46,109 bases of DNA from Actinomycetes bacterium (GTDB lineage Bacteria; Actinomycetota; Coriobacteriia; Anaerosomatales; Anaerosomataceae): positions 1 to 46,109 of the forward strand of contig JAJFTE010000117.1 in assembly GCA_021373175.1 (NCBI GenBank), written 5' to 3'. The translations under genes were made by a program, and so were the position numbers. How positions within the stretch are numbered: the first letter of the stretch is position 1; each line of letters starts with the position of its first letter. Below, in pieces: positions 1 through 46,109 of the stretch. Under the pieces are notes generated by a model. It worked only from the letters and a program-made list of their open reading frames with translations, searched no databases and had not been told where the DNA came from.

Positions 1-45
1 GGTTCGTCTTAGCTCCCCGCCACACTCGGCACTGAAGATGGATCG

Positions 46-444
46 TTACCGATCCTGGAACTCGTCAAGAATCGACTGCAGCACGCGACCCGCAGCCTCA
101 AGGGCCTCGTCGGCTTCCTGGCGCGTTGGTTCTTCCCAATCACCCGGGTATCTCGAGGCAACCGCCCACTCAGAAAGCACGCCTAAATGAAGCCCGAGCC
201 GCTTGACTGACCAGTCGTCCGAGAGTAGACGCAAGATCCTGCCGAGGTTGTGCGAGCGTGGCGGATCTTGATTGTCAATCACGAGTGCCGCTTTGAGTGC
301 CTTCTCGGCAGCCTGTTGCGCCAGCGTGCACGCCTGCCGGAGCGGGCCGTCGGCATCCATGATCATGCGCGCAGTGGCCAAGTCCTCCTCGGCATAGGCC
401 AGCCAGCGAGCGGCCTCGTCGCGTGTGTCACGCGGCGCGTTCAT
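46..444 (-). CDS. HEPN domain protein (probable toxin of an MNT/HEPN pair)
   Basis: A 132-residue, mostly helical protein of the HEPN type. It has the N-terminal pattern EAARWLAYAEEDLATARM, a central AEKALKAALV helix, the motif PPRSHNLGRIL near residue 63, and a C-terminal RYP segment followed by an acidic helix, all typical of the HEPN family that partners with minimal nucleotidyltransferases. Proteins of this family are often RNases held in check by, or chemically modified by, the partner. The gene overlaps the upstream nucleotidyltransferase gene by 17 bases, so the two are translationally coupled. ATG start at 444. Toxic activity is inferred from the pairing, not seen. Confidence 0.85.
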   Translation of the reverse strand: MNAPRDTRDEAARWLAYAEEDLATARMIMDADGPLRQACTLAQQAAEKALKAALVIDNQDPPRSHNLGRILRLLSDDWSVKRLGLHLGVLSEWAVASRYPGDWEEPTRQEADEALEAAGRVLQSILDEFQDR

Positions 445-766
445 ACACGACCCTGCCGTCCCGAAGGGCCGACCTCAGGATATCCCCAGGCATATCGCCG
501 CGGCGCTCGATCTCGTCTAGGTCCGTGGGAATCGGATCGACATTCGCATCGACAACAGACACGGCTTCAAGCATCGCCCCGAGCGCGTTCCGCTTGTGTG
601 TCATGTTATCCAGGACAACCAACACATCGATGTCACTCGAGGCGACTGCGTCGCCCCGTGCCTGCGAGCCGAATAGGACTATCCGAATCGGGTTGAATGC
701 AGCGACAAGCACATCGAGCGTGTCCTGTAGCCCTGGGATGTCGTCGTTATTGAGGCGCGAATCCAT
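428..766 (-). CDS. MNT-type minimal nucleotidyltransferase (probable antitoxin)
   Basis: A 112-residue protein with the nucleotidyltransferase core FGSQARGDAVASSDIDVLVV: the GS motif followed by the SDxD metal-binding aspartates. In the MNT/HEPN family the MNT protein neutralises the HEPN partner, in studied cases by transferring AMP to a tyrosine of the HEPN protein. The ATG at 766 is preferred over an in-frame GTG at 784 because a GGAAGGGG ribosome site sits about 8 bases before it. First gene of a two-gene unit; nothing else in the neighbourhood is related to it. Confidence 0.85.
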   Translation of the reverse strand: MDSRLNNDDIPGLQDTLDVLVAAFNPIRIVLFGSQARGDAVASSDIDVLVVLDNMTHKRNALGAMLEAVSVVDANVDPIPTDLDEIERRGDMPGDILRSALRDGRVVYERAA

Positions 767-808
767 GTGTGCATCCCCTTCCACCGCCTGCCCGAGTATA
801 GCGCGCCC

Positions 809-2170
809 CTATCCCATCTCGCACTTCATGAGATCGTCGTACGTCTCCCGGCGGACGATCACGCGAGTCTGGCCGTCGCGCACCATCACGACGGCCGGGC
901 GCACCTGCTTGTTGTAGTTGCTGCTCATCGACTGGCAGTACGCTCCCGTGGAGCACACGCACACGATGTCGCCCACCTCGGGCTCCTGCAGCGGCGCGTC
1001 GGTCACGACGATGTCGCCGCTCTCGCAGTGCTTGCCGGCGATGGTGGCCACCATCGTCCTCGGCTGATCGGCTTTGTTCGCGATGAGCGCCTCGTAATGG
1101 GCGTCGTAGAGCGAGGTCCGGATGTTGTCGCTCATGCCGCCATCGACCGCCACGTAGGTGCGGATGTTCGGGATCTCCTTGATGGTGCCGACCGTGTAGA
1201 GCGTCACGCCGGCGTTGGCGACGATGCTGCGACCCGGCTCCACGGCCATCTTTGGGACCGGGAGGCTGTGCTCTTCCACGTGTTCCTTGATGCCGTCGAC
1301 GATGACCTTCCCGTAGTCCTTCACCGTGGAGGGCTCGTCCGGCAGGCCGTACGCGATGCCGAGACCGCCGCCGGTGTCGAGCTCGCGCACGACGTACCCG
1401 GTGGCCTCGCGGATCTCGTCCATGAAGTGCACGATGACCTCGATGGCCTTGCTGAAGCTCTTGAGCGCGAAGATCTGGCTGCCGATGTGCATGTGCAGGC
1501 CCGCGAGGTCGAGGCCCGGCAGTTCGAGCGCGCGCCGCACGGCCCGCATCGCGAGCCCCTCGTTCATGCCGAACCCGAATTTCGAGTCCTCGGCACCGGT
1601 CTGTATGTAGCTATGCGTGTCCGCGGCGATGCCAGGCGTGACCCTGATGAGGATGCGCTGCTGCATGCCGCGTGCCTTCGCCGCCGCCGAGAGACGCTCC
1701 ATCTCCTCGAAGCTGTCCACCACGACGCGGCCGACGCCCGCGTCCAGACACTCGGCGAGCTCGACGTCGGTCTTGTTGTTGCCATGCACGTAGATGCGCT
1801 CCATCGGGAATCCCGCGCGAATCGCGAAGGCCAGCTCGCCACCGCTTGAGACGTCCAGACAGCAGCCCTCCTCGGCCACGATCTTGCACATCGCGAGCGA
1901 CATGAACGCCTTGCCGGCGTACACGACGTCGACGTCGGGCCAGTGGAAGCGCGTCCAGTAGACGTAGTCGCGAAGCTGGTGGCGGATGGTCGCCTCGTCC
2001 ATCACGTAAAGCGCCGTCCCCTGCTCACGGGCGAGCGTGACCATATCGACGCCGCCGATGAAGAGGTGGCCGTCACGTACCTCGGCCGTCATCGGGAGCA
2101 CAGATGCCAGGTCGGCACCGGTCTTCAGGTCCGGTACCGCTGGAGATTTCGGCGTCGTCGGCTTGCCCAT
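809..2170 (-). CDS. lysA: Diaminopimelate decarboxylase
   Basis: A 453-residue PLP-dependent fold-III decarboxylase that converts meso-diaminopimelate to lysine and CO2, the last step of lysine synthesis. The PLP lysine is in YAGKAF at about residue 87. HIGSQIF, the glycine-rich DTGGGLGIAYG phosphate-binding segment, EPGRSIVANAG and the C-terminal CESGD motif are all present, and the length is normal for the family. The ATG at 2170 has a GGGAGG site about 8 bases upstream. It lies 14 bases after argS and is probably cotranscribed with it. Confidence 0.97.
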   Translation of the reverse strand: MGKPTTPKSPAVPDLKTGADLASVLPMTAEVRDGHLFIGGVDMVTLAREQGTALYVMDEATIRHQLRDYVYWTRFHWPDVDVVYAGKAFMSLAMCKIVAEEGCCLDVSSGGELAFAIRAGFPMERIYVHGNNKTDVELAECLDAGVGRVVVDSFEEMERLSAAAKARGMQQRILIRVTPGIAADTHSYIQTGAEDSKFGFGMNEGLAMRAVRRALELPGLDLAGLHMHIGSQIFALKSFSKAIEVIVHFMDEIREATGYVVRELDTGGGLGIAYGLPDEPSTVKDYGKVIVDGIKEHVEEHSLPVPKMAVEPGRSIVANAGVTLYTVGTIKEIPNIRTYVAVDGGMSDNIRTSLYDAHYEALIANKADQPRTMVATIAGKHCESGDIVVTDAPLQEPEVGDIVCVCSTGAYCQSMSSNYNKQVRPAVVMVRDGQTRVIVRRETYDDLMKCEMG

Positions 2171-2184
2171 GCCCTTTGACCTCC

Positions 2185-3891
2185 CTACATCCGTTGCGGT
2201 GCGTGAACGCCGAGGAGCCCCAGGACGAGTTCCAGCACGATGCGCGTGGCGTCAACGACCGCGAGGCGCGCTGCGGTGAGTTCGGGCGCGTCCGGATCGA
2301 CGACCCGGCACACCGTGTAGAACTGGTGGAACGCGGCTGCAAGCTCCTCGGCATAACGCGTGAGCTTGTGCGGCGCGTACTGCGCGGCCGCGATCTCAAC
2401 GACCTCGGCGAACTCGCCGAGCCTGCGGAAGAGCGCGAGCTCGGCGTCGGCGCCCAGCAAGGCAAGGTCCGCATCGGCGGGCACAAGCGCGCTCACAAGC
2501 ATGCGCACGTCCTCGGCCTCGGGCATCCCGGCCGCCTTACGCAGGATCGAGCAGATGCGGGCGTGCGCGTACTGCACGTAGTAGACGGGGTTGTCGCTGC
2601 TCTGCTCCTTGGCAAGCGCGATGTCAAAGTCGAGCGCCTGGTCGGTGGAGCGCCGCAAGAAGAAGTAGCGGGCCGCGTCGGGCCCCACCTCGTCGAGCAG
2701 GTCCTCGAAGGTCACCATCTCGCCGGTGCGCTTGGACATGCGCACGACCTCGCCATTGCGGAACAGGTTCACGAGCTGTCCGATGATGACGTGCAGCTGG
2801 CCCTCGTGGCCCAGCGCCGCGCACGCGGCCTCCATGCGCTTCACATAGCCGTGATGGTCGGCGCCCCAGATGTCGATCACGATATCGAAGCGGCGTTCCT
2901 CGAGCTTGTTCCAGTGATAGGCGACGTCGGCAGCGAAGTATGTATAGCTGCCGTCGGCCTTCGTGAGCACGCGGTCTTTGTCGTCGCCGAAGTCCGTGGA
3001 GCGGAACCACGTGGCACCTTCGTGCTCGAAGATGTAGCCGGCCTCGCGCAGTCGCGCGATCGCGCGCTCTATCTCGCTCGGGCCGCCGTCAGGGCCGGGC
3101 GCGTGCAGCGTCCGCTCGGAAAACCACACATCGAAGGTAACGCCCATGCCCGAAAGCACGTGCTTGAGGTGCTCGAGGACCTGCGCGTATGCTCTTTCCT
3201 TGAAGTACGACTCGCGCTCCTCGGCTGGGGTGTCGGCCCAACGCTCGCCTTCCTCGGCACGGATCTCGCGGGCGATGTCGGTGATGTAGGCGCCGCGATA
3301 GCCCTCGGCGGGGAACGTCACCTCTCGGCCAGTCAGCTCGAGATACCGGGCGGCGACGGACTCCGCGAAGATGTCCATCTGAACGCCCTGGTCGTTGATA
3401 TAGAACTCGCGCTCTACCCGGAAACCGACGTGCTCCAGGATGCGCGCAAGCGAATCGCCCAGCGCCGCCCAGCGGCCGTGTCCCACGTGCATCGGCCCCA
3501 CGGGATTTGCCGAGACGAACTCCACCTGCAGCGTACGCCCCGCGCCCGTCTCCGTGCGGCCGAACGCGGCACCTTGCGTGCGTGCCTCGGCGACCACACG
3601 CTGGAGCGCGGCATCGGAGAGCCGGATGTTGATGAAGCCCGGGCCCGCGATCTCAACGGCGGCGATGTCGGGATGTCCCGAGATGCGCCCCGCGATGATC
3701 GCTGCGATCTGGCGGGGCGGCATGCCGGCAGCCTTCGCCGCACGCATCGCCACGTTGGTGGCCCAGTCGCCGTGCGCGACCTCGCGCGGACGCTCGGCCG
3801 TGACCACGGGCATCTCGGCAAGCGTGAGCTCGCCGGAGACCACGGCGGAGGCGAGCGCGTCGCGGATGAGGGTCTCGATCAGATGCTGCAC
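2185..3891 (-). CDS. argS: Arginyl-tRNA synthetase
   Basis: Class I aminoacyl-tRNA synthetase charging tRNA-Arg. Visible are an N-terminal additional domain, the HIGH-equivalent HVGH within SANPVGPMHVGHGRWAALGD, the KMSKS-equivalent VRMSKRTG, and a C-terminal helical anticodon-binding domain with the usual ALxFDIALAKEQSSDNPVYYVQYAHAR region. About 568 residues, normal for ArgRS. An in-frame GTG lies at 3900, but the strong GAGGAG site overlaps it and is 8 bases from the GTG at 3891, so 3891 is chosen. Followed closely by lysA. Confidence 0.96.
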   Translation of the reverse strand: MQHLIETLIRDALASAVVSGELTLAEMPVVTAERPREVAHGDWATNVAMRAAKAAGMPPRQIAAIIAGRISGHPDIAAVEIAGPGFINIRLSDAALQRVVAEARTQGAAFGRTETGAGRTLQVEFVSANPVGPMHVGHGRWAALGDSLARILEHVGFRVEREFYINDQGVQMDIFAESVAARYLELTGREVTFPAEGYRGAYITDIAREIRAEEGERWADTPAEERESYFKERAYAQVLEHLKHVLSGMGVTFDVWFSERTLHAPGPDGGPSEIERAIARLREAGYIFEHEGATWFRSTDFGDDKDRVLTKADGSYTYFAADVAYHWNKLEERRFDIVIDIWGADHHGYVKRMEAACAALGHEGQLHVIIGQLVNLFRNGEVVRMSKRTGEMVTFEDLLDEVGPDAARYFFLRRSTDQALDFDIALAKEQSSDNPVYYVQYAHARICSILRKAAGMPEAEDVRMLVSALVPADADLALLGADAELALFRRLGEFAEVVEIAAAQYAPHKLTRYAEELAAAFHQFYTVCRVVDPDAPELTAARLAVVDATRIVLELVLGLLGVHAPQRM

Positions 3892-3959
3892 GGCGAACAC
3901 TCCTCGGGCGATGTTGTGAGTGTTCAGGATACCCTTACCTGGCGGCAGCGACCAGGGTT

Positions 3960-4364
3960 CTAGCCGCGCTTTCGAAAGGCGTGAAGCAGGTCCATGCTGC
4001 GCTCGTAGATGCGCTCCCGTATGCGTTCGGGAGCCGCCCGCCAGTCGTCCGGGTTACGCCCCAACCCGGCGTCGAAGCGCAGATGTGCAAGCCCAAGCAC
4101 CCCGTGCGCCACGGAGTCCTGGGCGCAGTGCAGTGCCCTGCCGAGCGCCACGGCGGAGTCCTCGCGAACAGCTTGACGCCGATACCGCCACACCCAGAAG
4201 TACGACCATGGCGCGAAGTGCATGGTGAGGTTCTTGAGCGACGTCGTGGCGCGGAACTCCCGGTCTACGAGCACGTCAGCACGCGCGATCTGCTCGGCGA
4301 CGTCCGCAAGACCGGCCTCTTGCGCCCACTGGAGCGTGAGTTCGTAGTGCACAAGCGGTCCCAC
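3960..4364 (-). CDS. Small protein resembling zinc-dependent phospholipase C / S1-P1 nuclease fold
   Basis: A 134-residue protein of unproven function. It begins MGPLVHYELTLQWA and carries MHFAPWSYFWVW and the helix ALHCAQDSVAHG. The spaced histidines and aspartates, especially the H-x(3)-D-x(3)-H pattern near residues 98-106, resemble the trinuclear zinc site of the zinc-dependent phospholipase C family. At 134 residues it is much shorter than classical members and has no visible signal peptide. GTG start at 4364 with a GGGAG site 7 bases upstream. It sits between rlmH and argS and has no obvious functional link to either. The family assignment is a motif-level inference. Confidence 0.7.
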   Translation of the reverse strand: MGPLVHYELTLQWAQEAGLADVAEQIARADVLVDREFRATTSLKNLTMHFAPWSYFWVWRYRRQAVREDSAVALGRALHCAQDSVAHGVLGLAHLRFDAGLGRNPDDWRAAPERIRERIYERSMDLLHAFRKRG

Positions 4365-4394
4365 GACTCAACTCCCGTTAGAGCTCCGGCGGTC

Positions 4395-4859
4395 CTACCG
4401 ATGATACGGCTCACCGCGCACGATGCGGAAGCCTCGATAGATCTGCTCCAGCAACACGACCCTCGCCAGCTGGTGGGGCAGCGTCATCGGGCCAAGCGAC
4501 AACCGCTCGTCGGCGCGCTCGAACACCGCCGCATCCAGCCCCGCCGCACCGCCGATCACGAAGGCCAGCGAACTCCGCCCCTCGATGCCGGCGCGCTCGA
4601 GCCACGCCGCCAGCCCCTCCGAGGAGAGCTGCGGGCCGCTCATGTCCATGACGACCACGTGCGCGCCGTCGGGAATGGCACGCAGCACGCCCTCGGCCTC
4701 GGCCTTGAGCGCGCCGCGCTCGTCAGCGGTCACATCGCGATCGGGCACCTCGACGACATCAACGGCCGCGTACGGCCGCAAACGTTTGAGATACTCGGCA
4801 GCCGCGTCTCGCCAGTGCGGTTCCTTCAGCCGGCCGACGGCGACGATACTGATGCGCAC
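4395..4859 (-). CDS. rlmH: 23S rRNA (pseudouridine1915-N3)-methyltransferase RlmH
   Basis: A 154-residue SPOUT-family methyltransferase that methylates N3 of pseudouridine 1915 in helix 69 of 23S rRNA. The N-terminus MRISIVAVGRLKEPHWRDAA, the FVIGGAAGLD SAM-binding knot segment, and the C-terminal LPHQLARVVLLEQIYRGFRIVRGEPYHR signature (ending in the invariant YHR) are diagnostic. The GTG start at 4859 overlaps the htrA TAG stop by one base, so the two are coupled. Confidence 0.97.
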   Translation of the reverse strand: MRISIVAVGRLKEPHWRDAAAEYLKRLRPYAAVDVVEVPDRDVTADERGALKAEAEGVLRAIPDGAHVVVMDMSGPQLSSEGLAAWLERAGIEGRSSLAFVIGGAAGLDAAVFERADERLSLGPMTLPHQLARVVLLEQIYRGFRIVRGEPYHR

Positions 4860-6097
4860 TACCGCGTCGCCACATCAGAGCCCAGCGTCACCTGCAGGGT
4901 CAGGTGCTTCGTCCCGCGCACGATCTCAACAGCGACCGTCTGCCCTACCTTGTGAGAGCGAACCACTGTGAAGACATCCTCCACGCTCGCGACGTCCTTG
5001 CCGGCGATCTTCACGATGATGTCGCCTTGCTTCAAGCCCGCCTTCTCGGAGGGAGAGCCTGCCGAGACGCTCTGGATGAGTGCCCCTTTGGACACCGGCA
5101 GGTTGAACTGCGCCGCCGCGACGGCATCGATCGTCACGGTCCCGACGCCCATGTACGGGTGCGAGACGCGGCCGGTCGCGATGAGTTCCTCGGCGATACC
5201 TCTGGCGAAATCGGCAGGGATCGCGAAGCCGATACCCGCCGACTGGCCGGACGTCGACTGGATGAGCGTGTTGATCCCGATGAGACGGCCTTCAGCGTCC
5301 GCAAGCGCACCGCCGGAGTTGCCGGGGTTGATCGCGGCGTCGGTCTGAATGAGGCTCGTGTAGGTGGTGATGCCCGACGCGCTCTGAGCGACACTCGAGC
5401 GCCCAAGAGCCGAGATGATGCCGGAAGTGACGGTCTTCTCAAGGCCGAAGGGACTGCCGATGGCAACAACCGGCTCGCCCACCTTAAGACTCGCCGAGGA
5501 ACCGAACTGCACCGCCGGGAGCCCTGTCCGCTCGACCTTGATGACCGCAAGATCGGTAGAGGGATCGGTTCCGATCACCTTCGCCGGAAGGTCCTCGACG
5601 CCGACCGTGACCACAAGCGCGTCGGCGCCTTCCACAACGTGGTTGTTCGTGAGGATGTAGCCGTCAGGGCGGATGATCACGCCGCTGCCATTGCCAACCG
5701 CCTGCGTGATGGTCTTGCCAGTGAATCGATCGACACCCGTCTGCTCGATAGCGACGTTCACCACCGAGGGCGTGAGCTTTGCGGCGACCCGCTCGGCAAA
5801 GTTCGCATCCTGGTCTCCTGCCCCACTCGTCGTCTCGGTCGACGTTTGCACGATGCTCGCCATGGTCGATGTAGAGGGCGTCACGGTGCTTGACGCCGGA
5901 TAGCCGAGAACGAACACGAACACGAGGGCGACGGCCGCTGCGCCGATGAGCCCGCCGAAGACGGCCGCAAGCAGCGGCCCGGGGCCGCCGCCGCGCCGAC
6001 GCGCGGGCGGGACCGGCGGCGAAGGCGGCGCAGCGAAAGCGGTGGTCGTTGATCCGGTTTCCTGAAAACGCTCGCTGGGCGTGAGATCATCGCTCAT
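4859..6097 (-). CDS. HtrA/DegP-type membrane-anchored serine protease with PDZ domain
   Basis: A 412-residue S1C protease. A proline-rich cytoplasmic N-terminus is followed by one transmembrane helix (about residues 42-66), a Ser/Thr-rich linker, and a trypsin-like domain with the triad His in TNNHVV, Asp in STDLAV and Ser in GNSGGAL. A C-terminal PDZ domain follows (YMGVGTVTI to the end, with AGLKQGDIIVKIAGKDV). The architecture matches Gram-positive HtrA proteins that degrade or refold damaged exported proteins on the outer face of the membrane. ATG start at 6097 with GAGGTG upstream. First gene of a likely htrA-rlmH unit. Confidence 0.95.
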   Translation of the reverse strand: MSDDLTPSERFQETGSTTTAFAAPPSPPVPPARRRGGGPGPLLAAVFGGLIGAAAVALVFVFVLGYPASSTVTPSTSTMASIVQTSTETTSGAGDQDANFAERVAAKLTPSVVNVAIEQTGVDRFTGKTITQAVGNGSGVIIRPDGYILTNNHVVEGADALVVTVGVEDLPAKVIGTDPSTDLAVIKVERTGLPAVQFGSSASLKVGEPVVAIGSPFGLEKTVTSGIISALGRSSVAQSASGITTYTSLIQTDAAINPGNSGGALADAEGRLIGINTLIQSTSGQSAGIGFAIPADFARGIAEELIATGRVSHPYMGVGTVTIDAVAAAQFNLPVSKGALIQSVSAGSPSEKAGLKQGDIIVKIAGKDVASVEDVFTVVRSHKVGQTVAVEIVRGTKHLTLQVTLGSDVATR

Positions 6098-6136
6098 AAG
6101 ACACCTCGTTCGGACGGGAAAGCTTCACAAGAAACG

Positions 6137-6142
6137 ACTATA
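6137..6142 (-). promoter_or_regulatory. Possible -10 element upstream of htrA
   Basis: On the minus strand the hexamer TATAGT, preceded by GGG, lies about 40 bases before the htrA start in the 110-base gap after nuoN. No good -35 hexamer stands 16-18 bases upstream, so this is a weak call resting on one element and its position. Confidence 0.3.
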
Positions 6143-6207
6143 CCCGAGGCTGTGACATGCGAGCGTATGGGGCACAACCATGGCGCAAGCTCTTCACACG
6201 TTCTTCT

Positions 6208-7581
6208 CTACAACGCCGAGGTCAGGACCTTCAGCAGCGGCCCTGTGAACGCGCCGAGCGCAAGCGTGACCAGCGCGAGCATACCAACGGCGATGCCGGC
6301 CGGAAGGGAGAAGGCGATCCGCTCGGCGCGTCCCTCGGCGAAAAACGCCGCCCTGATAATCCGGAAGTAGTATCCCGCCGAGACCACGCTCATCACGACC
6401 GCCACAAGCACGAGCGCCAGACGCCCGGCGCCAAGCGTTGCGGTGAAGACCACCAGCTTGCCGAACATCCCGACCATCGGCGGCACGCCCACGAGCGAGA
6501 GCAGGAACACGACCGCCGCCCATGCGACCGCAGGCCGCCGGGCCACAAGCCCCGCGAAATCGTCGACGGAGGTGCCCTCCTCGGCCGCGATGAGCATGAT
6601 CGCCATCGACGGCACCGCGTAGGCGATCGTATACAGGATAGCCGCGGCGTTGCCCGCCGGCGTGCCCGCCGAAAGCGCCAGCAGCATGTAGCCGGTGTGC
6701 GCCACGCCCGAGTACGCCATCAGCCGACGCACGTCGCTTTGCGGGTACGCGGCAAGGTTGCCGAGCAGCATCGAGGCCAGCGAAGCGATCGCGATAACCG
6801 TGGGAAGCGCGGTCACACCGGGCGTGAGCAGCGCGGCAAGGCGAGCCATCACAGCCGCACCGGCGAGCTTCGGCACCGTGGAGACGAAGGCGACCGAGGC
6901 CGCGGGAGCACCAGCATACGCGTCCGGCGCCCAGTAGTGAAACGGTGCCGCCGATATCTTGGCGAAGAGCCCCACGAAGACGAACACCGCCGCGAAGCCG
7001 CCGAGTAGCCCTGCGCTCGGAGCTGCCGCGATGCCGGCATACGACGTGGACCCCGAGATGCCGAAGAGGAACGAGAAACCGTAGAGCATGACGAGGCTCG
7101 TCGTCATCGACAGCAGGAAGTATTTGAGCGCGCCCTCGAGCGTGCGCGCGTCGTCGCGACGGTAGCCCATGAGCACGTAGGCCGGCATGGTCGCAAGCTC
7201 GATGCTGATGAAGAGCACCATAAGGTCGCGCGAAGCGACCATCAGCATGCCGCCGAGGGTCGCGAGCAGCACGAGAGCGGTGGCTTCGCGCGAACGCTCG
7301 GGGCCCATTCCGCGGCCCGAGAGCCACAACAGGTACACCGCCGCGAGCGCCGCGAGCACCACGCGCACTGTCACGGCGACCTGATCGAGCTCCAGCACGC
7401 CGCCGACGAACGCGGCCGGCCGCACCCCGATCGCCACAGCGGCGATCGCCGCCGCCGCGGCGAAGGCGGCCCCCGCCGCCGCTCCGGCGCCTTCGCGCCG
7501 GAAGATCCGCTCGGCAAAGAGTGCAACGAGCGCTCCGGCCAAAAGCAGGTACTCGGGGATGAACCAGCCCACACCGGTCAT
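6208..7581 (-). CDS. nuoN: NADH-quinone oxidoreductase subunit N
   Basis: A 457-residue, strongly hydrophobic antiporter-like subunit of the complex I membrane arm, with about 14 transmembrane helices. The core segment ELATMPAYVLMGYRRDDARTLEGALKYFLL, with its conserved Glu and Lys residues, and a later lysine in TVPKLAGAA match NuoN. The start is uncertain: the ATG at 7581 sits just past the nuoM stop, and a GTG at 7590 would overlap nuoM. Last gene of the nuo operon. Along with NuoL and NuoM it couples quinone reduction to proton or cation translocation. Confidence 0.95.
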   Translation of the reverse strand: MTGVGWFIPEYLLLAGALVALFAERIFRREGAGAAAGAAFAAAAAIAAVAIGVRPAAFVGGVLELDQVAVTVRVVLAALAAVYLLWLSGRGMGPERSREATALVLLATLGGMLMVASRDLMVLFISIELATMPAYVLMGYRRDDARTLEGALKYFLLSMTTSLVMLYGFSFLFGISGSTSYAGIAAAPSAGLLGGFAAVFVFVGLFAKISAAPFHYWAPDAYAGAPAASVAFVSTVPKLAGAAVMARLAALLTPGVTALPTVIAIASLASMLLGNLAAYPQSDVRRLMAYSGVAHTGYMLLALSAGTPAGNAAAILYTIAYAVPSMAIMLIAAEEGTSVDDFAGLVARRPAVAWAAVVFLLSLVGVPPMVGMFGKLVVFTATLGAGRLALVLVAVVMSVVSAGYYFRIIRAAFFAEGRAERIAFSLPAGIAVGMLALVTLALGAFTGPLLKVLTSAL

Positions 7582-7582
7582 G

Positions 7583-9037
7583 CTACGCACCCGCCAACAG
7601 CGCGACGATGCGGGCTACCGCAGGATCGGTGAAGCGCAAAAGCGAGTTCCAGTACAGACCGACTGTGAGCGTGAGCGCAACGAGCGGCACGAGGATTGCG
7701 ATCTCGCGGACCGACAGGTCCGGGATATCGGCCACCGCGTGTGACGGCGTGCCGAGGACGACCCGCTGCACCATCCACAACGTGTACGCCGCGGCGAGCA
7801 GCACCCCGACGGCCGCGAGCACGACCCACCCGGCCGGAACCGTCGACTTCCACGCGCCAAGGAGCGTGAGGAACTCGCCGACGAAGCCGGAAAGCCCCGG
7901 CAGGCCGAGTGACGCGAACGATGCGAAGGCGAGCAACCCACCGGCGACCGGCACCTGGCTGGAGAGTCCCGAGACGTCCTCGATCATACGGGTATGGGTG
8001 CGGTCGTACACCATCCCCACGATGAGGAAGAGCATGCCGGTGACAACGCCGTGCGAGAACATCACGGCGAGCGCGCCGTTGAGCCCCTCGACGGTGCCGG
8101 ACGCGATGCCAAGCATCACGAAGCCCATGTGCGACACCGAGGAGTACGCCACGAGCTTCTTCAGGTCCGTCTGAGCGAACGCAAGCGCGGCGCCGTAGAC
8201 GATCGAGATCGCCGCGAGCGCGGTGATGAACGGCGCCCACTGCTTCGCCGCGTGCGGCAGGATCGGCAGCGCGATGCGGATGAAGCCGTACGTCCCCATC
8301 TTCAGAAGGATGCCCGCAAGCAGCACGGATGCGGCGGTCGGAGCCTCAACGTGCGCGTCGGGCAGCCACGTGTGCAGCGGGACGATGGGCACCTTCACCG
8401 CGAAGCCGAGGAAGAACGCCGCGAACACCCACCACTGGAAGGTGGCGGGCAGGCCGAGGCCGATCATCGCTGTCATATCGAACGTGCCGGTCTGCAGGTA
8501 CAGCGCGATGATGCCCACGAGCATGAACACGCTGCCGAAGAGCGTGTACAGAAAGAACTTGATGGACGCGTACTCTTTCCTCGGCCCGCCCCATGTGCCG
8601 ATGAGAAAGTACATCGGAACCAGCACGAGCTCCCAAAAGACATAGAAGAGCACGAAGTCGAGCGCCAAGAACACGCCGTTCATGCCCACTTCAAGCAGCA
8701 GCAGCATCGCGAAGTACGTCGTCGGCTTGGTATCCATCTTCCACGACGCCACGACGGCGATGAGCGACAGCAGCGCCGAGAGCAGCAGCATCGTGATCGA
8801 GATCCCGTCGACACCGAGATGATACGAGATGCCAAGCTGCGGCACCCACACGGCGCGCTCCACGAACTGCATGCCCGCTCCCACGTCAAACCGGAGCACG
8901 ACGAAGATGACGAGCACCACGTCCACGGCCGTGACGACCGTCGCAAGCCAGCGCGCGATGCCGGCGCGGTCCTTCGGCACGAGCGCCGCGACGATGGCGC
9001 CGATGAGTGGGAGGAAGACGATGGCCGAGAGCAGCAT
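7583..9037 (-). CDS. nuoM: NADH-quinone oxidoreductase subunit M
   Basis: A 484-residue antiporter-like membrane subunit of complex I. It starts MLLSAIVFLPLIGAIVAALV. Signature regions are FYVFWELVLVPMYFLIGTWGG, with the conserved glutamate, and FAVKVPIVPLHTWLPDAHVEAPTAAS, with the conserved lysine and the LHTWLPDAH motif. The open frame runs on upstream through nuoL in another frame. The ATG at 9037 is chosen because homology begins there and it sits 5 bases after the nuoL stop. Confidence 0.96.
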   Translation of the reverse strand: MLLSAIVFLPLIGAIVAALVPKDRAGIARWLATVVTAVDVVLVIFVVLRFDVGAGMQFVERAVWVPQLGISYHLGVDGISITMLLLSALLSLIAVVASWKMDTKPTTYFAMLLLLEVGMNGVFLALDFVLFYVFWELVLVPMYFLIGTWGGPRKEYASIKFFLYTLFGSVFMLVGIIALYLQTGTFDMTAMIGLGLPATFQWWVFAAFFLGFAVKVPIVPLHTWLPDAHVEAPTAASVLLAGILLKMGTYGFIRIALPILPHAAKQWAPFITALAAISIVYGAALAFAQTDLKKLVAYSSVSHMGFVMLGIASGTVEGLNGALAVMFSHGVVTGMLFLIVGMVYDRTHTRMIEDVSGLSSQVPVAGGLLAFASFASLGLPGLSGFVGEFLTLLGAWKSTVPAGWVVLAAVGVLLAAAYTLWMVQRVVLGTPSHAVADIPDLSVREIAILVPLVALTLTVGLYWNSLLRFTDPAVARIVALLAGA

Positions 9038-9042
9038 GGGCG

Positions 9043-10947
9043 TCAGGCCCCTTTCACGACGAACCACAGCATGAGCAGGACGAGCGCGCCGACCATGAGC
9101 CCTTGATACGCCTGGATGCGGCCCACCTGGATGCGGCGGACCTTCGCGCCGGCAGCCCGCACGAGCGTGGCGGTGCCGTTGACGGCGCCGTCGATGACGT
9201 AGGTGTCGAAGAGCGCGCCCACGTCGGCGCCTGCCTTCCAGATCGCTCCGGCCCCGTTGACGGCGCCGTCGATGACCGTGTGGTCGAATGCCCAGAGCGC
9301 ATCCGCCAGCCTGGCGTACTGCTTGACGATGAAGTAGTCGTACGTGAGGTCGAAGTAGAGCTTCATCGCAAGCGCATCGTACACGAACCCGGCCCGCTCC
9401 TTGAGCGGCCGCGTGTTGATGACCTTCGTGCGGCGCCCGTATGCGCACCAGCCAAGCGCCAGGCCAAGCCCCGCCACAGCCGTCGAGGTGAGCGCGATGC
9501 CTGCCTCGGGCCATGCGCCTGTGTGGCCGAGGAACCGCGCGAAGTACGGCGAGCCGAAGCCGATCACAGCGGTGATCGCCGCAAGGACGCCCATCGGGAC
9601 GAGCATCTCGGCGTGCGCTTCTGCAAGTTCCGGCGTCTGCTCGGGACCGGTGAACACGCGGAACCATAGCCGTGCGACGTAAAACGCGGTCACGAACGCC
9701 GCAGCGAGCGCAAGCGCAAAGACCACGTAGTGGCCCTCGGTCCACAGCACCGTGAGAATCTCGTCCTTGCTCCAGAAGCCCGAGAACGGGAAGATGCCCG
9801 CAAGCGCGAGCGAACCGATCGTGAAGGTCGCCGTCGTGACCGGCATCTTCTTCGCCAGCCCGCCCATCTCCCGCATGTCCTGCGTGTGCGCCGCGTGGAT
9901 GATCACCCCGGCGCCGAGGAACAGCAGTGACTTGAAGAACGCGTGGGTCATCAGATGGAAGATGCCAGCCACGATGCCGCCGGCTCCCAGCGCGAAGAAC
10001 ATGTAACCCAGCTGGCTGATGGTGGAGTACGCCAGTACCTTCTTGATGTCGTGCTGCACCGCGGCAAGCAGCCCTCCCACGATGGCGGTGGTGACTCCCA
10101 CGATCATCGTGACGGTGAGCGCCACGCCGCTGGCTTGAAAGATCGGCAGCGCCCGCGCCACCAGGAACACGCCGGCCGCGACCATCGTGGCGGCGTGGAT
10201 GAGCGCCGAGGCGGGCGTGGGCCCGGCCATCGCGTCGGGCAGCCAGACGTGCAGCGGCACCTGCGCCGACTTGCCAATCGCGCCGAAGAGGAACAGCAAC
10301 GAGACCGCAGTGGCCGTCGCGGGCACCCACGTGAAGCCGTGAAGCACCACCGCGAAGTCGAACGAGCCCGCTGTCGCATACATCACGGCAAGGCCCAGCA
10401 CGAAGCCAACGTCACCCACGCGGGTGGTGAGGAACGCCTTCAGGCTCGCCTTCCTCGGCGCTTCCTGTTCGTGCCAGAAGCCGATGAGCAGGTACGAGCA
10501 CAAGCCCATGACCTCCCAGGCCATATAGAGCTGCAAGAAGTTGTCCGAGAGCACCAGCGCGAGCATCGCAGCGGTGAACAGCGACAGCACCGCGAAGTAC
10601 CAGCCGATGCGCTCGTCGCGGTGCATGTAGCCAACCGAGTAGACCTGCACCGCCGCACCCACCAGCGTCACCACCACAAGCATGACCGCCGAGATGGGAT
10701 CGAGCAGCACGCCGGCGTGCAGGTTCACGCTTCCGAGCGTGGCAAAGACCGCCGAGGCGCGGTAGACAGCCTCGCCCTCGTGGCCGCCCGGCCACACCCG
10801 CGCGAACGCGGCAAGCGACAGCAGCAGCGAGCCGCACACGGCCGCGACCGGCACCCAGATCGCCGCGTTGCGAGCGCGGTTCGAGAGCGGCGCGAGCACG
10901 CCGAACGCGAGCGCCGGTAGGAGCGGTATGGCGATGACGTAGCCCAC
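9043..10947 (-). CDS. nuoL: NADH-quinone oxidoreductase subunit L
   Basis: A 634-residue antiporter-like subunit and the distal part of the complex I membrane arm. It has the conserved segments AWEVMGLCSYLLIGFW and GKSAQVPLHVWLPDAMAGPTPASALIHAATMVAAG, and a long C-terminal extension ending in a hydrophobic helix, as expected for the lateral helix and TM16. The GTG at 10947 is chosen: the next codons read GYVIAIPLLPALAFGV, where homology begins, and it lies 2 bases after the nuoK stop. Confidence 0.96.
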   Translation of the reverse strand: MGYVIAIPLLPALAFGVLAPLSNRARNAAIWVPVAAVCGSLLLSLAAFARVWPGGHEGEAVYRASAVFATLGSVNLHAGVLLDPISAVMLVVVTLVGAAVQVYSVGYMHRDERIGWYFAVLSLFTAAMLALVLSDNFLQLYMAWEVMGLCSYLLIGFWHEQEAPRKASLKAFLTTRVGDVGFVLGLAVMYATAGSFDFAVVLHGFTWVPATATAVSLLFLFGAIGKSAQVPLHVWLPDAMAGPTPASALIHAATMVAAGVFLVARALPIFQASGVALTVTMIVGVTTAIVGGLLAAVQHDIKKVLAYSTISQLGYMFFALGAGGIVAGIFHLMTHAFFKSLLFLGAGVIIHAAHTQDMREMGGLAKKMPVTTATFTIGSLALAGIFPFSGFWSKDEILTVLWTEGHYVVFALALAAAFVTAFYVARLWFRVFTGPEQTPELAEAHAEMLVPMGVLAAITAVIGFGSPYFARFLGHTGAWPEAGIALTSTAVAGLGLALGWCAYGRRTKVINTRPLKERAGFVYDALAMKLYFDLTYDYFIVKQYARLADALWAFDHTVIDGAVNGAGAIWKAGADVGALFDTYVIDGAVNGTATLVRAAGAKVRRIQVGRIQAYQGLMVGALVLLMLWFVVKGA

Positions 10948-10949
10948 GG

Positions 10950-11273
10950 TTACCCCTTCAGCTCCTGCATCGCATCGATCTCGACGGTCTTGCGCTGGCG
11001 GTAGAGCGCGAGCACGAGCGCAAGCCCTAGGCCGATCTCGGCCGCCGAGACCACCATCGAGAAGACGGCGAAGAACTGGCCGGTCATCTCGGCAGGGGCC
11101 GAGAAGCGCGAGAGCGCCACGAGGTTGATGTTGATGGCATTCGCCATGAGCTCCAGCGACATGAGCACCATGACCGTGCTCCGACGCGAGAGCGCACCGT
11201 ACAGCCCCAGAGCGAAGAGCACCGCCGAAAGCGCCACGAACGAGAGCACGCCAACCGGTTGCATGATCGTCAC
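10950..11273 (-). CDS. nuoK: NADH-quinone oxidoreductase subunit K
   Basis: A 107-residue protein with three transmembrane helices. The conserved segment VLMSLELMANAININLVAL carries the two membrane glutamate positions expected in NuoK. It is slightly longer than the usual 100 residues. The GTG at 11273 overlaps the nuoJ stop as GTGA; an ATG three codons later is an alternative. NuoK forms part of the proton channel next to NuoJ and NuoN. Confidence 0.95.
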   Translation of the reverse strand: MTIMQPVGVLSFVALSAVLFALGLYGALSRRSTVMVLMSLELMANAININLVALSRFSAPAEMTGQFFAVFSMVVSAAEIGLGLALVLALYRQRKTVEIDAMQELKG

Positions 11274-11776
11274 CGGCCCTCACCCCCCGACCACCAGACA
11301 GCGCCAACGAGCGCCACGAGCAACACGAGCGATGCGATCTCGAAGGGGACCGCCCACGTCCCGAAGAGCTTCTCGCCGAACGCCGCGACGTCCGGGACCG
11401 TCTCGGGCATGACGCCGGGACGCGGTTGCGAGAAGAAGCGCTCGGCAGCAAACAGCACCGCGCCGCCAAAGAGCGCCGCCAGCACCCCCGCGGACCAGCC
11501 CGGCTCGAACGGCCGGATAGCGTCTTCCCGACGCCGGAGCGTGAGCATGATCGTGAACAGCACGAGCACCGAGACCGAGCCCGCGTACACGAGCACCTGC
11601 ACGAGCGCGAGGAACTCGGCGGACAGAAGCAGGTAGAGCCCGGCGGTGGCGATCATCACCTCAAGCAGCCAGAACGCCGCGTGAACGACGTTGCGGGTGG
11701 AAAGCATCATCACTGCGCCGCCTATGGTGGCGAACGAAAGCGCGAGGAAGACCGCGCCGTTCACGGTCTCAGTCAC
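11270..11776 (-). CDS. nuoJ: NADH-quinone oxidoreductase subunit J
   Basis: A 168-residue protein with five predicted transmembrane helices. It contains RNVVHAAFWLLEVMIATAGLYLLL and ALVQVLVYAGSVSVLVLFTIMLT, the latter being the VQxLVYaGav segment typical of NuoJ that carries the pi-bulge of TM3. GTG start at 11776, overlapping the end of nuoI by 8 bases. Confidence 0.95.
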   Translation of the reverse strand: MTETVNGAVFLALSFATIGGAVMMLSTRNVVHAAFWLLEVMIATAGLYLLLSAEFLALVQVLVYAGSVSVLVLFTIMLTLRRREDAIRPFEPGWSAGVLAALFGGAVLFAAERFFSQPRPGVMPETVPDVAAFGEKLFGTWAVPFEIASLVLLVALVGAVWWSGGEGR

Positions 11777-12233
11777 TGCCCTTCACCTCCCCGGTCGCCG
11801 CTTCCTTCTCGGCCCTGTGCCGCGCCGTGCTGGCGGCATCCACGTCCTCGAGCAGGTTCTCGTTGAGGTCCGCCGGATCCGTCACGGCGAGTTCGTACTC
11901 ATGGCTCATACGGATGGCGTCGTACGGACATGACTCGACGCACAGGCCGCACATCATGCATGCCCCGATCTCGTAGCCGAAGCGGTCGATATGCTTGCTC
12001 TTGTCCTCGGCGGTGGTCACGTCGATGCTCAAGATGGCGTCGGGGCACGTCCGCACGCACGTCATGCACGCGGTGCACCGAGGCGAGCCGTCCTCGAAGT
12101 ACTTCGGACGCACCGCCCAGCGGGCGCGTTCGGGGAGCGTGAGCTTCTCGTACGGATACCTCACCGTGATGGGGCCACGGCGAAGATTGCGCATGGTGAT
12201 GCGCAGCCCGTTGATGAGCCCGTAGCCCCACAT
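11769..12233 (-). CDS. nuoI: NADH-quinone oxidoreductase subunit I (ferredoxin-like 2x[4Fe-4S])
   Basis: A 154-residue peripheral-arm subunit with two four-cysteine clusters, CTACMTCVRTCP and CMMCGLCVESCP, binding the N6a and N6b [4Fe-4S] centres that pass electrons to NuoB. The ATG at 12233 (MWGYGLINGLRITMRNL) is chosen. Sequence upstream in the same frame is the shadow of nuoH, which ends 3 bases earlier. With NuoEFG missing, NuoI is a likely entry point for electrons from ferredoxin; that role is inferred. Confidence 0.96.
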   Translation of the reverse strand: MWGYGLINGLRITMRNLRRGPITVRYPYEKLTLPERARWAVRPKYFEDGSPRCTACMTCVRTCPDAILSIDVTTAEDKSKHIDRFGYEIGACMMCGLCVESCPYDAIRMSHEYELAVTDPADLNENLLEDVDAASTARHRAEKEAATGEVKGSD

Positions 12234-12235
12234 GG

Positions 12236-13237
12236 CTAGCTCCACACCTTGATGACGATGCCCGAGAACACGATCCAGACAAGCGAGATCGGTATCAGGC
12301 GCTGCCAGCCCAGCTGCATCACCTGGTCGATGCGGACGCGGGGGTACGTGCCCCGAATCCACATCATCACGAAGATGCCAATGTACGTCTTGATCATAAA
12401 GATGAGCGGCCCGAGCGCCGAGACGACCGGCGCAGGCAGCCACGGGAGCGTCCAGCCGCCAAAGAACAGCGTGACGCCGAGCGCCGAGATGATGAACCCG
12501 TTGCTGAACTCCGAGAGGTACAGCAGGCCGAACTTCATCGACGAGTACTCAGTCGAAAAGCCGGAAACAAGCTCGGATTCTGCCTCGGACATATCGAACG
12601 GCGTCTGGTTGGACTCCACAAGCGACGCCACCACGAAGATAAGGAACGTCGGCCAGAAAAGCGGGTTCAGGATGAACCATCTTGGCAACACGCCGAAAAG
12701 CGTGCCCTGCTGCGCCTCGACGATCGTGCCCAAGTTCGCGCTTCCCACGAGCATGACGATCGGCAGCACCGACAGGAGCAGCGGCACCTCGTACGCGATC
12801 TGTTGCGCCGCGGCGCGCATCCCGCCAAGGAGCGACCACTTGTTCGCGCTCGCCCACCCCGCCATCAGGACGCCGATGGGCACGATCGAGAGCGCGGTGA
12901 AGGTGTACAGCAATCCCGCGTCGAGATTCGTGATGCGCCAACTGTCCGAGAACGGCAGCGCCGCATACGCCATGAGCGAGGGCACGAACACCATAGCGGG
13001 CGCCAACCTGAAGAGCCAGCGGTCGACGGCCCTGGGCGTGATGTCCTCCTTCGTGACCAGCTTGAGCACGTCCATGGTGGTCTGGAGCGTGCCCTTCCAC
13101 CCCACGTGGGTCGGGCCCAAGCGCAGATGCAGGTGGCCGAGGACCTTGCGAAGCATGTAGATAAGGACAACGCCGTTCACGAGCATGAGCGCAAGCGCGG
13201 CGAGCACCTTGAGGGCGCCGATGCCGATGGCGTTCAT
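12236..13237 (-). CDS. nuoH: NADH-quinone oxidoreductase subunit H
   Basis: A 333-residue membrane subunit with about eight helices, which together with NuoD and NuoB forms the quinone-binding site. Typical motifs are HLRLGPTHVGWKGTLQTTMDVLKLVTKED near the N-terminus, SLVESNQTPFDMSEAESELVSGF in the quinone-site loop, and the C-terminal RGTYPRVRIDQVMQLGW. The ATG at 13237 overlaps the nuoD TGA (ATGA). Confidence 0.97.
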   Translation of the reverse strand: MNAIGIGALKVLAALALMLVNGVVLIYMLRKVLGHLHLRLGPTHVGWKGTLQTTMDVLKLVTKEDITPRAVDRWLFRLAPAMVFVPSLMAYAALPFSDSWRITNLDAGLLYTFTALSIVPIGVLMAGWASANKWSLLGGMRAAAQQIAYEVPLLLSVLPIVMLVGSANLGTIVEAQQGTLFGVLPRWFILNPLFWPTFLIFVVASLVESNQTPFDMSEAESELVSGFSTEYSSMKFGLLYLSEFSNGFIISALGVTLFFGGWTLPWLPAPVVSALGPLIFMIKTYIGIFVMMWIRGTYPRVRIDQVMQLGWQRLIPISLVWIVFSGIVIKVWS

Positions 13238-14439
13238 CGGTCGATCTCCCCGAGCATCACGTCGGTCGAGCCGATGATCACGACAACGTCGGCGATGAGG
13301 TGACCGGGCAGGATCTCCTCAAGCGCCTGCGCGGCGAAGAGCGACGGCCCCCGATAGTGCATGCGATACGGGTGCTCGGTGCCATCGCTCACGAGATGGA
13401 TGCCGGTCTCACCGCGGGTCGATTCCACGCTCGCGTACACCTCGCCAGCACGCGGACGGATGATGCGGGGGACCTTCGCCATGTGCGGGCCCTCGGGCAT
13501 ACCGTCGATGAGCTGTCCGATCATGCGCGCTGACTGGCGCATCTCGGCCATGCGAACGTTGTAGCGGTCCCACGCGTCGCCGTTCGTGCCAAGCGGCACC
13601 TCGAAGTCGAGTTCGGGGTATGCCGCGTAGGGGCGCGCCTTGCGGACATCGAAGTCCACGCCGGCTCCGCGCAGGTTCGAGCCCGTGAGCCCGAAGGCGA
13701 GCGCCGTGGACCGATCGATGACGCCCACCCCTTTCACGCGCGCCTGGAAGATCTCGTTGCCGCCGAGCAGCTGGTCATGCTCGTCCAGGTATTGGTCGAA
13801 GGTGCCAAGGAACGCACGGATCTTCGCATCGAGCCCGGTCGGCATATCGGCGAGAACACCGCCGGGACGGATGTAGTTGAACATCATGCGCGATCCACTG
13901 AGAGCCTCCAGGATGTCCAGGAGCGCCTCGCGATCGCGCATCCCGTACAAGAACTGCCCCATACCGCCGGCATCAAGACCGAACGTGCCATACCAGATGA
14001 GGTGGCTGGTGATGCGGTTGATCTCCGAGGCGAGCGAGCGAAGCCAGTGCGCCTTTCTCGGCACCTCGACGTCCATGAGCTGCTCGGTGGCAAGCGCGAA
14101 GGCGAGCTCGGCCATCATGCCCGAGATGTAGTCGCCGCGATCCAGAAGCGTGCCGACCGCGTCGTAGCGCCGATATTCGGCGAGCTTCTCGATGCCGCGG
14201 TGCAGGTAGCCCACCGAGACCTCCGCGGCCACGACCTCCTCGCCGTCCACCTCCACGAGCACGCGCAGCACGCCGTGCGTGGACGGGTGCTGCGGGCCCA
14301 TGTTGATGATGAGGTGCTCGGTCGTGAGCCCGTCGACGCCGGCCGGTGCGCGGCGCAGGCCCGCTGGCGGCGTACCGGGATCGTGCCGGCCTTCGCCAAG
14401 GACGCCTGTCGCAAGCGTTTCTTCGGAGCCACCGTTCAT
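13234..14439 (-). CDS. nuoD: NADH-quinone oxidoreductase subunit D
   Basis: A 401-residue 49-kDa-type subunit. After a variable 40-residue N-terminus comes INMGPQHPSTHGVLRV, then EVSVGYLHRGIEKLAEYRRYD, NRITSHLIWYGTFGLDAGG, and RPRAGEVYASVESTRGETGIHLVSDG. The C-terminus ends DVMLGEIDR; conserved quinone-site residues lie in the HPSTHG loop. The protein is related to the [NiFe]-hydrogenase large subunit. ATG start at 14439, coupled to nuoC by ATGA. Confidence 0.97.
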   Translation of the reverse strand: MNGGSEETLATGVLGEGRHDPGTPPAGLRRAPAGVDGLTTEHLIINMGPQHPSTHGVLRVLVEVDGEEVVAAEVSVGYLHRGIEKLAEYRRYDAVGTLLDRGDYISGMMAELAFALATEQLMDVEVPRKAHWLRSLASEINRITSHLIWYGTFGLDAGGMGQFLYGMRDREALLDILEALSGSRMMFNYIRPGGVLADMPTGLDAKIRAFLGTFDQYLDEHDQLLGGNEIFQARVKGVGVIDRSTALAFGLTGSNLRGAGVDFDVRKARPYAAYPELDFEVPLGTNGDAWDRYNVRMAEMRQSARMIGQLIDGMPEGPHMAKVPRIIRPRAGEVYASVESTRGETGIHLVSDGTEHPYRMHYRGPSLFAAQALEEILPGHLIADVVVIIGSTDVMLGEIDR

Positions 14440-14885
14440 CGGGCCTTCACCTCCTCCACCGTCCGAATCGCGACGTCTTTGCGCAGGAGAGGTTCCACGC
14501 CATCGGTGGTGAGCAGGCGCTTAGGGTTGGGATGCCCGGCCAGGTGGATGCCCAAGAGCTCGGCCGTCTCGCGCTCGGGCATGAGCGCCGAGGGATACTC
14601 GTACCACACCGATTCGATCGTGCCGCCGTACGCGACCGTCGACTTCACGTGCACCTCGAGGTCAAGTGAGAAGGACCGAAGCCGGTAGGTGAGTTCGATG
14701 AGCTCACCTGTGTCGATGCCATCGAAGTCGACGAGCGACTCATAGCCCGCCGCCTTGATCGCCCCAAGCGCTTCGTTCACTGCCGCAAGCGGCACCCGCG
14801 CGATCACGCCGAGGGCCTCCTCGGCCACCGTTGCGCCGTCGATAGCGGCAAGGAGCCGCTTGATGTCAGCCGTTGCGGGCAGCAA
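14436..14885 (-). CDS. nuoC: NADH-quinone oxidoreductase subunit C
   Basis: A 149-residue 30-kDa-type subunit with [23 protein letters not shown] followed by the diagnostic [25 protein letters not shown]. It binds along NuoD in the peripheral arm. The start is a TTG at 14885 with GGAGGAG a few bases upstream, overlapping the end of nuoB by 20 bases; no ATG or GTG lies near the start of homology. Confidence 0.94.
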
Positions 14886-15363
14886 GGCGCTCCTCCGTCC
14901 GCTTCGCGATCTTCTTCTGCAGTTGGATGAACGCGTACTGCACTGACTCTGGCCGAGGCGGGCAACCGGGCACGTAGACGTCGACGGGAACGATCTTGTC
15001 CACGCCGAGAACGACGTTGGGATACTCGCGGAACGGCCCGCCCGTGCTCGCGCACGAACCCATCGCGATGACCCACTTCGGCTCCGGCATCTGGTCGTAG
15101 AGCCGCTTGACCGTCTCGGCCATCTTCTTGTTCACGGTACCGGCGACGATCATCACATCCACCTGACGTGGAGAGCTGCGGGGGAAGACACCCATGCGGT
15201 CGAAATCGAAACGGGGGCCGCTCGTGCTCATCAGACCCTCGATCGCGCAGCACGCGATGCCAAACGAGAGGTACCACAGCGAATGGCGGCGCGCGAGATC
15301 AAAGAGCTGCTCGCTGCGGACGAAGAGCATGGAATGCTCGCCGGTAAGCCGTTCTATCGCCAA
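14866..15363 (-). CDS. nuoB: NADH-quinone oxidoreductase subunit B
   Basis: A 165-residue subunit carrying the N2 [4Fe-4S] cluster that reduces quinone. It has the tandem-cysteine segment [11 protein letters not shown], then [11 protein letters not shown] and [21 protein letters not shown], giving the usual four ligands. The TTG at 15363 has an AAGGAGG site 9 bases upstream and is preferred over the internal ATG at 15330, which lacks one. It overlaps nuoA by 10 bases. Confidence 0.95.
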
Positions 15364-15719
15364 CGGAGCGCGCCCTCCTTCCAGGCATACGCGAATCCGG
15401 CGGCGATGATCGCGATGAAGACGACCATCTCCGCGAGCACGAAGACGCCCATCCGGTCGAAGGCGACTGCCCACGGGTACAGGAACACCGTTTCGATGTC
15501 AAAGACAACGAAAAGCAGCGCGTACACATAGTAGCCGACCCGGAATTGCACCCAGGGCGGACCGATAGGCTCGCTGCCGCACTCGTAGGTGTCGAGCTTT
15601 CGGGGGTGCGGGTTGGACGGTGCGAGGATGTGCGAGACGGTGATCGTGAGCGGCACGAAGATCGCGCCGATGATGACGAACAGTGCCAGCACGATGTGAT
15701 CGGCGGTCGCGCCCTCCAT
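15354..15719 (-). CDS. nuoA: NADH-quinone oxidoreductase subunit A
   Basis: A 121-residue, three-helix membrane subunit. The motif [44 protein letters not shown] is the NuoA signature (quoted here in outline: [18 protein letters not shown]). The ATG at 15719 has GAGAGGAGGG directly upstream. First gene of the nuo operon, so the promoter should lie in the 310-base gap before the chemoreceptor gene. Confidence 0.96.
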
Positions 15720-16029
15720 GATCAGGCCAGCCCTCCTCTCCCGGTCCCAGCATGCCGAAGCACCGTCCCCGGGTGCGACGACATCCACGCGACGGGCCAC
15801 CGGGAAGACCCGTCCGGGATGAAGGTCGTAGCAATGTAGCACGCGTCACAATCGGGCTGCAAGCCTCCGGAGGTATTCGCCCGGCGAGTTGCGCGATGCC
15901 TGTCTCGGCGGAGAACCTCGGTCGTCCGCATCCGCGATACGCGCGTTCGAATCAACGCGATGCGATACACTGAGACATCCCTGTATACGTACCCCAAACG
16001 TCGTGTGGCAACAAGCGAGGAAAGGCGCC
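15720..16029. other. Divergent intergenic region between nuoA and the chemoreceptor gene
   Basis: This 310-base stretch holds no convincing gene. It must contain the start signals for the nuo operon (minus) and the chemoreceptor gene (plus). A candidate nuo promoter is listed separately. On plus, the sequence just before the chemoreceptor start has an AGGAAAGG ribosome site and AT-richer hexamers (TACACT, TATACG) 40-70 bases upstream, none with a clear -35 partner. Confidence 0.6.
15833..15862 (-). promoter_or_regulatory. Candidate promoter of the nuo operon
   Basis: On the minus strand TTGCAG (15857-15862) and TACATT (15833-15838) are separated by 18 bases, a fair sigma-70-type match, about 115 bases upstream of the nuoA start. 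The match is partial (3 of 6 and 4 of 6 bases), so confidence is low. Confidence 0.3.
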
Positions 16030-18009
16030 ATGCCGGAGAAGAAACGATTGCCGATCGCACTGCGTCTTGCCGCGGCGTTCTTGATCGTGGCGATCGTGCC
16101 ACTCGTCATCGCCGCCATCGTGGGCGTCACCGGGTTTGAATCCGCGATGGAGCGTGAAGCCGCAAACGTCGTGGATGCCAACATGAAGACCGTGCGCAAC
16201 GCCGTTGAGGAGCGGCTGAGCGGCATGGTCGCTTCGCTCAAGACGTATGCGGGCGGCTCCCACGTGAGCGCGGTCCAGCAGATGACCGCCGCTGACCTTC
16301 AACAGCTTGCCTTGGATATGCGCGTCACGTACGTGTACTCGCTTGACGCCAGCGGCAGCGTGCTGCGCTCGAGCGCGGGCACACTCGCGGGCACGCGCAC
16401 CGCCGACCCTGTGATTCGCGGCGCGACCGGCGGTCAGTACAGCGCTTCGTGGGTGGTCGTGCCGCAGACGGAACTTGCGCAGGCAGGCCTAGTGGCGAAG
16501 TCCGGTGTGAAGGTGAAGAAGACCCCCAAAGGGACAACGTCGAAGACCGCCGTGGACGGCGCGCTCAGCCTTGAGGCGGCGATCCCGTTCGGAACCGGCG
16601 CCGGCCGCGGCGCGCTTGTCGCGGTGGACGTCATGAACAACGCCACCGACTACATAGACTTGCTCGGTACCCGCATCAACGGGTACGCGACCATCTTTCA
16701 AGGCGAGGTCCGCGTCTCGACAGGCGTCCTTGACGCGCACAAGAACCGCGGGGTGGGGACGGTCGTCTCGGACGAGGTCAGGACCAAGACGCTGGAACAC
16801 GGCGCCAGCTACCGGGGCCAGGCGTTCGTGGTCGACCGAAGCATGTATGCAGCCTACGAGCCCATTCGCGGCGCGGACGGCAAGACGCTCGGCATGCTCG
16901 CCGTCGCGGTGCCGAAGGACCGCTATGCGAGCGCGCTTACGTCGTTCGAACTCAAGCTCGGGCTGGCGCTTGCCGCAGGGCTCGCGCTTGCCGCCTTCGC
17001 GGCGGTCGCGACGTCCCGGCTGATCGCACGCCCGGTCGGCGCCATCGCCGACGCGGCCGAGCGGGTCGCGGCTGGCGATGTAGCGGCACGCGTTCCGGTC
17101 GCCGGCGACCGCGAGATCGCCGCGCTCGGCGTGTCGTTCAACGCGATGTCTGATAGCCTTTCGGCGCTGATCCGCCGCGTGCGCGACGCCGTGGGCCACC
17201 TCCGGGGCGCGTCGGAAGAGATCGCTGACGCCTCGGAGCACCAGGCCGAGATGGCCGGGCAGCAGGCCGCGGCGGTCGCTGAGACGACCGCGACGCTCGA
17301 GGAGATGACGGCGTCGTACCGGGCGGTGGCGGCGTCAGCGGAGACGGTCATGCGTCTGGCCGAGGATACCCTTGAAGCGGCGGAGTCTGGCCGCGGCGGG
17401 CTCAGCGAGACGATGCAGAGCGTGGGCATGTTGCGCTCGAGCGCCGAATCGATGGCCAGCGCGGTGGGAGCGCTTCAGCTGGCGACCTCGGACATCGGTG
17501 AGGTGCTTGCATTCATCAACGATATCGCCGAGCAGACGAAGATCCTCTCGCTCAACGCCGCCATCGAAGCCGCGCGGGCTGGCGTCGCGGGCAGGGGCTT
17601 CGGCGTGGTCTCGACCGAGATCAGGAAGCTTGCCGAGAGCGTCTCGGCATCGACCACCCGCATCGGTGCGCTCGTGGGCAGCATCCAGCACGCCGCGACC
17701 GAGCTTGCGCGCGACGCGGACGGGCAGGCGCGGCTTGCCGCTGAGAGCGTGGAGCAGACCGAGCGCTCTGGGTATTCCTTCGGCACGATCGTCGACCAGG
17801 CGTCGTCGACCGCCAGCGCGGCTCGCGAGATCGCGAGCGGGGCGGCCCAGCAGCGCGCCGCCTCCGAGCAGGTTCTCTCGGCGATGCATCAGGTGAGCGC
17901 CACGGCATCGGAGACAGCGGCGGCGGCCAAGCACGTCGCGGACGCCGTTCGGGAGATCGACGTGCAAGCCCGCACGCTTGAAGAAGGCATGCGCGGCTTC
18001 AAGGTATAG
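16030..18009 (+). CDS. Methyl-accepting chemotaxis protein
   Basis: A 659-residue transmembrane chemoreceptor. TM1 spans about residues 10-35, followed by a periplasmic sensor of roughly 270 residues (Cache-like by size and position), TM2 at about 308-328, a HAMP domain ([22 protein letters not shown]), and a long cytoplasmic helical domain. The hairpin tip [24 protein letters not shown] is the CheA/CheW contact site. The ligand cannot be told from sequence. The ATG at 16030 has AGGAAAGG upstream and TM1 right after; longer in-frame starts lack these. Monocistronic, with no che genes in the window. Confidence 0.93.
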
Positions 18010-18030
18010 CGACATCACGGTCGGCAATGC

Positions 18031-18058
18031 CAAGAGGGAGCCTGCAGGCTCCCTCTTG
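18031..18058. terminator. Perfect 28-bp palindrome, likely bidirectional terminator
   Basis: The sequence from 18031 to 18058 is an exact inverted repeat with no spacer (arms begin CAAGAGGGAGCC). It lies 22 bases after the chemoreceptor stop and 10 bases beyond the 3' end of the convergent tRNA-Thr. It can fold as a stem of about 12 bp with a 4-base loop. Neither side has a clear T-tract, so the termination role is inferred from position. Confidence 0.6.
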
Positions 18059-18067
18059 CACTTCACA

Positions 18068-18144
18068 TGGAGCCGACGCGGGGATTCGAACCCCGGACCC
18101 CCGCATTACGAGTGCGGTGCTCTGGCCAGCTGAGCTACGTCGGC
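18068..18144 (-). tRNA. tRNA-Thr (anticodon CGT)
   Basis: The minus strand folds as a complete tRNA. The acceptor stem is GCCGACG pairing with CGTCGGC, the D stem is GCTC/GAGC, the anticodon stem CCGCA/TGCGG encloses the loop CTCGTAA (anticodon CGT, reading ACG threonine codons), and the T arm contains GGTTCGAATCC. A CCA end is encoded (18068-18070). No intron. A TATACT hexamer lies 11 bases upstream. Confidence 0.97.
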
Positions 18145-18154
18145 GCGAGTACGA

Positions 18155-18160
18155 AGTATA
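18155..18160 (-). promoter_or_regulatory. Probable -10 box of the tRNA-Thr promoter
   Basis: TATACT on the minus strand (5 of 6 to consensus) ends 11 bases before the mature tRNA 5' end, the expected place for a tRNA promoter. A weak -35 (TGGCAA) lies 17 bases upstream, inside the 3' end of the yaaT-type gene. Confidence 0.45.
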
Positions 18161-18167
18161 CCGAAGG

Positions 18168-19361
18168 CTATTCCGCTTTGCCAGACGGCCCCTCGGGCCT
18201 TCTGTGGCGACGCCTGCGGGCTGCCGGCGGCCGGTTCTCGCCGCTCCCCTGTGCGCTTGCAGGCTTCGGCTGCTGACCCGCGTGCGCACCGGGCTGCCGC
18301 GGCGGATTCTGCTTCTGGGGGCCAGGCTTCTGAACCTGCTGCGGCGCGCTTTGCTGTTGCGCGTCCGGAGCCGCACCTTCGGCGGGCTTCTTCTGAGGGC
18401 TGCGACGACGGCGCTTGCGCTCGGTGTGCTGCTGATCGGCAGCGGGAGTTGAAGCGACCGCCGGGGTCGTAGACGGCATGTCACGGATGAAGACCGGCGC
18501 GAAGGCCGGGTCGTCGACGACAGGCAGCGCCTCTGCCTTGACACGGCACGGGCAGCCCTTGCCGCACGAGCAGTCCATCGCTGAAAGCGGAACCTCGATG
18601 CGCGCACCACCCTCAAGCAGCAGTGTGATCATCTCTTTGGGCGTGTTCATATCGATGACTTTGCCAAGACCCTGTGGCGTCTCGATGATGGCGTTTCGCC
18701 GAGGCGCGCGGGTCTTGAAGTCCTTGTACGCCTCAAACTCGTAGCGCAGGCAGCACATGAGCCGTCCGCAGAGCCCGGATATCTTGAGCGGGTTGAGCGG
18801 CAGATCCTGTTCTTTGGCCATGCGGATGGAGACCGGCTGGAACTCCCCGCCGAAACGGACGCAGCACAGCTGCTGACCGCAGTGGCCGAGGCCTCCCACG
18901 AGGCGAGCTTCGTCGCGCACGCCGATCTGCCGCATGTCGATGCGGGTCTTGAACTCGGAGGCGAGGTCGCGCACGAGGTCGCGGAAATCGACGCGCTCCT
19001 CGGCAACGAAGTAGAAAACCATCTTGCTGTCGTCGAAGAGCGTCTCGACGCCGATCGGCTTCATGTCGAGCTTGTACTTCGCGATGAGCCGGCGAAACGT
19101 CTCCATCGCCTGCGGCTCGCGTCCGTTCAGCTTCTCGGCACGTTCGAGATCGACGTCGCCGGCAACGCGCAGCACCGACTTGAGACCCGGCGGCACCGCG
19201 GCGGGCTCGACCTGTTTGGGTGCGAGCACGACCTCACCGAACTCTTCGCCGCGTTCCGTGGTGACGACCACATGATCGCCCTCGGTCGGCTCAGTGCCGG
19301 CCGGGTCGAAGTACAGGACCTTGCCTGCATACTTGAACTTGACTCCCACTATCGTGGGCAT
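18168..19361 (-). CDS. ricT: PSP1 / RicT (YaaT) family protein
   Basis: A 397-residue protein. The N-terminal PSP1 domain carries many conserved cysteines: GHCGQQLCCVRF, GLCGRLMCCLRYEF, and a CSCGKGCPC cluster near residue 266. From about residue 300 on is a low-complexity tail rich in Gln, Pro, Lys and Arg. In Bacillus, RicT is part of the Ric complex, which carries Fe-S clusters and stimulates RNase Y mRNA processing and phosphorelay steps. Gene order holB then yaaT is widespread in Gram-positive bacteria. The ATG at 19361 has GGGAGG 8 bases upstream and overlaps holB by 13 bases. The basic tail is longer than usual. Confidence 0.9.
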   Translation of the reverse strand: MPTIVGVKFKYAGKVLYFDPAGTEPTEGDHVVVTTERGEEFGEVVLAPKQVEPAAVPPGLKSVLRVAGDVDLERAEKLNGREPQAMETFRRLIAKYKLDMKPIGVETLFDDSKMVFYFVAEERVDFRDLVRDLASEFKTRIDMRQIGVRDEARLVGGLGHCGQQLCCVRFGGEFQPVSIRMAKEQDLPLNPLKISGLCGRLMCCLRYEFEAYKDFKTRAPRRNAIIETPQGLGKVIDMNTPKEMITLLLEGGARIEVPLSAMDCSCGKGCPCRVKAEALPVVDDPAFAPVFIRDMPSTTPAVASTPAADQQHTERKRRRRSPQKKPAEGAAPDAQQQSAPQQVQKPGPQKQNPPRQPGAHAGQQPKPASAQGSGENRPPAARRRRHRRPEGPSGKAE

Positions 19362-20479
19362 CGGAGGACCTCCCGGATGTCGAACAGCATGGCCTCGATG
19401 GCCAGCTGGGGGCTCACATTATACGAGATTCGCCGCCGAGCGGTGTCGACGGCCTCCATGGCCGCCAAAGCGGCCTTCGGCGTGATGGCTGCTGCCACCT
19501 CATCCATCGCATCTGCAACATCGGCGTTGGCCACGTACACGCCAGCGCCCTGTGATACTGCCAAGCAATCCCGAAGCCAGCTCTGCGCGACGCCGAGAAT
19601 CTCGCCGACGCCTTCGCGCTCACGGGCCGTCAGCTCCCGCCTATGACGCTCCTCGAGCGGCCTGGTCGAGACGGTCTTGCCGAGAACCGCACGGTACTCC
19701 TCAAGCTCGTCGCCCTGGGCGGACTTGACTTCGTCGAGCGGCGCCTTCACGGCGGCGAGCAGCGCACGCGCCGCTTCCAGCACGTCATAACTGTCCATGA
19801 GCGGCAGACGCTTCAGCGACTCAAGGCACAGGTCGCGGGCGGCGAGCCGCCCCGGCGATCGCAGCAGCTCCTCGGCACGCGGTACGACGCCGCCGGCCGC
19901 CGCGAGCGCAGCCCGCGCCTGTCGCGTGTCCACCCCAAGACGCTCCACCAGCAGGGCCTCGGCCACCGACGGCGGCACCGGGCGGAAACGAACAACCTGG
20001 CAGCGGGACGCGATCGTAGGCAGCACCATCTCGTACGAGCGTGTCAGCAAGACGATGACGACGTCGTCTGGCGGCTCCTCGAGCGTCTTTAGAAACGCGT
20101 TCGCCGACTCGGCATTGAACCGGTCAGCCTCCTCGATGACATACACCTTATGCGAAGCCTGCACCGGCTTCAGGTTCACGTCGCGAATGATCTCCCTGGC
20201 CTGCTCGATGATGTACGTCGCGGCGCCTTCGGGACGAACGACGTGCACGTCCGGGTGATGCCCGCCGAGGACCCGCAAACAAGTCGCGCACGATCCGCAC
20301 CCGCCGTCGTCGCAGAACATGGCACAGGCGAGCGCGAGCGCCGCGGTCTTCTTGCCCGAGCCGCTTGGCCCCACGAACAGATATGCGTGCGACACGGTGC
20401 CGCTTGCCACTGCGTTGCTCAGGAAGCTGGCGACGCGCGTCTGTGAGGGGATCTCGTCCCAAACGCAGGTGCCAGCCAT
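19349..20479 (-). CDS. holB: DNA polymerase III subunit delta prime
   Basis: A 376-residue clamp-loader subunit of the AAA+ type. It has a P-loop GPSGSGKKT, a zinc module with four cysteines (CDDGGCGSCATC), the Walker B segment YVIEEADRFN, the LKTLEEPP sensor region, and the SRC motif in TIASRCQVVRF. The ATG at 20479 overlaps the tmk stop by one base. tmk-holB-yaaT is a common conserved trio. Confidence 0.94.
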   Translation of the reverse strand: MAGTCVWDEIPSQTRVASFLSNAVASGTVSHAYLFVGPSGSGKKTAALALACAMFCDDGGCGSCATCLRVLGGHHPDVHVVRPEGAATYIIEQAREIIRDVNLKPVQASHKVYVIEEADRFNAESANAFLKTLEEPPDDVVIVLLTRSYEMVLPTIASRCQVVRFRPVPPSVAEALLVERLGVDTRQARAALAAAGGVVPRAEELLRSPGRLAARDLCLESLKRLPLMDSYDVLEAARALLAAVKAPLDEVKSAQGDELEEYRAVLGKTVSTRPLEERHRRELTAREREGVGEILGVAQSWLRDCLAVSQGAGVYVANADVADAMDEVAAAITPKAALAAMEAVDTARRRISYNVSPQLAIEAMLFDIREVLRCPR

Positions 20480-21117
20480 CACTGCTCCAGCCGCAGTCCT
20501 GCACGCTCGAGGACCGGCGCCAGCGCAGCGCGCACGCTGCCCCAGACGGCGTCGGCGCGGTCTCGCTCGATGACGACCCATCGTGCGGGCTCCGCTCGCG
20601 CCAGTTCGAGATAGCCGGCCCGGACACGCGCGTGGACCGCGAGCTCCTCGCGCTCCAGCCGATCGGCCTCGGCCGGTGCCGCGGCTGCGATTCCCTCACC
20701 AGGGTCGATGTCGAGCAAGATGGTGCGGTCGGGGACGAGTCCTCGCGTGGCCCATTCGTTCACGCCGCGCACCGTGGCAAGGTCGAGACCGCGACCGTAT
20801 CCCTGGTACGCCACCGTGGAGTCCGCGTAACGATCGCAGATGACCACGCGGCCGGTCTCGAGCGCCGGTCGGATGACCGTCGCGCTCAGCTGAGCGCGAC
20901 TTGCCGCGAACAGCAGCGTCTCGGCAACCGCGTCGAGGCCTTCGTGCCGCGGATCCAGCAGGATGTCCCGGACGCCTTCTCCAACGATCGTGCCGCCAGG
21001 TTCGCGGAGCACGAGCGGCTCGCACCCGATATCACGAAGCGCCGAGGCAAGCCGCATGATCTGCGTGGTCTTGCCGGAGCCGTCGCCACCCTCGAAGGTG
21101 ATGAAGACGCCGCTCAC
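20479..21117 (-). CDS. tmk: Thymidylate kinase
   Basis: A 212-residue P-loop kinase that makes dTDP from dTMP. It has the P-loop FEGGDGSGKTT, the DR(Y) motif CDRYADSTVAYQGYGRGLD, and the lid region. The GTG at 21117 is chosen: a GGAAGG site lies 7 bases upstream and it overlaps the fumarase beta stop as GTGA. An in-frame GTG at 21132 is an alternative. Confidence 0.95.
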   Translation of the reverse strand: MSGVFITFEGGDGSGKTTQIMRLASALRDIGCEPLVLREPGGTIVGEGVRDILLDPRHEGLDAVAETLLFAASRAQLSATVIRPALETGRVVICDRYADSTVAYQGYGRGLDLATVRGVNEWATRGLVPDRTILLDIDPGEGIAAAAPAEADRLEREELAVHARVRAGYLELARAEPARWVVIERDRADAVWGSVRAALAPVLERAGLRLEQ

Positions 21118-21677
21118 AACCGTGCCTTCCACTCGGCAGGCGCAATCGCGTACAGGTCGTGTCCCTCAGCGTCAATCGCCACGAATGCCGGGAAGTCCTC
21201 GAGTTCCATGCGGACGAGCGCCTCGGTGCCCAGTTCCGGCCACGCGACCGTCTCGGCAGAGCGCACGTGCGTGGCGAGCAGCGCCGCCGAGCCCCCCACG
21301 GCCGCAAAGTAGACCGCGCCGGTGGCAATGCAGGCATCCCGCGCGGCGGCCGAGCGGGCGCCTTTACCGATGGTCGCGGTGATGCCTGCAGCGAGCAGCG
21401 CGGGCGTCCAGGCGTCCATCCGCCTGGCGGTGGTCGGTCCGAGCGACCCGACCGGACGACCGGCGGCACGCGGTGTCGGTCCGGCGTAGAAGAGCGTCTG
21501 TCCGGCGAGTCCGAACGGTAGCCTACCGGTGCGCTCAAGCTCGGCGACGATGCGCTCGTGCGTGGCGTCGCGGGCGGTAAAGACTGTGCCCGAGAGCAGC
21601 ACACGATCCCCTGCGGCAAGCGCGGCAAGCTCGCCAACGCTCGCGGGAAGCGAGATGCGTGTCGCCTTAGTTGGCAT
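21114..21677 (-). CDS. Fumarate hydratase class I, beta (C-terminal) subunit
   Basis: A 187-residue Fe-S hydro-lyase beta domain. It has LAAGDRVLLSGTVFTARDATHERI, YAGPTPRAAGRPVGSLGPTTARRMD and IGKGARS, which are typical of the fumarase/tartrate dehydratase beta chain that contributes substrate-binding residues. It needs the alpha chain encoded at 23115-23954, from which it is separated by a transporter gene. The ATG at 21677 (MPTKATRISLP) is chosen, overlapping the transporter gene by 11 bases; upstream residues in this frame do not look like fumarase. Confidence 0.93.
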   Translation of the reverse strand: MPTKATRISLPASVGELAALAAGDRVLLSGTVFTARDATHERIVAELERTGRLPFGLAGQTLFYAGPTPRAAGRPVGSLGPTTARRMDAWTPALLAAGITATIGKGARSAAARDACIATGAVYFAAVGGSAALLATHVRSAETVAWPELGTEALVRMELEDFPAFVAIDAEGHDLYAIAPAEWKARL

Positions 21678-23115
21678 CGACGGTCTCCTGCTCCGTATCG
21701 AAACCACGCCAGTTGAGCGTACGGTACGCGTAGAACGCGGCACCCAGCACGATGAGCGATGCCAACACGAGCGTCACCCGCGGGCCCGAGAACCACACCC
21801 TCGCCGGGTCGACGCCCTGCGACTTGGCTATAGCGAGCGTCGCCCTGCCGACCAGGTCGCCGATTGGCGCTACGACCACCATCGATAGTAGCAGTGAGAC
21901 CCTGATGACCGATTCCATCGCGGTGAAGACCCGGCCGCGGATCTCATCGGCCACCGTCTTAACCACATAGGTGTTTCCCGAGACGGTGAGAGCAGCGATC
22001 GACAGCCCCGCCACCAGGGCGAAGACAGCCGCGACCCAGTACTGGCTGCTAAGCGAGAAGACCAGCATGCCGCCACCGAAGAGCACCACGCCGCCCAGGA
22101 AGAGCGCTTGGAGCGGCACGCGCTCCGCCAACTTCGGGACGAGAAGCGCTCCGGCCACCATCCCAAGCGCGATGAAGACCAGCATGAACGTCTGCGGCGC
22201 CGCGATCAGCCTGCGCATCGCCACGACCTTGTCGAGGAACGGCACGCCACCCGAGAGGTTCTGCTGCACGTGAACCAGGCCGACCGTGATGATGGCGCCT
22301 CCGCCCAGGATGGCGGTTCCGACCGTGACCAGCAGCCCGCGAAGCTCGCGGTGCTGACCCAGGAACCGGAACGACTCGATCGCGTCCTTGCCGAGAAGCG
22401 AAAGCGTGAACTTCCCGTCGTGCGCCACCTTCGAGCGGACCGAGATCGTCGTCACGGCGATCGCGGACACCACGAAGCTGAGCGCGTTCACGAACACGCC
22501 GGCGCGAGGACCCAGGAGCGCGGGCGCGAGACCGCCCACAAGCAGGGCTACGACCGGGAAGTTCGACGCCAGCATCCAACGGATGATCGCCTCGAACGCC
22601 GCGAGGATCGCACCTGACATCGTCAGTCCGATGAGCATGCTCGCTTGCTGCGTCGTGTACGAAAGCCCGTTGGCAACGGTGATCTCATCCTCCTCCACAA
22701 GATGCGGGATGAGTGCGTTTTTCGCGGGCGTGAAGAAGAGCGACGCCACCTCCATCGTAAAGACCACAAGGTAGATGACAGCAAGGCTGTTGGTGAACAG
22801 GAGCCCAAGCGTGAGTACGGCGCGCACCACGTCACATGCGATCATGAGGCGGCGGCGATCGAACCGATCGACCAGCACACCGATGACAGAGCTCAGGAGC
22901 AACGACGGCAGGATCTTGACGATCATGATGCCGGCCACAGCGAACGCAGATCCGCCCGAGAGCGTCGTGACGAGCGGGATGAGCAGACCGATAACGAGCC
23001 AGTCGCCGATACCGCTCACGAACTGGCTCAGCCACAGGTTCCGGAACCGGCCGTTGCGAAGCAGCGGCAGATATGCCGCCTTCACCTCAAGTCGCTGCAT
23101 CTGTGTCTCGGCCAT
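21667..23115 (-). CDS. MFS transporter
   Basis: A 482-residue protein with about 12 transmembrane helices. The N-terminus LLRNGRFRNLWLSQFVSGIGDWL and the loop VLVDRFDRRRLMIACD between TM2 and TM3 (the MFS signature loop) place it with drug/siderophore-exporter-like MFS proteins. Substrate unknown. The ATG at 23115 overlaps the fumarase alpha TGA (ATGA), and its own end overlaps the start of fumarase beta. It is therefore translationally embedded between the two fumarase subunit genes, which makes a dicarboxylate substrate worth testing, though the family resemblance does not point to one. Confidence 0.92.
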   Translation of the reverse strand: MAETQMQRLEVKAAYLPLLRNGRFRNLWLSQFVSGIGDWLVIGLLIPLVTTLSGGSAFAVAGIMIVKILPSLLLSSVIGVLVDRFDRRRLMIACDVVRAVLTLGLLFTNSLAVIYLVVFTMEVASLFFTPAKNALIPHLVEEDEITVANGLSYTTQQASMLIGLTMSGAILAAFEAIIRWMLASNFPVVALLVGGLAPALLGPRAGVFVNALSFVVSAIAVTTISVRSKVAHDGKFTLSLLGKDAIESFRFLGQHRELRGLLVTVGTAILGGGAIITVGLVHVQQNLSGGVPFLDKVVAMRRLIAAPQTFMLVFIALGMVAGALLVPKLAERVPLQALFLGGVVLFGGGMLVFSLSSQYWVAAVFALVAGLSIAALTVSGNTYVVKTVADEIRGRVFTAMESVIRVSLLLSMVVVAPIGDLVGRATLAIAKSQGVDPARVWFSGPRVTLVLASLIVLGAAFYAYRTLNWRGFDTEQETVDAN

Positions 23116-23954
23116 CAGACCACCTCCAGCGTGACGCTCCGCATCGCGCAGCAGCCAAGGTTGACCGCCGCCGGCAGCGCGGCGATGTGGCACGGCGCCG
23201 AGATGACGCGAACGCCAAGCGCGGTCGTAACGCCGCCAAGCCCCGCAGGCCCCACGCCCGTGGCGTTCACGACGCCGAGGAGGCGTTCCTCGAAGGCGCG
23301 TACCCTCGGATCGAGCGAGCGCTCGTCCAGCGGCAGCAGAAGCGCCCTCTTGGCGAGCTTCGCGACGCTGTCGAAGGTCCCGCCAACGCCAACGCCGACG
23401 ATCAGCGGCGGGCACGCCCCGCTTGCCTTCGCCTCGACGGTGCGTTCGACGATCTCAACCACGCCATCCGCCCCCGCCGAGGGGTCGAGCATGGCCACGA
23501 CGCTCGCGTTGTCGGAGCCGCCGCCTTTGAGCATCACATGCACCGTGGCCCCGCTGCCGCGACGGAGTGTCACGTCGAGAAACGCCGGCGTGTTGTCGCC
23601 AGTGTTGCCACGGTCGAAAAGCGCATCACGCACGACACTCATACGCAGGCCGTTGTCCGAGTAGGCCCGCGCCACAGCACGATCAATCTCCGCTTGCAGG
23701 CCGACCGGCGCGCACTCATCGGCGCCGAGCTCCACCCACACCCAGACCGTGCCGGTGTCCTGACACAACGGCACCCGGTCCCGAGCGGCGATCTCGGCGT
23801 TTTCAAGAAGCTGTCCAAGCACCGCTCTGCCGCGCGCCGAAGGCTCGCTATCGTACGCCCTGCGCAACGCCGAGAGCACGTCGGGCCGCAGGGTGACCGC
23901 TGCTTGCGCCACGGCATCCTCGACGGCCGCCGCGATGGCTGTCGCGCCTGGCAC
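23115..23954 (-). CDS. Fumarate hydratase class I, alpha (N-terminal) subunit
   Basis: A 279-residue Fe-S hydro-lyase alpha chain that interconverts fumarate and malate with the beta chain. The three expected cluster cysteines are in LCQDTGTVWVWVELG, SGACPPLIVGVGVGG and LGCCAMRSV. It has a normal length and an oxygen-sensitive [4Fe-4S] centre, fitting an anaerobe. The GTG at 23954 lies 3 bases after the mdh stop. Upstream neighbour mdh makes the adjacent step, so the operon covers oxaloacetate-malate-fumarate. Confidence 0.94.
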   Translation of the reverse strand: MPGATAIAAAVEDAVAQAAVTLRPDVLSALRRAYDSEPSARGRAVLGQLLENAEIAARDRVPLCQDTGTVWVWVELGADECAPVGLQAEIDRAVARAYSDNGLRMSVVRDALFDRGNTGDNTPAFLDVTLRRGSGATVHVMLKGGGSDNASVVAMLDPSAGADGVVEIVERTVEAKASGACPPLIVGVGVGGTFDSVAKLAKRALLLPLDERSLDPRVRAFEERLLGVVNATGVGPAGLGGVTTALGVRVISAPCHIAALPAAVNLGCCAMRSVTLEVV

Positions 23955-23957
23955 GCG

Positions 23958-24893
23958 CTACCCGCCCAGCCCGAGGGAGGCCACGGCGTCGATGACGCCG
24001 GATGCCGAGTCCTGAAGCGCGCAGAGTTCGTCGGCGGTCAGGCCCCACTCGGGGACCTCGATCACCCCCGAGCGGCCGAGCACGGCCGGCACGTTCAGGT
24101 ACACGCCGGAGAGTCCGTACTGCCCGTCAAGCAGCACACACGACGACATGGTCTCGTGCGTGTCGCCAACGATCGCGGCGACCATCGCGGCCACCGATAC
24201 GCCCGGCGCAAAAAACGCGCTTCCTGACTGAAGGAGCGAAACGACTTCGGCTCCTCCGTACACGGTGCTCTTCACGACCGCCGCGACAGCCTCGGCCGAA
24301 AGCACCTCCGTGAGCGGACGGCCCGCGACCGTGGAAAGCCGCGGCAGCGGCACCATCGTGTCACCGTGCGCGCCCAGAACCACAGCGTCGACATCGGAGA
24401 GCGCGGCGCCGGTGGCACGTGCGATGAAGTATGCGAAACGGGCCGAGTCGAGCACACCCCCCATGCCGAGCACCCGCGAAGACGGCAATCCGGAAACCCT
24501 CCACGCGAGGTAGGTCATGACGTCGAGCGGGTTTGTGACGCAAAGGAGCACCGCATCGGGCGAGACCGCGACAGCCTGCTCGACAACGGAGCGCATGATC
24601 GTGCCGTTGATGGTCAGAAGGTCATCACGCGTCATCCCCGGTTTGCGGGGCACGCCCGCCGTGATTACCACGACATCCGATCCGGCGCCGGCCGCGTAGT
24701 TGCTCGAGCCAATGACGCTGCCCGGGAACTGCTCGACAGAACGGGCATGCATCATATCGAGCGCCTTGCCCTGCGCGATACCCTCGGCCACGTCGACCAA
24801 GACCACGTCGGCGGTTCCCTTGAGCGCCATCACGAACGCCGCCGTGGCGCCCACCTGACCCGCACCGGCGACGGTCACTTTCGCCTGCGACAA
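23958..24893 (-). CDS. mdh: Malate dehydrogenase (LDH-like, NAD-dependent)
   Basis: A 311-residue enzyme of the LDH/MDH family. It has the NAD motif VAGAGQVGAT, VVITAGVPRKPGMTRDDLL, the catalytic VTNPLDVMTYL, and LGAHGDTMVPLP with the active-site histidine. Arg rather than Gln at the specificity loop (RKPGMTRDD) agrees with malate as substrate. The start is TTG at 24893 with GGAAGGG 7 bases upstream. First gene of the mdh-fum-MFS-fum-tmk-holB-yaaT run. Confidence 0.96.
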   Translation of the reverse strand: MSQAKVTVAGAGQVGATAAFVMALKGTADVVLVDVAEGIAQGKALDMMHARSVEQFPGSVIGSSNYAAGAGSDVVVITAGVPRKPGMTRDDLLTINGTIMRSVVEQAVAVSPDAVLLCVTNPLDVMTYLAWRVSGLPSSRVLGMGGVLDSARFAYFIARATGAALSDVDAVVLGAHGDTMVPLPRLSTVAGRPLTEVLSAEAVAAVVKSTVYGGAEVVSLLQSGSAFFAPGVSVAAMVAAIVGDTHETMSSCVLLDGQYGLSGVYLNVPAVLGRSGVIEVPEWGLTADELCALQDSASGVIDAVASLGLGG

Positions 24894-24989
24894 TGCACGT
24901 CCCTTCCCGCGTATGAGCGCGGATTCCCAGGTGCAGCGGAGTCGCCGCGACCTTGGTGCATTCTACCATGCGCAGAAGTGGGGACGACG

Positions 24990-25580
24990 CTACGACAGGT
25001 CTGCGGGGTACTGCACGACCGGGCGCTCCCCGCGATGGTGCGCGAGGCGCTGGGCCAGGATCGGCGGGAGTTCGGGAAGCGGTGCCCGTGGCTCCGGAGC
25101 GAACAAGGGAACGGGCACCTCGGCAAGGAGCATGTCTTCGTCCGAGAGCGCCTCGGCAAGCACCTCACCGAGCAGCACGACCGCACTTCCGCCGTGCCCG
25201 GGCTCGCCCGGGGCCGCGCCGGAACGCTCGCTGATGATGATGAGGCCGGCAAGCGAGACCGACAGCGCAAGCGCCAGTTCGAAGACGGCCTCGGCCTGGA
25301 TGTCCGATTCAGCGCCCGGGCTCAGCACGACCACGTCGGGCGGTGCCGAGGCGAGGCGTGCGTGTTCGACCGGATCGATCGCGGCGTCTCCAACGAGAAC
25401 CTCGACCCGTCCGAGCGCATGGATCGCGTGAAGCCCGAAGGCCTCGTCCAGCACGAACCCGCCAGGCGACACGACCGCGTCCACGCCACGAGCGACCGCA
25501 CGCGCTGTCGCTTCGGCAAGTGCGCGGCGCTCTGAGCGCTCATCAGATCTGACCAGCAGCTGCAGGACGGCGAGTTTCAT
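24990..25580 (-). CDS. Shortened nitrilase-superfamily-like protein lacking the catalytic triad
   Basis: A 196-residue protein. The start MKLAVLQLLVRSDERSERRAL and the following RGVDAVVSPGGF match the first strand and the Glu-loop region of carbon-nitrogen hydrolases, but Gly stands where the catalytic Glu of LPE is expected. No Lys/Cys pair resembling the active site is found, and the middle (about 60-80 residues) is missing. The C-terminal part HGGSAVVLLGEVLAEALSDEDMLLAEV closely resembles the end of nitrilases. Probably a pseudo-enzyme with a scaffolding or ligand-binding role; this is inference. ATG start at 25580, 61 bases after topA. Confidence 0.65.
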   Translation of the reverse strand: MKLAVLQLLVRSDERSERRALAEATARAVARGVDAVVSPGGFVLDEAFGLHAIHALGRVEVLVGDAAIDPVEHARLASAPPDVVVLSPGAESDIQAEAVFELALALSVSLAGLIIISERSGAAPGEPGHGGSAVVLLGEVLAEALSDEDMLLAEVPVPLFAPEPRAPLPELPPILAQRLAHHRGERPVVQYPADLS

Positions 25581-25641
25581 AGGGACACCCCGGCTGATGC
25601 AACGGGCTTCACGGGGTTCTTGCCCCGTACGACCTCCGGCG

Positions 25642-28182
25642 TCACGCCTCCGTGGCCTTGGGCTTGGGCGTGGCTCTCGGTGCAGGCTTCTTGCGAGCCG
25701 AGGGCCGTTTCCTCGGCTTCGAACCGGGCTTCGCCATGCCGTGCTTGGCTGCGGCGGCGGCCTTCTCGGCCTTGAGCGGACATGCGGGATCCACACAGAT
25801 GCGCCACGGTCCCTTGCCGGTATGCACGACGACCATCGGAGCGCCACACGAGCACAACTCGCCGGTCGCTTCGAGCGCGCCGTTCTGCGGCAGCGGATAG
25901 CTCGTGTTGCAGGTCTCGTGATTCGTGCAGCGCGCGAACCGCTTGAGCGTGCGCGGCGAACGCTGCGCGATGAGCCTGCCGGCATTGCCAGCGGCAGCGC
26001 ACGTGGGGCACGCGCCGATGTCCACGGTGGCTTCGAAGTTGGTGGGGCACGCGGGGTCGAGACAACGCACTTTTGGCCGCTGCTGGAACTGGACGATCTT
26101 CACCTGGGGAGTACCGCACGTGGGGCACGGCTCGGGCACGGTCTCAATCTTGCCCTGCGGCAACGGGAACGTGACGTCGCATTCGGGCCAGCCGGCGCAG
26201 CCGACGAACTGCCCCTTCGTCTTCGGCGACGATTTCACGAGCAGATCATGCCCCGACTTCGGACAGACGCCGACCTTGGCGTCTTCGACGGCGGCGTCCT
26301 TGAGCAGCTCGCCGACCTCCTCGGCCTTGGGAAGAAGCACGGCCATGACGCCGTTGAGCAGCTCACGCGAATGCCCCACGACCGTCTCGCGCACCGTCCG
26401 CCCGTTCGCGATGTCGTCCATCTCGGCCTCGAGCTCGGCCGTCATGCCCGGCGTGGTGATGCGCTCCGCGAACGTTGAGAGCGCCTCGATGACCGCGCGG
26501 CCAAGCTTCGTGGGCTCGATCGGGTCGTTCACGATGTACCCGCGCGACGCAAGCGTCTCGATGATGTCGTGGCGCGTGGCCTTCGTGCCCAGACCGAGCT
26601 TCTCCATCTCCTGGATGAGGCCGGCGGCTTTGTAGCGCTTCGGCGGCTGCGTCTGCTTCTCTTCACTCGTCGCGCCGAGGAAGGCCACGACATCGCCCTC
26701 GGTCATCGAGGGCAGATGCTCTTCCTTCTTGATGCCGTACGGGTAGATCGCCCGGAATCCCGGTTCGATGACAACGTCGCCGCGCGCGACAAAGCGCTGG
26801 CTCGCGACCGCGATGCCGACCTTCGTCGCCTCGAGAACGGCAGGCGCAGAAAGGGTGGCCATGAACCGCCTGGCCACTAGGTTGTACAGCTTCCACTCCT
26901 CGGGCTTGAGTTTGTCGGGATCCGGCGCACCGGTGGGATGGATCGGCGGGTGGTCGGTCGTCTCTTTCGCGCCGCGTGTGGCGCTGAGTTGGCCGCTCTT
27001 GTGAAGGAGCGATTCGGCGTACTGGTGGTACGCAGGCACGCCCGCAAGCGTCTTGAGCAGCTCACCCAGGTCCAGGCTCTTGGGGTACACCGTGTTGTCG
27101 ACGCGTGGGTACGAGATCCACCCGTTCATGTACAGCGATTCAGCGATACGCATCGCACGCGCCGGATTGATGCCTTCAGAGGACGCAGCGGCCTGCAGCG
27201 CCGTGGTGTTGAACGGGGTTGGTGCCTTGACGGTGCGCCGTGTGGTGGTAACGTCCGCGACCGTGCCTTCGCTTGCGCCCGTCACGGCATCGAGGACCGC
27301 CTGCGCGGCCCCGGCCGATAAGAACCGCTCGGTCTCGTGCCCCGCCACGAATTCCGTGCCGCCGGATGAGAACGTCGCGTCAACGGTCCAGTACGTTTCG
27401 GGACAGAACGCGTCGCGTTCACGTTCACGGTCGACGATGAGCTTGAGTGTCGGCGTCTGCACGCGGCCCGCGCTTCTCGGTCGGCCCACGCCGGCGAAGC
27501 GCACCTTGGTGAGATAGCGCGTGAGGACGGCGCCCCAGACCAGGTCGATGTCCTGCCGAGCCTCTCCGGCGGCGGCGAGCTCGTCTGAGACCGTGCCGAG
27601 TTCGGCGAACGCGCGCTCGATCTCGTCGTTCGTGATGGCCGAGAACCGCGCTCGGTGCACCGGGGACGTCTGGTTGACCTCGCGCACGACACCGCGTGCG
27701 TCCGCTCCGATGAGCTCGCCCTCGCGGTCGAAGTCGGTCGCGATGATGATCTCGTCGGCCTTCTTCGCGAGCGTCCTGAGCGCACGCACGATCTCCTTCT
27801 CGGCCGGGAACTTGCCCACGGGTGCCCACACGAGGAACGGCAGCGACTGCAGCTTCCAGGTCTTAAGATCGATGCCGTCGGCTGTGAAGGGCTTCGTGCG
27901 CTTCTCCCAGGGCGGCGTGGGCAGGGTTGACGGCAGCGACGCCGGACTGAGGCGGCCGTCCTCCCACTTCGCGGTCCACCGGGAATCGCGGTACTCGAGC
28001 CCTTCGGGGAAGTCCACTCCCAGGATGTGGCCCTTGAGCCCGATGCTCACCCACTCCTCGCCGTCGCGGCGAAACGTGTAGACGGGCGTGCCGTAGACCT
28101 TCTCGGATTTCGGCTTGCCGACCGCCAGGATCTCGGCGATGCGGCGTGCCGCGATGTTCTTCTCGGAGACGACAAGTCGCAT
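25642..28182 (-). CDS. topA: DNA topoisomerase I, archaeal-like type IA
   Basis: An 846-residue type IA topoisomerase that relaxes negative supercoils. An N-terminal TOPRIM domain begins MRLVVSEKNIAARRIAEIL and has IIATDFDREGE near residues 149-156. The active-site tyrosine is about residue 358 in GWISYPRVDNT. Four zinc-ribbon modules follow from about residue 645 (CPKSGHDLL..., CPTCGTPQVK, CPTCAAAGN, CSCGAPM), and then a Lys/Pro/Arg-rich tail. The start and the VYGTPVYTF region resemble archaeal TopA rather than the usual bacterial VESPAKAKTI start. An in-frame ATG at 28221 is an alternative; TATACT lies just before it, which could give a leaderless or near-leaderless transcript. Confidence 0.92.
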   Translation of the reverse strand: MRLVVSEKNIAARRIAEILAVGKPKSEKVYGTPVYTFRRDGEEWVSIGLKGHILGVDFPEGLEYRDSRWTAKWEDGRLSPASLPSTLPTPPWEKRTKPFTADGIDLKTWKLQSLPFLVWAPVGKFPAEKEIVRALRTLAKKADEIIIATDFDREGELIGADARGVVREVNQTSPVHRARFSAITNDEIERAFAELGTVSDELAAAGEARQDIDLVWGAVLTRYLTKVRFAGVGRPRSAGRVQTPTLKLIVDRERERDAFCPETYWTVDATFSSGGTEFVAGHETERFLSAGAAQAVLDAVTGASEGTVADVTTTRRTVKAPTPFNTTALQAAASSEGINPARAMRIAESLYMNGWISYPRVDNTVYPKSLDLGELLKTLAGVPAYHQYAESLLHKSGQLSATRGAKETTDHPPIHPTGAPDPDKLKPEEWKLYNLVARRFMATLSAPAVLEATKVGIAVASQRFVARGDVVIEPGFRAIYPYGIKKEEHLPSMTEGDVVAFLGATSEEKQTQPPKRYKAAGLIQEMEKLGLGTKATRHDIIETLASRGYIVNDPIEPTKLGRAVIEALSTFAERITTPGMTAELEAEMDDIANGRTVRETVVGHSRELLNGVMAVLLPKAEEVGELLKDAAVEDAKVGVCPKSGHDLLVKSSPKTKGQFVGCAGWPECDVTFPLPQGKIETVPEPCPTCGTPQVKIVQFQQRPKVRCLDPACPTNFEATVDIGACPTCAAAGNAGRLIAQRSPRTLKRFARCTNHETCNTSYPLPQNGALEATGELCSCGAPMVVVHTGKGPWRICVDPACPLKAEKAAAAAKHGMAKPGSKPRKRPSARKKPAPRATPKPKATEA

Positions 28183-28283
28183 TGGCGCGGGTCCTGTTCC
28201 CTTGGGGCCGTGAACGTCCATGCGAGTATATACCGGCTGTCAAACCGAACTCTGAACCGAAGCTGACCCCCGCCCGCGTCGCG

Positions 28284-28838
28284 CTACAGGCCGATATCGC
28301 CTGCTCGTGCCTTCATGGCATCAAGCGCTATACCAAGGAATTCCTCGCGCGGCAAGCCGATCTCCTCGCACACGGCCATCTGCTCGCGGCTGGCGCCACG
28401 GGCGAACGCCTTCTCTTTCCAGCGCTTGAGCAAGGAACGCACCTCAACGCCCGCGAGGTCCTTCTCGGGGCGCACGAGCGCCGCCGCGACGATGAAGCCG
28501 GTGGTCGGGTCCGCCGCATACAGCGCGCGGTCGAACAGGCTTTCAAGCGGCGCCTTGCCGGCATGCGCGAGGATGGCGTGCAGCATCTCTCCGTCGATCT
28601 GAGAGCCGAGCAGCTCCGCGGTCACAAGACCGTGACGCTCGGCTGCCTCGGCGGTCTCGGCGTAATCCAGGTCGTGCAGCAGTCCGGCGAGCGCCCATCG
28701 CTCCACATCGGCATCAGGCAACTCGAAGCGGTGCGCAAGCGCCTCCATGATGATCTCTGTGGCGACGCAGTGATTGATGAGATTGCGGTTGCCGACTCGC
28801 TGCCGCACGAGTGCCAGCGCCTCATCGCGGCCGATCAC
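28284..28838 (-). CDS. HD-domain phosphohydrolase-like protein
   Basis: A 184-residue protein with the HD-family pattern: H in LINHCVATEIIM, HD in WALAGLLHDLDYAET, then ERHGLVTAELL and HAILAHAG. The metal-binding His and Asp residues are all present, so it is probably an active phosphohydrolase of unknown substrate. The GTG at 28838 overlaps the hypB stop as GTGA, so it is coupled to the hyp genes. It is the last gene of the tat-hyp run. Confidence 0.85.
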   Translation of the reverse strand: MIGRDEALALVRQRVGNRNLINHCVATEIIMEALAHRFELPDADVERWALAGLLHDLDYAETAEAAERHGLVTAELLGSQIDGEMLHAILAHAGKAPLESLFDRALYAADPTTGFIVAAALVRPEKDLAGVEVRSLLKRWKEKAFARGASREQMAVCEEIGLPREEFLGIALDAMKARAGDIGL

Positions 28839-29500
28839 GGCTGCACCGCCTTCGCGGCCTCCACGCGTGCGGCGAGCCACTCAGTCCACGCCTCGACGCC
28901 CTCGCCCTTGGTCGCCGACAGCGCAAAGACCGGGGCGTTCGGGTTGAGGTCGTGCACCACACTGCGGAACTCGGCCTCATCGAAGTCGAACACGCCGACG
29001 GTGTCGTGCTTGTTCAGGATGACCGCTTCTGAGACCTGGAAGATCCCCGGATACTTGTATGGCTTGTCGTGCCCCTCGGGCACCGAAAGGATCATGACCT
29101 TCGCGTGCTCGCCGAGATCGAAGTCAGTGGGGCAGACGAGGTTGCCGACGTTCTCGATGATGAGCAGGTCGATCTCGTCAAGGTCAAGCGTATCGACCGC
29201 CCGCTTGATCATGTCCGATTCAAGGTGGCACGCCCCACCCGTATTGATCTGCACCGCTGGGATCCCGTGCGCGGCGATCTTCTCGGCGTCCACGCGTGAC
29301 GCGATGTCGCCTTCGATGACCGCGATGCGATAGCGGTCGCGCAGTGCCGCGATCGTGGCCAGGATCGTGGACGTCTTGCCCGCGCCGGGGCTCGCCATCA
29401 GATCGACGACGAACACGCCGCTTCGCGCGAAGCGCTCGCGGTTCTCCTCGGCAAGCGCGTCGTTCTTCTCAAGAATGCCTTTCGCGATATCAACTTGCAC
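28835..29500 (-). CDS. hypB: Hydrogenase nickel incorporation protein HypB
   Basis: A 221-residue GTPase that helps insert nickel into [NiFe]-hydrogenase (or supplies urease). The P-loop ASPGAGKTST is at about residues 36-45. The metal-site segment INTGGACHLESDM, ENVGNLVCP, and NKHD for guanine recognition are present. There is no His-rich N-terminal nickel store and no N-terminal CXXCGC motif. GTG start at 29500 with GGGGG upstream. Coupled with hypA 9 bases before it. Confidence 0.96.
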   Translation of the reverse strand: MQVDIAKGILEKNDALAEENRERFARSGVFVVDLMASPGAGKTSTILATIAALRDRYRIAVIEGDIASRVDAEKIAAHGIPAVQINTGGACHLESDMIKRAVDTLDLDEIDLLIIENVGNLVCPTDFDLGEHAKVMILSVPEGHDKPYKYPGIFQVSEAVILNKHDTVGVFDFDEAEFRSVVHDLNPNAPVFALSATKGEGVEAWTEWLAARVEAAKAVQP

Positions 29501-29509
29501 GACGACCCC

Positions 29510-29851
29510 CTAGTCGATGTCGATACTATCGATTTGGAGCTCACGGCCCGCCACGAGCGTGCAAACGTACGAACCGCACTCCGCGCACTTGGCGTCGAAT
29601 CGGCCGTGGACGAACTCGGCCGAACATTCGCCACAAACGGAGCGCGCGGGCACCATGGTCACATTGAGCGTCGAGCCCTCGGCGATCGAGTCTTTCGTGA
29701 GCACACTGAAGGCGAACTGCAGTGCGTCTTCCTGAACCTCGGTGAGCACGCCGATGGTGACATTGATGCTGTTGATGCGGCTGGCGTTCTCTCGTGCGGC
29801 CGCTTCGAGCGACGCGGTCAGGATGCCGTCACAGATGCCCATCTCATGCAC
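29510..29851 (-). CDS. hypA: Hydrogenase maturation nickel metallochaperone HypA
   Basis: A 113-residue nickel chaperone. The N-terminal MHEMGI motif supplies the Ni ligand His2. The zinc site is CGECSAEF plus CAECGS. GTG start at 29851 (the next codon must be the His, which fixes the start), with AAGGGA upstream. Works with HypB. No hydrogenase structural gene lies in the window. Confidence 0.95.
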   Translation of the reverse strand: MHEMGICDGILTASLEAAARENASRINSINVTIGVLTEVQEDALQFAFSVLTKDSIAEGSTLNVTMVPARSVCGECSAEFVHGRFDAKCAECGSYVCTLVAGRELQIDSIDID

Positions 29852-29877
29852 GTGGCAATCCCTTTCGTGAAGCGGCG

Positions 29878-30663
29878 TCAGGACTCGTCGGCGGTGCTGT
29901 CGTCCTCAGATTCTCCCTCGGCCGCACGCTCCGCTGCGATCCTTCTACCCATCAAGACGCGGACGAGCCCCATGCTGATCTCGTACAGCAAAATCATCCC
30001 CGCGGAGAGGGCGCCCATACTCACCGGTGACCAGTCCGGGGTGATCATGGAAGCCGCGATGACGATCACGACCCACACGACACGCCAGTTGTGACGGAGC
30101 TTCGCGTAGGGGATCACGTCGAAGTACGTGAGGTAAAAGACGATGATCGGCGTTTCGAAGGCCACACCGAATCCAATCAGGAAGTACGCGACCACCGTCA
30201 TGAGGTCGGTGGCCTGCGCCTGGTACTGCATGATGCTGCCGGACTGCGCGATCAGCCAGGAGAAGCTCGTCGGCAGGATGAGCCAATAGCAAAACGCGAC
30301 GCCTATCAAGAACAGAAGCACGGCCGCGACGAACGTGGCCATGAACCACCGCTGCTCCTTGGGCCGCAACGCTGGCAGGAAGAAGCTTAGGGTCTGCCAG
30401 ATGGTAACGGGGCTTGTCAGGACGAGTGCGCCCCACAGGGCCACCTTGAAGCGCACCATCATCGGATCGAACGCGCGCAGCGCGATGATCGGGCGATCGC
30501 CAAGAGCCGATCGCACGGGATCGACAAGCCAGTTGAAGATCGGATCAGCGACGAAGTACAAGCCGAGCGCAACGACGATCAACACCGAGGCCACGATGAC
30601 AAGCCGACGCCGCAACTCGGCGATGTGACCGAAGAAGGGCATGCGTTTGGGGGCAATGGGCAT
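29878..30663 (-). CDS. tatC: Twin-arginine translocase subunit TatC
   Basis: A 261-residue, six-helix membrane protein that recognises twin-arginine signal peptides. The N-terminal FFGHIAELRRRLVI and the later ...YQAQATDLMTVVAYFLIGFGVAFETPIIVFYL (outline: LMTVVAYFLIGFGVAFETP) are the TatC signature. The acidic, Ser-rich C-tail is longer than usual. ATG at 30663, with a second ATG at 30642 possible; neither has a clear ribosome site. It lies 17 bases after tatA. Confidence 0.96.
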   Translation of the reverse strand: MPIAPKRMPFFGHIAELRRRLVIVASVLIVVALGLYFVADPIFNWLVDPVRSALGDRPIIALRAFDPMMVRFKVALWGALVLTSPVTIWQTLSFFLPALRPKEQRWFMATFVAAVLLFLIGVAFCYWLILPTSFSWLIAQSGSIMQYQAQATDLMTVVAYFLIGFGVAFETPIIVFYLTYFDVIPYAKLRHNWRVVWVVIVIAASMITPDWSPVSMGALSAGMILLYEISMGLVRVLMGRRIAAERAAEGESEDDSTADES

Positions 30664-30680
30664 GGCGTCGGGACCGGCAG

Positions 30681-31094
30681 CTACTGCTGCTCTCCCGCCT
30701 CCTGTTCATCATCGGCGGCGGGCTTCACACCGGGAGCGTCCGGCGCTCCGGGTGTCCAACCGGCATCCTCGGGCGCGATGGGCGCATCCTCATCTGTCTC
30801 GTCGGGTCGCACGCTCTCATCGTGCGCTGCTGGCGTCTCTCCCGGCACTGCCACACCGGCCATCCCCTGGTATTCGCGGGCCTTTTTGTACGGGTCGCTC
30901 TTATCGGGCTTGGCTTCGTTCTCGGCCATGTACATTTCAGCACGGAAGGTGGATTCCATCATCGCCTGATAGCGCTTGAACTCGCGCATGAAACGGCCGA
31001 CCGTTCGCGCCGCCTGAGGGAGCTTGTCGGGACCGAATAGCAACAGCGCCACAAACACGATGATGATGATCTCGTTACCACCGATGCCGAACAA
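30681..31094 (-). CDS. tatA: Twin-arginine translocase TatA/TatB-type subunit
   Basis: A 137-residue protein with one N-terminal helix (GGNEIIIIVFVALLLFGPDKLP), the FGP hinge, the amphipathic helix AARTVGRFMREFKRYQ, and then a long acidic, proline-rich tail. It forms the Tat pore with TatC. The start is TTG at 31094, with GAGGAG 8 bases upstream. The long amphipathic region makes TatB-like function possible; only one such gene is seen here. Confidence 0.9.
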   Translation of the reverse strand: MFGIGGNEIIIIVFVALLLFGPDKLPQAARTVGRFMREFKRYQAMMESTFRAEMYMAENEAKPDKSDPYKKAREYQGMAGVAVPGETPAAHDESVRPDETDEDAPIAPEDAGWTPGAPDAPGVKPAADDEQEAGEQQ

Positions 31095-31120
31095 CGCTTC
31101 AACTCCTCTATGCGCGCAAG

Positions 31121-31139
31121 CACGACCGGACCGGTCGTG
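31121..31139. repeat. Inverted repeat between the STAS gene and tatA
   Basis: Nine-base arms CACGACCGG and CCGGTCGTG flank a single central A. It lies in the 96-base gap between a STAS gene end and the tatA start. It could be a terminator or a dimeric-protein operator. No T-tract follows on the minus strand. Confidence 0.5.
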
Positions 31140-31190
31140 GTCATGCGAATGAGTCTAGGGTCGCAGCCGCAGCGACACAAGACGTGGGGT

Positions 31191-31526
31191 TCAGAACCCC
31201 TCGGCATCAGGGACACTCGAGAAGATCGGAAAGACCTTGTCGAGCCCTGTGATGCGAAGGATCTTCAGAATGCTCTCTCGAGTGCAGACGATGCGCATCG
31301 AGCCATCCCGCTCCTTCACCCGGCGCAGACCGCTCACCAGCACGCCGAGGCCCGAGCTGTCTATGAACGTAACGCCCTCGAGGTCGACGACAAGATCGAC
31401 GCACCCGGCATCGACCGCATCGACGATGTGTGACTTGAGCTGCGGCGATGTATAGACATCCACTTCGCCACCAACCGTGATCCGGCACTTCGCTGCGTCA
31501 CGTTCGGTTGAGATATCCAGTTCCAT
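31191..31526 (-). CDS. STAS-domain anti-sigma factor antagonist-like protein
   Basis: A 111-residue single STAS domain. It has ITVGGEVDVYTSPQLKSHI, then VDLEGVTFIDSSGLGVLVSGLRRV, where the DSSG segment contains the serine phosphorylated by an RsbW/SpoIIAB-type kinase in known members. The ATG at 31526 has GAGAGG upstream; longer in-frame starts add non-homologous sequence. Its divergent partner at 31646 is another STAS protein. The cognate kinase and sigma factor are not in the window. Confidence 0.92.
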   Translation of the reverse strand: MELDISTERDAAKCRITVGGEVDVYTSPQLKSHIVDAVDAGCVDLVVDLEGVTFIDSSGLGVLVSGLRRVKERDGSMRIVCTRESILKILRITGLDKVFPIFSSVPDAEGF

Positions 31527-31563
31527 GCTCGCACCTCTCGGTCGGGCTTTGTCGGGCACTTCG

Positions 31564-31592
31564 ATTGTAACCGTCGTGCACTCCGGTGAGAA
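31564..31592 (-). promoter_or_regulatory. Candidate promoter for the minus-strand STAS gene
   Basis: TTCTCA (31587-31592) and TACAAT (31564-31569) on the minus strand are separated by exactly 17 bases, 38 bases upstream of the ATG at 31526. Matches to consensus are 4 of 6 and 5 of 6. Confidence 0.45.
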
Positions 31593-31612
31593 GGCAAGGT
31601 GAATCGGGTAGG

Positions 31613-31618
31613 TAGAAT
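31613..31618 (+). promoter_or_regulatory. Possible -10 box for the plus-strand STAS gene
   Basis: TAGAAT on plus, 5 of 6 to consensus, ends 27 bases before the GTG at 31646. No good -35 stands 17 bases upstream (GAAGGC). With the opposing promoter only about 20 bases away, the two starts may be coregulated. Confidence 0.35.
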
Positions 31619-31645
31619 TCGGCGACAACGAATGGAAGGACGCCT

Positions 31646-31999
31646 GTGCCTCTCACCATCCAGCTCGATCCCGGCGAATCGCACTGGACGCTCACTCTGA
31701 TCGGCGATCTCGACTACGGCGAGTGCGCGACGTTTCGCATGACGATCGACCGCGTCCTCAAGGACTCGCCCGGATCGACCATCGTCGATCTATCGCGCTT
31801 GGACTACCTTGATAGTTCAGGCCTGGGGTTGCTGCTGTCGCTCTCGAAAGAATACGGCGCGTCCGGCGGGCGGCTCGTCCTTGTGACGAACGACGCGGTC
31901 GACAGCATACTCGACCTCACACGCCTCTCCGGCATCTTCTCCACGGCCTCGACGCTCGACGAAGCGCAGACCATGTTCGAGGACACGGCGGGCAACTGA
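31646..31999 (+). CDS. STAS-domain protein (second, divergent)
   Basis: A 117-residue single STAS domain with IGDLDYGECATFRMTIDRV and IVDLSRLDYLDSSGLGLLLSLSKEYG. The DSSG phosphorylation-site motif is conserved as in the divergent neighbour, but the sequences differ widely elsewhere, so this is not a recent duplicate. GTG start at 31646 with GGAAGGA upstream. Likely takes part in partner-switching control of a sigma factor or other target. Followed by a strong terminator. Confidence 0.9.
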   Translation: MPLTIQLDPGESHWTLTLIGDLDYGECATFRMTIDRVLKDSPGSTIVDLSRLDYLDSSGLGLLLSLSKEYGASGGRLVLVTNDAVDSILDLTRLSGIFSTASTLDEAQTMFEDTAGN

Positions 32000-32019
32000 G
32001 CCACCCTCAAAGCGAGGAA

Positions 32020-32051
32020 CAACGGCCGACCGCGCTTGCGGTCGGCCGTTG
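32020..32051. terminator. Strong stem-loop terminator between convergent genes
   Basis: A 14-bp perfect GC-rich stem (left arm begins CAACGGCCGACCGC at 32020) encloses a GCTT loop and closes at 32051. It lies 20 bases after the plus-strand STAS stop and 20 bases before the end of the convergent TPR gene, so it can serve both. No long T-run on either side. Confidence 0.75.
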
Positions 32052-32071
32052 ACGATTCCTGCAGAGCGCTG

Positions 32072-32623
32072 TTAGGGCGTGCCGCTTGCGGGAGCGGAGC
32101 CGGTAGTCGCTGACGACGTGATCTGTGCGAGCATCTGCTTCGCGTTGTCGATTTGCGCGGTCAGGGTTGGGTCATTCGTGGCAATGAATGCTTCCAGTGC
32201 GGCCTGCGCGTCCGGGCTGCCGGCGTACGTCAGCGCGAAAGCCTTGTTCCCGATGACGACGTTGTCCTTCGGATTGATAGCGAGTGCCTGGTCGTAGTAT
32301 GCCACCGCCGACAGCCAGTGGGGCCTCGAGACGTCAACCGCACCGCTCTCGTATTCGGCCACCGCCCACTCGTAGTACACGTGACCCACATTCGCGACAA
32401 GCGTCTCATTGCCCGGGTCCGCCTTCGAGGCGGCCAGCGCCGAGTCCACCTGCGGCTGGTACTGCGCCGAGAACGAATCGGCCCCGGTCGAAGTGCTCTT
32501 CGCGACGTTGTTGCCGCCGAAACCGGAGTAACCGACGAGCGCGATGCTCGCAACGAAGGTAACCGCCACCAACACGATCACGACTTTGGTCCACACTGGA
32601 GCGCTCTGCTTATTGATTGCCAT
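32072..32623 (-). CDS. Membrane-anchored TPR-like protein
   Basis: A 183-residue protein of unknown role. One N-terminal helix (KVVIVLVAVTFVASIALVGYSGF) is followed by a helical domain with tetratricopeptide-like units (NVGHVYYEWAVAEYESGAVDVSRPHWLSAVAYYDQALAINPKD in outline: the units repeat near residues 85-105 and 110-140). It ends in a Ser/Thr/Ala-rich tail. The ATG at 32623 is chosen because AAGG lies 8-10 bases upstream; two ATGs further upstream are in frame. Last gene after a small membrane protein and an RseC-like gene; the pair may act together at the membrane. Confidence 0.8.
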   Translation of the reverse strand: MAINKQSAPVWTKVVIVLVAVTFVASIALVGYSGFGGNNVAKSTSTGADSFSAQYQPQVDSALAASKADPGNETLVANVGHVYYEWAVAEYESGAVDVSRPHWLSAVAYYDQALAINPKDNVVIGNKAFALTYAGSPDAQAALEAFIATNDPTLTAQIDNAKQMLAQITSSATTGSAPASGTP

Positions 32624-32695
32624 GCTCATACCCTTCATGCGGATGAGCGCACGACAGAACCGGCCTCGTCCGGACCGGGCCTCCCGAACGCGAGG

Positions 32696-33079
32696 TCAGT
32701 TGCCAGTGGCGGTAGTGGAGGCGGTGGCAGTGCTTGAGCTTACCGCCCCGCTCAGATCGGGGTGCCCCGGAGGCAATGCTCCCGAGTTGATCTGGTCTTG
32801 TGTAAGTTGCGGCGCAGTGCTCGATCCCGTGCTCGACGTTGGGCTCGAGACTACGGGGGTCGTATCGGCCGAGGGGATGACGTAGCCGATGATGACGCCG
32901 AGCAGCAGCGCGATGACGGCGATGAGAGCCGCGATCGTCATCGACACGCTCTGTTCGAAGAACGAGCGCTTCACCGCTGCCGCCTGGCGCGCCGAGACCT
33001 GCTCGTGTCCCGTGGACGCCTCCTTGGGGGCTGGCTTCGCGTCCTCTTCCTCATCGAAGAAGAAATCCTGATCGCTCAC
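32696..33079 (-). CDS. Small membrane protein with Ser/Thr-rich tail
   Basis: A 127-residue protein I do not recognise. An acidic cytoplasmic N-terminus (FFFDEEEDAKP) is followed by one helix at about residues 47-68 (MTIAALIAVIALLLGVIIGYV), then an outside region low in complexity, rich in Ser, Thr and Ala, with LTQDQINSGALPPGHPDLSG in the middle. The GTG at 33079 has AGGAGG 9 bases upstream. It precedes the TPR gene by 72 bases, and both have a Ser/Thr-rich C-terminus, suggesting related placement. Confidence 0.75.
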   Translation of the reverse strand: MSDQDFFFDEEEDAKPAPKEASTGHEQVSARQAAAVKRSFFEQSVSMTIAALIAVIALLLGVIIGYVIPSADTTPVVSSPTSSTGSSTAPQLTQDQINSGALPPGHPDLSGAVSSSTATASTTATGN

Positions 33080-33092
33080 GTAGGGATACCTC

Positions 33093-33557
33093 CTAGCTAT
33101 CGTCCACGTCCGATGCCGTGCCTGTCCTGCCAGAACCTCGCGAGATTATAGCACGCACCCGAGGGGTGAACCGCCCCGTGCGCAGCACAGTACGCTCCGC
33201 GACTCGTGTGGCCGCAAACGCCACGGTCGCCAGCACAATGCCCACGAGCGCACCGGTGACGTCGGGATCGATCCCAAGCCTTCGGCCAAGCAAGGAGCCC
33301 GCCACGTATCCGAGGATGAGACCGCCGAGGGGAACCACGTACACCGCCAGCGCGGCTCTCATCCGCAGGCTTTCCGGAATCAGCACTTCGACCTCGTCAC
33401 CCAGACCGATCCCCGGTTGACCGGCCACGTCACGGAGCAGCAGCTCACCACTGTCGGCCGCATGACACGCGTTACAGCCGGCGCAGGCGGCGGATCCCTG
33501 GAGCACGACGTCCACACTGCCGCTACGGACTGCGACCACCATGCCGTGCTCGATCAT
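33093..33557 (-). CDS. RseC/SoxR-reducing system family protein
   Basis: A 154-residue protein with an N-terminal domain containing cysteines in SAACAGCNACHAADSGE, then two transmembrane helices (AALAVYVVPLGGLILGYVAG and GALVGIVLATVAFAA). This is the RseC/RsxC-accessory layout, in which the cysteine-rich domain is cytoplasmic and linked to envelope stress or SoxR reduction. The ATG at 33557 shares one base with the amidohydrolase stop. The CxxCH within the cysteine region is on the inner side and unlikely to bind heme. Confidence 0.85.
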   Translation of the reverse strand: MIEHGMVVAVRSGSVDVVLQGSAACAGCNACHAADSGELLLRDVAGQPGIGLGDEVEVLIPESLRMRAALAVYVVPLGGLILGYVAGSLLGRRLGIDPDVTGALVGIVLATVAFAATRVAERTVLRTGRFTPRVRAIISRGSGRTGTASDVDDS

Positions 33558-34915
33558 CAGCCGCGCCCCTCGGTGAGTTTGAGGTGGGCGTTCGCAACGT
33601 CTGCGTACAGCGTGCCGGTGTCGACCGTCAAGCACGTCCCTTGCTCGTACAGCACGCGTCCGTCGACCATCGTCATGATCACGTCTTCCTGGTTGCTTGT
33701 GTGCACCAGCGCACTGTACGGATCCTGTGTGGGCTTCTGATGGCTGCGCGACAAGTCCACAGCGATGATATCCGCGCGCTTGCCAGGCTCCAGGCTTCCG
33801 ACGAGGTGGTCGATCTTGAGCGCACGCGCCGCCTCCAGTGTCGCCATGCGCACGAACTGACGCGCGCGGTAGAATCGGGCCTCCCCCGCGACGCCGCGCT
33901 GGACGAGCAGGCCGATCCGCATCTCATCGAAGAAGTCCATCGTGTTGTTGGACGCCGGCGAATCCGTGCCGATCCCCACCCGAAGCCCATGCTCAAGGAA
34001 CGACTGGAGCGGTGCGATCCCCATCCCGAGCTTCAGGTTGCATCGCGCGCAGTACGCCACAGCGACGTCGTTTCGCTGAAGCGTGTCCACATCCGCTGGA
34101 TCGACATGCACACAATGCACGGCCAGCACGTTCGGCACCTCAAGAATGCCCCATTGATGCACGTATTGCACCGGGCTCACCCCGGTCGGGAGCCACACGA
34201 CCTTGGACCAGCCAGACTGCGTGCGGTAGTCCTGGGCGAGCGACGAGGACCCGTACTTCACGAAATCGTACTCGTCGCGTGATCCCGCCAGATGGATCGC
34301 GACCGGCAGACCACGCTCCCCTGCTTCCTTGGCCACAACTTTAAAGAGCGTCGGATGGCACGAATACGGCGAGTGAGGCGCGATACCGATCGTCAGGAGC
34401 GAGGGATCGACAGCCTCTTGCCAGGCCGCCACATCCTCGAGGCCCGCGGCGACCACGCTAGCTACCTCAGACTTGTCCATCGTTGAGACTTCACGGTAGA
34501 TGACGCCTCGAAGCCCGGCGCGTGAGGCCGGCGCTACCGACGTGCCCGAGTTGGTCACGTCCGCGAAGGTCGTGATGCCAGAGCGGATCGATTCGACCAC
34601 GCCGAGAACCGCTGAATCTCTCCAGTCCTGCTCGGTAAGAAGCTCCTCCAGACGCATGACCTGCATCTTCCAGCGCGAGTATGGCAGGTCATTCACAACA
34701 CCTCGAAACGAAGCATATTCGAAGTGCGTGTGCAGATCGATAAAGCCCGGCATGAGCGCGGCGAGGCCGTAGTCGCGGACTTCCTCGGCGGGAAACGCGG
34801 CCATAAGGTCATCACGCGCACCGAGAGCGACGATCGCTCCATCCTGCACGACAACGCCGCCATCCTCGAAGTGCGGGCCGGAAACAGGGAGAACGTAGCG
34901 GGCCAGCAGCAGCAT
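33557..34915 (-). CDS. Amidohydrolase of the SAH/MTA deaminase group, candidate aminodeoxyfutalosine deaminase
   Basis: A 452-residue metal-dependent deaminase of the COG0402 type. Metal ligands appear in order: DLHTHFEY, HLAGS, HCVH, and the catalytic Asp in GTDSPASNN. PHSPYSCH is also typical. C-terminal LVGSLEPGKRADIIAVD closes the beta-sandwich. Sequence alone leaves SAH, MTA, guanine-like and aminodeoxyfutalosine substrates open. Close linkage to the demethylmenaquinone methyltransferase gene (74 bases upstream) favours a role in futalosine-route menaquinone synthesis, by inference. The ATG at 34915 has GGAAGGG upstream. Confidence 0.88.
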   Translation of the reverse strand: MLLLARYVLPVSGPHFEDGGVVVQDGAIVALGARDDLMAAFPAEEVRDYGLAALMPGFIDLHTHFEYASFRGVVNDLPYSRWKMQVMRLEELLTEQDWRDSAVLGVVESIRSGITTFADVTNSGTSVAPASRAGLRGVIYREVSTMDKSEVASVVAAGLEDVAAWQEAVDPSLLTIGIAPHSPYSCHPTLFKVVAKEAGERGLPVAIHLAGSRDEYDFVKYGSSSLAQDYRTQSGWSKVVWLPTGVSPVQYVHQWGILEVPNVLAVHCVHVDPADVDTLQRNDVAVAYCARCNLKLGMGIAPLQSFLEHGLRVGIGTDSPASNNTMDFFDEMRIGLLVQRGVAGEARFYRARQFVRMATLEAARALKIDHLVGSLEPGKRADIIAVDLSRSHQKPTQDPYSALVHTSNQEDVIMTMVDGRVLYEQGTCLTVDTGTLYADVANAHLKLTEGRG

Positions 34916-34961
34916 GTCGCACCCTTCCGTGCGTCGTAGAACCGTTCCAACATGGTACACG

Positions 34962-34992
34962 CTGGCGCAAGCGCGGTTCCAGCTTGCGTCAG
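34962..34992 (-). terminator. Possible terminator overlapping the menG stop
   Basis: An 11-bp stem with one G-T pair (CTGGCGCAAGC against GCTTGCGTCAG) and a 9-base loop spans the stop codon of the methyltransferase gene. It could end or attenuate transcription before the amidohydrolase gene. No T-tract follows. Confidence 0.4.
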
Positions 34993-35714
34993 ACCTCGGC
35001 GATGTGCACCGCGACAATGCCGAACGTGAGGTTGTGCCACGCCACCCGGGTGAAGCCGGCCGCGCGCAGCTCCGAGGCGAGTGCCAGCTGCGGCGGAAAC
35101 GCGCGGATCGAGTCATTCAGGTACTGGAACGAGGGCCTGTCGCCGGTAAGCAAGCCGCCAAGTGCCGGGATCACCGCATGAAGATAGCGGTGATACAGCC
35201 AGCGCACGAGCGGGTTCGGGGGTCGCGTGAACTCAAGGATCACGTAGCGTCCGCCCGGCTTAAGGACACGGCGCACTTCGCGGAAGTTCGCCGAACGGTC
35301 GGGCAGATTGCGAACGCCGAACGCCACGGTCGCGATGTCGAACCGCCCGTCGTCGAAGGGCAAGTCCTGCGCGTCGGCGACCTCGAATTCGATCTTCGTG
35401 GGACCGTCGTAGGCCGCCGCTTTGCGTTCGCCGACGTTGAGCATCTCGGGAACGAAATCGGTGGAGAGTATGGAAGCCGGCTTGCCGAGGCGGGCGAACG
35501 CCATCGTGAGGTCACCGGTGCCTGCTGCCAGATCGAGCACCACGCTCCGATCGTCGACCCGGGCAAGGCGCACCGTGGAACGACGCCACAGCCGGTCGAT
35601 GCCGAAACTCGACAGGATGTTGAACAGGTCATATGCCGGCGCGATGCGTGTGAATATCCCTTTCACACGATCGGTCGTCGGAACGCCCGGCGCTGGCTTC
35701 CCATCTTCGGACAT
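34989..35714 (-). CDS. menG: Demethylmenaquinone methyltransferase
   Basis: A 241-residue UbiE/MenG-type SAM methyltransferase. It has SAM motif I VLDLAAGTGDLTMAFARLG, then DAQDLPFDDGRFDIATVAFGVRNLP, which is diagnostic of this family, and GGRYVILEFTRPPNP. It adds the methyl group to demethylmenaquinone, the last step in making menaquinone. The ATG at 35714 shares bases with the stop of the radical SAM gene (ATGA). Confidence 0.95.
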   Translation of the reverse strand: MSEDGKPAPGVPTTDRVKGIFTRIAPAYDLFNILSSFGIDRLWRRSTVRLARVDDRSVVLDLAAGTGDLTMAFARLGKPASILSTDFVPEMLNVGERKAAAYDGPTKIEFEVADAQDLPFDDGRFDIATVAFGVRNLPDRSANFREVRRVLKPGGRYVILEFTRPPNPLVRWLYHRYLHAVIPALGGLLTGDRPSFQYLNDSIRAFPPQLALASELRAAGFTRVAWHNLTFGIVAVHIAEV

Positions 35715-37489
35715 CAGCTCTGGTGCTCCGCCGGTCGGGGCTCGATCTTGCGGGTCTTCGGGAACAGGGTCTCAAAATTGACCCTGAACCACAGCGCGAT
35801 ATTGCTGAAGACATGCGTGGGACGCACCGAAGCGGGCCACGTGAGCTCTGACTTCTCGCACACCGTGTTCTCGTTCAGCCGATCGACCTCGCCGCGCAAC
35901 GTGTCGAGGGCGATCGCGCGGCTGGTGCCCGTGGAGCTCTCGACAATCTCGTCTATCCGGCCCATCGCGCGCTGCGCCTCTCGGATACGCTGCTCCGTGA
36001 TTGCCGCGGCCGCGGCATCAGCCACGCCCGTCTCGGCCTTGATGCGGTTGAGGCCGACGGCGGACTCGTAGATCGTGTCAACCATCTCGTCGCGTGTCAT
36101 GCCGTCCGGCTCGTAGTTCAAGATGTGCTTCCATGACGGCTCCAGCAGCAACTGCCGATGCTCCTCGAGCGTCTTCGCGCGAAGCTTGTAGCCGTACGCT
36201 TCCGGATTGTCGAAGACCATCGATCCGGGGTCAAGGAACGGCGCCATCGGCGAGATGAACGCGAGCAGACGCTTGTCGTTGCCGAGACGGGCGTACAGGT
36301 CGCGGACCGCCGGCACGGTGTCGAGCACCGACTGTGCTGTCTGCGTGGGAATACCCGTCATGAAGTACAGGTCGAACCGCGAGCAGTTGTGCTTGAGCGC
36401 CACCTCGATCGACGTAGCCACTTCCTCGAAGGTGTAGTGCTTGGCGAACGCCTCACGTACCGCGTCATCGTGGCTCTCGCATGAGACCTCGACCGACCAG
36501 TCGTTGAGATTCTCATCGAGCAGCGCGCAGAACTCCTCGGTGGGTGGCGTGAAGAACTCAAAGCCGATGGGATTCCTGAAGTTGATGCGCTTGAGGCCCG
36601 CCAGGAACGTCTCCACATACGCTCGACCGGCCTGCTGGAAGTCGTTCAGCACGAAGACCGGACCGGGGATGTGCTTCTGCACGTGAGCGATGTCCGCGAC
36701 AAGCCGATCGGGATCTCTGAACGCCGGCGCACGTCTGCCGAAGTGCTTCGCGAAGGTGTATGCCGAGCCGCCGCAGGTGGGACACTGCCTCGTGCAGCCA
36801 CGGCACGTCAGCGAAGCCGTAACCGGATAACCAAGCCACCCCCTGAACGGGAGCGCGCTCATCATGTCACGGTCGCGGATCACCGAGCGCATGCTGAAAC
36901 TGTAATCCAGCTTCACGTGGTCGAAGGTATCCGGAACCCATGAGAGCTCGTTCACGACGACTGAGCCCCCGGCTGTCTTGTACGTGAGGTTAGGGATGTC
37001 GGCGACGCTGCCGCGACGCTTCAGCGCATAGATGAGCTGCGTGAATGGCTCCTCGGTGGAGTCGCCCCGAACCACATAGTCGACGCAGTCGTACCCGATA
37101 AGCTCCTCGTGGAAGTACGACGACGACAGTCCGCCGAAGACCACGGGCGTGTCCGGATGGTACTTCTTGCATATTCGTGCGATCTCGATCGATCCGTGGG
37201 CGTGTGGCAGCCAGTGCAAGTCGATGCCGAAGGCGACCGGGTCGAGTTCACGGATAGCCTTCTCGACGTCGAACTTGGCGCTCGAGAGCATACGCATCGC
37301 AAGGTTGACGATCCGCACGTACAGGCCATGACGGTCCATGTACTCGGCCATCGTGGTGAAGCCGAGGGGATACATCTCAAAGATGGGGCTTGACGGGACA
37401 AGGTCCGAGACCGGGCCGAACATGATCGACCGCTCACGAAAGTCGTACACGCTCGGAGCGTGCAAAAGGACGAGATCGGGCTGTGGCAA
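35714..37489 (-). CDS. B12-binding-like radical SAM protein
   Basis: A 591-residue protein. The N-terminal part (1-160) has the cobalamin-binding-like fold of B12-dependent radical SAM enzymes, with FGIDLHWLPHAHGSIE near residue 90 and VVFGGLSSSYF near 117. The radical SAM motif is C232-x3-C236-x2-C239 (CTRQCPTC). The C-terminal 150 residues are unique. It resembles the family first defined on Thermoplasma Ta0216; its reaction is unknown. The TTG at 37489 is chosen: GGAGGAGGAG lies 6-8 bases upstream and PQPDLVLLHAP follows; upstream in-frame residues look non-coding. It is coupled to menG. Confidence 0.88.
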   Translation of the reverse strand: MPQPDLVLLHAPSVYDFRERSIMFGPVSDLVPSSPIFEMYPLGFTTMAEYMDRHGLYVRIVNLAMRMLSSAKFDVEKAIRELDPVAFGIDLHWLPHAHGSIEIARICKKYHPDTPVVFGGLSSSYFHEELIGYDCVDYVVRGDSTEEPFTQLIYALKRRGSVADIPNLTYKTAGGSVVVNELSWVPDTFDHVKLDYSFSMRSVIRDRDMMSALPFRGWLGYPVTASLTCRGCTRQCPTCGGSAYTFAKHFGRRAPAFRDPDRLVADIAHVQKHIPGPVFVLNDFQQAGRAYVETFLAGLKRINFRNPIGFEFFTPPTEEFCALLDENLNDWSVEVSCESHDDAVREAFAKHYTFEEVATSIEVALKHNCSRFDLYFMTGIPTQTAQSVLDTVPAVRDLYARLGNDKRLLAFISPMAPFLDPGSMVFDNPEAYGYKLRAKTLEEHRQLLLEPSWKHILNYEPDGMTRDEMVDTIYESAVGLNRIKAETGVADAAAAAITEQRIREAQRAMGRIDEIVESSTGTSRAIALDTLRGEVDRLNENTVCEKSELTWPASVRPTHVFSNIALWFRVNFETLFPKTRKIEPRPAEHQS

Positions 37490-37611
37490 AGCGCACTCCT
37501 CCTCCACGTCGCCGCCGGGGGGTTGGGACACGGCTTGCCGGAGCCATCGGAAGGTGGAAGTATACCACGTCACGCGCCGGTTCGCCGTCTCTTGGTGACG
37601 CCGTAGGTCCC

Positions 37612-38268
37612 CTACCGGTTGCCCACTGCGCCAACGGAGACACGGCACTTGCACGCCAACGACTTGATGTCGCACGGCATGCGGATCTGGCTGATCGTCA
37701 TGCCCTCCGGCTTGCGGATCTTGATGATCGATGTGAGCAGGAGCACGCCGGTGATCCCGGCCGCTGCGAGCAGGTCGAGAGAGATCTGGACCCACCCTGG
37801 TGAGCACGCTACCAGACCGACCGTGACCTGGAGTGCAGGATCGAGCCGCTTAAGATCGGTGAGGTGCCCGACCTCCAGAGCGCCCACCACCAGACCCGCA
37901 TCCTCCGGCAGCTCGGAGAACAGGCCGACCGGCTTCACACCGTAGCGCTCGGATGGGAAGACGACCTGGAGCGCCTCGAGTGTCCGTGCCGTACCCACCA
38001 TCACGATCGGATACTCATCGCTCACGCTGAGAAACTCCGTGAACTCGCGGAACAAGACCAGCGGGTCGTACCCCGCGCCCGGACGACCGATGTCGCCCAC
38101 GAACGAGACATCCCGGCGGACCGTCTCTTCCTTGATGCCCAGCTCGTCGGCCAACTGCCGCGACGTGATCCGATCCGGAGCGCCCACCCGCAGGAGTTCG
38201 CCCAGGTAGCAGTGGTAAAGCGAGAGCCTGTAGAGCGTTGCATCGGGAGCGGTACGGAGCTGTGCCAC
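37612..38268 (-). CDS. Divergent Rex-like redox-sensing regulator
   Basis: A 218-residue winged-helix regulator of the Rex type. The N-terminus is clearly Rex: ATLYRLSLYHCYLGELL, ITSRQLADELGIKEETVRRDVSFVGDIGRPGAGYD (in outline, ending at residue 68). The Rossmann part is altered: VMVGTARTLEAL near residue 90 replaces the usual GxGxxG, and the FD after it is FS (118). Where classical Rex ends in a domain-swapped helix, this ends IRMPCDIKSLACKC, with Cys199, Cys206 and Cys208. NADH binding is therefore doubtful and metal or thiol sensing is possible. It lies between menaquinone-linked genes and the cytochrome locus. Confidence 0.82.
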   Translation of the reverse strand: MAQLRTAPDATLYRLSLYHCYLGELLRVGAPDRITSRQLADELGIKEETVRRDVSFVGDIGRPGAGYDPLVLFREFTEFLSVSDEYPIVMVGTARTLEALQVVFPSERYGVKPVGLFSELPEDAGLVVGALEVGHLTDLKRLDPALQVTVGLVACSPGWVQISLDLLAAAGITGVLLLTSIIKIRKPEGMTISQIRMPCDIKSLACKCRVSVGAVGNR

Positions 38269-38287
38269 CGCGGCCTCCTGGGTGTCG

Positions 38288-38299
38288 ACTTCGTGAAGT
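38288..38299. promoter_or_regulatory. Possible operator: ACTTC-GT-GAAGT
   Basis: An inverted repeat with five-base arms and a two-base centre lies 20 bases upstream of the Rex-like gene and just downstream of its predicted promoter, where a repressor would block the start of transcription. It is shorter than the classical Rex operator (TTGTGA and its mirror), so it may suit the divergent protein. Low confidence. Confidence 0.35.
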
Positions 38300-38308
38300 G
38301 CTATTAGG

Positions 38309-38337
38309 ATTCTACACGCACATTCCCCAAAAGGTAA
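38309..38337 (-). promoter_or_regulatory. Candidate promoter of the Rex-like gene
   Basis: On the minus strand TAGAAT (38309-38314, 5 of 6 to consensus) has TTACCT 17 bases upstream (38332-38337), with the coding start 40 bases downstream. This is the only promoter-like pair in the 117-base gap after the small lipoprotein gene. Confidence 0.45.
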
Positions 38338-38385
38338 CGATTTCAGGGCGCCACATGACGCACGATCTGACTACTTCGTTACTTC

Positions 38386-38586
38386 TCAACGCTTTCGTTC
38401 GAGACGCCGCGTAGAGCGGCATCTCCGAGCGGCGGCGACATCCGTGCTGTCGTGCGAACGCAGCTCCAGAAGACGTGCGACCGTGGTCGCGGCGTCGTGG
38501 CTCGTGGCAGCCGCGCCGCTCGCACATCCGGCGAGGCAGAGCACCAGCGCGGCAAGGACGGCGAAGCACGCCAGGCGTCGCATCAT
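38386..38586 (-). CDS. Small lipoprotein, probably frame-broken near its end
   Basis: The frame as given encodes 66 residues: a lipoprotein signal MMRRLACFAVLAALVLCLAGC (lipobox LAGC, Cys21), then SGAAATSHDAATTVARLLELRSHDSTDVAAA, and an unnatural Arg-rich end. Removing one G at about 38425-38430 would give a different end, RDAALRGVSNESVEK, stopping at 38379, for 68 residues. That end looks much more like protein, so a single extra base is suspected. ATG at 38586 overlaps the stop of the broken small ORF upstream (ATGA). Function unknown. Confidence 0.6.
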   Translation of the reverse strand: MMRRLACFAVLAALVLCLAGCASGAAATSHDAATTVARLLELRSHDSTDVAAARRCRSTRRLERKR

Positions 38587-38688
38587 GTCGGGTCTGCGCT
38601 ACGAACCCGCCCGATGGCAAGCCACATCGCACCGCCGGCGGTCATGCCCGCCACGGAAGTTGTTGATCATGATCACGATCGAGGTCAT
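38583..38688 (-). pseudogene. Frame-broken small ORF coupled at both ends
   Basis: An ATG at 38688 overlaps the upstream lipoprotein stop (ATGA), and a TGA at 38583 overlaps the next lipoprotein ATG (ATGA). The distance is 106 bases, one more than a multiple of three, so no single frame joins them. As given, the first frame stops after 29 codons at 38599. Removing one G from GGCGGGC (about 38644-38650) would give a 34-residue product beginning MTSIVIMINNFRGG and ending AMWLAIGRVRSADPT, a short hydrophobic peptide that could be a membrane helper of cytochrome assembly. Gene-like coupling at both ends makes it unlikely to be chance. Confidence 0.5.
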
Positions 38689-39200
38689 GGCGTCGTCACT
38701 TCGCTCGGGGTTGTGGTTTGCGATGTGCCCGTGGTGTCGAGCGATCGTACGTCGCTCACCAGCCAGCGCTCATCGCGCAGTACCAGCTGATAGCGAAGGC
38801 GGTATGTCACGCCGCTCTCGGTTCGAACGGTCTCGCTCGTGTCGTTCGAGACATGCTTGTAGTCCCACGTCTCGGTCGTGTCGGCGGTCGCGCTCGCGTC
38901 GCCGGAGAACGACACCGAATCGAACGTGATGTCGCGCAGGGTCGCGTGAAGCGTCAATCCCGACTCGCCGAGCGCCGCCATCTGAGAGTATTCGGTGTAG
39001 GCCTGGTCCCGGGTCGCGACAGTGCCGAGCAGGTTCATGTCGTGCGCCGCGAAGGCACGAACGAGCTGCGTGTTGTAGTCGCGAACAGCAGTTGTGACGC
39101 GCTCTATTTCACGCGAGTCCGAACAGCCCGACCCCACGAGGGCGAGTGCAATGCACACAGCCGCCAGCAGGCGACGCGCTCTACTGGAAGTAGACAGCAT
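38685..39200 (-). CDS. Lipoprotein, NTF2-like fold possible
   Basis: A 171-residue exported lipoprotein. Signal RRLLAAVCIALALVGSGC with a lipobox ending in Cys at about residue 26, then a domain of roughly 120 residues (REIERVTTAVRDYNTQLVRAFAAHDMNLL ... RYQLVLRDERWLVSDVRSLD, in outline). The helix-then-strands order and the closing strand 'W LVSDV' resemble SnoaL/NTF2-type domains. A Thr-rich tail follows. ATG at 39200 overlaps ccsA by 20 bases. It is probably carried with the cytochrome assembly genes as a surface or periplasm-side helper; the role is unknown. Confidence 0.78.
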   Translation of the reverse strand: MLSTSSRARRLLAAVCIALALVGSGCSDSREIERVTTAVRDYNTQLVRAFAAHDMNLLGTVATRDQAYTEYSQMAALGESGLTLHATLRDITFDSVSFSGDASATADTTETWDYKHVSNDTSETVRTESGVTYRLRYQLVLRDERWLVSDVRSLDTTGTSQTTTPSEVTTP

Positions 39201-40005
39201 GGATCGAATCCGTGAGGATCGAAGTGCCGAAGAGCGACCAGAAGGCCAACACAACGCAGACGATCAAGAGCATCGCGGCGGGTTTGCCCTTAAGTCGATA
39301 GAAGCGCCGGGCATGGAGGTACAACCCGAACACGAGCCAGGTCACGAGCGACCACGTCTCGACGGGATCCCAGCCCCAGAACCTGCCCCACGAGTAGTAC
39401 GCCCACACCGAGCCGGTCAACATTCCAACGCCCCAGAACGCGAAGGCCAGACCGCCGAAGCGGTACGCGATCGCGTCGAGTTCAGCCGGGTCTGACGGCA
39501 GGCGCCCTATGCGCCGCGGCGAGAGCAGCAACAGCGCCGAGGAGGACAGGCACGCCGCAGCGGCCGAGAAGGCGATGGAATAGAAGCACACGTGCAGGAC
39601 GAGCCACGTCCCGCTGAACGTCGGTGGAAGCGATCTGACCTCGGGCCCCGTGTAGAGGCCGATCGCCATGAGCATCAGCACCACCGGGTACAGCACGACA
39701 TCCAGCCCCCGACCGCGCATGCTCCTGATGCGAGTGGAGGCCAGCGCCAGGATCGCCGTGGCGAGTGCGTAGGAGGAGAGGTTCTCGTACTTGGTGATGA
39801 ACGGGCCGTGACCGACCGCCGCCCATCGCACCGCAATCGCTGAGATGTGAACGAGCAGTCCGGCGGCTGCCAGCCACGGCGCCAGTCGCTTGAGCATCGT
39901 GCGGTCCAGAAACGCGCCGAGCAACGCCACGGCAGATGCCACGGCGTAGAAGATGATCGCGATCAGGTGCAGCCGTGGATCGAGGCTAAGGAGCGACGCT
40001 GTCAT
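39181..40005 (-). CDS. ccsA: Cytochrome c biogenesis protein CcsA (heme delivery)
   Basis: A 274-residue membrane protein with about eight helices. The heme-handling WWD motif is WGRFWGWDPVETWSLVTW near residue 210. Histidines flank it, in ITKYENLSSYA-side and LVLHVCFYS-side helices, as in the CcsA family. Together with ResB/Ccs1 it forms the system II synthase that attaches heme to CxxCH motifs outside the membrane. The ATG at 40005 overlaps resB by 20 bases. Confidence 0.94.
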   Translation of the reverse strand: MTASLLSLDPRLHLIAIIFYAVASAVALLGAFLDRTMLKRLAPWLAAAGLLVHISAIAVRWAAVGHGPFITKYENLSSYALATAILALASTRIRSMRGRGLDVVLYPVVLMLMAIGLYTGPEVRSLPPTFSGTWLVLHVCFYSIAFSAAAACLSSSALLLLSPRRIGRLPSDPAELDAIAYRFGGLAFAFWGVGMLTGSVWAYYSWGRFWGWDPVETWSLVTWLVFGLYLHARRFYRLKGKPAAMLLIVCVVLAFWSLFGTSILTDSIHAVYFQ

Positions 40006-41023
40006 CCTCGGCCCCCCTAACGCGAACGGTTGCGGCACGTGCTGGCTTCATCGGCGCAGCGTACAACATCATCGCACCGACGCCCACGATGAGGAACGAC
40101 GCGAACAGCGGCCACACGGACGGCTGGCGGGAAATGATGTACGCGGCCCACGTATGTGTGCTGTCGAGGCGGACCGACCAGTCTCCAACGGCCTTCGTCG
40201 TCCCGACACCGAGCGACTCCACTGCGCTCTCCTGCCCGCCATGCGCGATCTTGACTGAAAGGACCGTCGCCTCACTCGTAGTCGAAACCACTTCCGAGCG
40301 CGTACGAAGCACCACATCGGTTCCGATCGTCACGTCAAGATACGTCGGTGAGCCGACCCCGGGCTGAGATAGGTCCACCCGCTGTTTCTGCACTGATCCG
40401 TCGGGGGAGGTCAGCGTGAGGAAGTATGCAGGCCCAAAGCGCTGGTCCTGGAAGTAGCGCACTCCGTGAATCGTCTTGGAGCCATTGACGGCCAGCGCGA
40501 GCGATCGTGCAGGATTGCCGAGCGAGAGCTCGCTCGACAGCTGCTTGAGCGTTCCGTCGGCCCACCATGATGGAGACACATGCAGCAGCGTCAATGGCTC
40601 CGGCAACGCGAACGCATCCGCCAGCGGTCCGCGCACGAGTGTGATGGGCGCACTGCCCGCGGGAAGCGTCTGACCTTCGAAGATGGCGTAGATCCCCTGA
40701 CTCTCGCCGAGCAACGCGACGGCAGAGAAGACCAGTGCACACACGAGGCCGACGTGCAGGACAGTACCACCACGAACCCTCGGCCGACCCCGCTGGCGCG
40801 AAACGCGCACATCGCGCGCGATCATGCCCAGGGTGGCAGTCGCAAGCGACAGAAGACAGACCGCGGCGCACGCGATGAAGTACCACGAGTAGAGGACGCG
40901 CTCGACACCCACCACCAGGGCCAGGAGGATGATCGCGACGAACGCGGCAGTCTCCGAGACAATGGTCGCCGGCCGGATGAGCAACCGCTCAACCTGCTTC
41001 ACGCGCTTGCGCACCGTCACCAT
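39986..41023 (-). CDS. resB: Cytochrome c biogenesis protein ResB/Ccs1
   Basis: A 345-residue protein. Three N-terminal helices (IVSETAAFVAIILLALVVGVERVLYSWYFIACAAVCLLSL in outline, and GGTVLHVGLVCALVFSAVALLG) precede a large external domain, and a last helix (PLFASFLIVGVGAMMLYAAP) is at about residue 320. ResB escorts heme with CcsA. It is on the short side for the family. ATG at 41023; only a weak ribosome site. It lies 17 bases after the 19-heme cytochrome gene, so matured product and machinery are cotranscribed. Confidence 0.88.
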   Translation of the reverse strand: MVTVRKRVKQVERLLIRPATIVSETAAFVAIILLALVVGVERVLYSWYFIACAAVCLLSLATATLGMIARDVRVSRQRGRPRVRGGTVLHVGLVCALVFSAVALLGESQGIYAIFEGQTLPAGSAPITLVRGPLADAFALPEPLTLLHVSPSWWADGTLKQLSSELSLGNPARSLALAVNGSKTIHGVRYFQDQRFGPAYFLTLTSPDGSVQKQRVDLSQPGVGSPTYLDVTIGTDVVLRTRSEVVSTTSEATVLSVKIAHGGQESAVESLGVGTTKAVGDWSVRLDSTHTWAAYIISRQPSVWPLFASFLIVGVGAMMLYAAPMKPARAATVRVRGAEDDSVAP

Positions 41024-41040
41024 CCGTTTGCTTCTCGGGC

Positions 41041-44000
41041 CTACCAGTTCGTTCCGCCGGTGGTGTTCGTGTTGTGGCTCGCGGCGCATGGCGTACCGCC
41101 CAGCACTGAACAGTTGTTCCTAGCGATCGAAGTAGAGTTCCAGGTGTACTGACTCACGTACGTGTCCGTCGAAACCCCGAGATACGAGTACCGCGCAGGC
41201 ATGGTGCTGTTGCCATCGCCTATGAGTCGGCTCAACTTGCCGCCATGCGGCACGATGATGTGACAGCGATAGCACGCTGCGGATGAGTGGTTTCCGGCAC
41301 CGGCCGAGTGCGCTGTTTGGTTCTGGAAGCCGTTGTGGCATTTGTCGCACAGGATGCCGGTTTGTGTTCCCGCGGCCAGTCCGTTCACCGTGTAGGCCGC
41401 GTCATCGCCGTTGCCAAGAATGCCGTCGACTCCCGGGTAGATGGGCCAGTAGCCCTTGAGGACATGCGGAATCGAAGACCCGTGCGGCCCCATCGCAGCA
41501 GGAGTGGCCAGCGAGTCTCCGTGACAATCGGAACACGTCATCGTCTGGGTGCCGACGTTCTGCCAGGCCGCGTCCATCCACGAGGGGTCCAGCGCTTTGG
41601 TGGAGCCGAGCGCGCCCATTACCGGGTGGAACGAACGGTTGGCAGTGTTGAACTCGAGCGCGACATCGGTCCACGCGTTGACGCCCGACCCACCCCAGCT
41701 CGTGAGCGCCGAGTTCGCGCCGATCGTGTGGCACTTGAGGCAGACCTGATACTCATAGGTTGCCGTCTCAACCCACGAATAGGCGCCAGCCGTCGGCGTG
41801 GTCCACTCGGTGCCGGGAAGCGTGACGCTGAGGGCCTGCACGCCCGCAAGGGCGGGGCCCACCCTGTTCCCGTTCGTAGTTCCGACGCTATGTGTGCCCT
41901 TGCCTGCGTCATGCGCATCGTGACAGTCCGTGCACTCGATGTGCTTGTTCGCACTCTGGCCGATATAGGCCAGCGTCTCATCCAGGCGTGAGGCTTTATG
42001 AATGCCCGCGTAGCTGGCAACCTTGTGCCCGTACGGAAGCTGCGTCTGCGCGAAGATCGCAACGGAAGTCGCCGACATCGATGCAACGCCGTACTGGTCC
42101 TTCATGAACGACGCTGTCCACGTGGCGCCCTGGCTGTCGTCCGCCGTGCTGTGACACTTGTAACAGAACTGCTCCTCGTATGGGTTTGTCAGCGTCCCGC
42201 CCAGACGCGCGAGGATGCGCGCCTCGGCGCTCGTGTGGACGCCAAAGTCCGTCAGCGTGCCGCTCACGCCTGACTGCCACGCCTTCGTCAGCGTGTCGTT
42301 GTGGCACTTCACGCAGTTCCCTTTGAAAGTGGAACCAGAGAATGCGGATGCCGCCGTATAGTTGTGTGCCGAGGCGGCGAAAGCAGCGGGCCCGAGAACG
42401 ACCGTGTTGGTCGTTCCAGTACTCGCCTGATCGGCGTTCTGCTTCATGAGTGAGGTCGTGTGACACGACACGCAGACGCCGGGGCTCCCTGCAGTGCCGG
42501 GGGCGATGAAGTCGGTGTTCGTAGCATTGACGCTCGACGCCGAGATGCTGCTGCGCAGGTTGGCGCCCTTGTTCGCGTTGAACTGGTCATGATCCACGTG
42601 ACACGACACGCAGTAGACGTCCGTTGTCGAGGTCGGGTACGACGAGGTCGTGGCAGGAGCATAATCGCCGTCACTCGTGGCAGAGCCCATCACATGATGG
42701 TATGAGCCGAGACGCGCGGCTCCGCCCGTGACGCTTCCGATGTTGTCTTCCATCGGCTGGTATTCAGAATGGCAGCCGTAGCATGCGGTCTTCCCGCTCG
42801 AGACTCCCATCGTGGGAGCGTGAACGTTGGCGGCTCCAGTGCCTGCGTAGCTCTTGCCATGGCAGTCGTAGCAGCTCTTGGTCCCCGCTTGCGCGTGCGA
42901 GTCGACCCCACCGAGCGCCTTGAGGCGCAGGTAGTTCAGGTTCCGAGTGGTCTCCGTGCTCGGCCGGGTCTGGCCCGCAAGCAGCGTCCCGTCTCGGCAA
43001 AGGCCCTGAACGAGCATCGAGGGCGTCGCGTTCGTATACGCGCCGACCGATGAGTCCCAGACCTTCGCGGCTTCGTCGGATGTCGAGTGGCACGTGAAGC
43101 AGAACTCGCGGACGCGGCCCGCAGCGGTCACCACGACACCGGCGCTCACCGTTGCCTCCAGGCTCTGGCCGAGGGTATCGGCAAGCATCATCTTGTTGTT
43201 GCGGGTGGAGCCGTGGGGGTTATGGCAGTCGTAGCACGGCAGCGGCGAGTTGGGGGGCAGCGCAGCGCCCGTCGTCTTGATGCGATGACCGGACGTGACA
43301 TTCGCGTCATCGGGCGTGGTCACCGCGTACCGCTTGATGTCGACCGCACCGGATGCGACCCACGACCCACCGCCGTGGCACAGGAAGCAGGCGGCTGCAT
43401 AGTCGCCGCGTGTGCGATCGGCTGTGACCGTAGAGGTAGCGGGCGCTCCGAACGTGGCCGGCAGGCTGTCGTACCGGCTCGGCCCACGATGCGCCAGGTG
43501 GCAGTAGCGGCAGTCGCCGGTGACCCGCGGCGTCGTCTGAGCCGGCAGCATGGAGTCCGCCGTCACACCCGGAGGTATCGCGGCATGTCTGTTCTTCGTG
43601 GTGTCGCTGTAGACCGTCGTCCCGGGAAAGGTGCCCGTGACCGGGTAGCCCGATGCGTCACGGGCCGGACCCGCCAACGAAGGATACGGCGTCGCGGTGG
43701 TCGACTTGTACCAGTCCTGGCCGTCGTTGTGACACGCGAGGCACCAGGTGTTGTTCGCGCCGGTCACCGTGTACGTGCCTGACGAGGTGACGACGGAGCG
43801 CACAGGCAAACGCCGATCGGTGACGTAATCGGAGTGCGGTGAGTGACAGCTCGAACAGCGGTTGCTCAGATCGAACGCCGAGCCCGCCGTCTCGGTAGCA
43901 TCCTCGACCCTGTGGCCGCTCTGAAGGGCGAACGAGTTGTTCGCTCCTGTCTTGACGTTGGTCGAGGCACCCGCGCCGTCGTGGCACGAGTAGCACGCGG

Positions 44001-44190
44001 CGATCTCGCCCGACGTGCCCTCGGTGGTGACGACCGAGAAGAGGAAGTCTTCGCCGGGGGACCGGTGAATCGTGTGGCAGTTCGCGCACAGGGTCGTTGC
44101 GGCGCTGTATCCGCCGTGAGGCAGCGCAGCGAAGGCCGGGGCCGGCACGAGGAAAAACACGAATAGGGCGACAACAACCGCCGCCCACAT
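41041..44190 (-). CDS. Secreted multiheme c-type cytochrome with 19 CxxCH motifs
   Basis: A 1049-residue exported protein. The signal peptide is about residues 1-21 (VVVALFVFFLVPAPAFA). Nineteen CxxCH heme motifs run from CANCH (about residue 35) through CYSCH, CSSCH, CLACH, CRYCH, CFLCH, CYDCH, CFTCH, CYDCH, CYGCH, CVSCH, CVSCH, CVKCH, CYKCH, CTDCH, CLKCH, CSDCH, CDKCH, to CYRCH (about 985). No transmembrane helix follows. After the last heme come about 60 residues with CSVLGGTPCAASH, a motif like CxxCH with Ser in place of the second Cys. Domains of the doubled-CXXCH / cytochrome c3-like type are likely. Its place next to ccsA-resB suggests electron transfer across the envelope to an acceptor outside; partners and acceptor are unknown. 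ATG start at 44190. Confidence 0.93.
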   Translation of the reverse strand: MWAAVVVALFVFFLVPAPAFAALPHGGYSAATTLCANCHTIHRSPGEDFLFSVVTTEGTSGEIAACYSCHDGAGASTNVKTGANNSFALQSGHRVEDATETAGSAFDLSNRCSSCHSPHSDYVTDRRLPVRSVVTSSGTYTVTGANNTWCLACHNDGQDWYKSTTATPYPSLAGPARDASGYPVTGTFPGTTVYSDTTKNRHAAIPPGVTADSMLPAQTTPRVTGDCRYCHLAHRGPSRYDSLPATFGAPATSTVTADRTRGDYAAACFLCHGGGSWVASGAVDIKRYAVTTPDDANVTSGHRIKTTGAALPPNSPLPCYDCHNPHGSTRNNKMMLADTLGQSLEATVSAGVVVTAAGRVREFCFTCHSTSDEAAKVWDSSVGAYTNATPSMLVQGLCRDGTLLAGQTRPSTETTRNLNYLRLKALGGVDSHAQAGTKSCYDCHGKSYAGTGAANVHAPTMGVSSGKTACYGCHSEYQPMEDNIGSVTGGAARLGSYHHVMGSATSDGDYAPATTSSYPTSTTDVYCVSCHVDHDQFNANKGANLRSSISASSVNATNTDFIAPGTAGSPGVCVSCHTTSLMKQNADQASTGTTNTVVLGPAAFAASAHNYTAASAFSGSTFKGNCVKCHNDTLTKAWQSGVSGTLTDFGVHTSAEARILARLGGTLTNPYEEQFCYKCHSTADDSQGATWTASFMKDQYGVASMSATSVAIFAQTQLPYGHKVASYAGIHKASRLDETLAYIGQSANKHIECTDCHDAHDAGKGTHSVGTTNGNRVGPALAGVQALSVTLPGTEWTTPTAGAYSWVETATYEYQVCLKCHTIGANSALTSWGGSGVNAWTDVALEFNTANRSFHPVMGALGSTKALDPSWMDAAWQNVGTQTMTCSDCHGDSLATPAAMGPHGSSIPHVLKGYWPIYPGVDGILGNGDDAAYTVNGLAAGTQTGILCDKCHNGFQNQTAHSAGAGNHSSAACYRCHIIVPHGGKLSRLIGDGNSTMPARYSYLGVSTDTYVSQYTWNSTSIARNNCSVLGGTPCAASHNTNTTGGTNW

Positions 44191-44436
44191 GCACGCGGAG
44201 TCGAGGCTCCCGTGTTCGTGATGTCCAATTCGCCTGTTCGCTCAGTCACGTCCTTCGCGGTGACACTCCGGAGAGGCTGCGTTGGCGGCATGTCGCATCG
44301 TGGTTTCCGCACGTGCACGACACGTGTACGTTGACCCCCCGGCGTGCCCTGTATGCCTTCTCCATTCTCTCAGACGCGGCGGCGAACCGCCACCTGCTGG
44401 AGCGCTATTTCCGCACTTCATAGTGGTTAACTGCGT
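44191..44436 (-). promoter_or_regulatory. 246-base leader upstream of the 19-heme cytochrome
   Basis: No gene is seen here. On the minus strand it holds, in order from the NHL gene end, a stem with a TTCG loop (44378-44391, arms GGCGG/CCGCC), which could end the NHL transcript, then two CACGTG palindromes 11 bases apart (44310-44315 and 44321-44326), then a smaller hairpin with arms GTCAC/GTGAC (about 44230-44260). A structured 5' leader or a one-turn-spaced operator pair would fit. A c-di-GMP-I riboswitch was considered and not called. Confidence 0.4.
44310..44326. repeat. Two CACGTG palindromes one helical turn apart
   Basis: CACGTG at 44310-44315 and 44321-44326, separated by CACGA, so centres are 11 bp apart. 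The two also pair as a hairpin in RNA. It lies about 120 bases upstream of the cytochrome start, where a regulator site would be expected. Confidence 0.45.
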
Positions 44437-45429
44437 TCAGTCCGATACTCGCATATTGAATACGACGACCCTGCCGGCCTGGGCGTCCGTCACATATACA
44501 CGGCCGGTCGACGCCACCCATGTGGTACCTCTCGGACTACCGAGCGAGCCCTCAGAATCCGTGCTGCCGTCGATCACGTCGACAGGGGCTCCCGCCGGGC
44601 TGAGCAGCTTGACAACGCGCTGGAACGTGTCCACCACCAGGAGATCGCCCGCGATACCGACCCCCACTCCTCGCGGAAGCGCGAACGAGCCGGGGAACGT
44701 GCCTTTCGTGGTGCCCGTGGCGATGTCGAACATCACCATGCGCCCCGCGTTCGAGTCGGTTGCGTAGAGGGTTCCATCAAGCATCACGAGGCCGCCAGCG
44801 TATGCGGCCGTGTTGACAGAACCCTTCACGACGGTGCGGAGATACGCGCCGTCGGAGCCGTACGCCTTGATCGTGAGGTCTCCGCCGTCCGCGACGTAGA
44901 TGGTCTCCCCGTCCACCGCGACGGCGGTCGGCGATTTCACACCGTTCGCCCCGCTCTCGCCGATAACGGTCGCACCCGGCGATTTCGCTTTCGGATCCGC
45001 GTCGAGGATGAGGATTCGTGATCCTGAGTTGTCCACCACCACGAGCCGGTCGGTTCCAAGGGTAGCGATGTCCGAGGGATACGCGGTAGGCGCGCCTGCG
45101 CGGACCGGAAGCACGATAGAACCCTCGTCTTGGCCGCGCAGTCCGAAGACCCTGATGCGGCCCGCGTCCGACTCGGACACGTAGATGTTGCCGGCGCGCG
45201 AGACGATCCCCAGCGGGTTCAGCAGGTTCGGTTCGCCTTCGGCCGGAAACATGCCGGCATAACTGACGGTGGCGGTGCTCTCCTTCGAGAAGCCCACCAG
45301 TTCGACGCCGCCCCGGGGATAGTACAGGAGAACCGCCACCACAATCGCCGCCGCGATGATGATGAGCGCGATGATTCCCAGCAGCGTTCTTGGCCTCACG
45401 CCGCGAGACATGCCCTTGAAGGTAGCCAT
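44437..45429 (-). CDS. Membrane-anchored NHL-type beta-propeller protein
   Basis: A 330-residue protein. One N-terminal helix (RTLLGIIALIIIAAAIVVAVLLYY, about residues 15-38) anchors a propeller domain with repeated blades of the NHL type: NPLGIVSRAGNIYVSESDAGRIRVFG, YPSDIATLGTDRLVVVDNSGSRILILD, SPTAVAVDGETIYVADGG, LPRGVGVGIAGDLLVVDTFQRVVKLL, and SPRGTTWVASTGRVYVTDAQAGRVVVF (each blade given in outline). Five to six blades fit. Such propellers often sit beside multiheme cytochromes and may act as docking modules. ATG at 45429. The gene lies between two cytochrome genes. Confidence 0.9.
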   Translation of the reverse strand: MATFKGMSRGVRPRTLLGIIALIIIAAAIVVAVLLYYPRGGVELVGFSKESTATVSYAGMFPAEGEPNLLNPLGIVSRAGNIYVSESDAGRIRVFGLRGQDEGSIVLPVRAGAPTAYPSDIATLGTDRLVVVDNSGSRILILDADPKAKSPGATVIGESGANGVKSPTAVAVDGETIYVADGGDLTIKAYGSDGAYLRTVVKGSVNTAAYAGGLVMLDGTLYATDSNAGRMVMFDIATGTTKGTFPGSFALPRGVGVGIAGDLLVVDTFQRVVKLLSPAGAPVDVIDGSTDSEGSLGSPRGTTWVASTGRVYVTDAQAGRVVVFNMRVSD

Positions 45430-45546
45430 ATCAGTCCGATCGATGCTTCGGCGTTCATCCCGACACGCGATGGCACGCGAACGTGGCCTCACAACCACCC
45501 TAGCACCATCGGACGTCTGTGACTCGCGGCTGAGGCACCCGACTGC

Positions 45547-46109
45547 CTAGAGCGCCGACCGCACGTGGCACTTCGCGCAATATGTGGGCTCGTGGCACTG
45601 GAAGCAGGGCTCAGCGCCCTTCTTCTGCACGACGACGAAGTGCTGCGGTAGCCACGACTTGTTCGGGTTTCCGTCGGGGTGGTGGCACGCGTTGCAGAAC
45701 TCGGTCGCGGAGGCGTTCTTCGTGCCTGGCGTGGCGTGACAGTTCGCGCAGACCGTCGGCTCCTTCTTGCCAAGCGCACCGTGGCTCTTGGTGAAATCGG
45801 CGGGGTGCGGCATCTCGAGGCCGTGGCAGTCGTTGCAGAACGTGTTCAGGTCGTGACAGGTACTGCAGTAGTTGACAGCGTCCACCGAGACAAGCGCCAG
45901 CGCTTCGGCCGTGCTCTCGCCCTTTCCCTCGGCGGCACCGGAGGCCTCCTCGGCAGACGTCGCAGCCTCGAGCACCGGCTTGCCGGTCGCCCTGTCGATC
46001 CTCGCGAGGGCGAGTTTGGCGTGCCCCTTGGGATAGAAGCCGGTCACGCCATGGTTCGCCGGCTTGAGCTTGAAGTCGGCGGGGTGGCAGGTGGAGCACG
46101 TGCCGGACG
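45547..46109 (-). CDS. Multiheme cytochrome c, partial (runs off the right edge)
   Basis: The C-terminal 187 residues of a cytochrome. Seven CxxCH motifs are visible: CSTCH (at the edge, about 46090), CSTCH, CNDCH, CANCH, CNACH, CFQCH and CAKCH, ending with CHVRSAL. Between the first and second is a long linker with an Ala/Glu-rich stretch (ATSAEEASGAAEGKGES). The frame stays open to base 46109, so the N-terminus with any signal or anchor is outside the window. A GTG at 46047 is internal and not the true start, since a heme motif precedes it. Heme spacing and the CFQCHEPTYCAKCH ending recall cytochrome c3-like/NrfH-related families, without a firm match. Confidence 0.92.
   Translation of the reverse strand, partial: SGTCSTCHPADFKLKPANHGVTGFYPKGHAKLALARIDRATGKPVLEAATSAEEASGAAEGKGESTAEALALVSVDAVNYCSTCHDLNTFCNDCHGLEMPHPADFTKSHGALGKKEPTVCANCHATPGTKNASATEFCNACHHPDGNPNKSWLPQHFVVVQKKGAEPCFQCHEPTYCAKCHVRSAL

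Follow-up and report, generated by a model that had tools for sequence, protein, structure and literature searches.

Gene content of the locus

The stretch of DNA analysed here (the window) has the full length of its source contig, 46,109 bases, and is thus the whole contig. All genes of the locus described below lie on the minus strand with short gaps between them (Table 1). Within the window, only two open reading frames (ORFs) contain at least two CxxCH heme-binding motifs. An earlier note on this DNA had counted over 26 such motifs; its two multiheme ORFs are confirmed, but the motifs add up to exactly 26. The second of these cytochromes is present as claimed, although its ORF is incomplete since the contig end cuts the gene. 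Between the two cytochromes we also recovered the anchored propeller of the earlier note, whose ORF has no heme motif, while the ccsA-resB pair does directly follow the 19-heme gene but falls just outside the interval 41041-46109 given in that note.

Table 1. Genes of the multiheme cytochrome locus, in window coordinates.
Feature	Position	Strand	Evidence
C-terminal part of NapC-like anchored multiheme cytochrome	45547..46107	-	7 CxxCH; gene cut at contig end
NHL six-bladed beta-propeller, one N-terminal membrane anchor	44437..45498	-	Pfam NHL E 2.5e-18; AlphaFold pLDDT 83
19-heme c-type cytochrome of 1,049 aa with Sec signal peptide MWAAVVVALFVFFLVPAPAFA	41041..44190	-	19 CxxCH
ResB/CcsB subunit, System II cytochrome c synthase	39986..41089	-	Pfam ResB E 5e-4; alignment with relatives
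CcsA (ResC) heme-handling subunit, System II synthase	39181..40038	-	PF01578 E 2.6e-30; TIGR03144 E 3e-37
NTF2-like (YvbJ/TcaA type) lipoprotein, lipobox LVGSGC	38685..39254	-	Pfam NTF2_YvbJ E 8e-7; alignment
Rex-like regulator	37612..38268	-	Pfam Put_DNA-bind_N; NCBIfam Rex below cut-off; alignment (n = 14)

The Pfam match, the structural model and the Foldseek search agree on a six-bladed NHL propeller: the AlphaFold model shows six blades and one transmembrane (TM) helix (residues 36-59), and its best PDB matches are NHL propellers (E 1e-16). Adjacent ResB/CcsB and CcsA genes identify a System II synthase, with strong matches to PF01578 and TIGR03144 and a weak one to PF05140; TIGR03144, the NCBIfam model for CcsB of System II (E 3e-37), falls below its cut-off. 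According to the alignment, ResB is shorter than its relatives, with a reduced TM2-TM3 loop and C-terminal tail. The true starts are probably the ATG at 41023 for ResB and the ATG at 39200 for the lipoprotein. In the Rex-like regulator the NAD-binding glycine motif is degenerate, the C-terminal cysteines are invariant among the 14 aligned sequences (MPCD[IL]KSLAC[KR]C), and Pfam gives no match to a CoA_binding domain.

Conservation of the 19-heme cytochrome

The 19 CxxCH motifs, together with an N-terminal signal sequence, define the exported cytochrome. The 19 orthologs compared, at 39-70% identity, agree at every one of the 19 motif positions, so the motifs are not a product of chance. A further 20 histidines outside the motifs are invariant in 19/19 orthologs, which provides a candidate bis-His ligation for every heme, and nothing in the ligand pattern of the 19 orthologs suggests an open catalytic site or a five-coordinate heme. 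Successive motifs are at most 77 residues apart in sequence. This conservation is more in keeping with an all-bis-His conduit than with an enzyme, and the long-range electron transfer proposed in the earlier note gains support from the 19 motifs and the 20 other invariant histidines.

Pfam domains of the Paired_CXXCH, C7 and MtrC-like type are found in the cytochromes. Single-sequence search matches the 19-heme protein to no solved structure. In profile search the best PDB matches are NrfA, weak with an E of 0.001 across some 200 positions, and OmcE aligns at E 0.05 over 61 positions only; neither search establishes homology to the OmcS, OmcE or OmcZ subunits of known structure. The AlphaFold model built from a five-sequence input reached a pLDDT of 25. 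No TM helix, SLH domain or LPXTG motif was recognised in the protein, and the lack of a recognised surface anchor is a point against a wire.

The family also contains giant paralogs, in which four to five copies of the 19-heme unit form a single chain with up to 75 hemes. Some of them are fused to Ig-like/fn3 domains, a type common in surface proteins. The comparison with close homologs, which the earlier note expected to be soluble enzymes throughout if it were wrong, speaks in its favour: there is no hint of a five-coordinate site, and giant paralogs carry Ig-like domains.

A self-contained heme-attachment cassette

The gene order NHL, 14-heme, 11-heme, NHL, 19-heme, ResB, CcsA, NTF2, Rex-like, rSAM recurs in many genera of the family. 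Of 18 orthologous (canonical) loci, 17 have ResB and CcsA directly downstream of the 19-heme gene, and all 18 have the NTF2-like lipoprotein gene. The window ResB has 28 matches in 61 genomes, 26 of which adjoin a relative of the 19-heme cytochrome. Where the cytochrome is missing (loci L056, L057 and L063), the ResB, CcsA and NTF2 of the cassette are likewise gone. The dedicated heme attachment described in the earlier note is supported by this co-occurrence. This genome has five matches to the heme-lyase family PF01578, so general heme attachment does not depend on this ResB-CcsA pair. The lipoprotein is a candidate for either a third maturation component or a wall tether.

Only 12 of the 18 loci have the propeller ahead of the 19-heme gene. 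Three relatives lack the cassette as a whole; in others it stands alone, as in loci L049 and L050, where it adjoins recJ-relA. The earlier note treated the 19-heme protein, the second cytochrome and the propeller as one unit, but they are accordingly not obligate partners. Co-inherited are the cytochrome, ResB, CcsA and the lipoprotein, and the unit of the earlier note needs to be redrawn.

The NapC-like cytochrome and its missing end

The cut cytochrome shares 63.5% identity over 192 aa with an 11-heme protein in locus L056. Its full-length homologs (362-404 aa) begin with an N-terminal TM helix and carry 10-11 CxxCH motifs plus a CX3CH motif (FCAEVCHKV); Pfam finds no NapC match in the L056 homolog. 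From these homologs we predict that the cut gene encodes the C-terminal part of a NapC-anchored cytochrome with roughly 11 hemes, which would probably serve as the quinol-oxidising input.

In the homologs of L056 and L057 a heme motif comes after an N-terminal TM helix, and the end of this genome's own contig C51 shows the same arrangement, the joining stretch being absent. Contigs C51 and C112 are real candidates for joining the window end. Contig C34, considered for its PF09699 match, was rejected as no multiheme gene was found on it. The upstream 14-heme OmcH-like partner looks deleted in this genome, with an apparent remnant, which counts against a wire.

A probable single-membrane host

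No Omp85 was found in this genome, whereas the same search was positive in 7 of 14 control genomes; the host cell therefore probably has a single membrane. Isolates of the Anaerosomatales have a Gram-positive wall, and the single-membrane cell assumed in the earlier note is supported. In the absence of Omp85 from the genome and of any barrel gene among the annotated neighbours, the locus does not resemble an MtrCAB or porin-cytochrome system. One isolate of the order gave no detectable quinones, an observation that runs against a quinol-fed wire.

Relation to known systems

A cluster with the same composition (MCL4079323-32) is listed for Parvivirga hydrogeniphila Es71-Z0120, an obligate Fe(III) reducer of the same order, Anaerosomatales (PMC9686372). 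It comprises MtrA/OmcH-like multihemes, a quinol-oxidising multiheme, cytochrome c biogenesis genes and a Rex-type regulator, and according to the authors a non-reducing relative lacks it. The cluster is published as an annotation list only and is equated with our locus by composition; the available part of its description mentions no cassette, propeller or lipoprotein. The Fe(III) link of the cluster comes from two isolates, which limits its weight for a wire.

Among Gram-positive bacteria, the Thermincola chain ImdcA-PdcA-CwcA-OcwA likewise combines a quinol-oxidising membrane multiheme with wall and surface cytochromes, but has 6-10 hemes per protein and includes neither a 19-heme protein nor a cassette that brings its own synthase (PMC7911101). 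Carboxydothermus ferrireducens secretes the multihemes OmhA/SmhA-C for Fe(III) oxide reduction; these have fewer hemes, and the paper does not mention a propeller, NHL or ResB (PMC7829351). Large multihemes occur with a beta-propeller in SEEP-SRB1-type clusters (26- and 16-heme cytochromes, also a PPIase, as cited in PMC12246660) and beside an NHL protein in Desulfovibrio ferrophilus (PMC9769857); in both cases the hosts are Gram-negative and have an outer membrane. ANME archaea have giant chains of up to 86 hemes, proposed to carry electrons through the protein surface layer, but as S-layer or pectin-lyase fusions and not as tandem 19-heme units with Ig-like domains (PMC9012536). The Geobacter nanowires OmcS, OmcE and OmcZ are bis-His heme chains, as is proposed here for the 19-heme protein, yet they are non-covalent polymers with 4-8 hemes per subunit and without clear homology to it.

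The suggestion of the earlier note that the route across the wall may be undescribed is thus too strong, given the P. hydrogeniphila cluster, as far as its annotation goes, and the wall-crossing multiheme chains described for Thermincola and Carboxydothermus. The general theme is known; the 19-heme family, its self-contained cassette and the 75-heme relatives seem to be without detailed description.

Possible function of the locus

We consider it reasonably likely that the 19-heme protein is an exported all-bis-His chain conducting electrons through and out of the wall, encoded by a self-contained cassette within a larger respiratory locus. Quinol electrons from the membrane would enter the NapC-like anchored 11-heme cytochrome and pass outward via the 14-heme OmcH-like protein (here an apparent remnant) and the 19-heme protein, provided that its hemes are present and continuously spaced, to an extracellular acceptor, for instance ferric iron. 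Membrane-anchored NHL propellers may act as docking scaffolds. The ResB-CcsA synthase would export heme and attach it to the 19 sites, and the lipoprotein would belong to the same cassette. An extracellular role for the 19-heme protein is likely.

The same anatomy could serve either direction, and the protein might instead, at the wall side or the surface, buffer electrons as a store or serve as an inlet for uptake from minerals, cathodes or partner cells. EMTCatB1, which dominates a biocathode and for which electron uptake via multiheme cytochromes has been proposed, carries an ortholog of the 19-heme gene beside recJ and relA. Gene counting from the formate dehydrogenase landmark places this ortholog outside the five multiheme genes whose transcripts rank in the top 10% on the cathode, a point against the outward wire too. 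Its identity with the dehydrogenase-linked 1c0406 was rejected on its recJ/relA neighbours: by gene counting, 1c0406 is a six-heme gene beside the dehydrogenase, and the 19-heme gene lies about 139 minus-strand genes away. As the highlighted cathode cytochromes do not include the ortholog, and an obligate Fe(III) reducer is reported to have the cluster, we regard a store or inlet as unlikely. The genes might also form a loose redox island, in which cassette, propeller and NapC-like cytochrome are independent modules without a common pathway. The irregular presence of the propeller agrees with this, as do the cassette standing alone in genomes G006 and G020 and the propeller and 14/11-heme genes kept without it in G001, G014 and G007; the single strand, the short gaps and the gene order from NHL to rSAM recurring across many genera make such independence somewhat doubtful.

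A reductase for a soluble substrate of the nitrite, sulfite or tetrathionate type, comparable to NrfA, MccA or SirA, appears very improbable. NrfI is an example of a dedicated heme lyase for a catalytic multiheme. Catalytic multihemes with odd heme sites typically have such lyases, according to the available parts of PMC6976685 and PMC12285233, and NrfA gives the best PDB profile matches. Here, however, all 19 sites are plain CxxCH and every heme has a candidate second ligand, single-sequence search matches no solved enzyme, and tandem multiplication to 75 hemes is hard to square with one active site.

Returning to conduction through the wall, we tentatively propose, as a possibility short of an even chance, that single-membrane bacteria have a family of covalent wires, each a single chain, with the 19-heme protein as its unit. 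Tandem duplication would extend the chain to as many as 75 hemes, about 54 nm at OmcZ-like packing (a rise of 58 Å per 8 hemes), and might span the Gram-positive wall in one molecule. Maturation would be by the adjoining ResB-CcsA, with the NTF2-like lipoprotein as a new tether or chaperone component.

How electrons pass through the thick wall of single-membrane bacteria is an open question with few worked examples. The 19-heme cassette is a defined object for testing it, and its own heme-attachment enzymes should ease heterologous production. The NTF2-like lipoprotein may prove to be a so far unrecognised part of the cytochrome maturation machinery, and the natural chains of 19 to 75 hemes allow chain length to be tested against wall thickness.

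Gene set of the window

Contig C13, which makes up the window, is 46,109 bases long and belongs to a 2.15-Mb genome that is 99% complete. Every gene of interest lies on its minus strand (see table). We scanned all ORFs of the window, and none of the remaining ones carries two or more CxxCH motifs. The gene set described in the earlier note is borne out: the motifs and Sec signal of the exported 19-heme cytochrome were counted in its ORF, ResB and CcsA lie downstream, and ORF order, NHL identity and an anchor helix agree for the propeller between the two multiheme cytochromes. The propeller model (pLDDT 83) has six blades and one membrane helix, and its closest known structures are NHL domains.

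The Rex-like regulator has neither the usual NAD-binding glycine motif nor a Pfam CoA_binding match. It has cysteines (ACSPGW, MPCD..ACKC) that are invariant in 14 of 14 relatives, and it may sense redox state by way of a thiol, metal or heme site rather than NADH.

Features of the 19-heme locus in the window and giant relatives of the 19-heme protein
Feature	Position	Strand	Remarks
19-heme cytochrome	41041-44190	-	19 CxxCH in 1,049 residues; plain Sec signal sequence
Cytochrome ORF running off the contig	45547-46107	-	7 CxxCH
NHL propeller, between both cytochromes	44437-45498	-	zero CxxCH
ResB	39986-41089	-	3′ of 19-heme gene
CcsA	39181-40038	-	after ResB
NTF2-like lipoprotein	38685-39254	-	after CcsA
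Rex-like regulator	37612-38268	-	after NTF2-like lipoprotein
B12 radical-SAM protein		-	after Rex-like regulator
Giant relative	L071:4542-19835	-	5,097 aa, 75 CxxCH
Giant relative	L073:3091-15405	-	4,104 aa, 75 CxxCH; contains masked bases
Giant relative	L072:4624-18711	-	4,695 aa, 61 CxxCH
Giant relative	L074:3726-13160	+	3,144 aa, 48 CxxCH
Giant relative	L076		2,651 aa, 33 CxxCH

The cytochrome and its synthase are inherited together

In 18 orthologous loci with sufficient flanking sequence, the 19-heme gene is immediately followed by ResB and CcsA in 17 and has the NTF2-like lipoprotein 3′ of it in all 18, but the propeller precedes it in just 12. In three further loci (L056, L057, L063) the propeller locus persists without the 19-heme gene, and the ResB, CcsA and NTF2 genes of its cassette are absent together with it. 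In two others (L049, L050) the cassette stands isolated, adjoining relA and recJ. With the window ResB as query, 61 genomes gave 28 matches, 26 of which adjoin a relative of the 19-heme gene by comparison of match coordinates. Based on this joint presence and absence and on the ResB adjacency, the 19-heme gene and its synthase genes act as a single heritable cassette. Five matches to the heme-lyase family PF01578 are present in the genome, so this ResB-CcsA pair is not the general one, and we strongly infer that it is dedicated to the 19-heme cytochrome.

The coherent unit proposed earlier therefore stands for cytochrome-ResB-CcsA-NTF2, and the propeller is an optional neighbour. A second ResB-CcsA pair in relatives is accompanied by a TcaA-like lipoprotein related to the NTF2-like one; lipoproteins of this kind may be a third part of the maturation system.

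We ran a family profile on 396 genomes drawn over the phylum (E below 1e-40). It matched 11, four in the window's family and seven in other deep actinobacterial families, with zero matches in other families of the host's class. In a Firmicutes genome, one distant relative with 29% identity lies in a neighbourhood of the same kind.

Candidate heme ligands and giant relatives

Nineteen full-length relatives, which share 39-70% identity with the window protein, retain every one of the 19 CxxCH positions, and 20 non-motif histidines are identical in all of them. Since 19 second ligands are needed, bis-His coordination is possible at every heme. Catalytic multihemes leave one heme open, and the predicted all-bis-His pattern is that of an electron conduit. 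C1027, an unpaired cysteine close to the C-terminus, is present in 18 of the 19. In one relative (L054:6094-11454, minus strand) the 19-heme protein is extended at its N-terminus by about 830 residues that have no Pfam match.

The same taxonomic order holds giant relatives, the four largest of which are each a single ORF. The largest ones are built from tandem copies, with 4-5 consecutive stretches matching the 19-heme protein. Inter-motif spacing is as in the 19-heme protein (median 49-51 residues), and the four show no long heme-free break (maximum gap 94-120 residues). Ig-like domains at the start of L071 and L072 and a weak fn3 match in L076 point to the cell surface, and several giants have ResB and CcsA relatives downstream. 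At the packing of the OmcZ filament, which rises 58 Å per eight hemes, a chain of 19 hemes would by arithmetic be about 14 nm long and one of 75 hemes about 54 nm. The 75 hemes come close to the 86 of ANME multihemes, the largest count in the literature consulted (PMC9012536).

Wider locus and contig break

The recurring order in relatives is Wzy, Rex, TPR, NHL, 14-heme, 11-heme, (TcaA-like, ResB2, CcsA2), NHL, 19-heme, ResB, CcsA, NTF2, Rex-like, rSAM. The window's 7-heme ORF corresponds to the C-terminal portion of an 11-heme-type protein. Full-length versions in relatives begin with a membrane helix plus the NapC-like motif FCAEVCHKV, which makes quinol-oxidising input a plausible role.

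The window is a full contig, and a candidate for the sequence beyond 46109 is contig C51 of the same genome, which ends with Wzy, Rex2, NHL2, a 14-heme remnant and the first ~45 codons of an 11-heme gene. The window's final 141 bases (45969-46109) match the terminus of contig C112 base for base, and on C112 a paralogous multiheme gene, carrying at least 17 motifs, starts in this repeat. Because the assembly broke in the repeat, either C13 or C112 may join C51; synteny favours C13. The 14-heme remnant (L119:7250-7901) keeps two ends, with the middle gone and the frame shifted, either by a real deletion or by assembly error.

Expression, host and known counterparts

Among the relatives at the level of genus and family are HGW-Actinobacteria-1 and EMTCatB1, the latter of class Coriobacteriia. 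The host's own order is probably Anaerosomatales/OPB41. On a cathode, five multihemes of EMTCatB1 are within the top 10% of transcripts. Counting genes from a formate dehydrogenase landmark, we place its 19-heme ortholog ~139 minus-strand genes before 1c0406, a number that is approximate because our gene finder is simple and home-made. This position suggests that the ortholog is probably none of the five, and expression speaks mildly against a central role of the 19-heme protein in cathode uptake. A 33-heme, 1,370-aa gene of EMTCatB1 (G006:C1:1037919-1042031) adjoins a 14-heme gene; the cathode-abundant 1c0363 is probably one of these two, at 1.038-1.044 Mb.

That the host has a single membrane, as the earlier note had it, is well supported: Omp85 has no match in its genome (7 of 14 control genomes do match), and Anaerosomatales isolates have a Gram-positive wall. 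The suggestion that a route across such a wall may be undescribed gives way, since multiheme chains spanning it are described for Thermincola (PMC7911101) and Carboxydothermus (PMC7829351), and Parvivirga hydrogeniphila has a cluster of like composition. According to Khomyakova et al. (PMC9686372), this obligate Fe(III) reducer has MtrA and OmcH homologs clustered with a quinol-oxidising multiheme, biogenesis genes and a Rex-type regulator, resembling the window locus by listed gene composition alone; the non-reducing Anaerosoma tenue lacks the cluster. Parvivirga forms pili-like appendages with ferrihydrite only. Large multihemes adjoining propellers are also reported from sulfate reducers (PMC12246660, PMC9769857).

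An electron conduit is the best reading of the 19-heme locus, and its theme is already known. What is new is the definition of the family, the self-contained cassette and the tandem-expanded giants.
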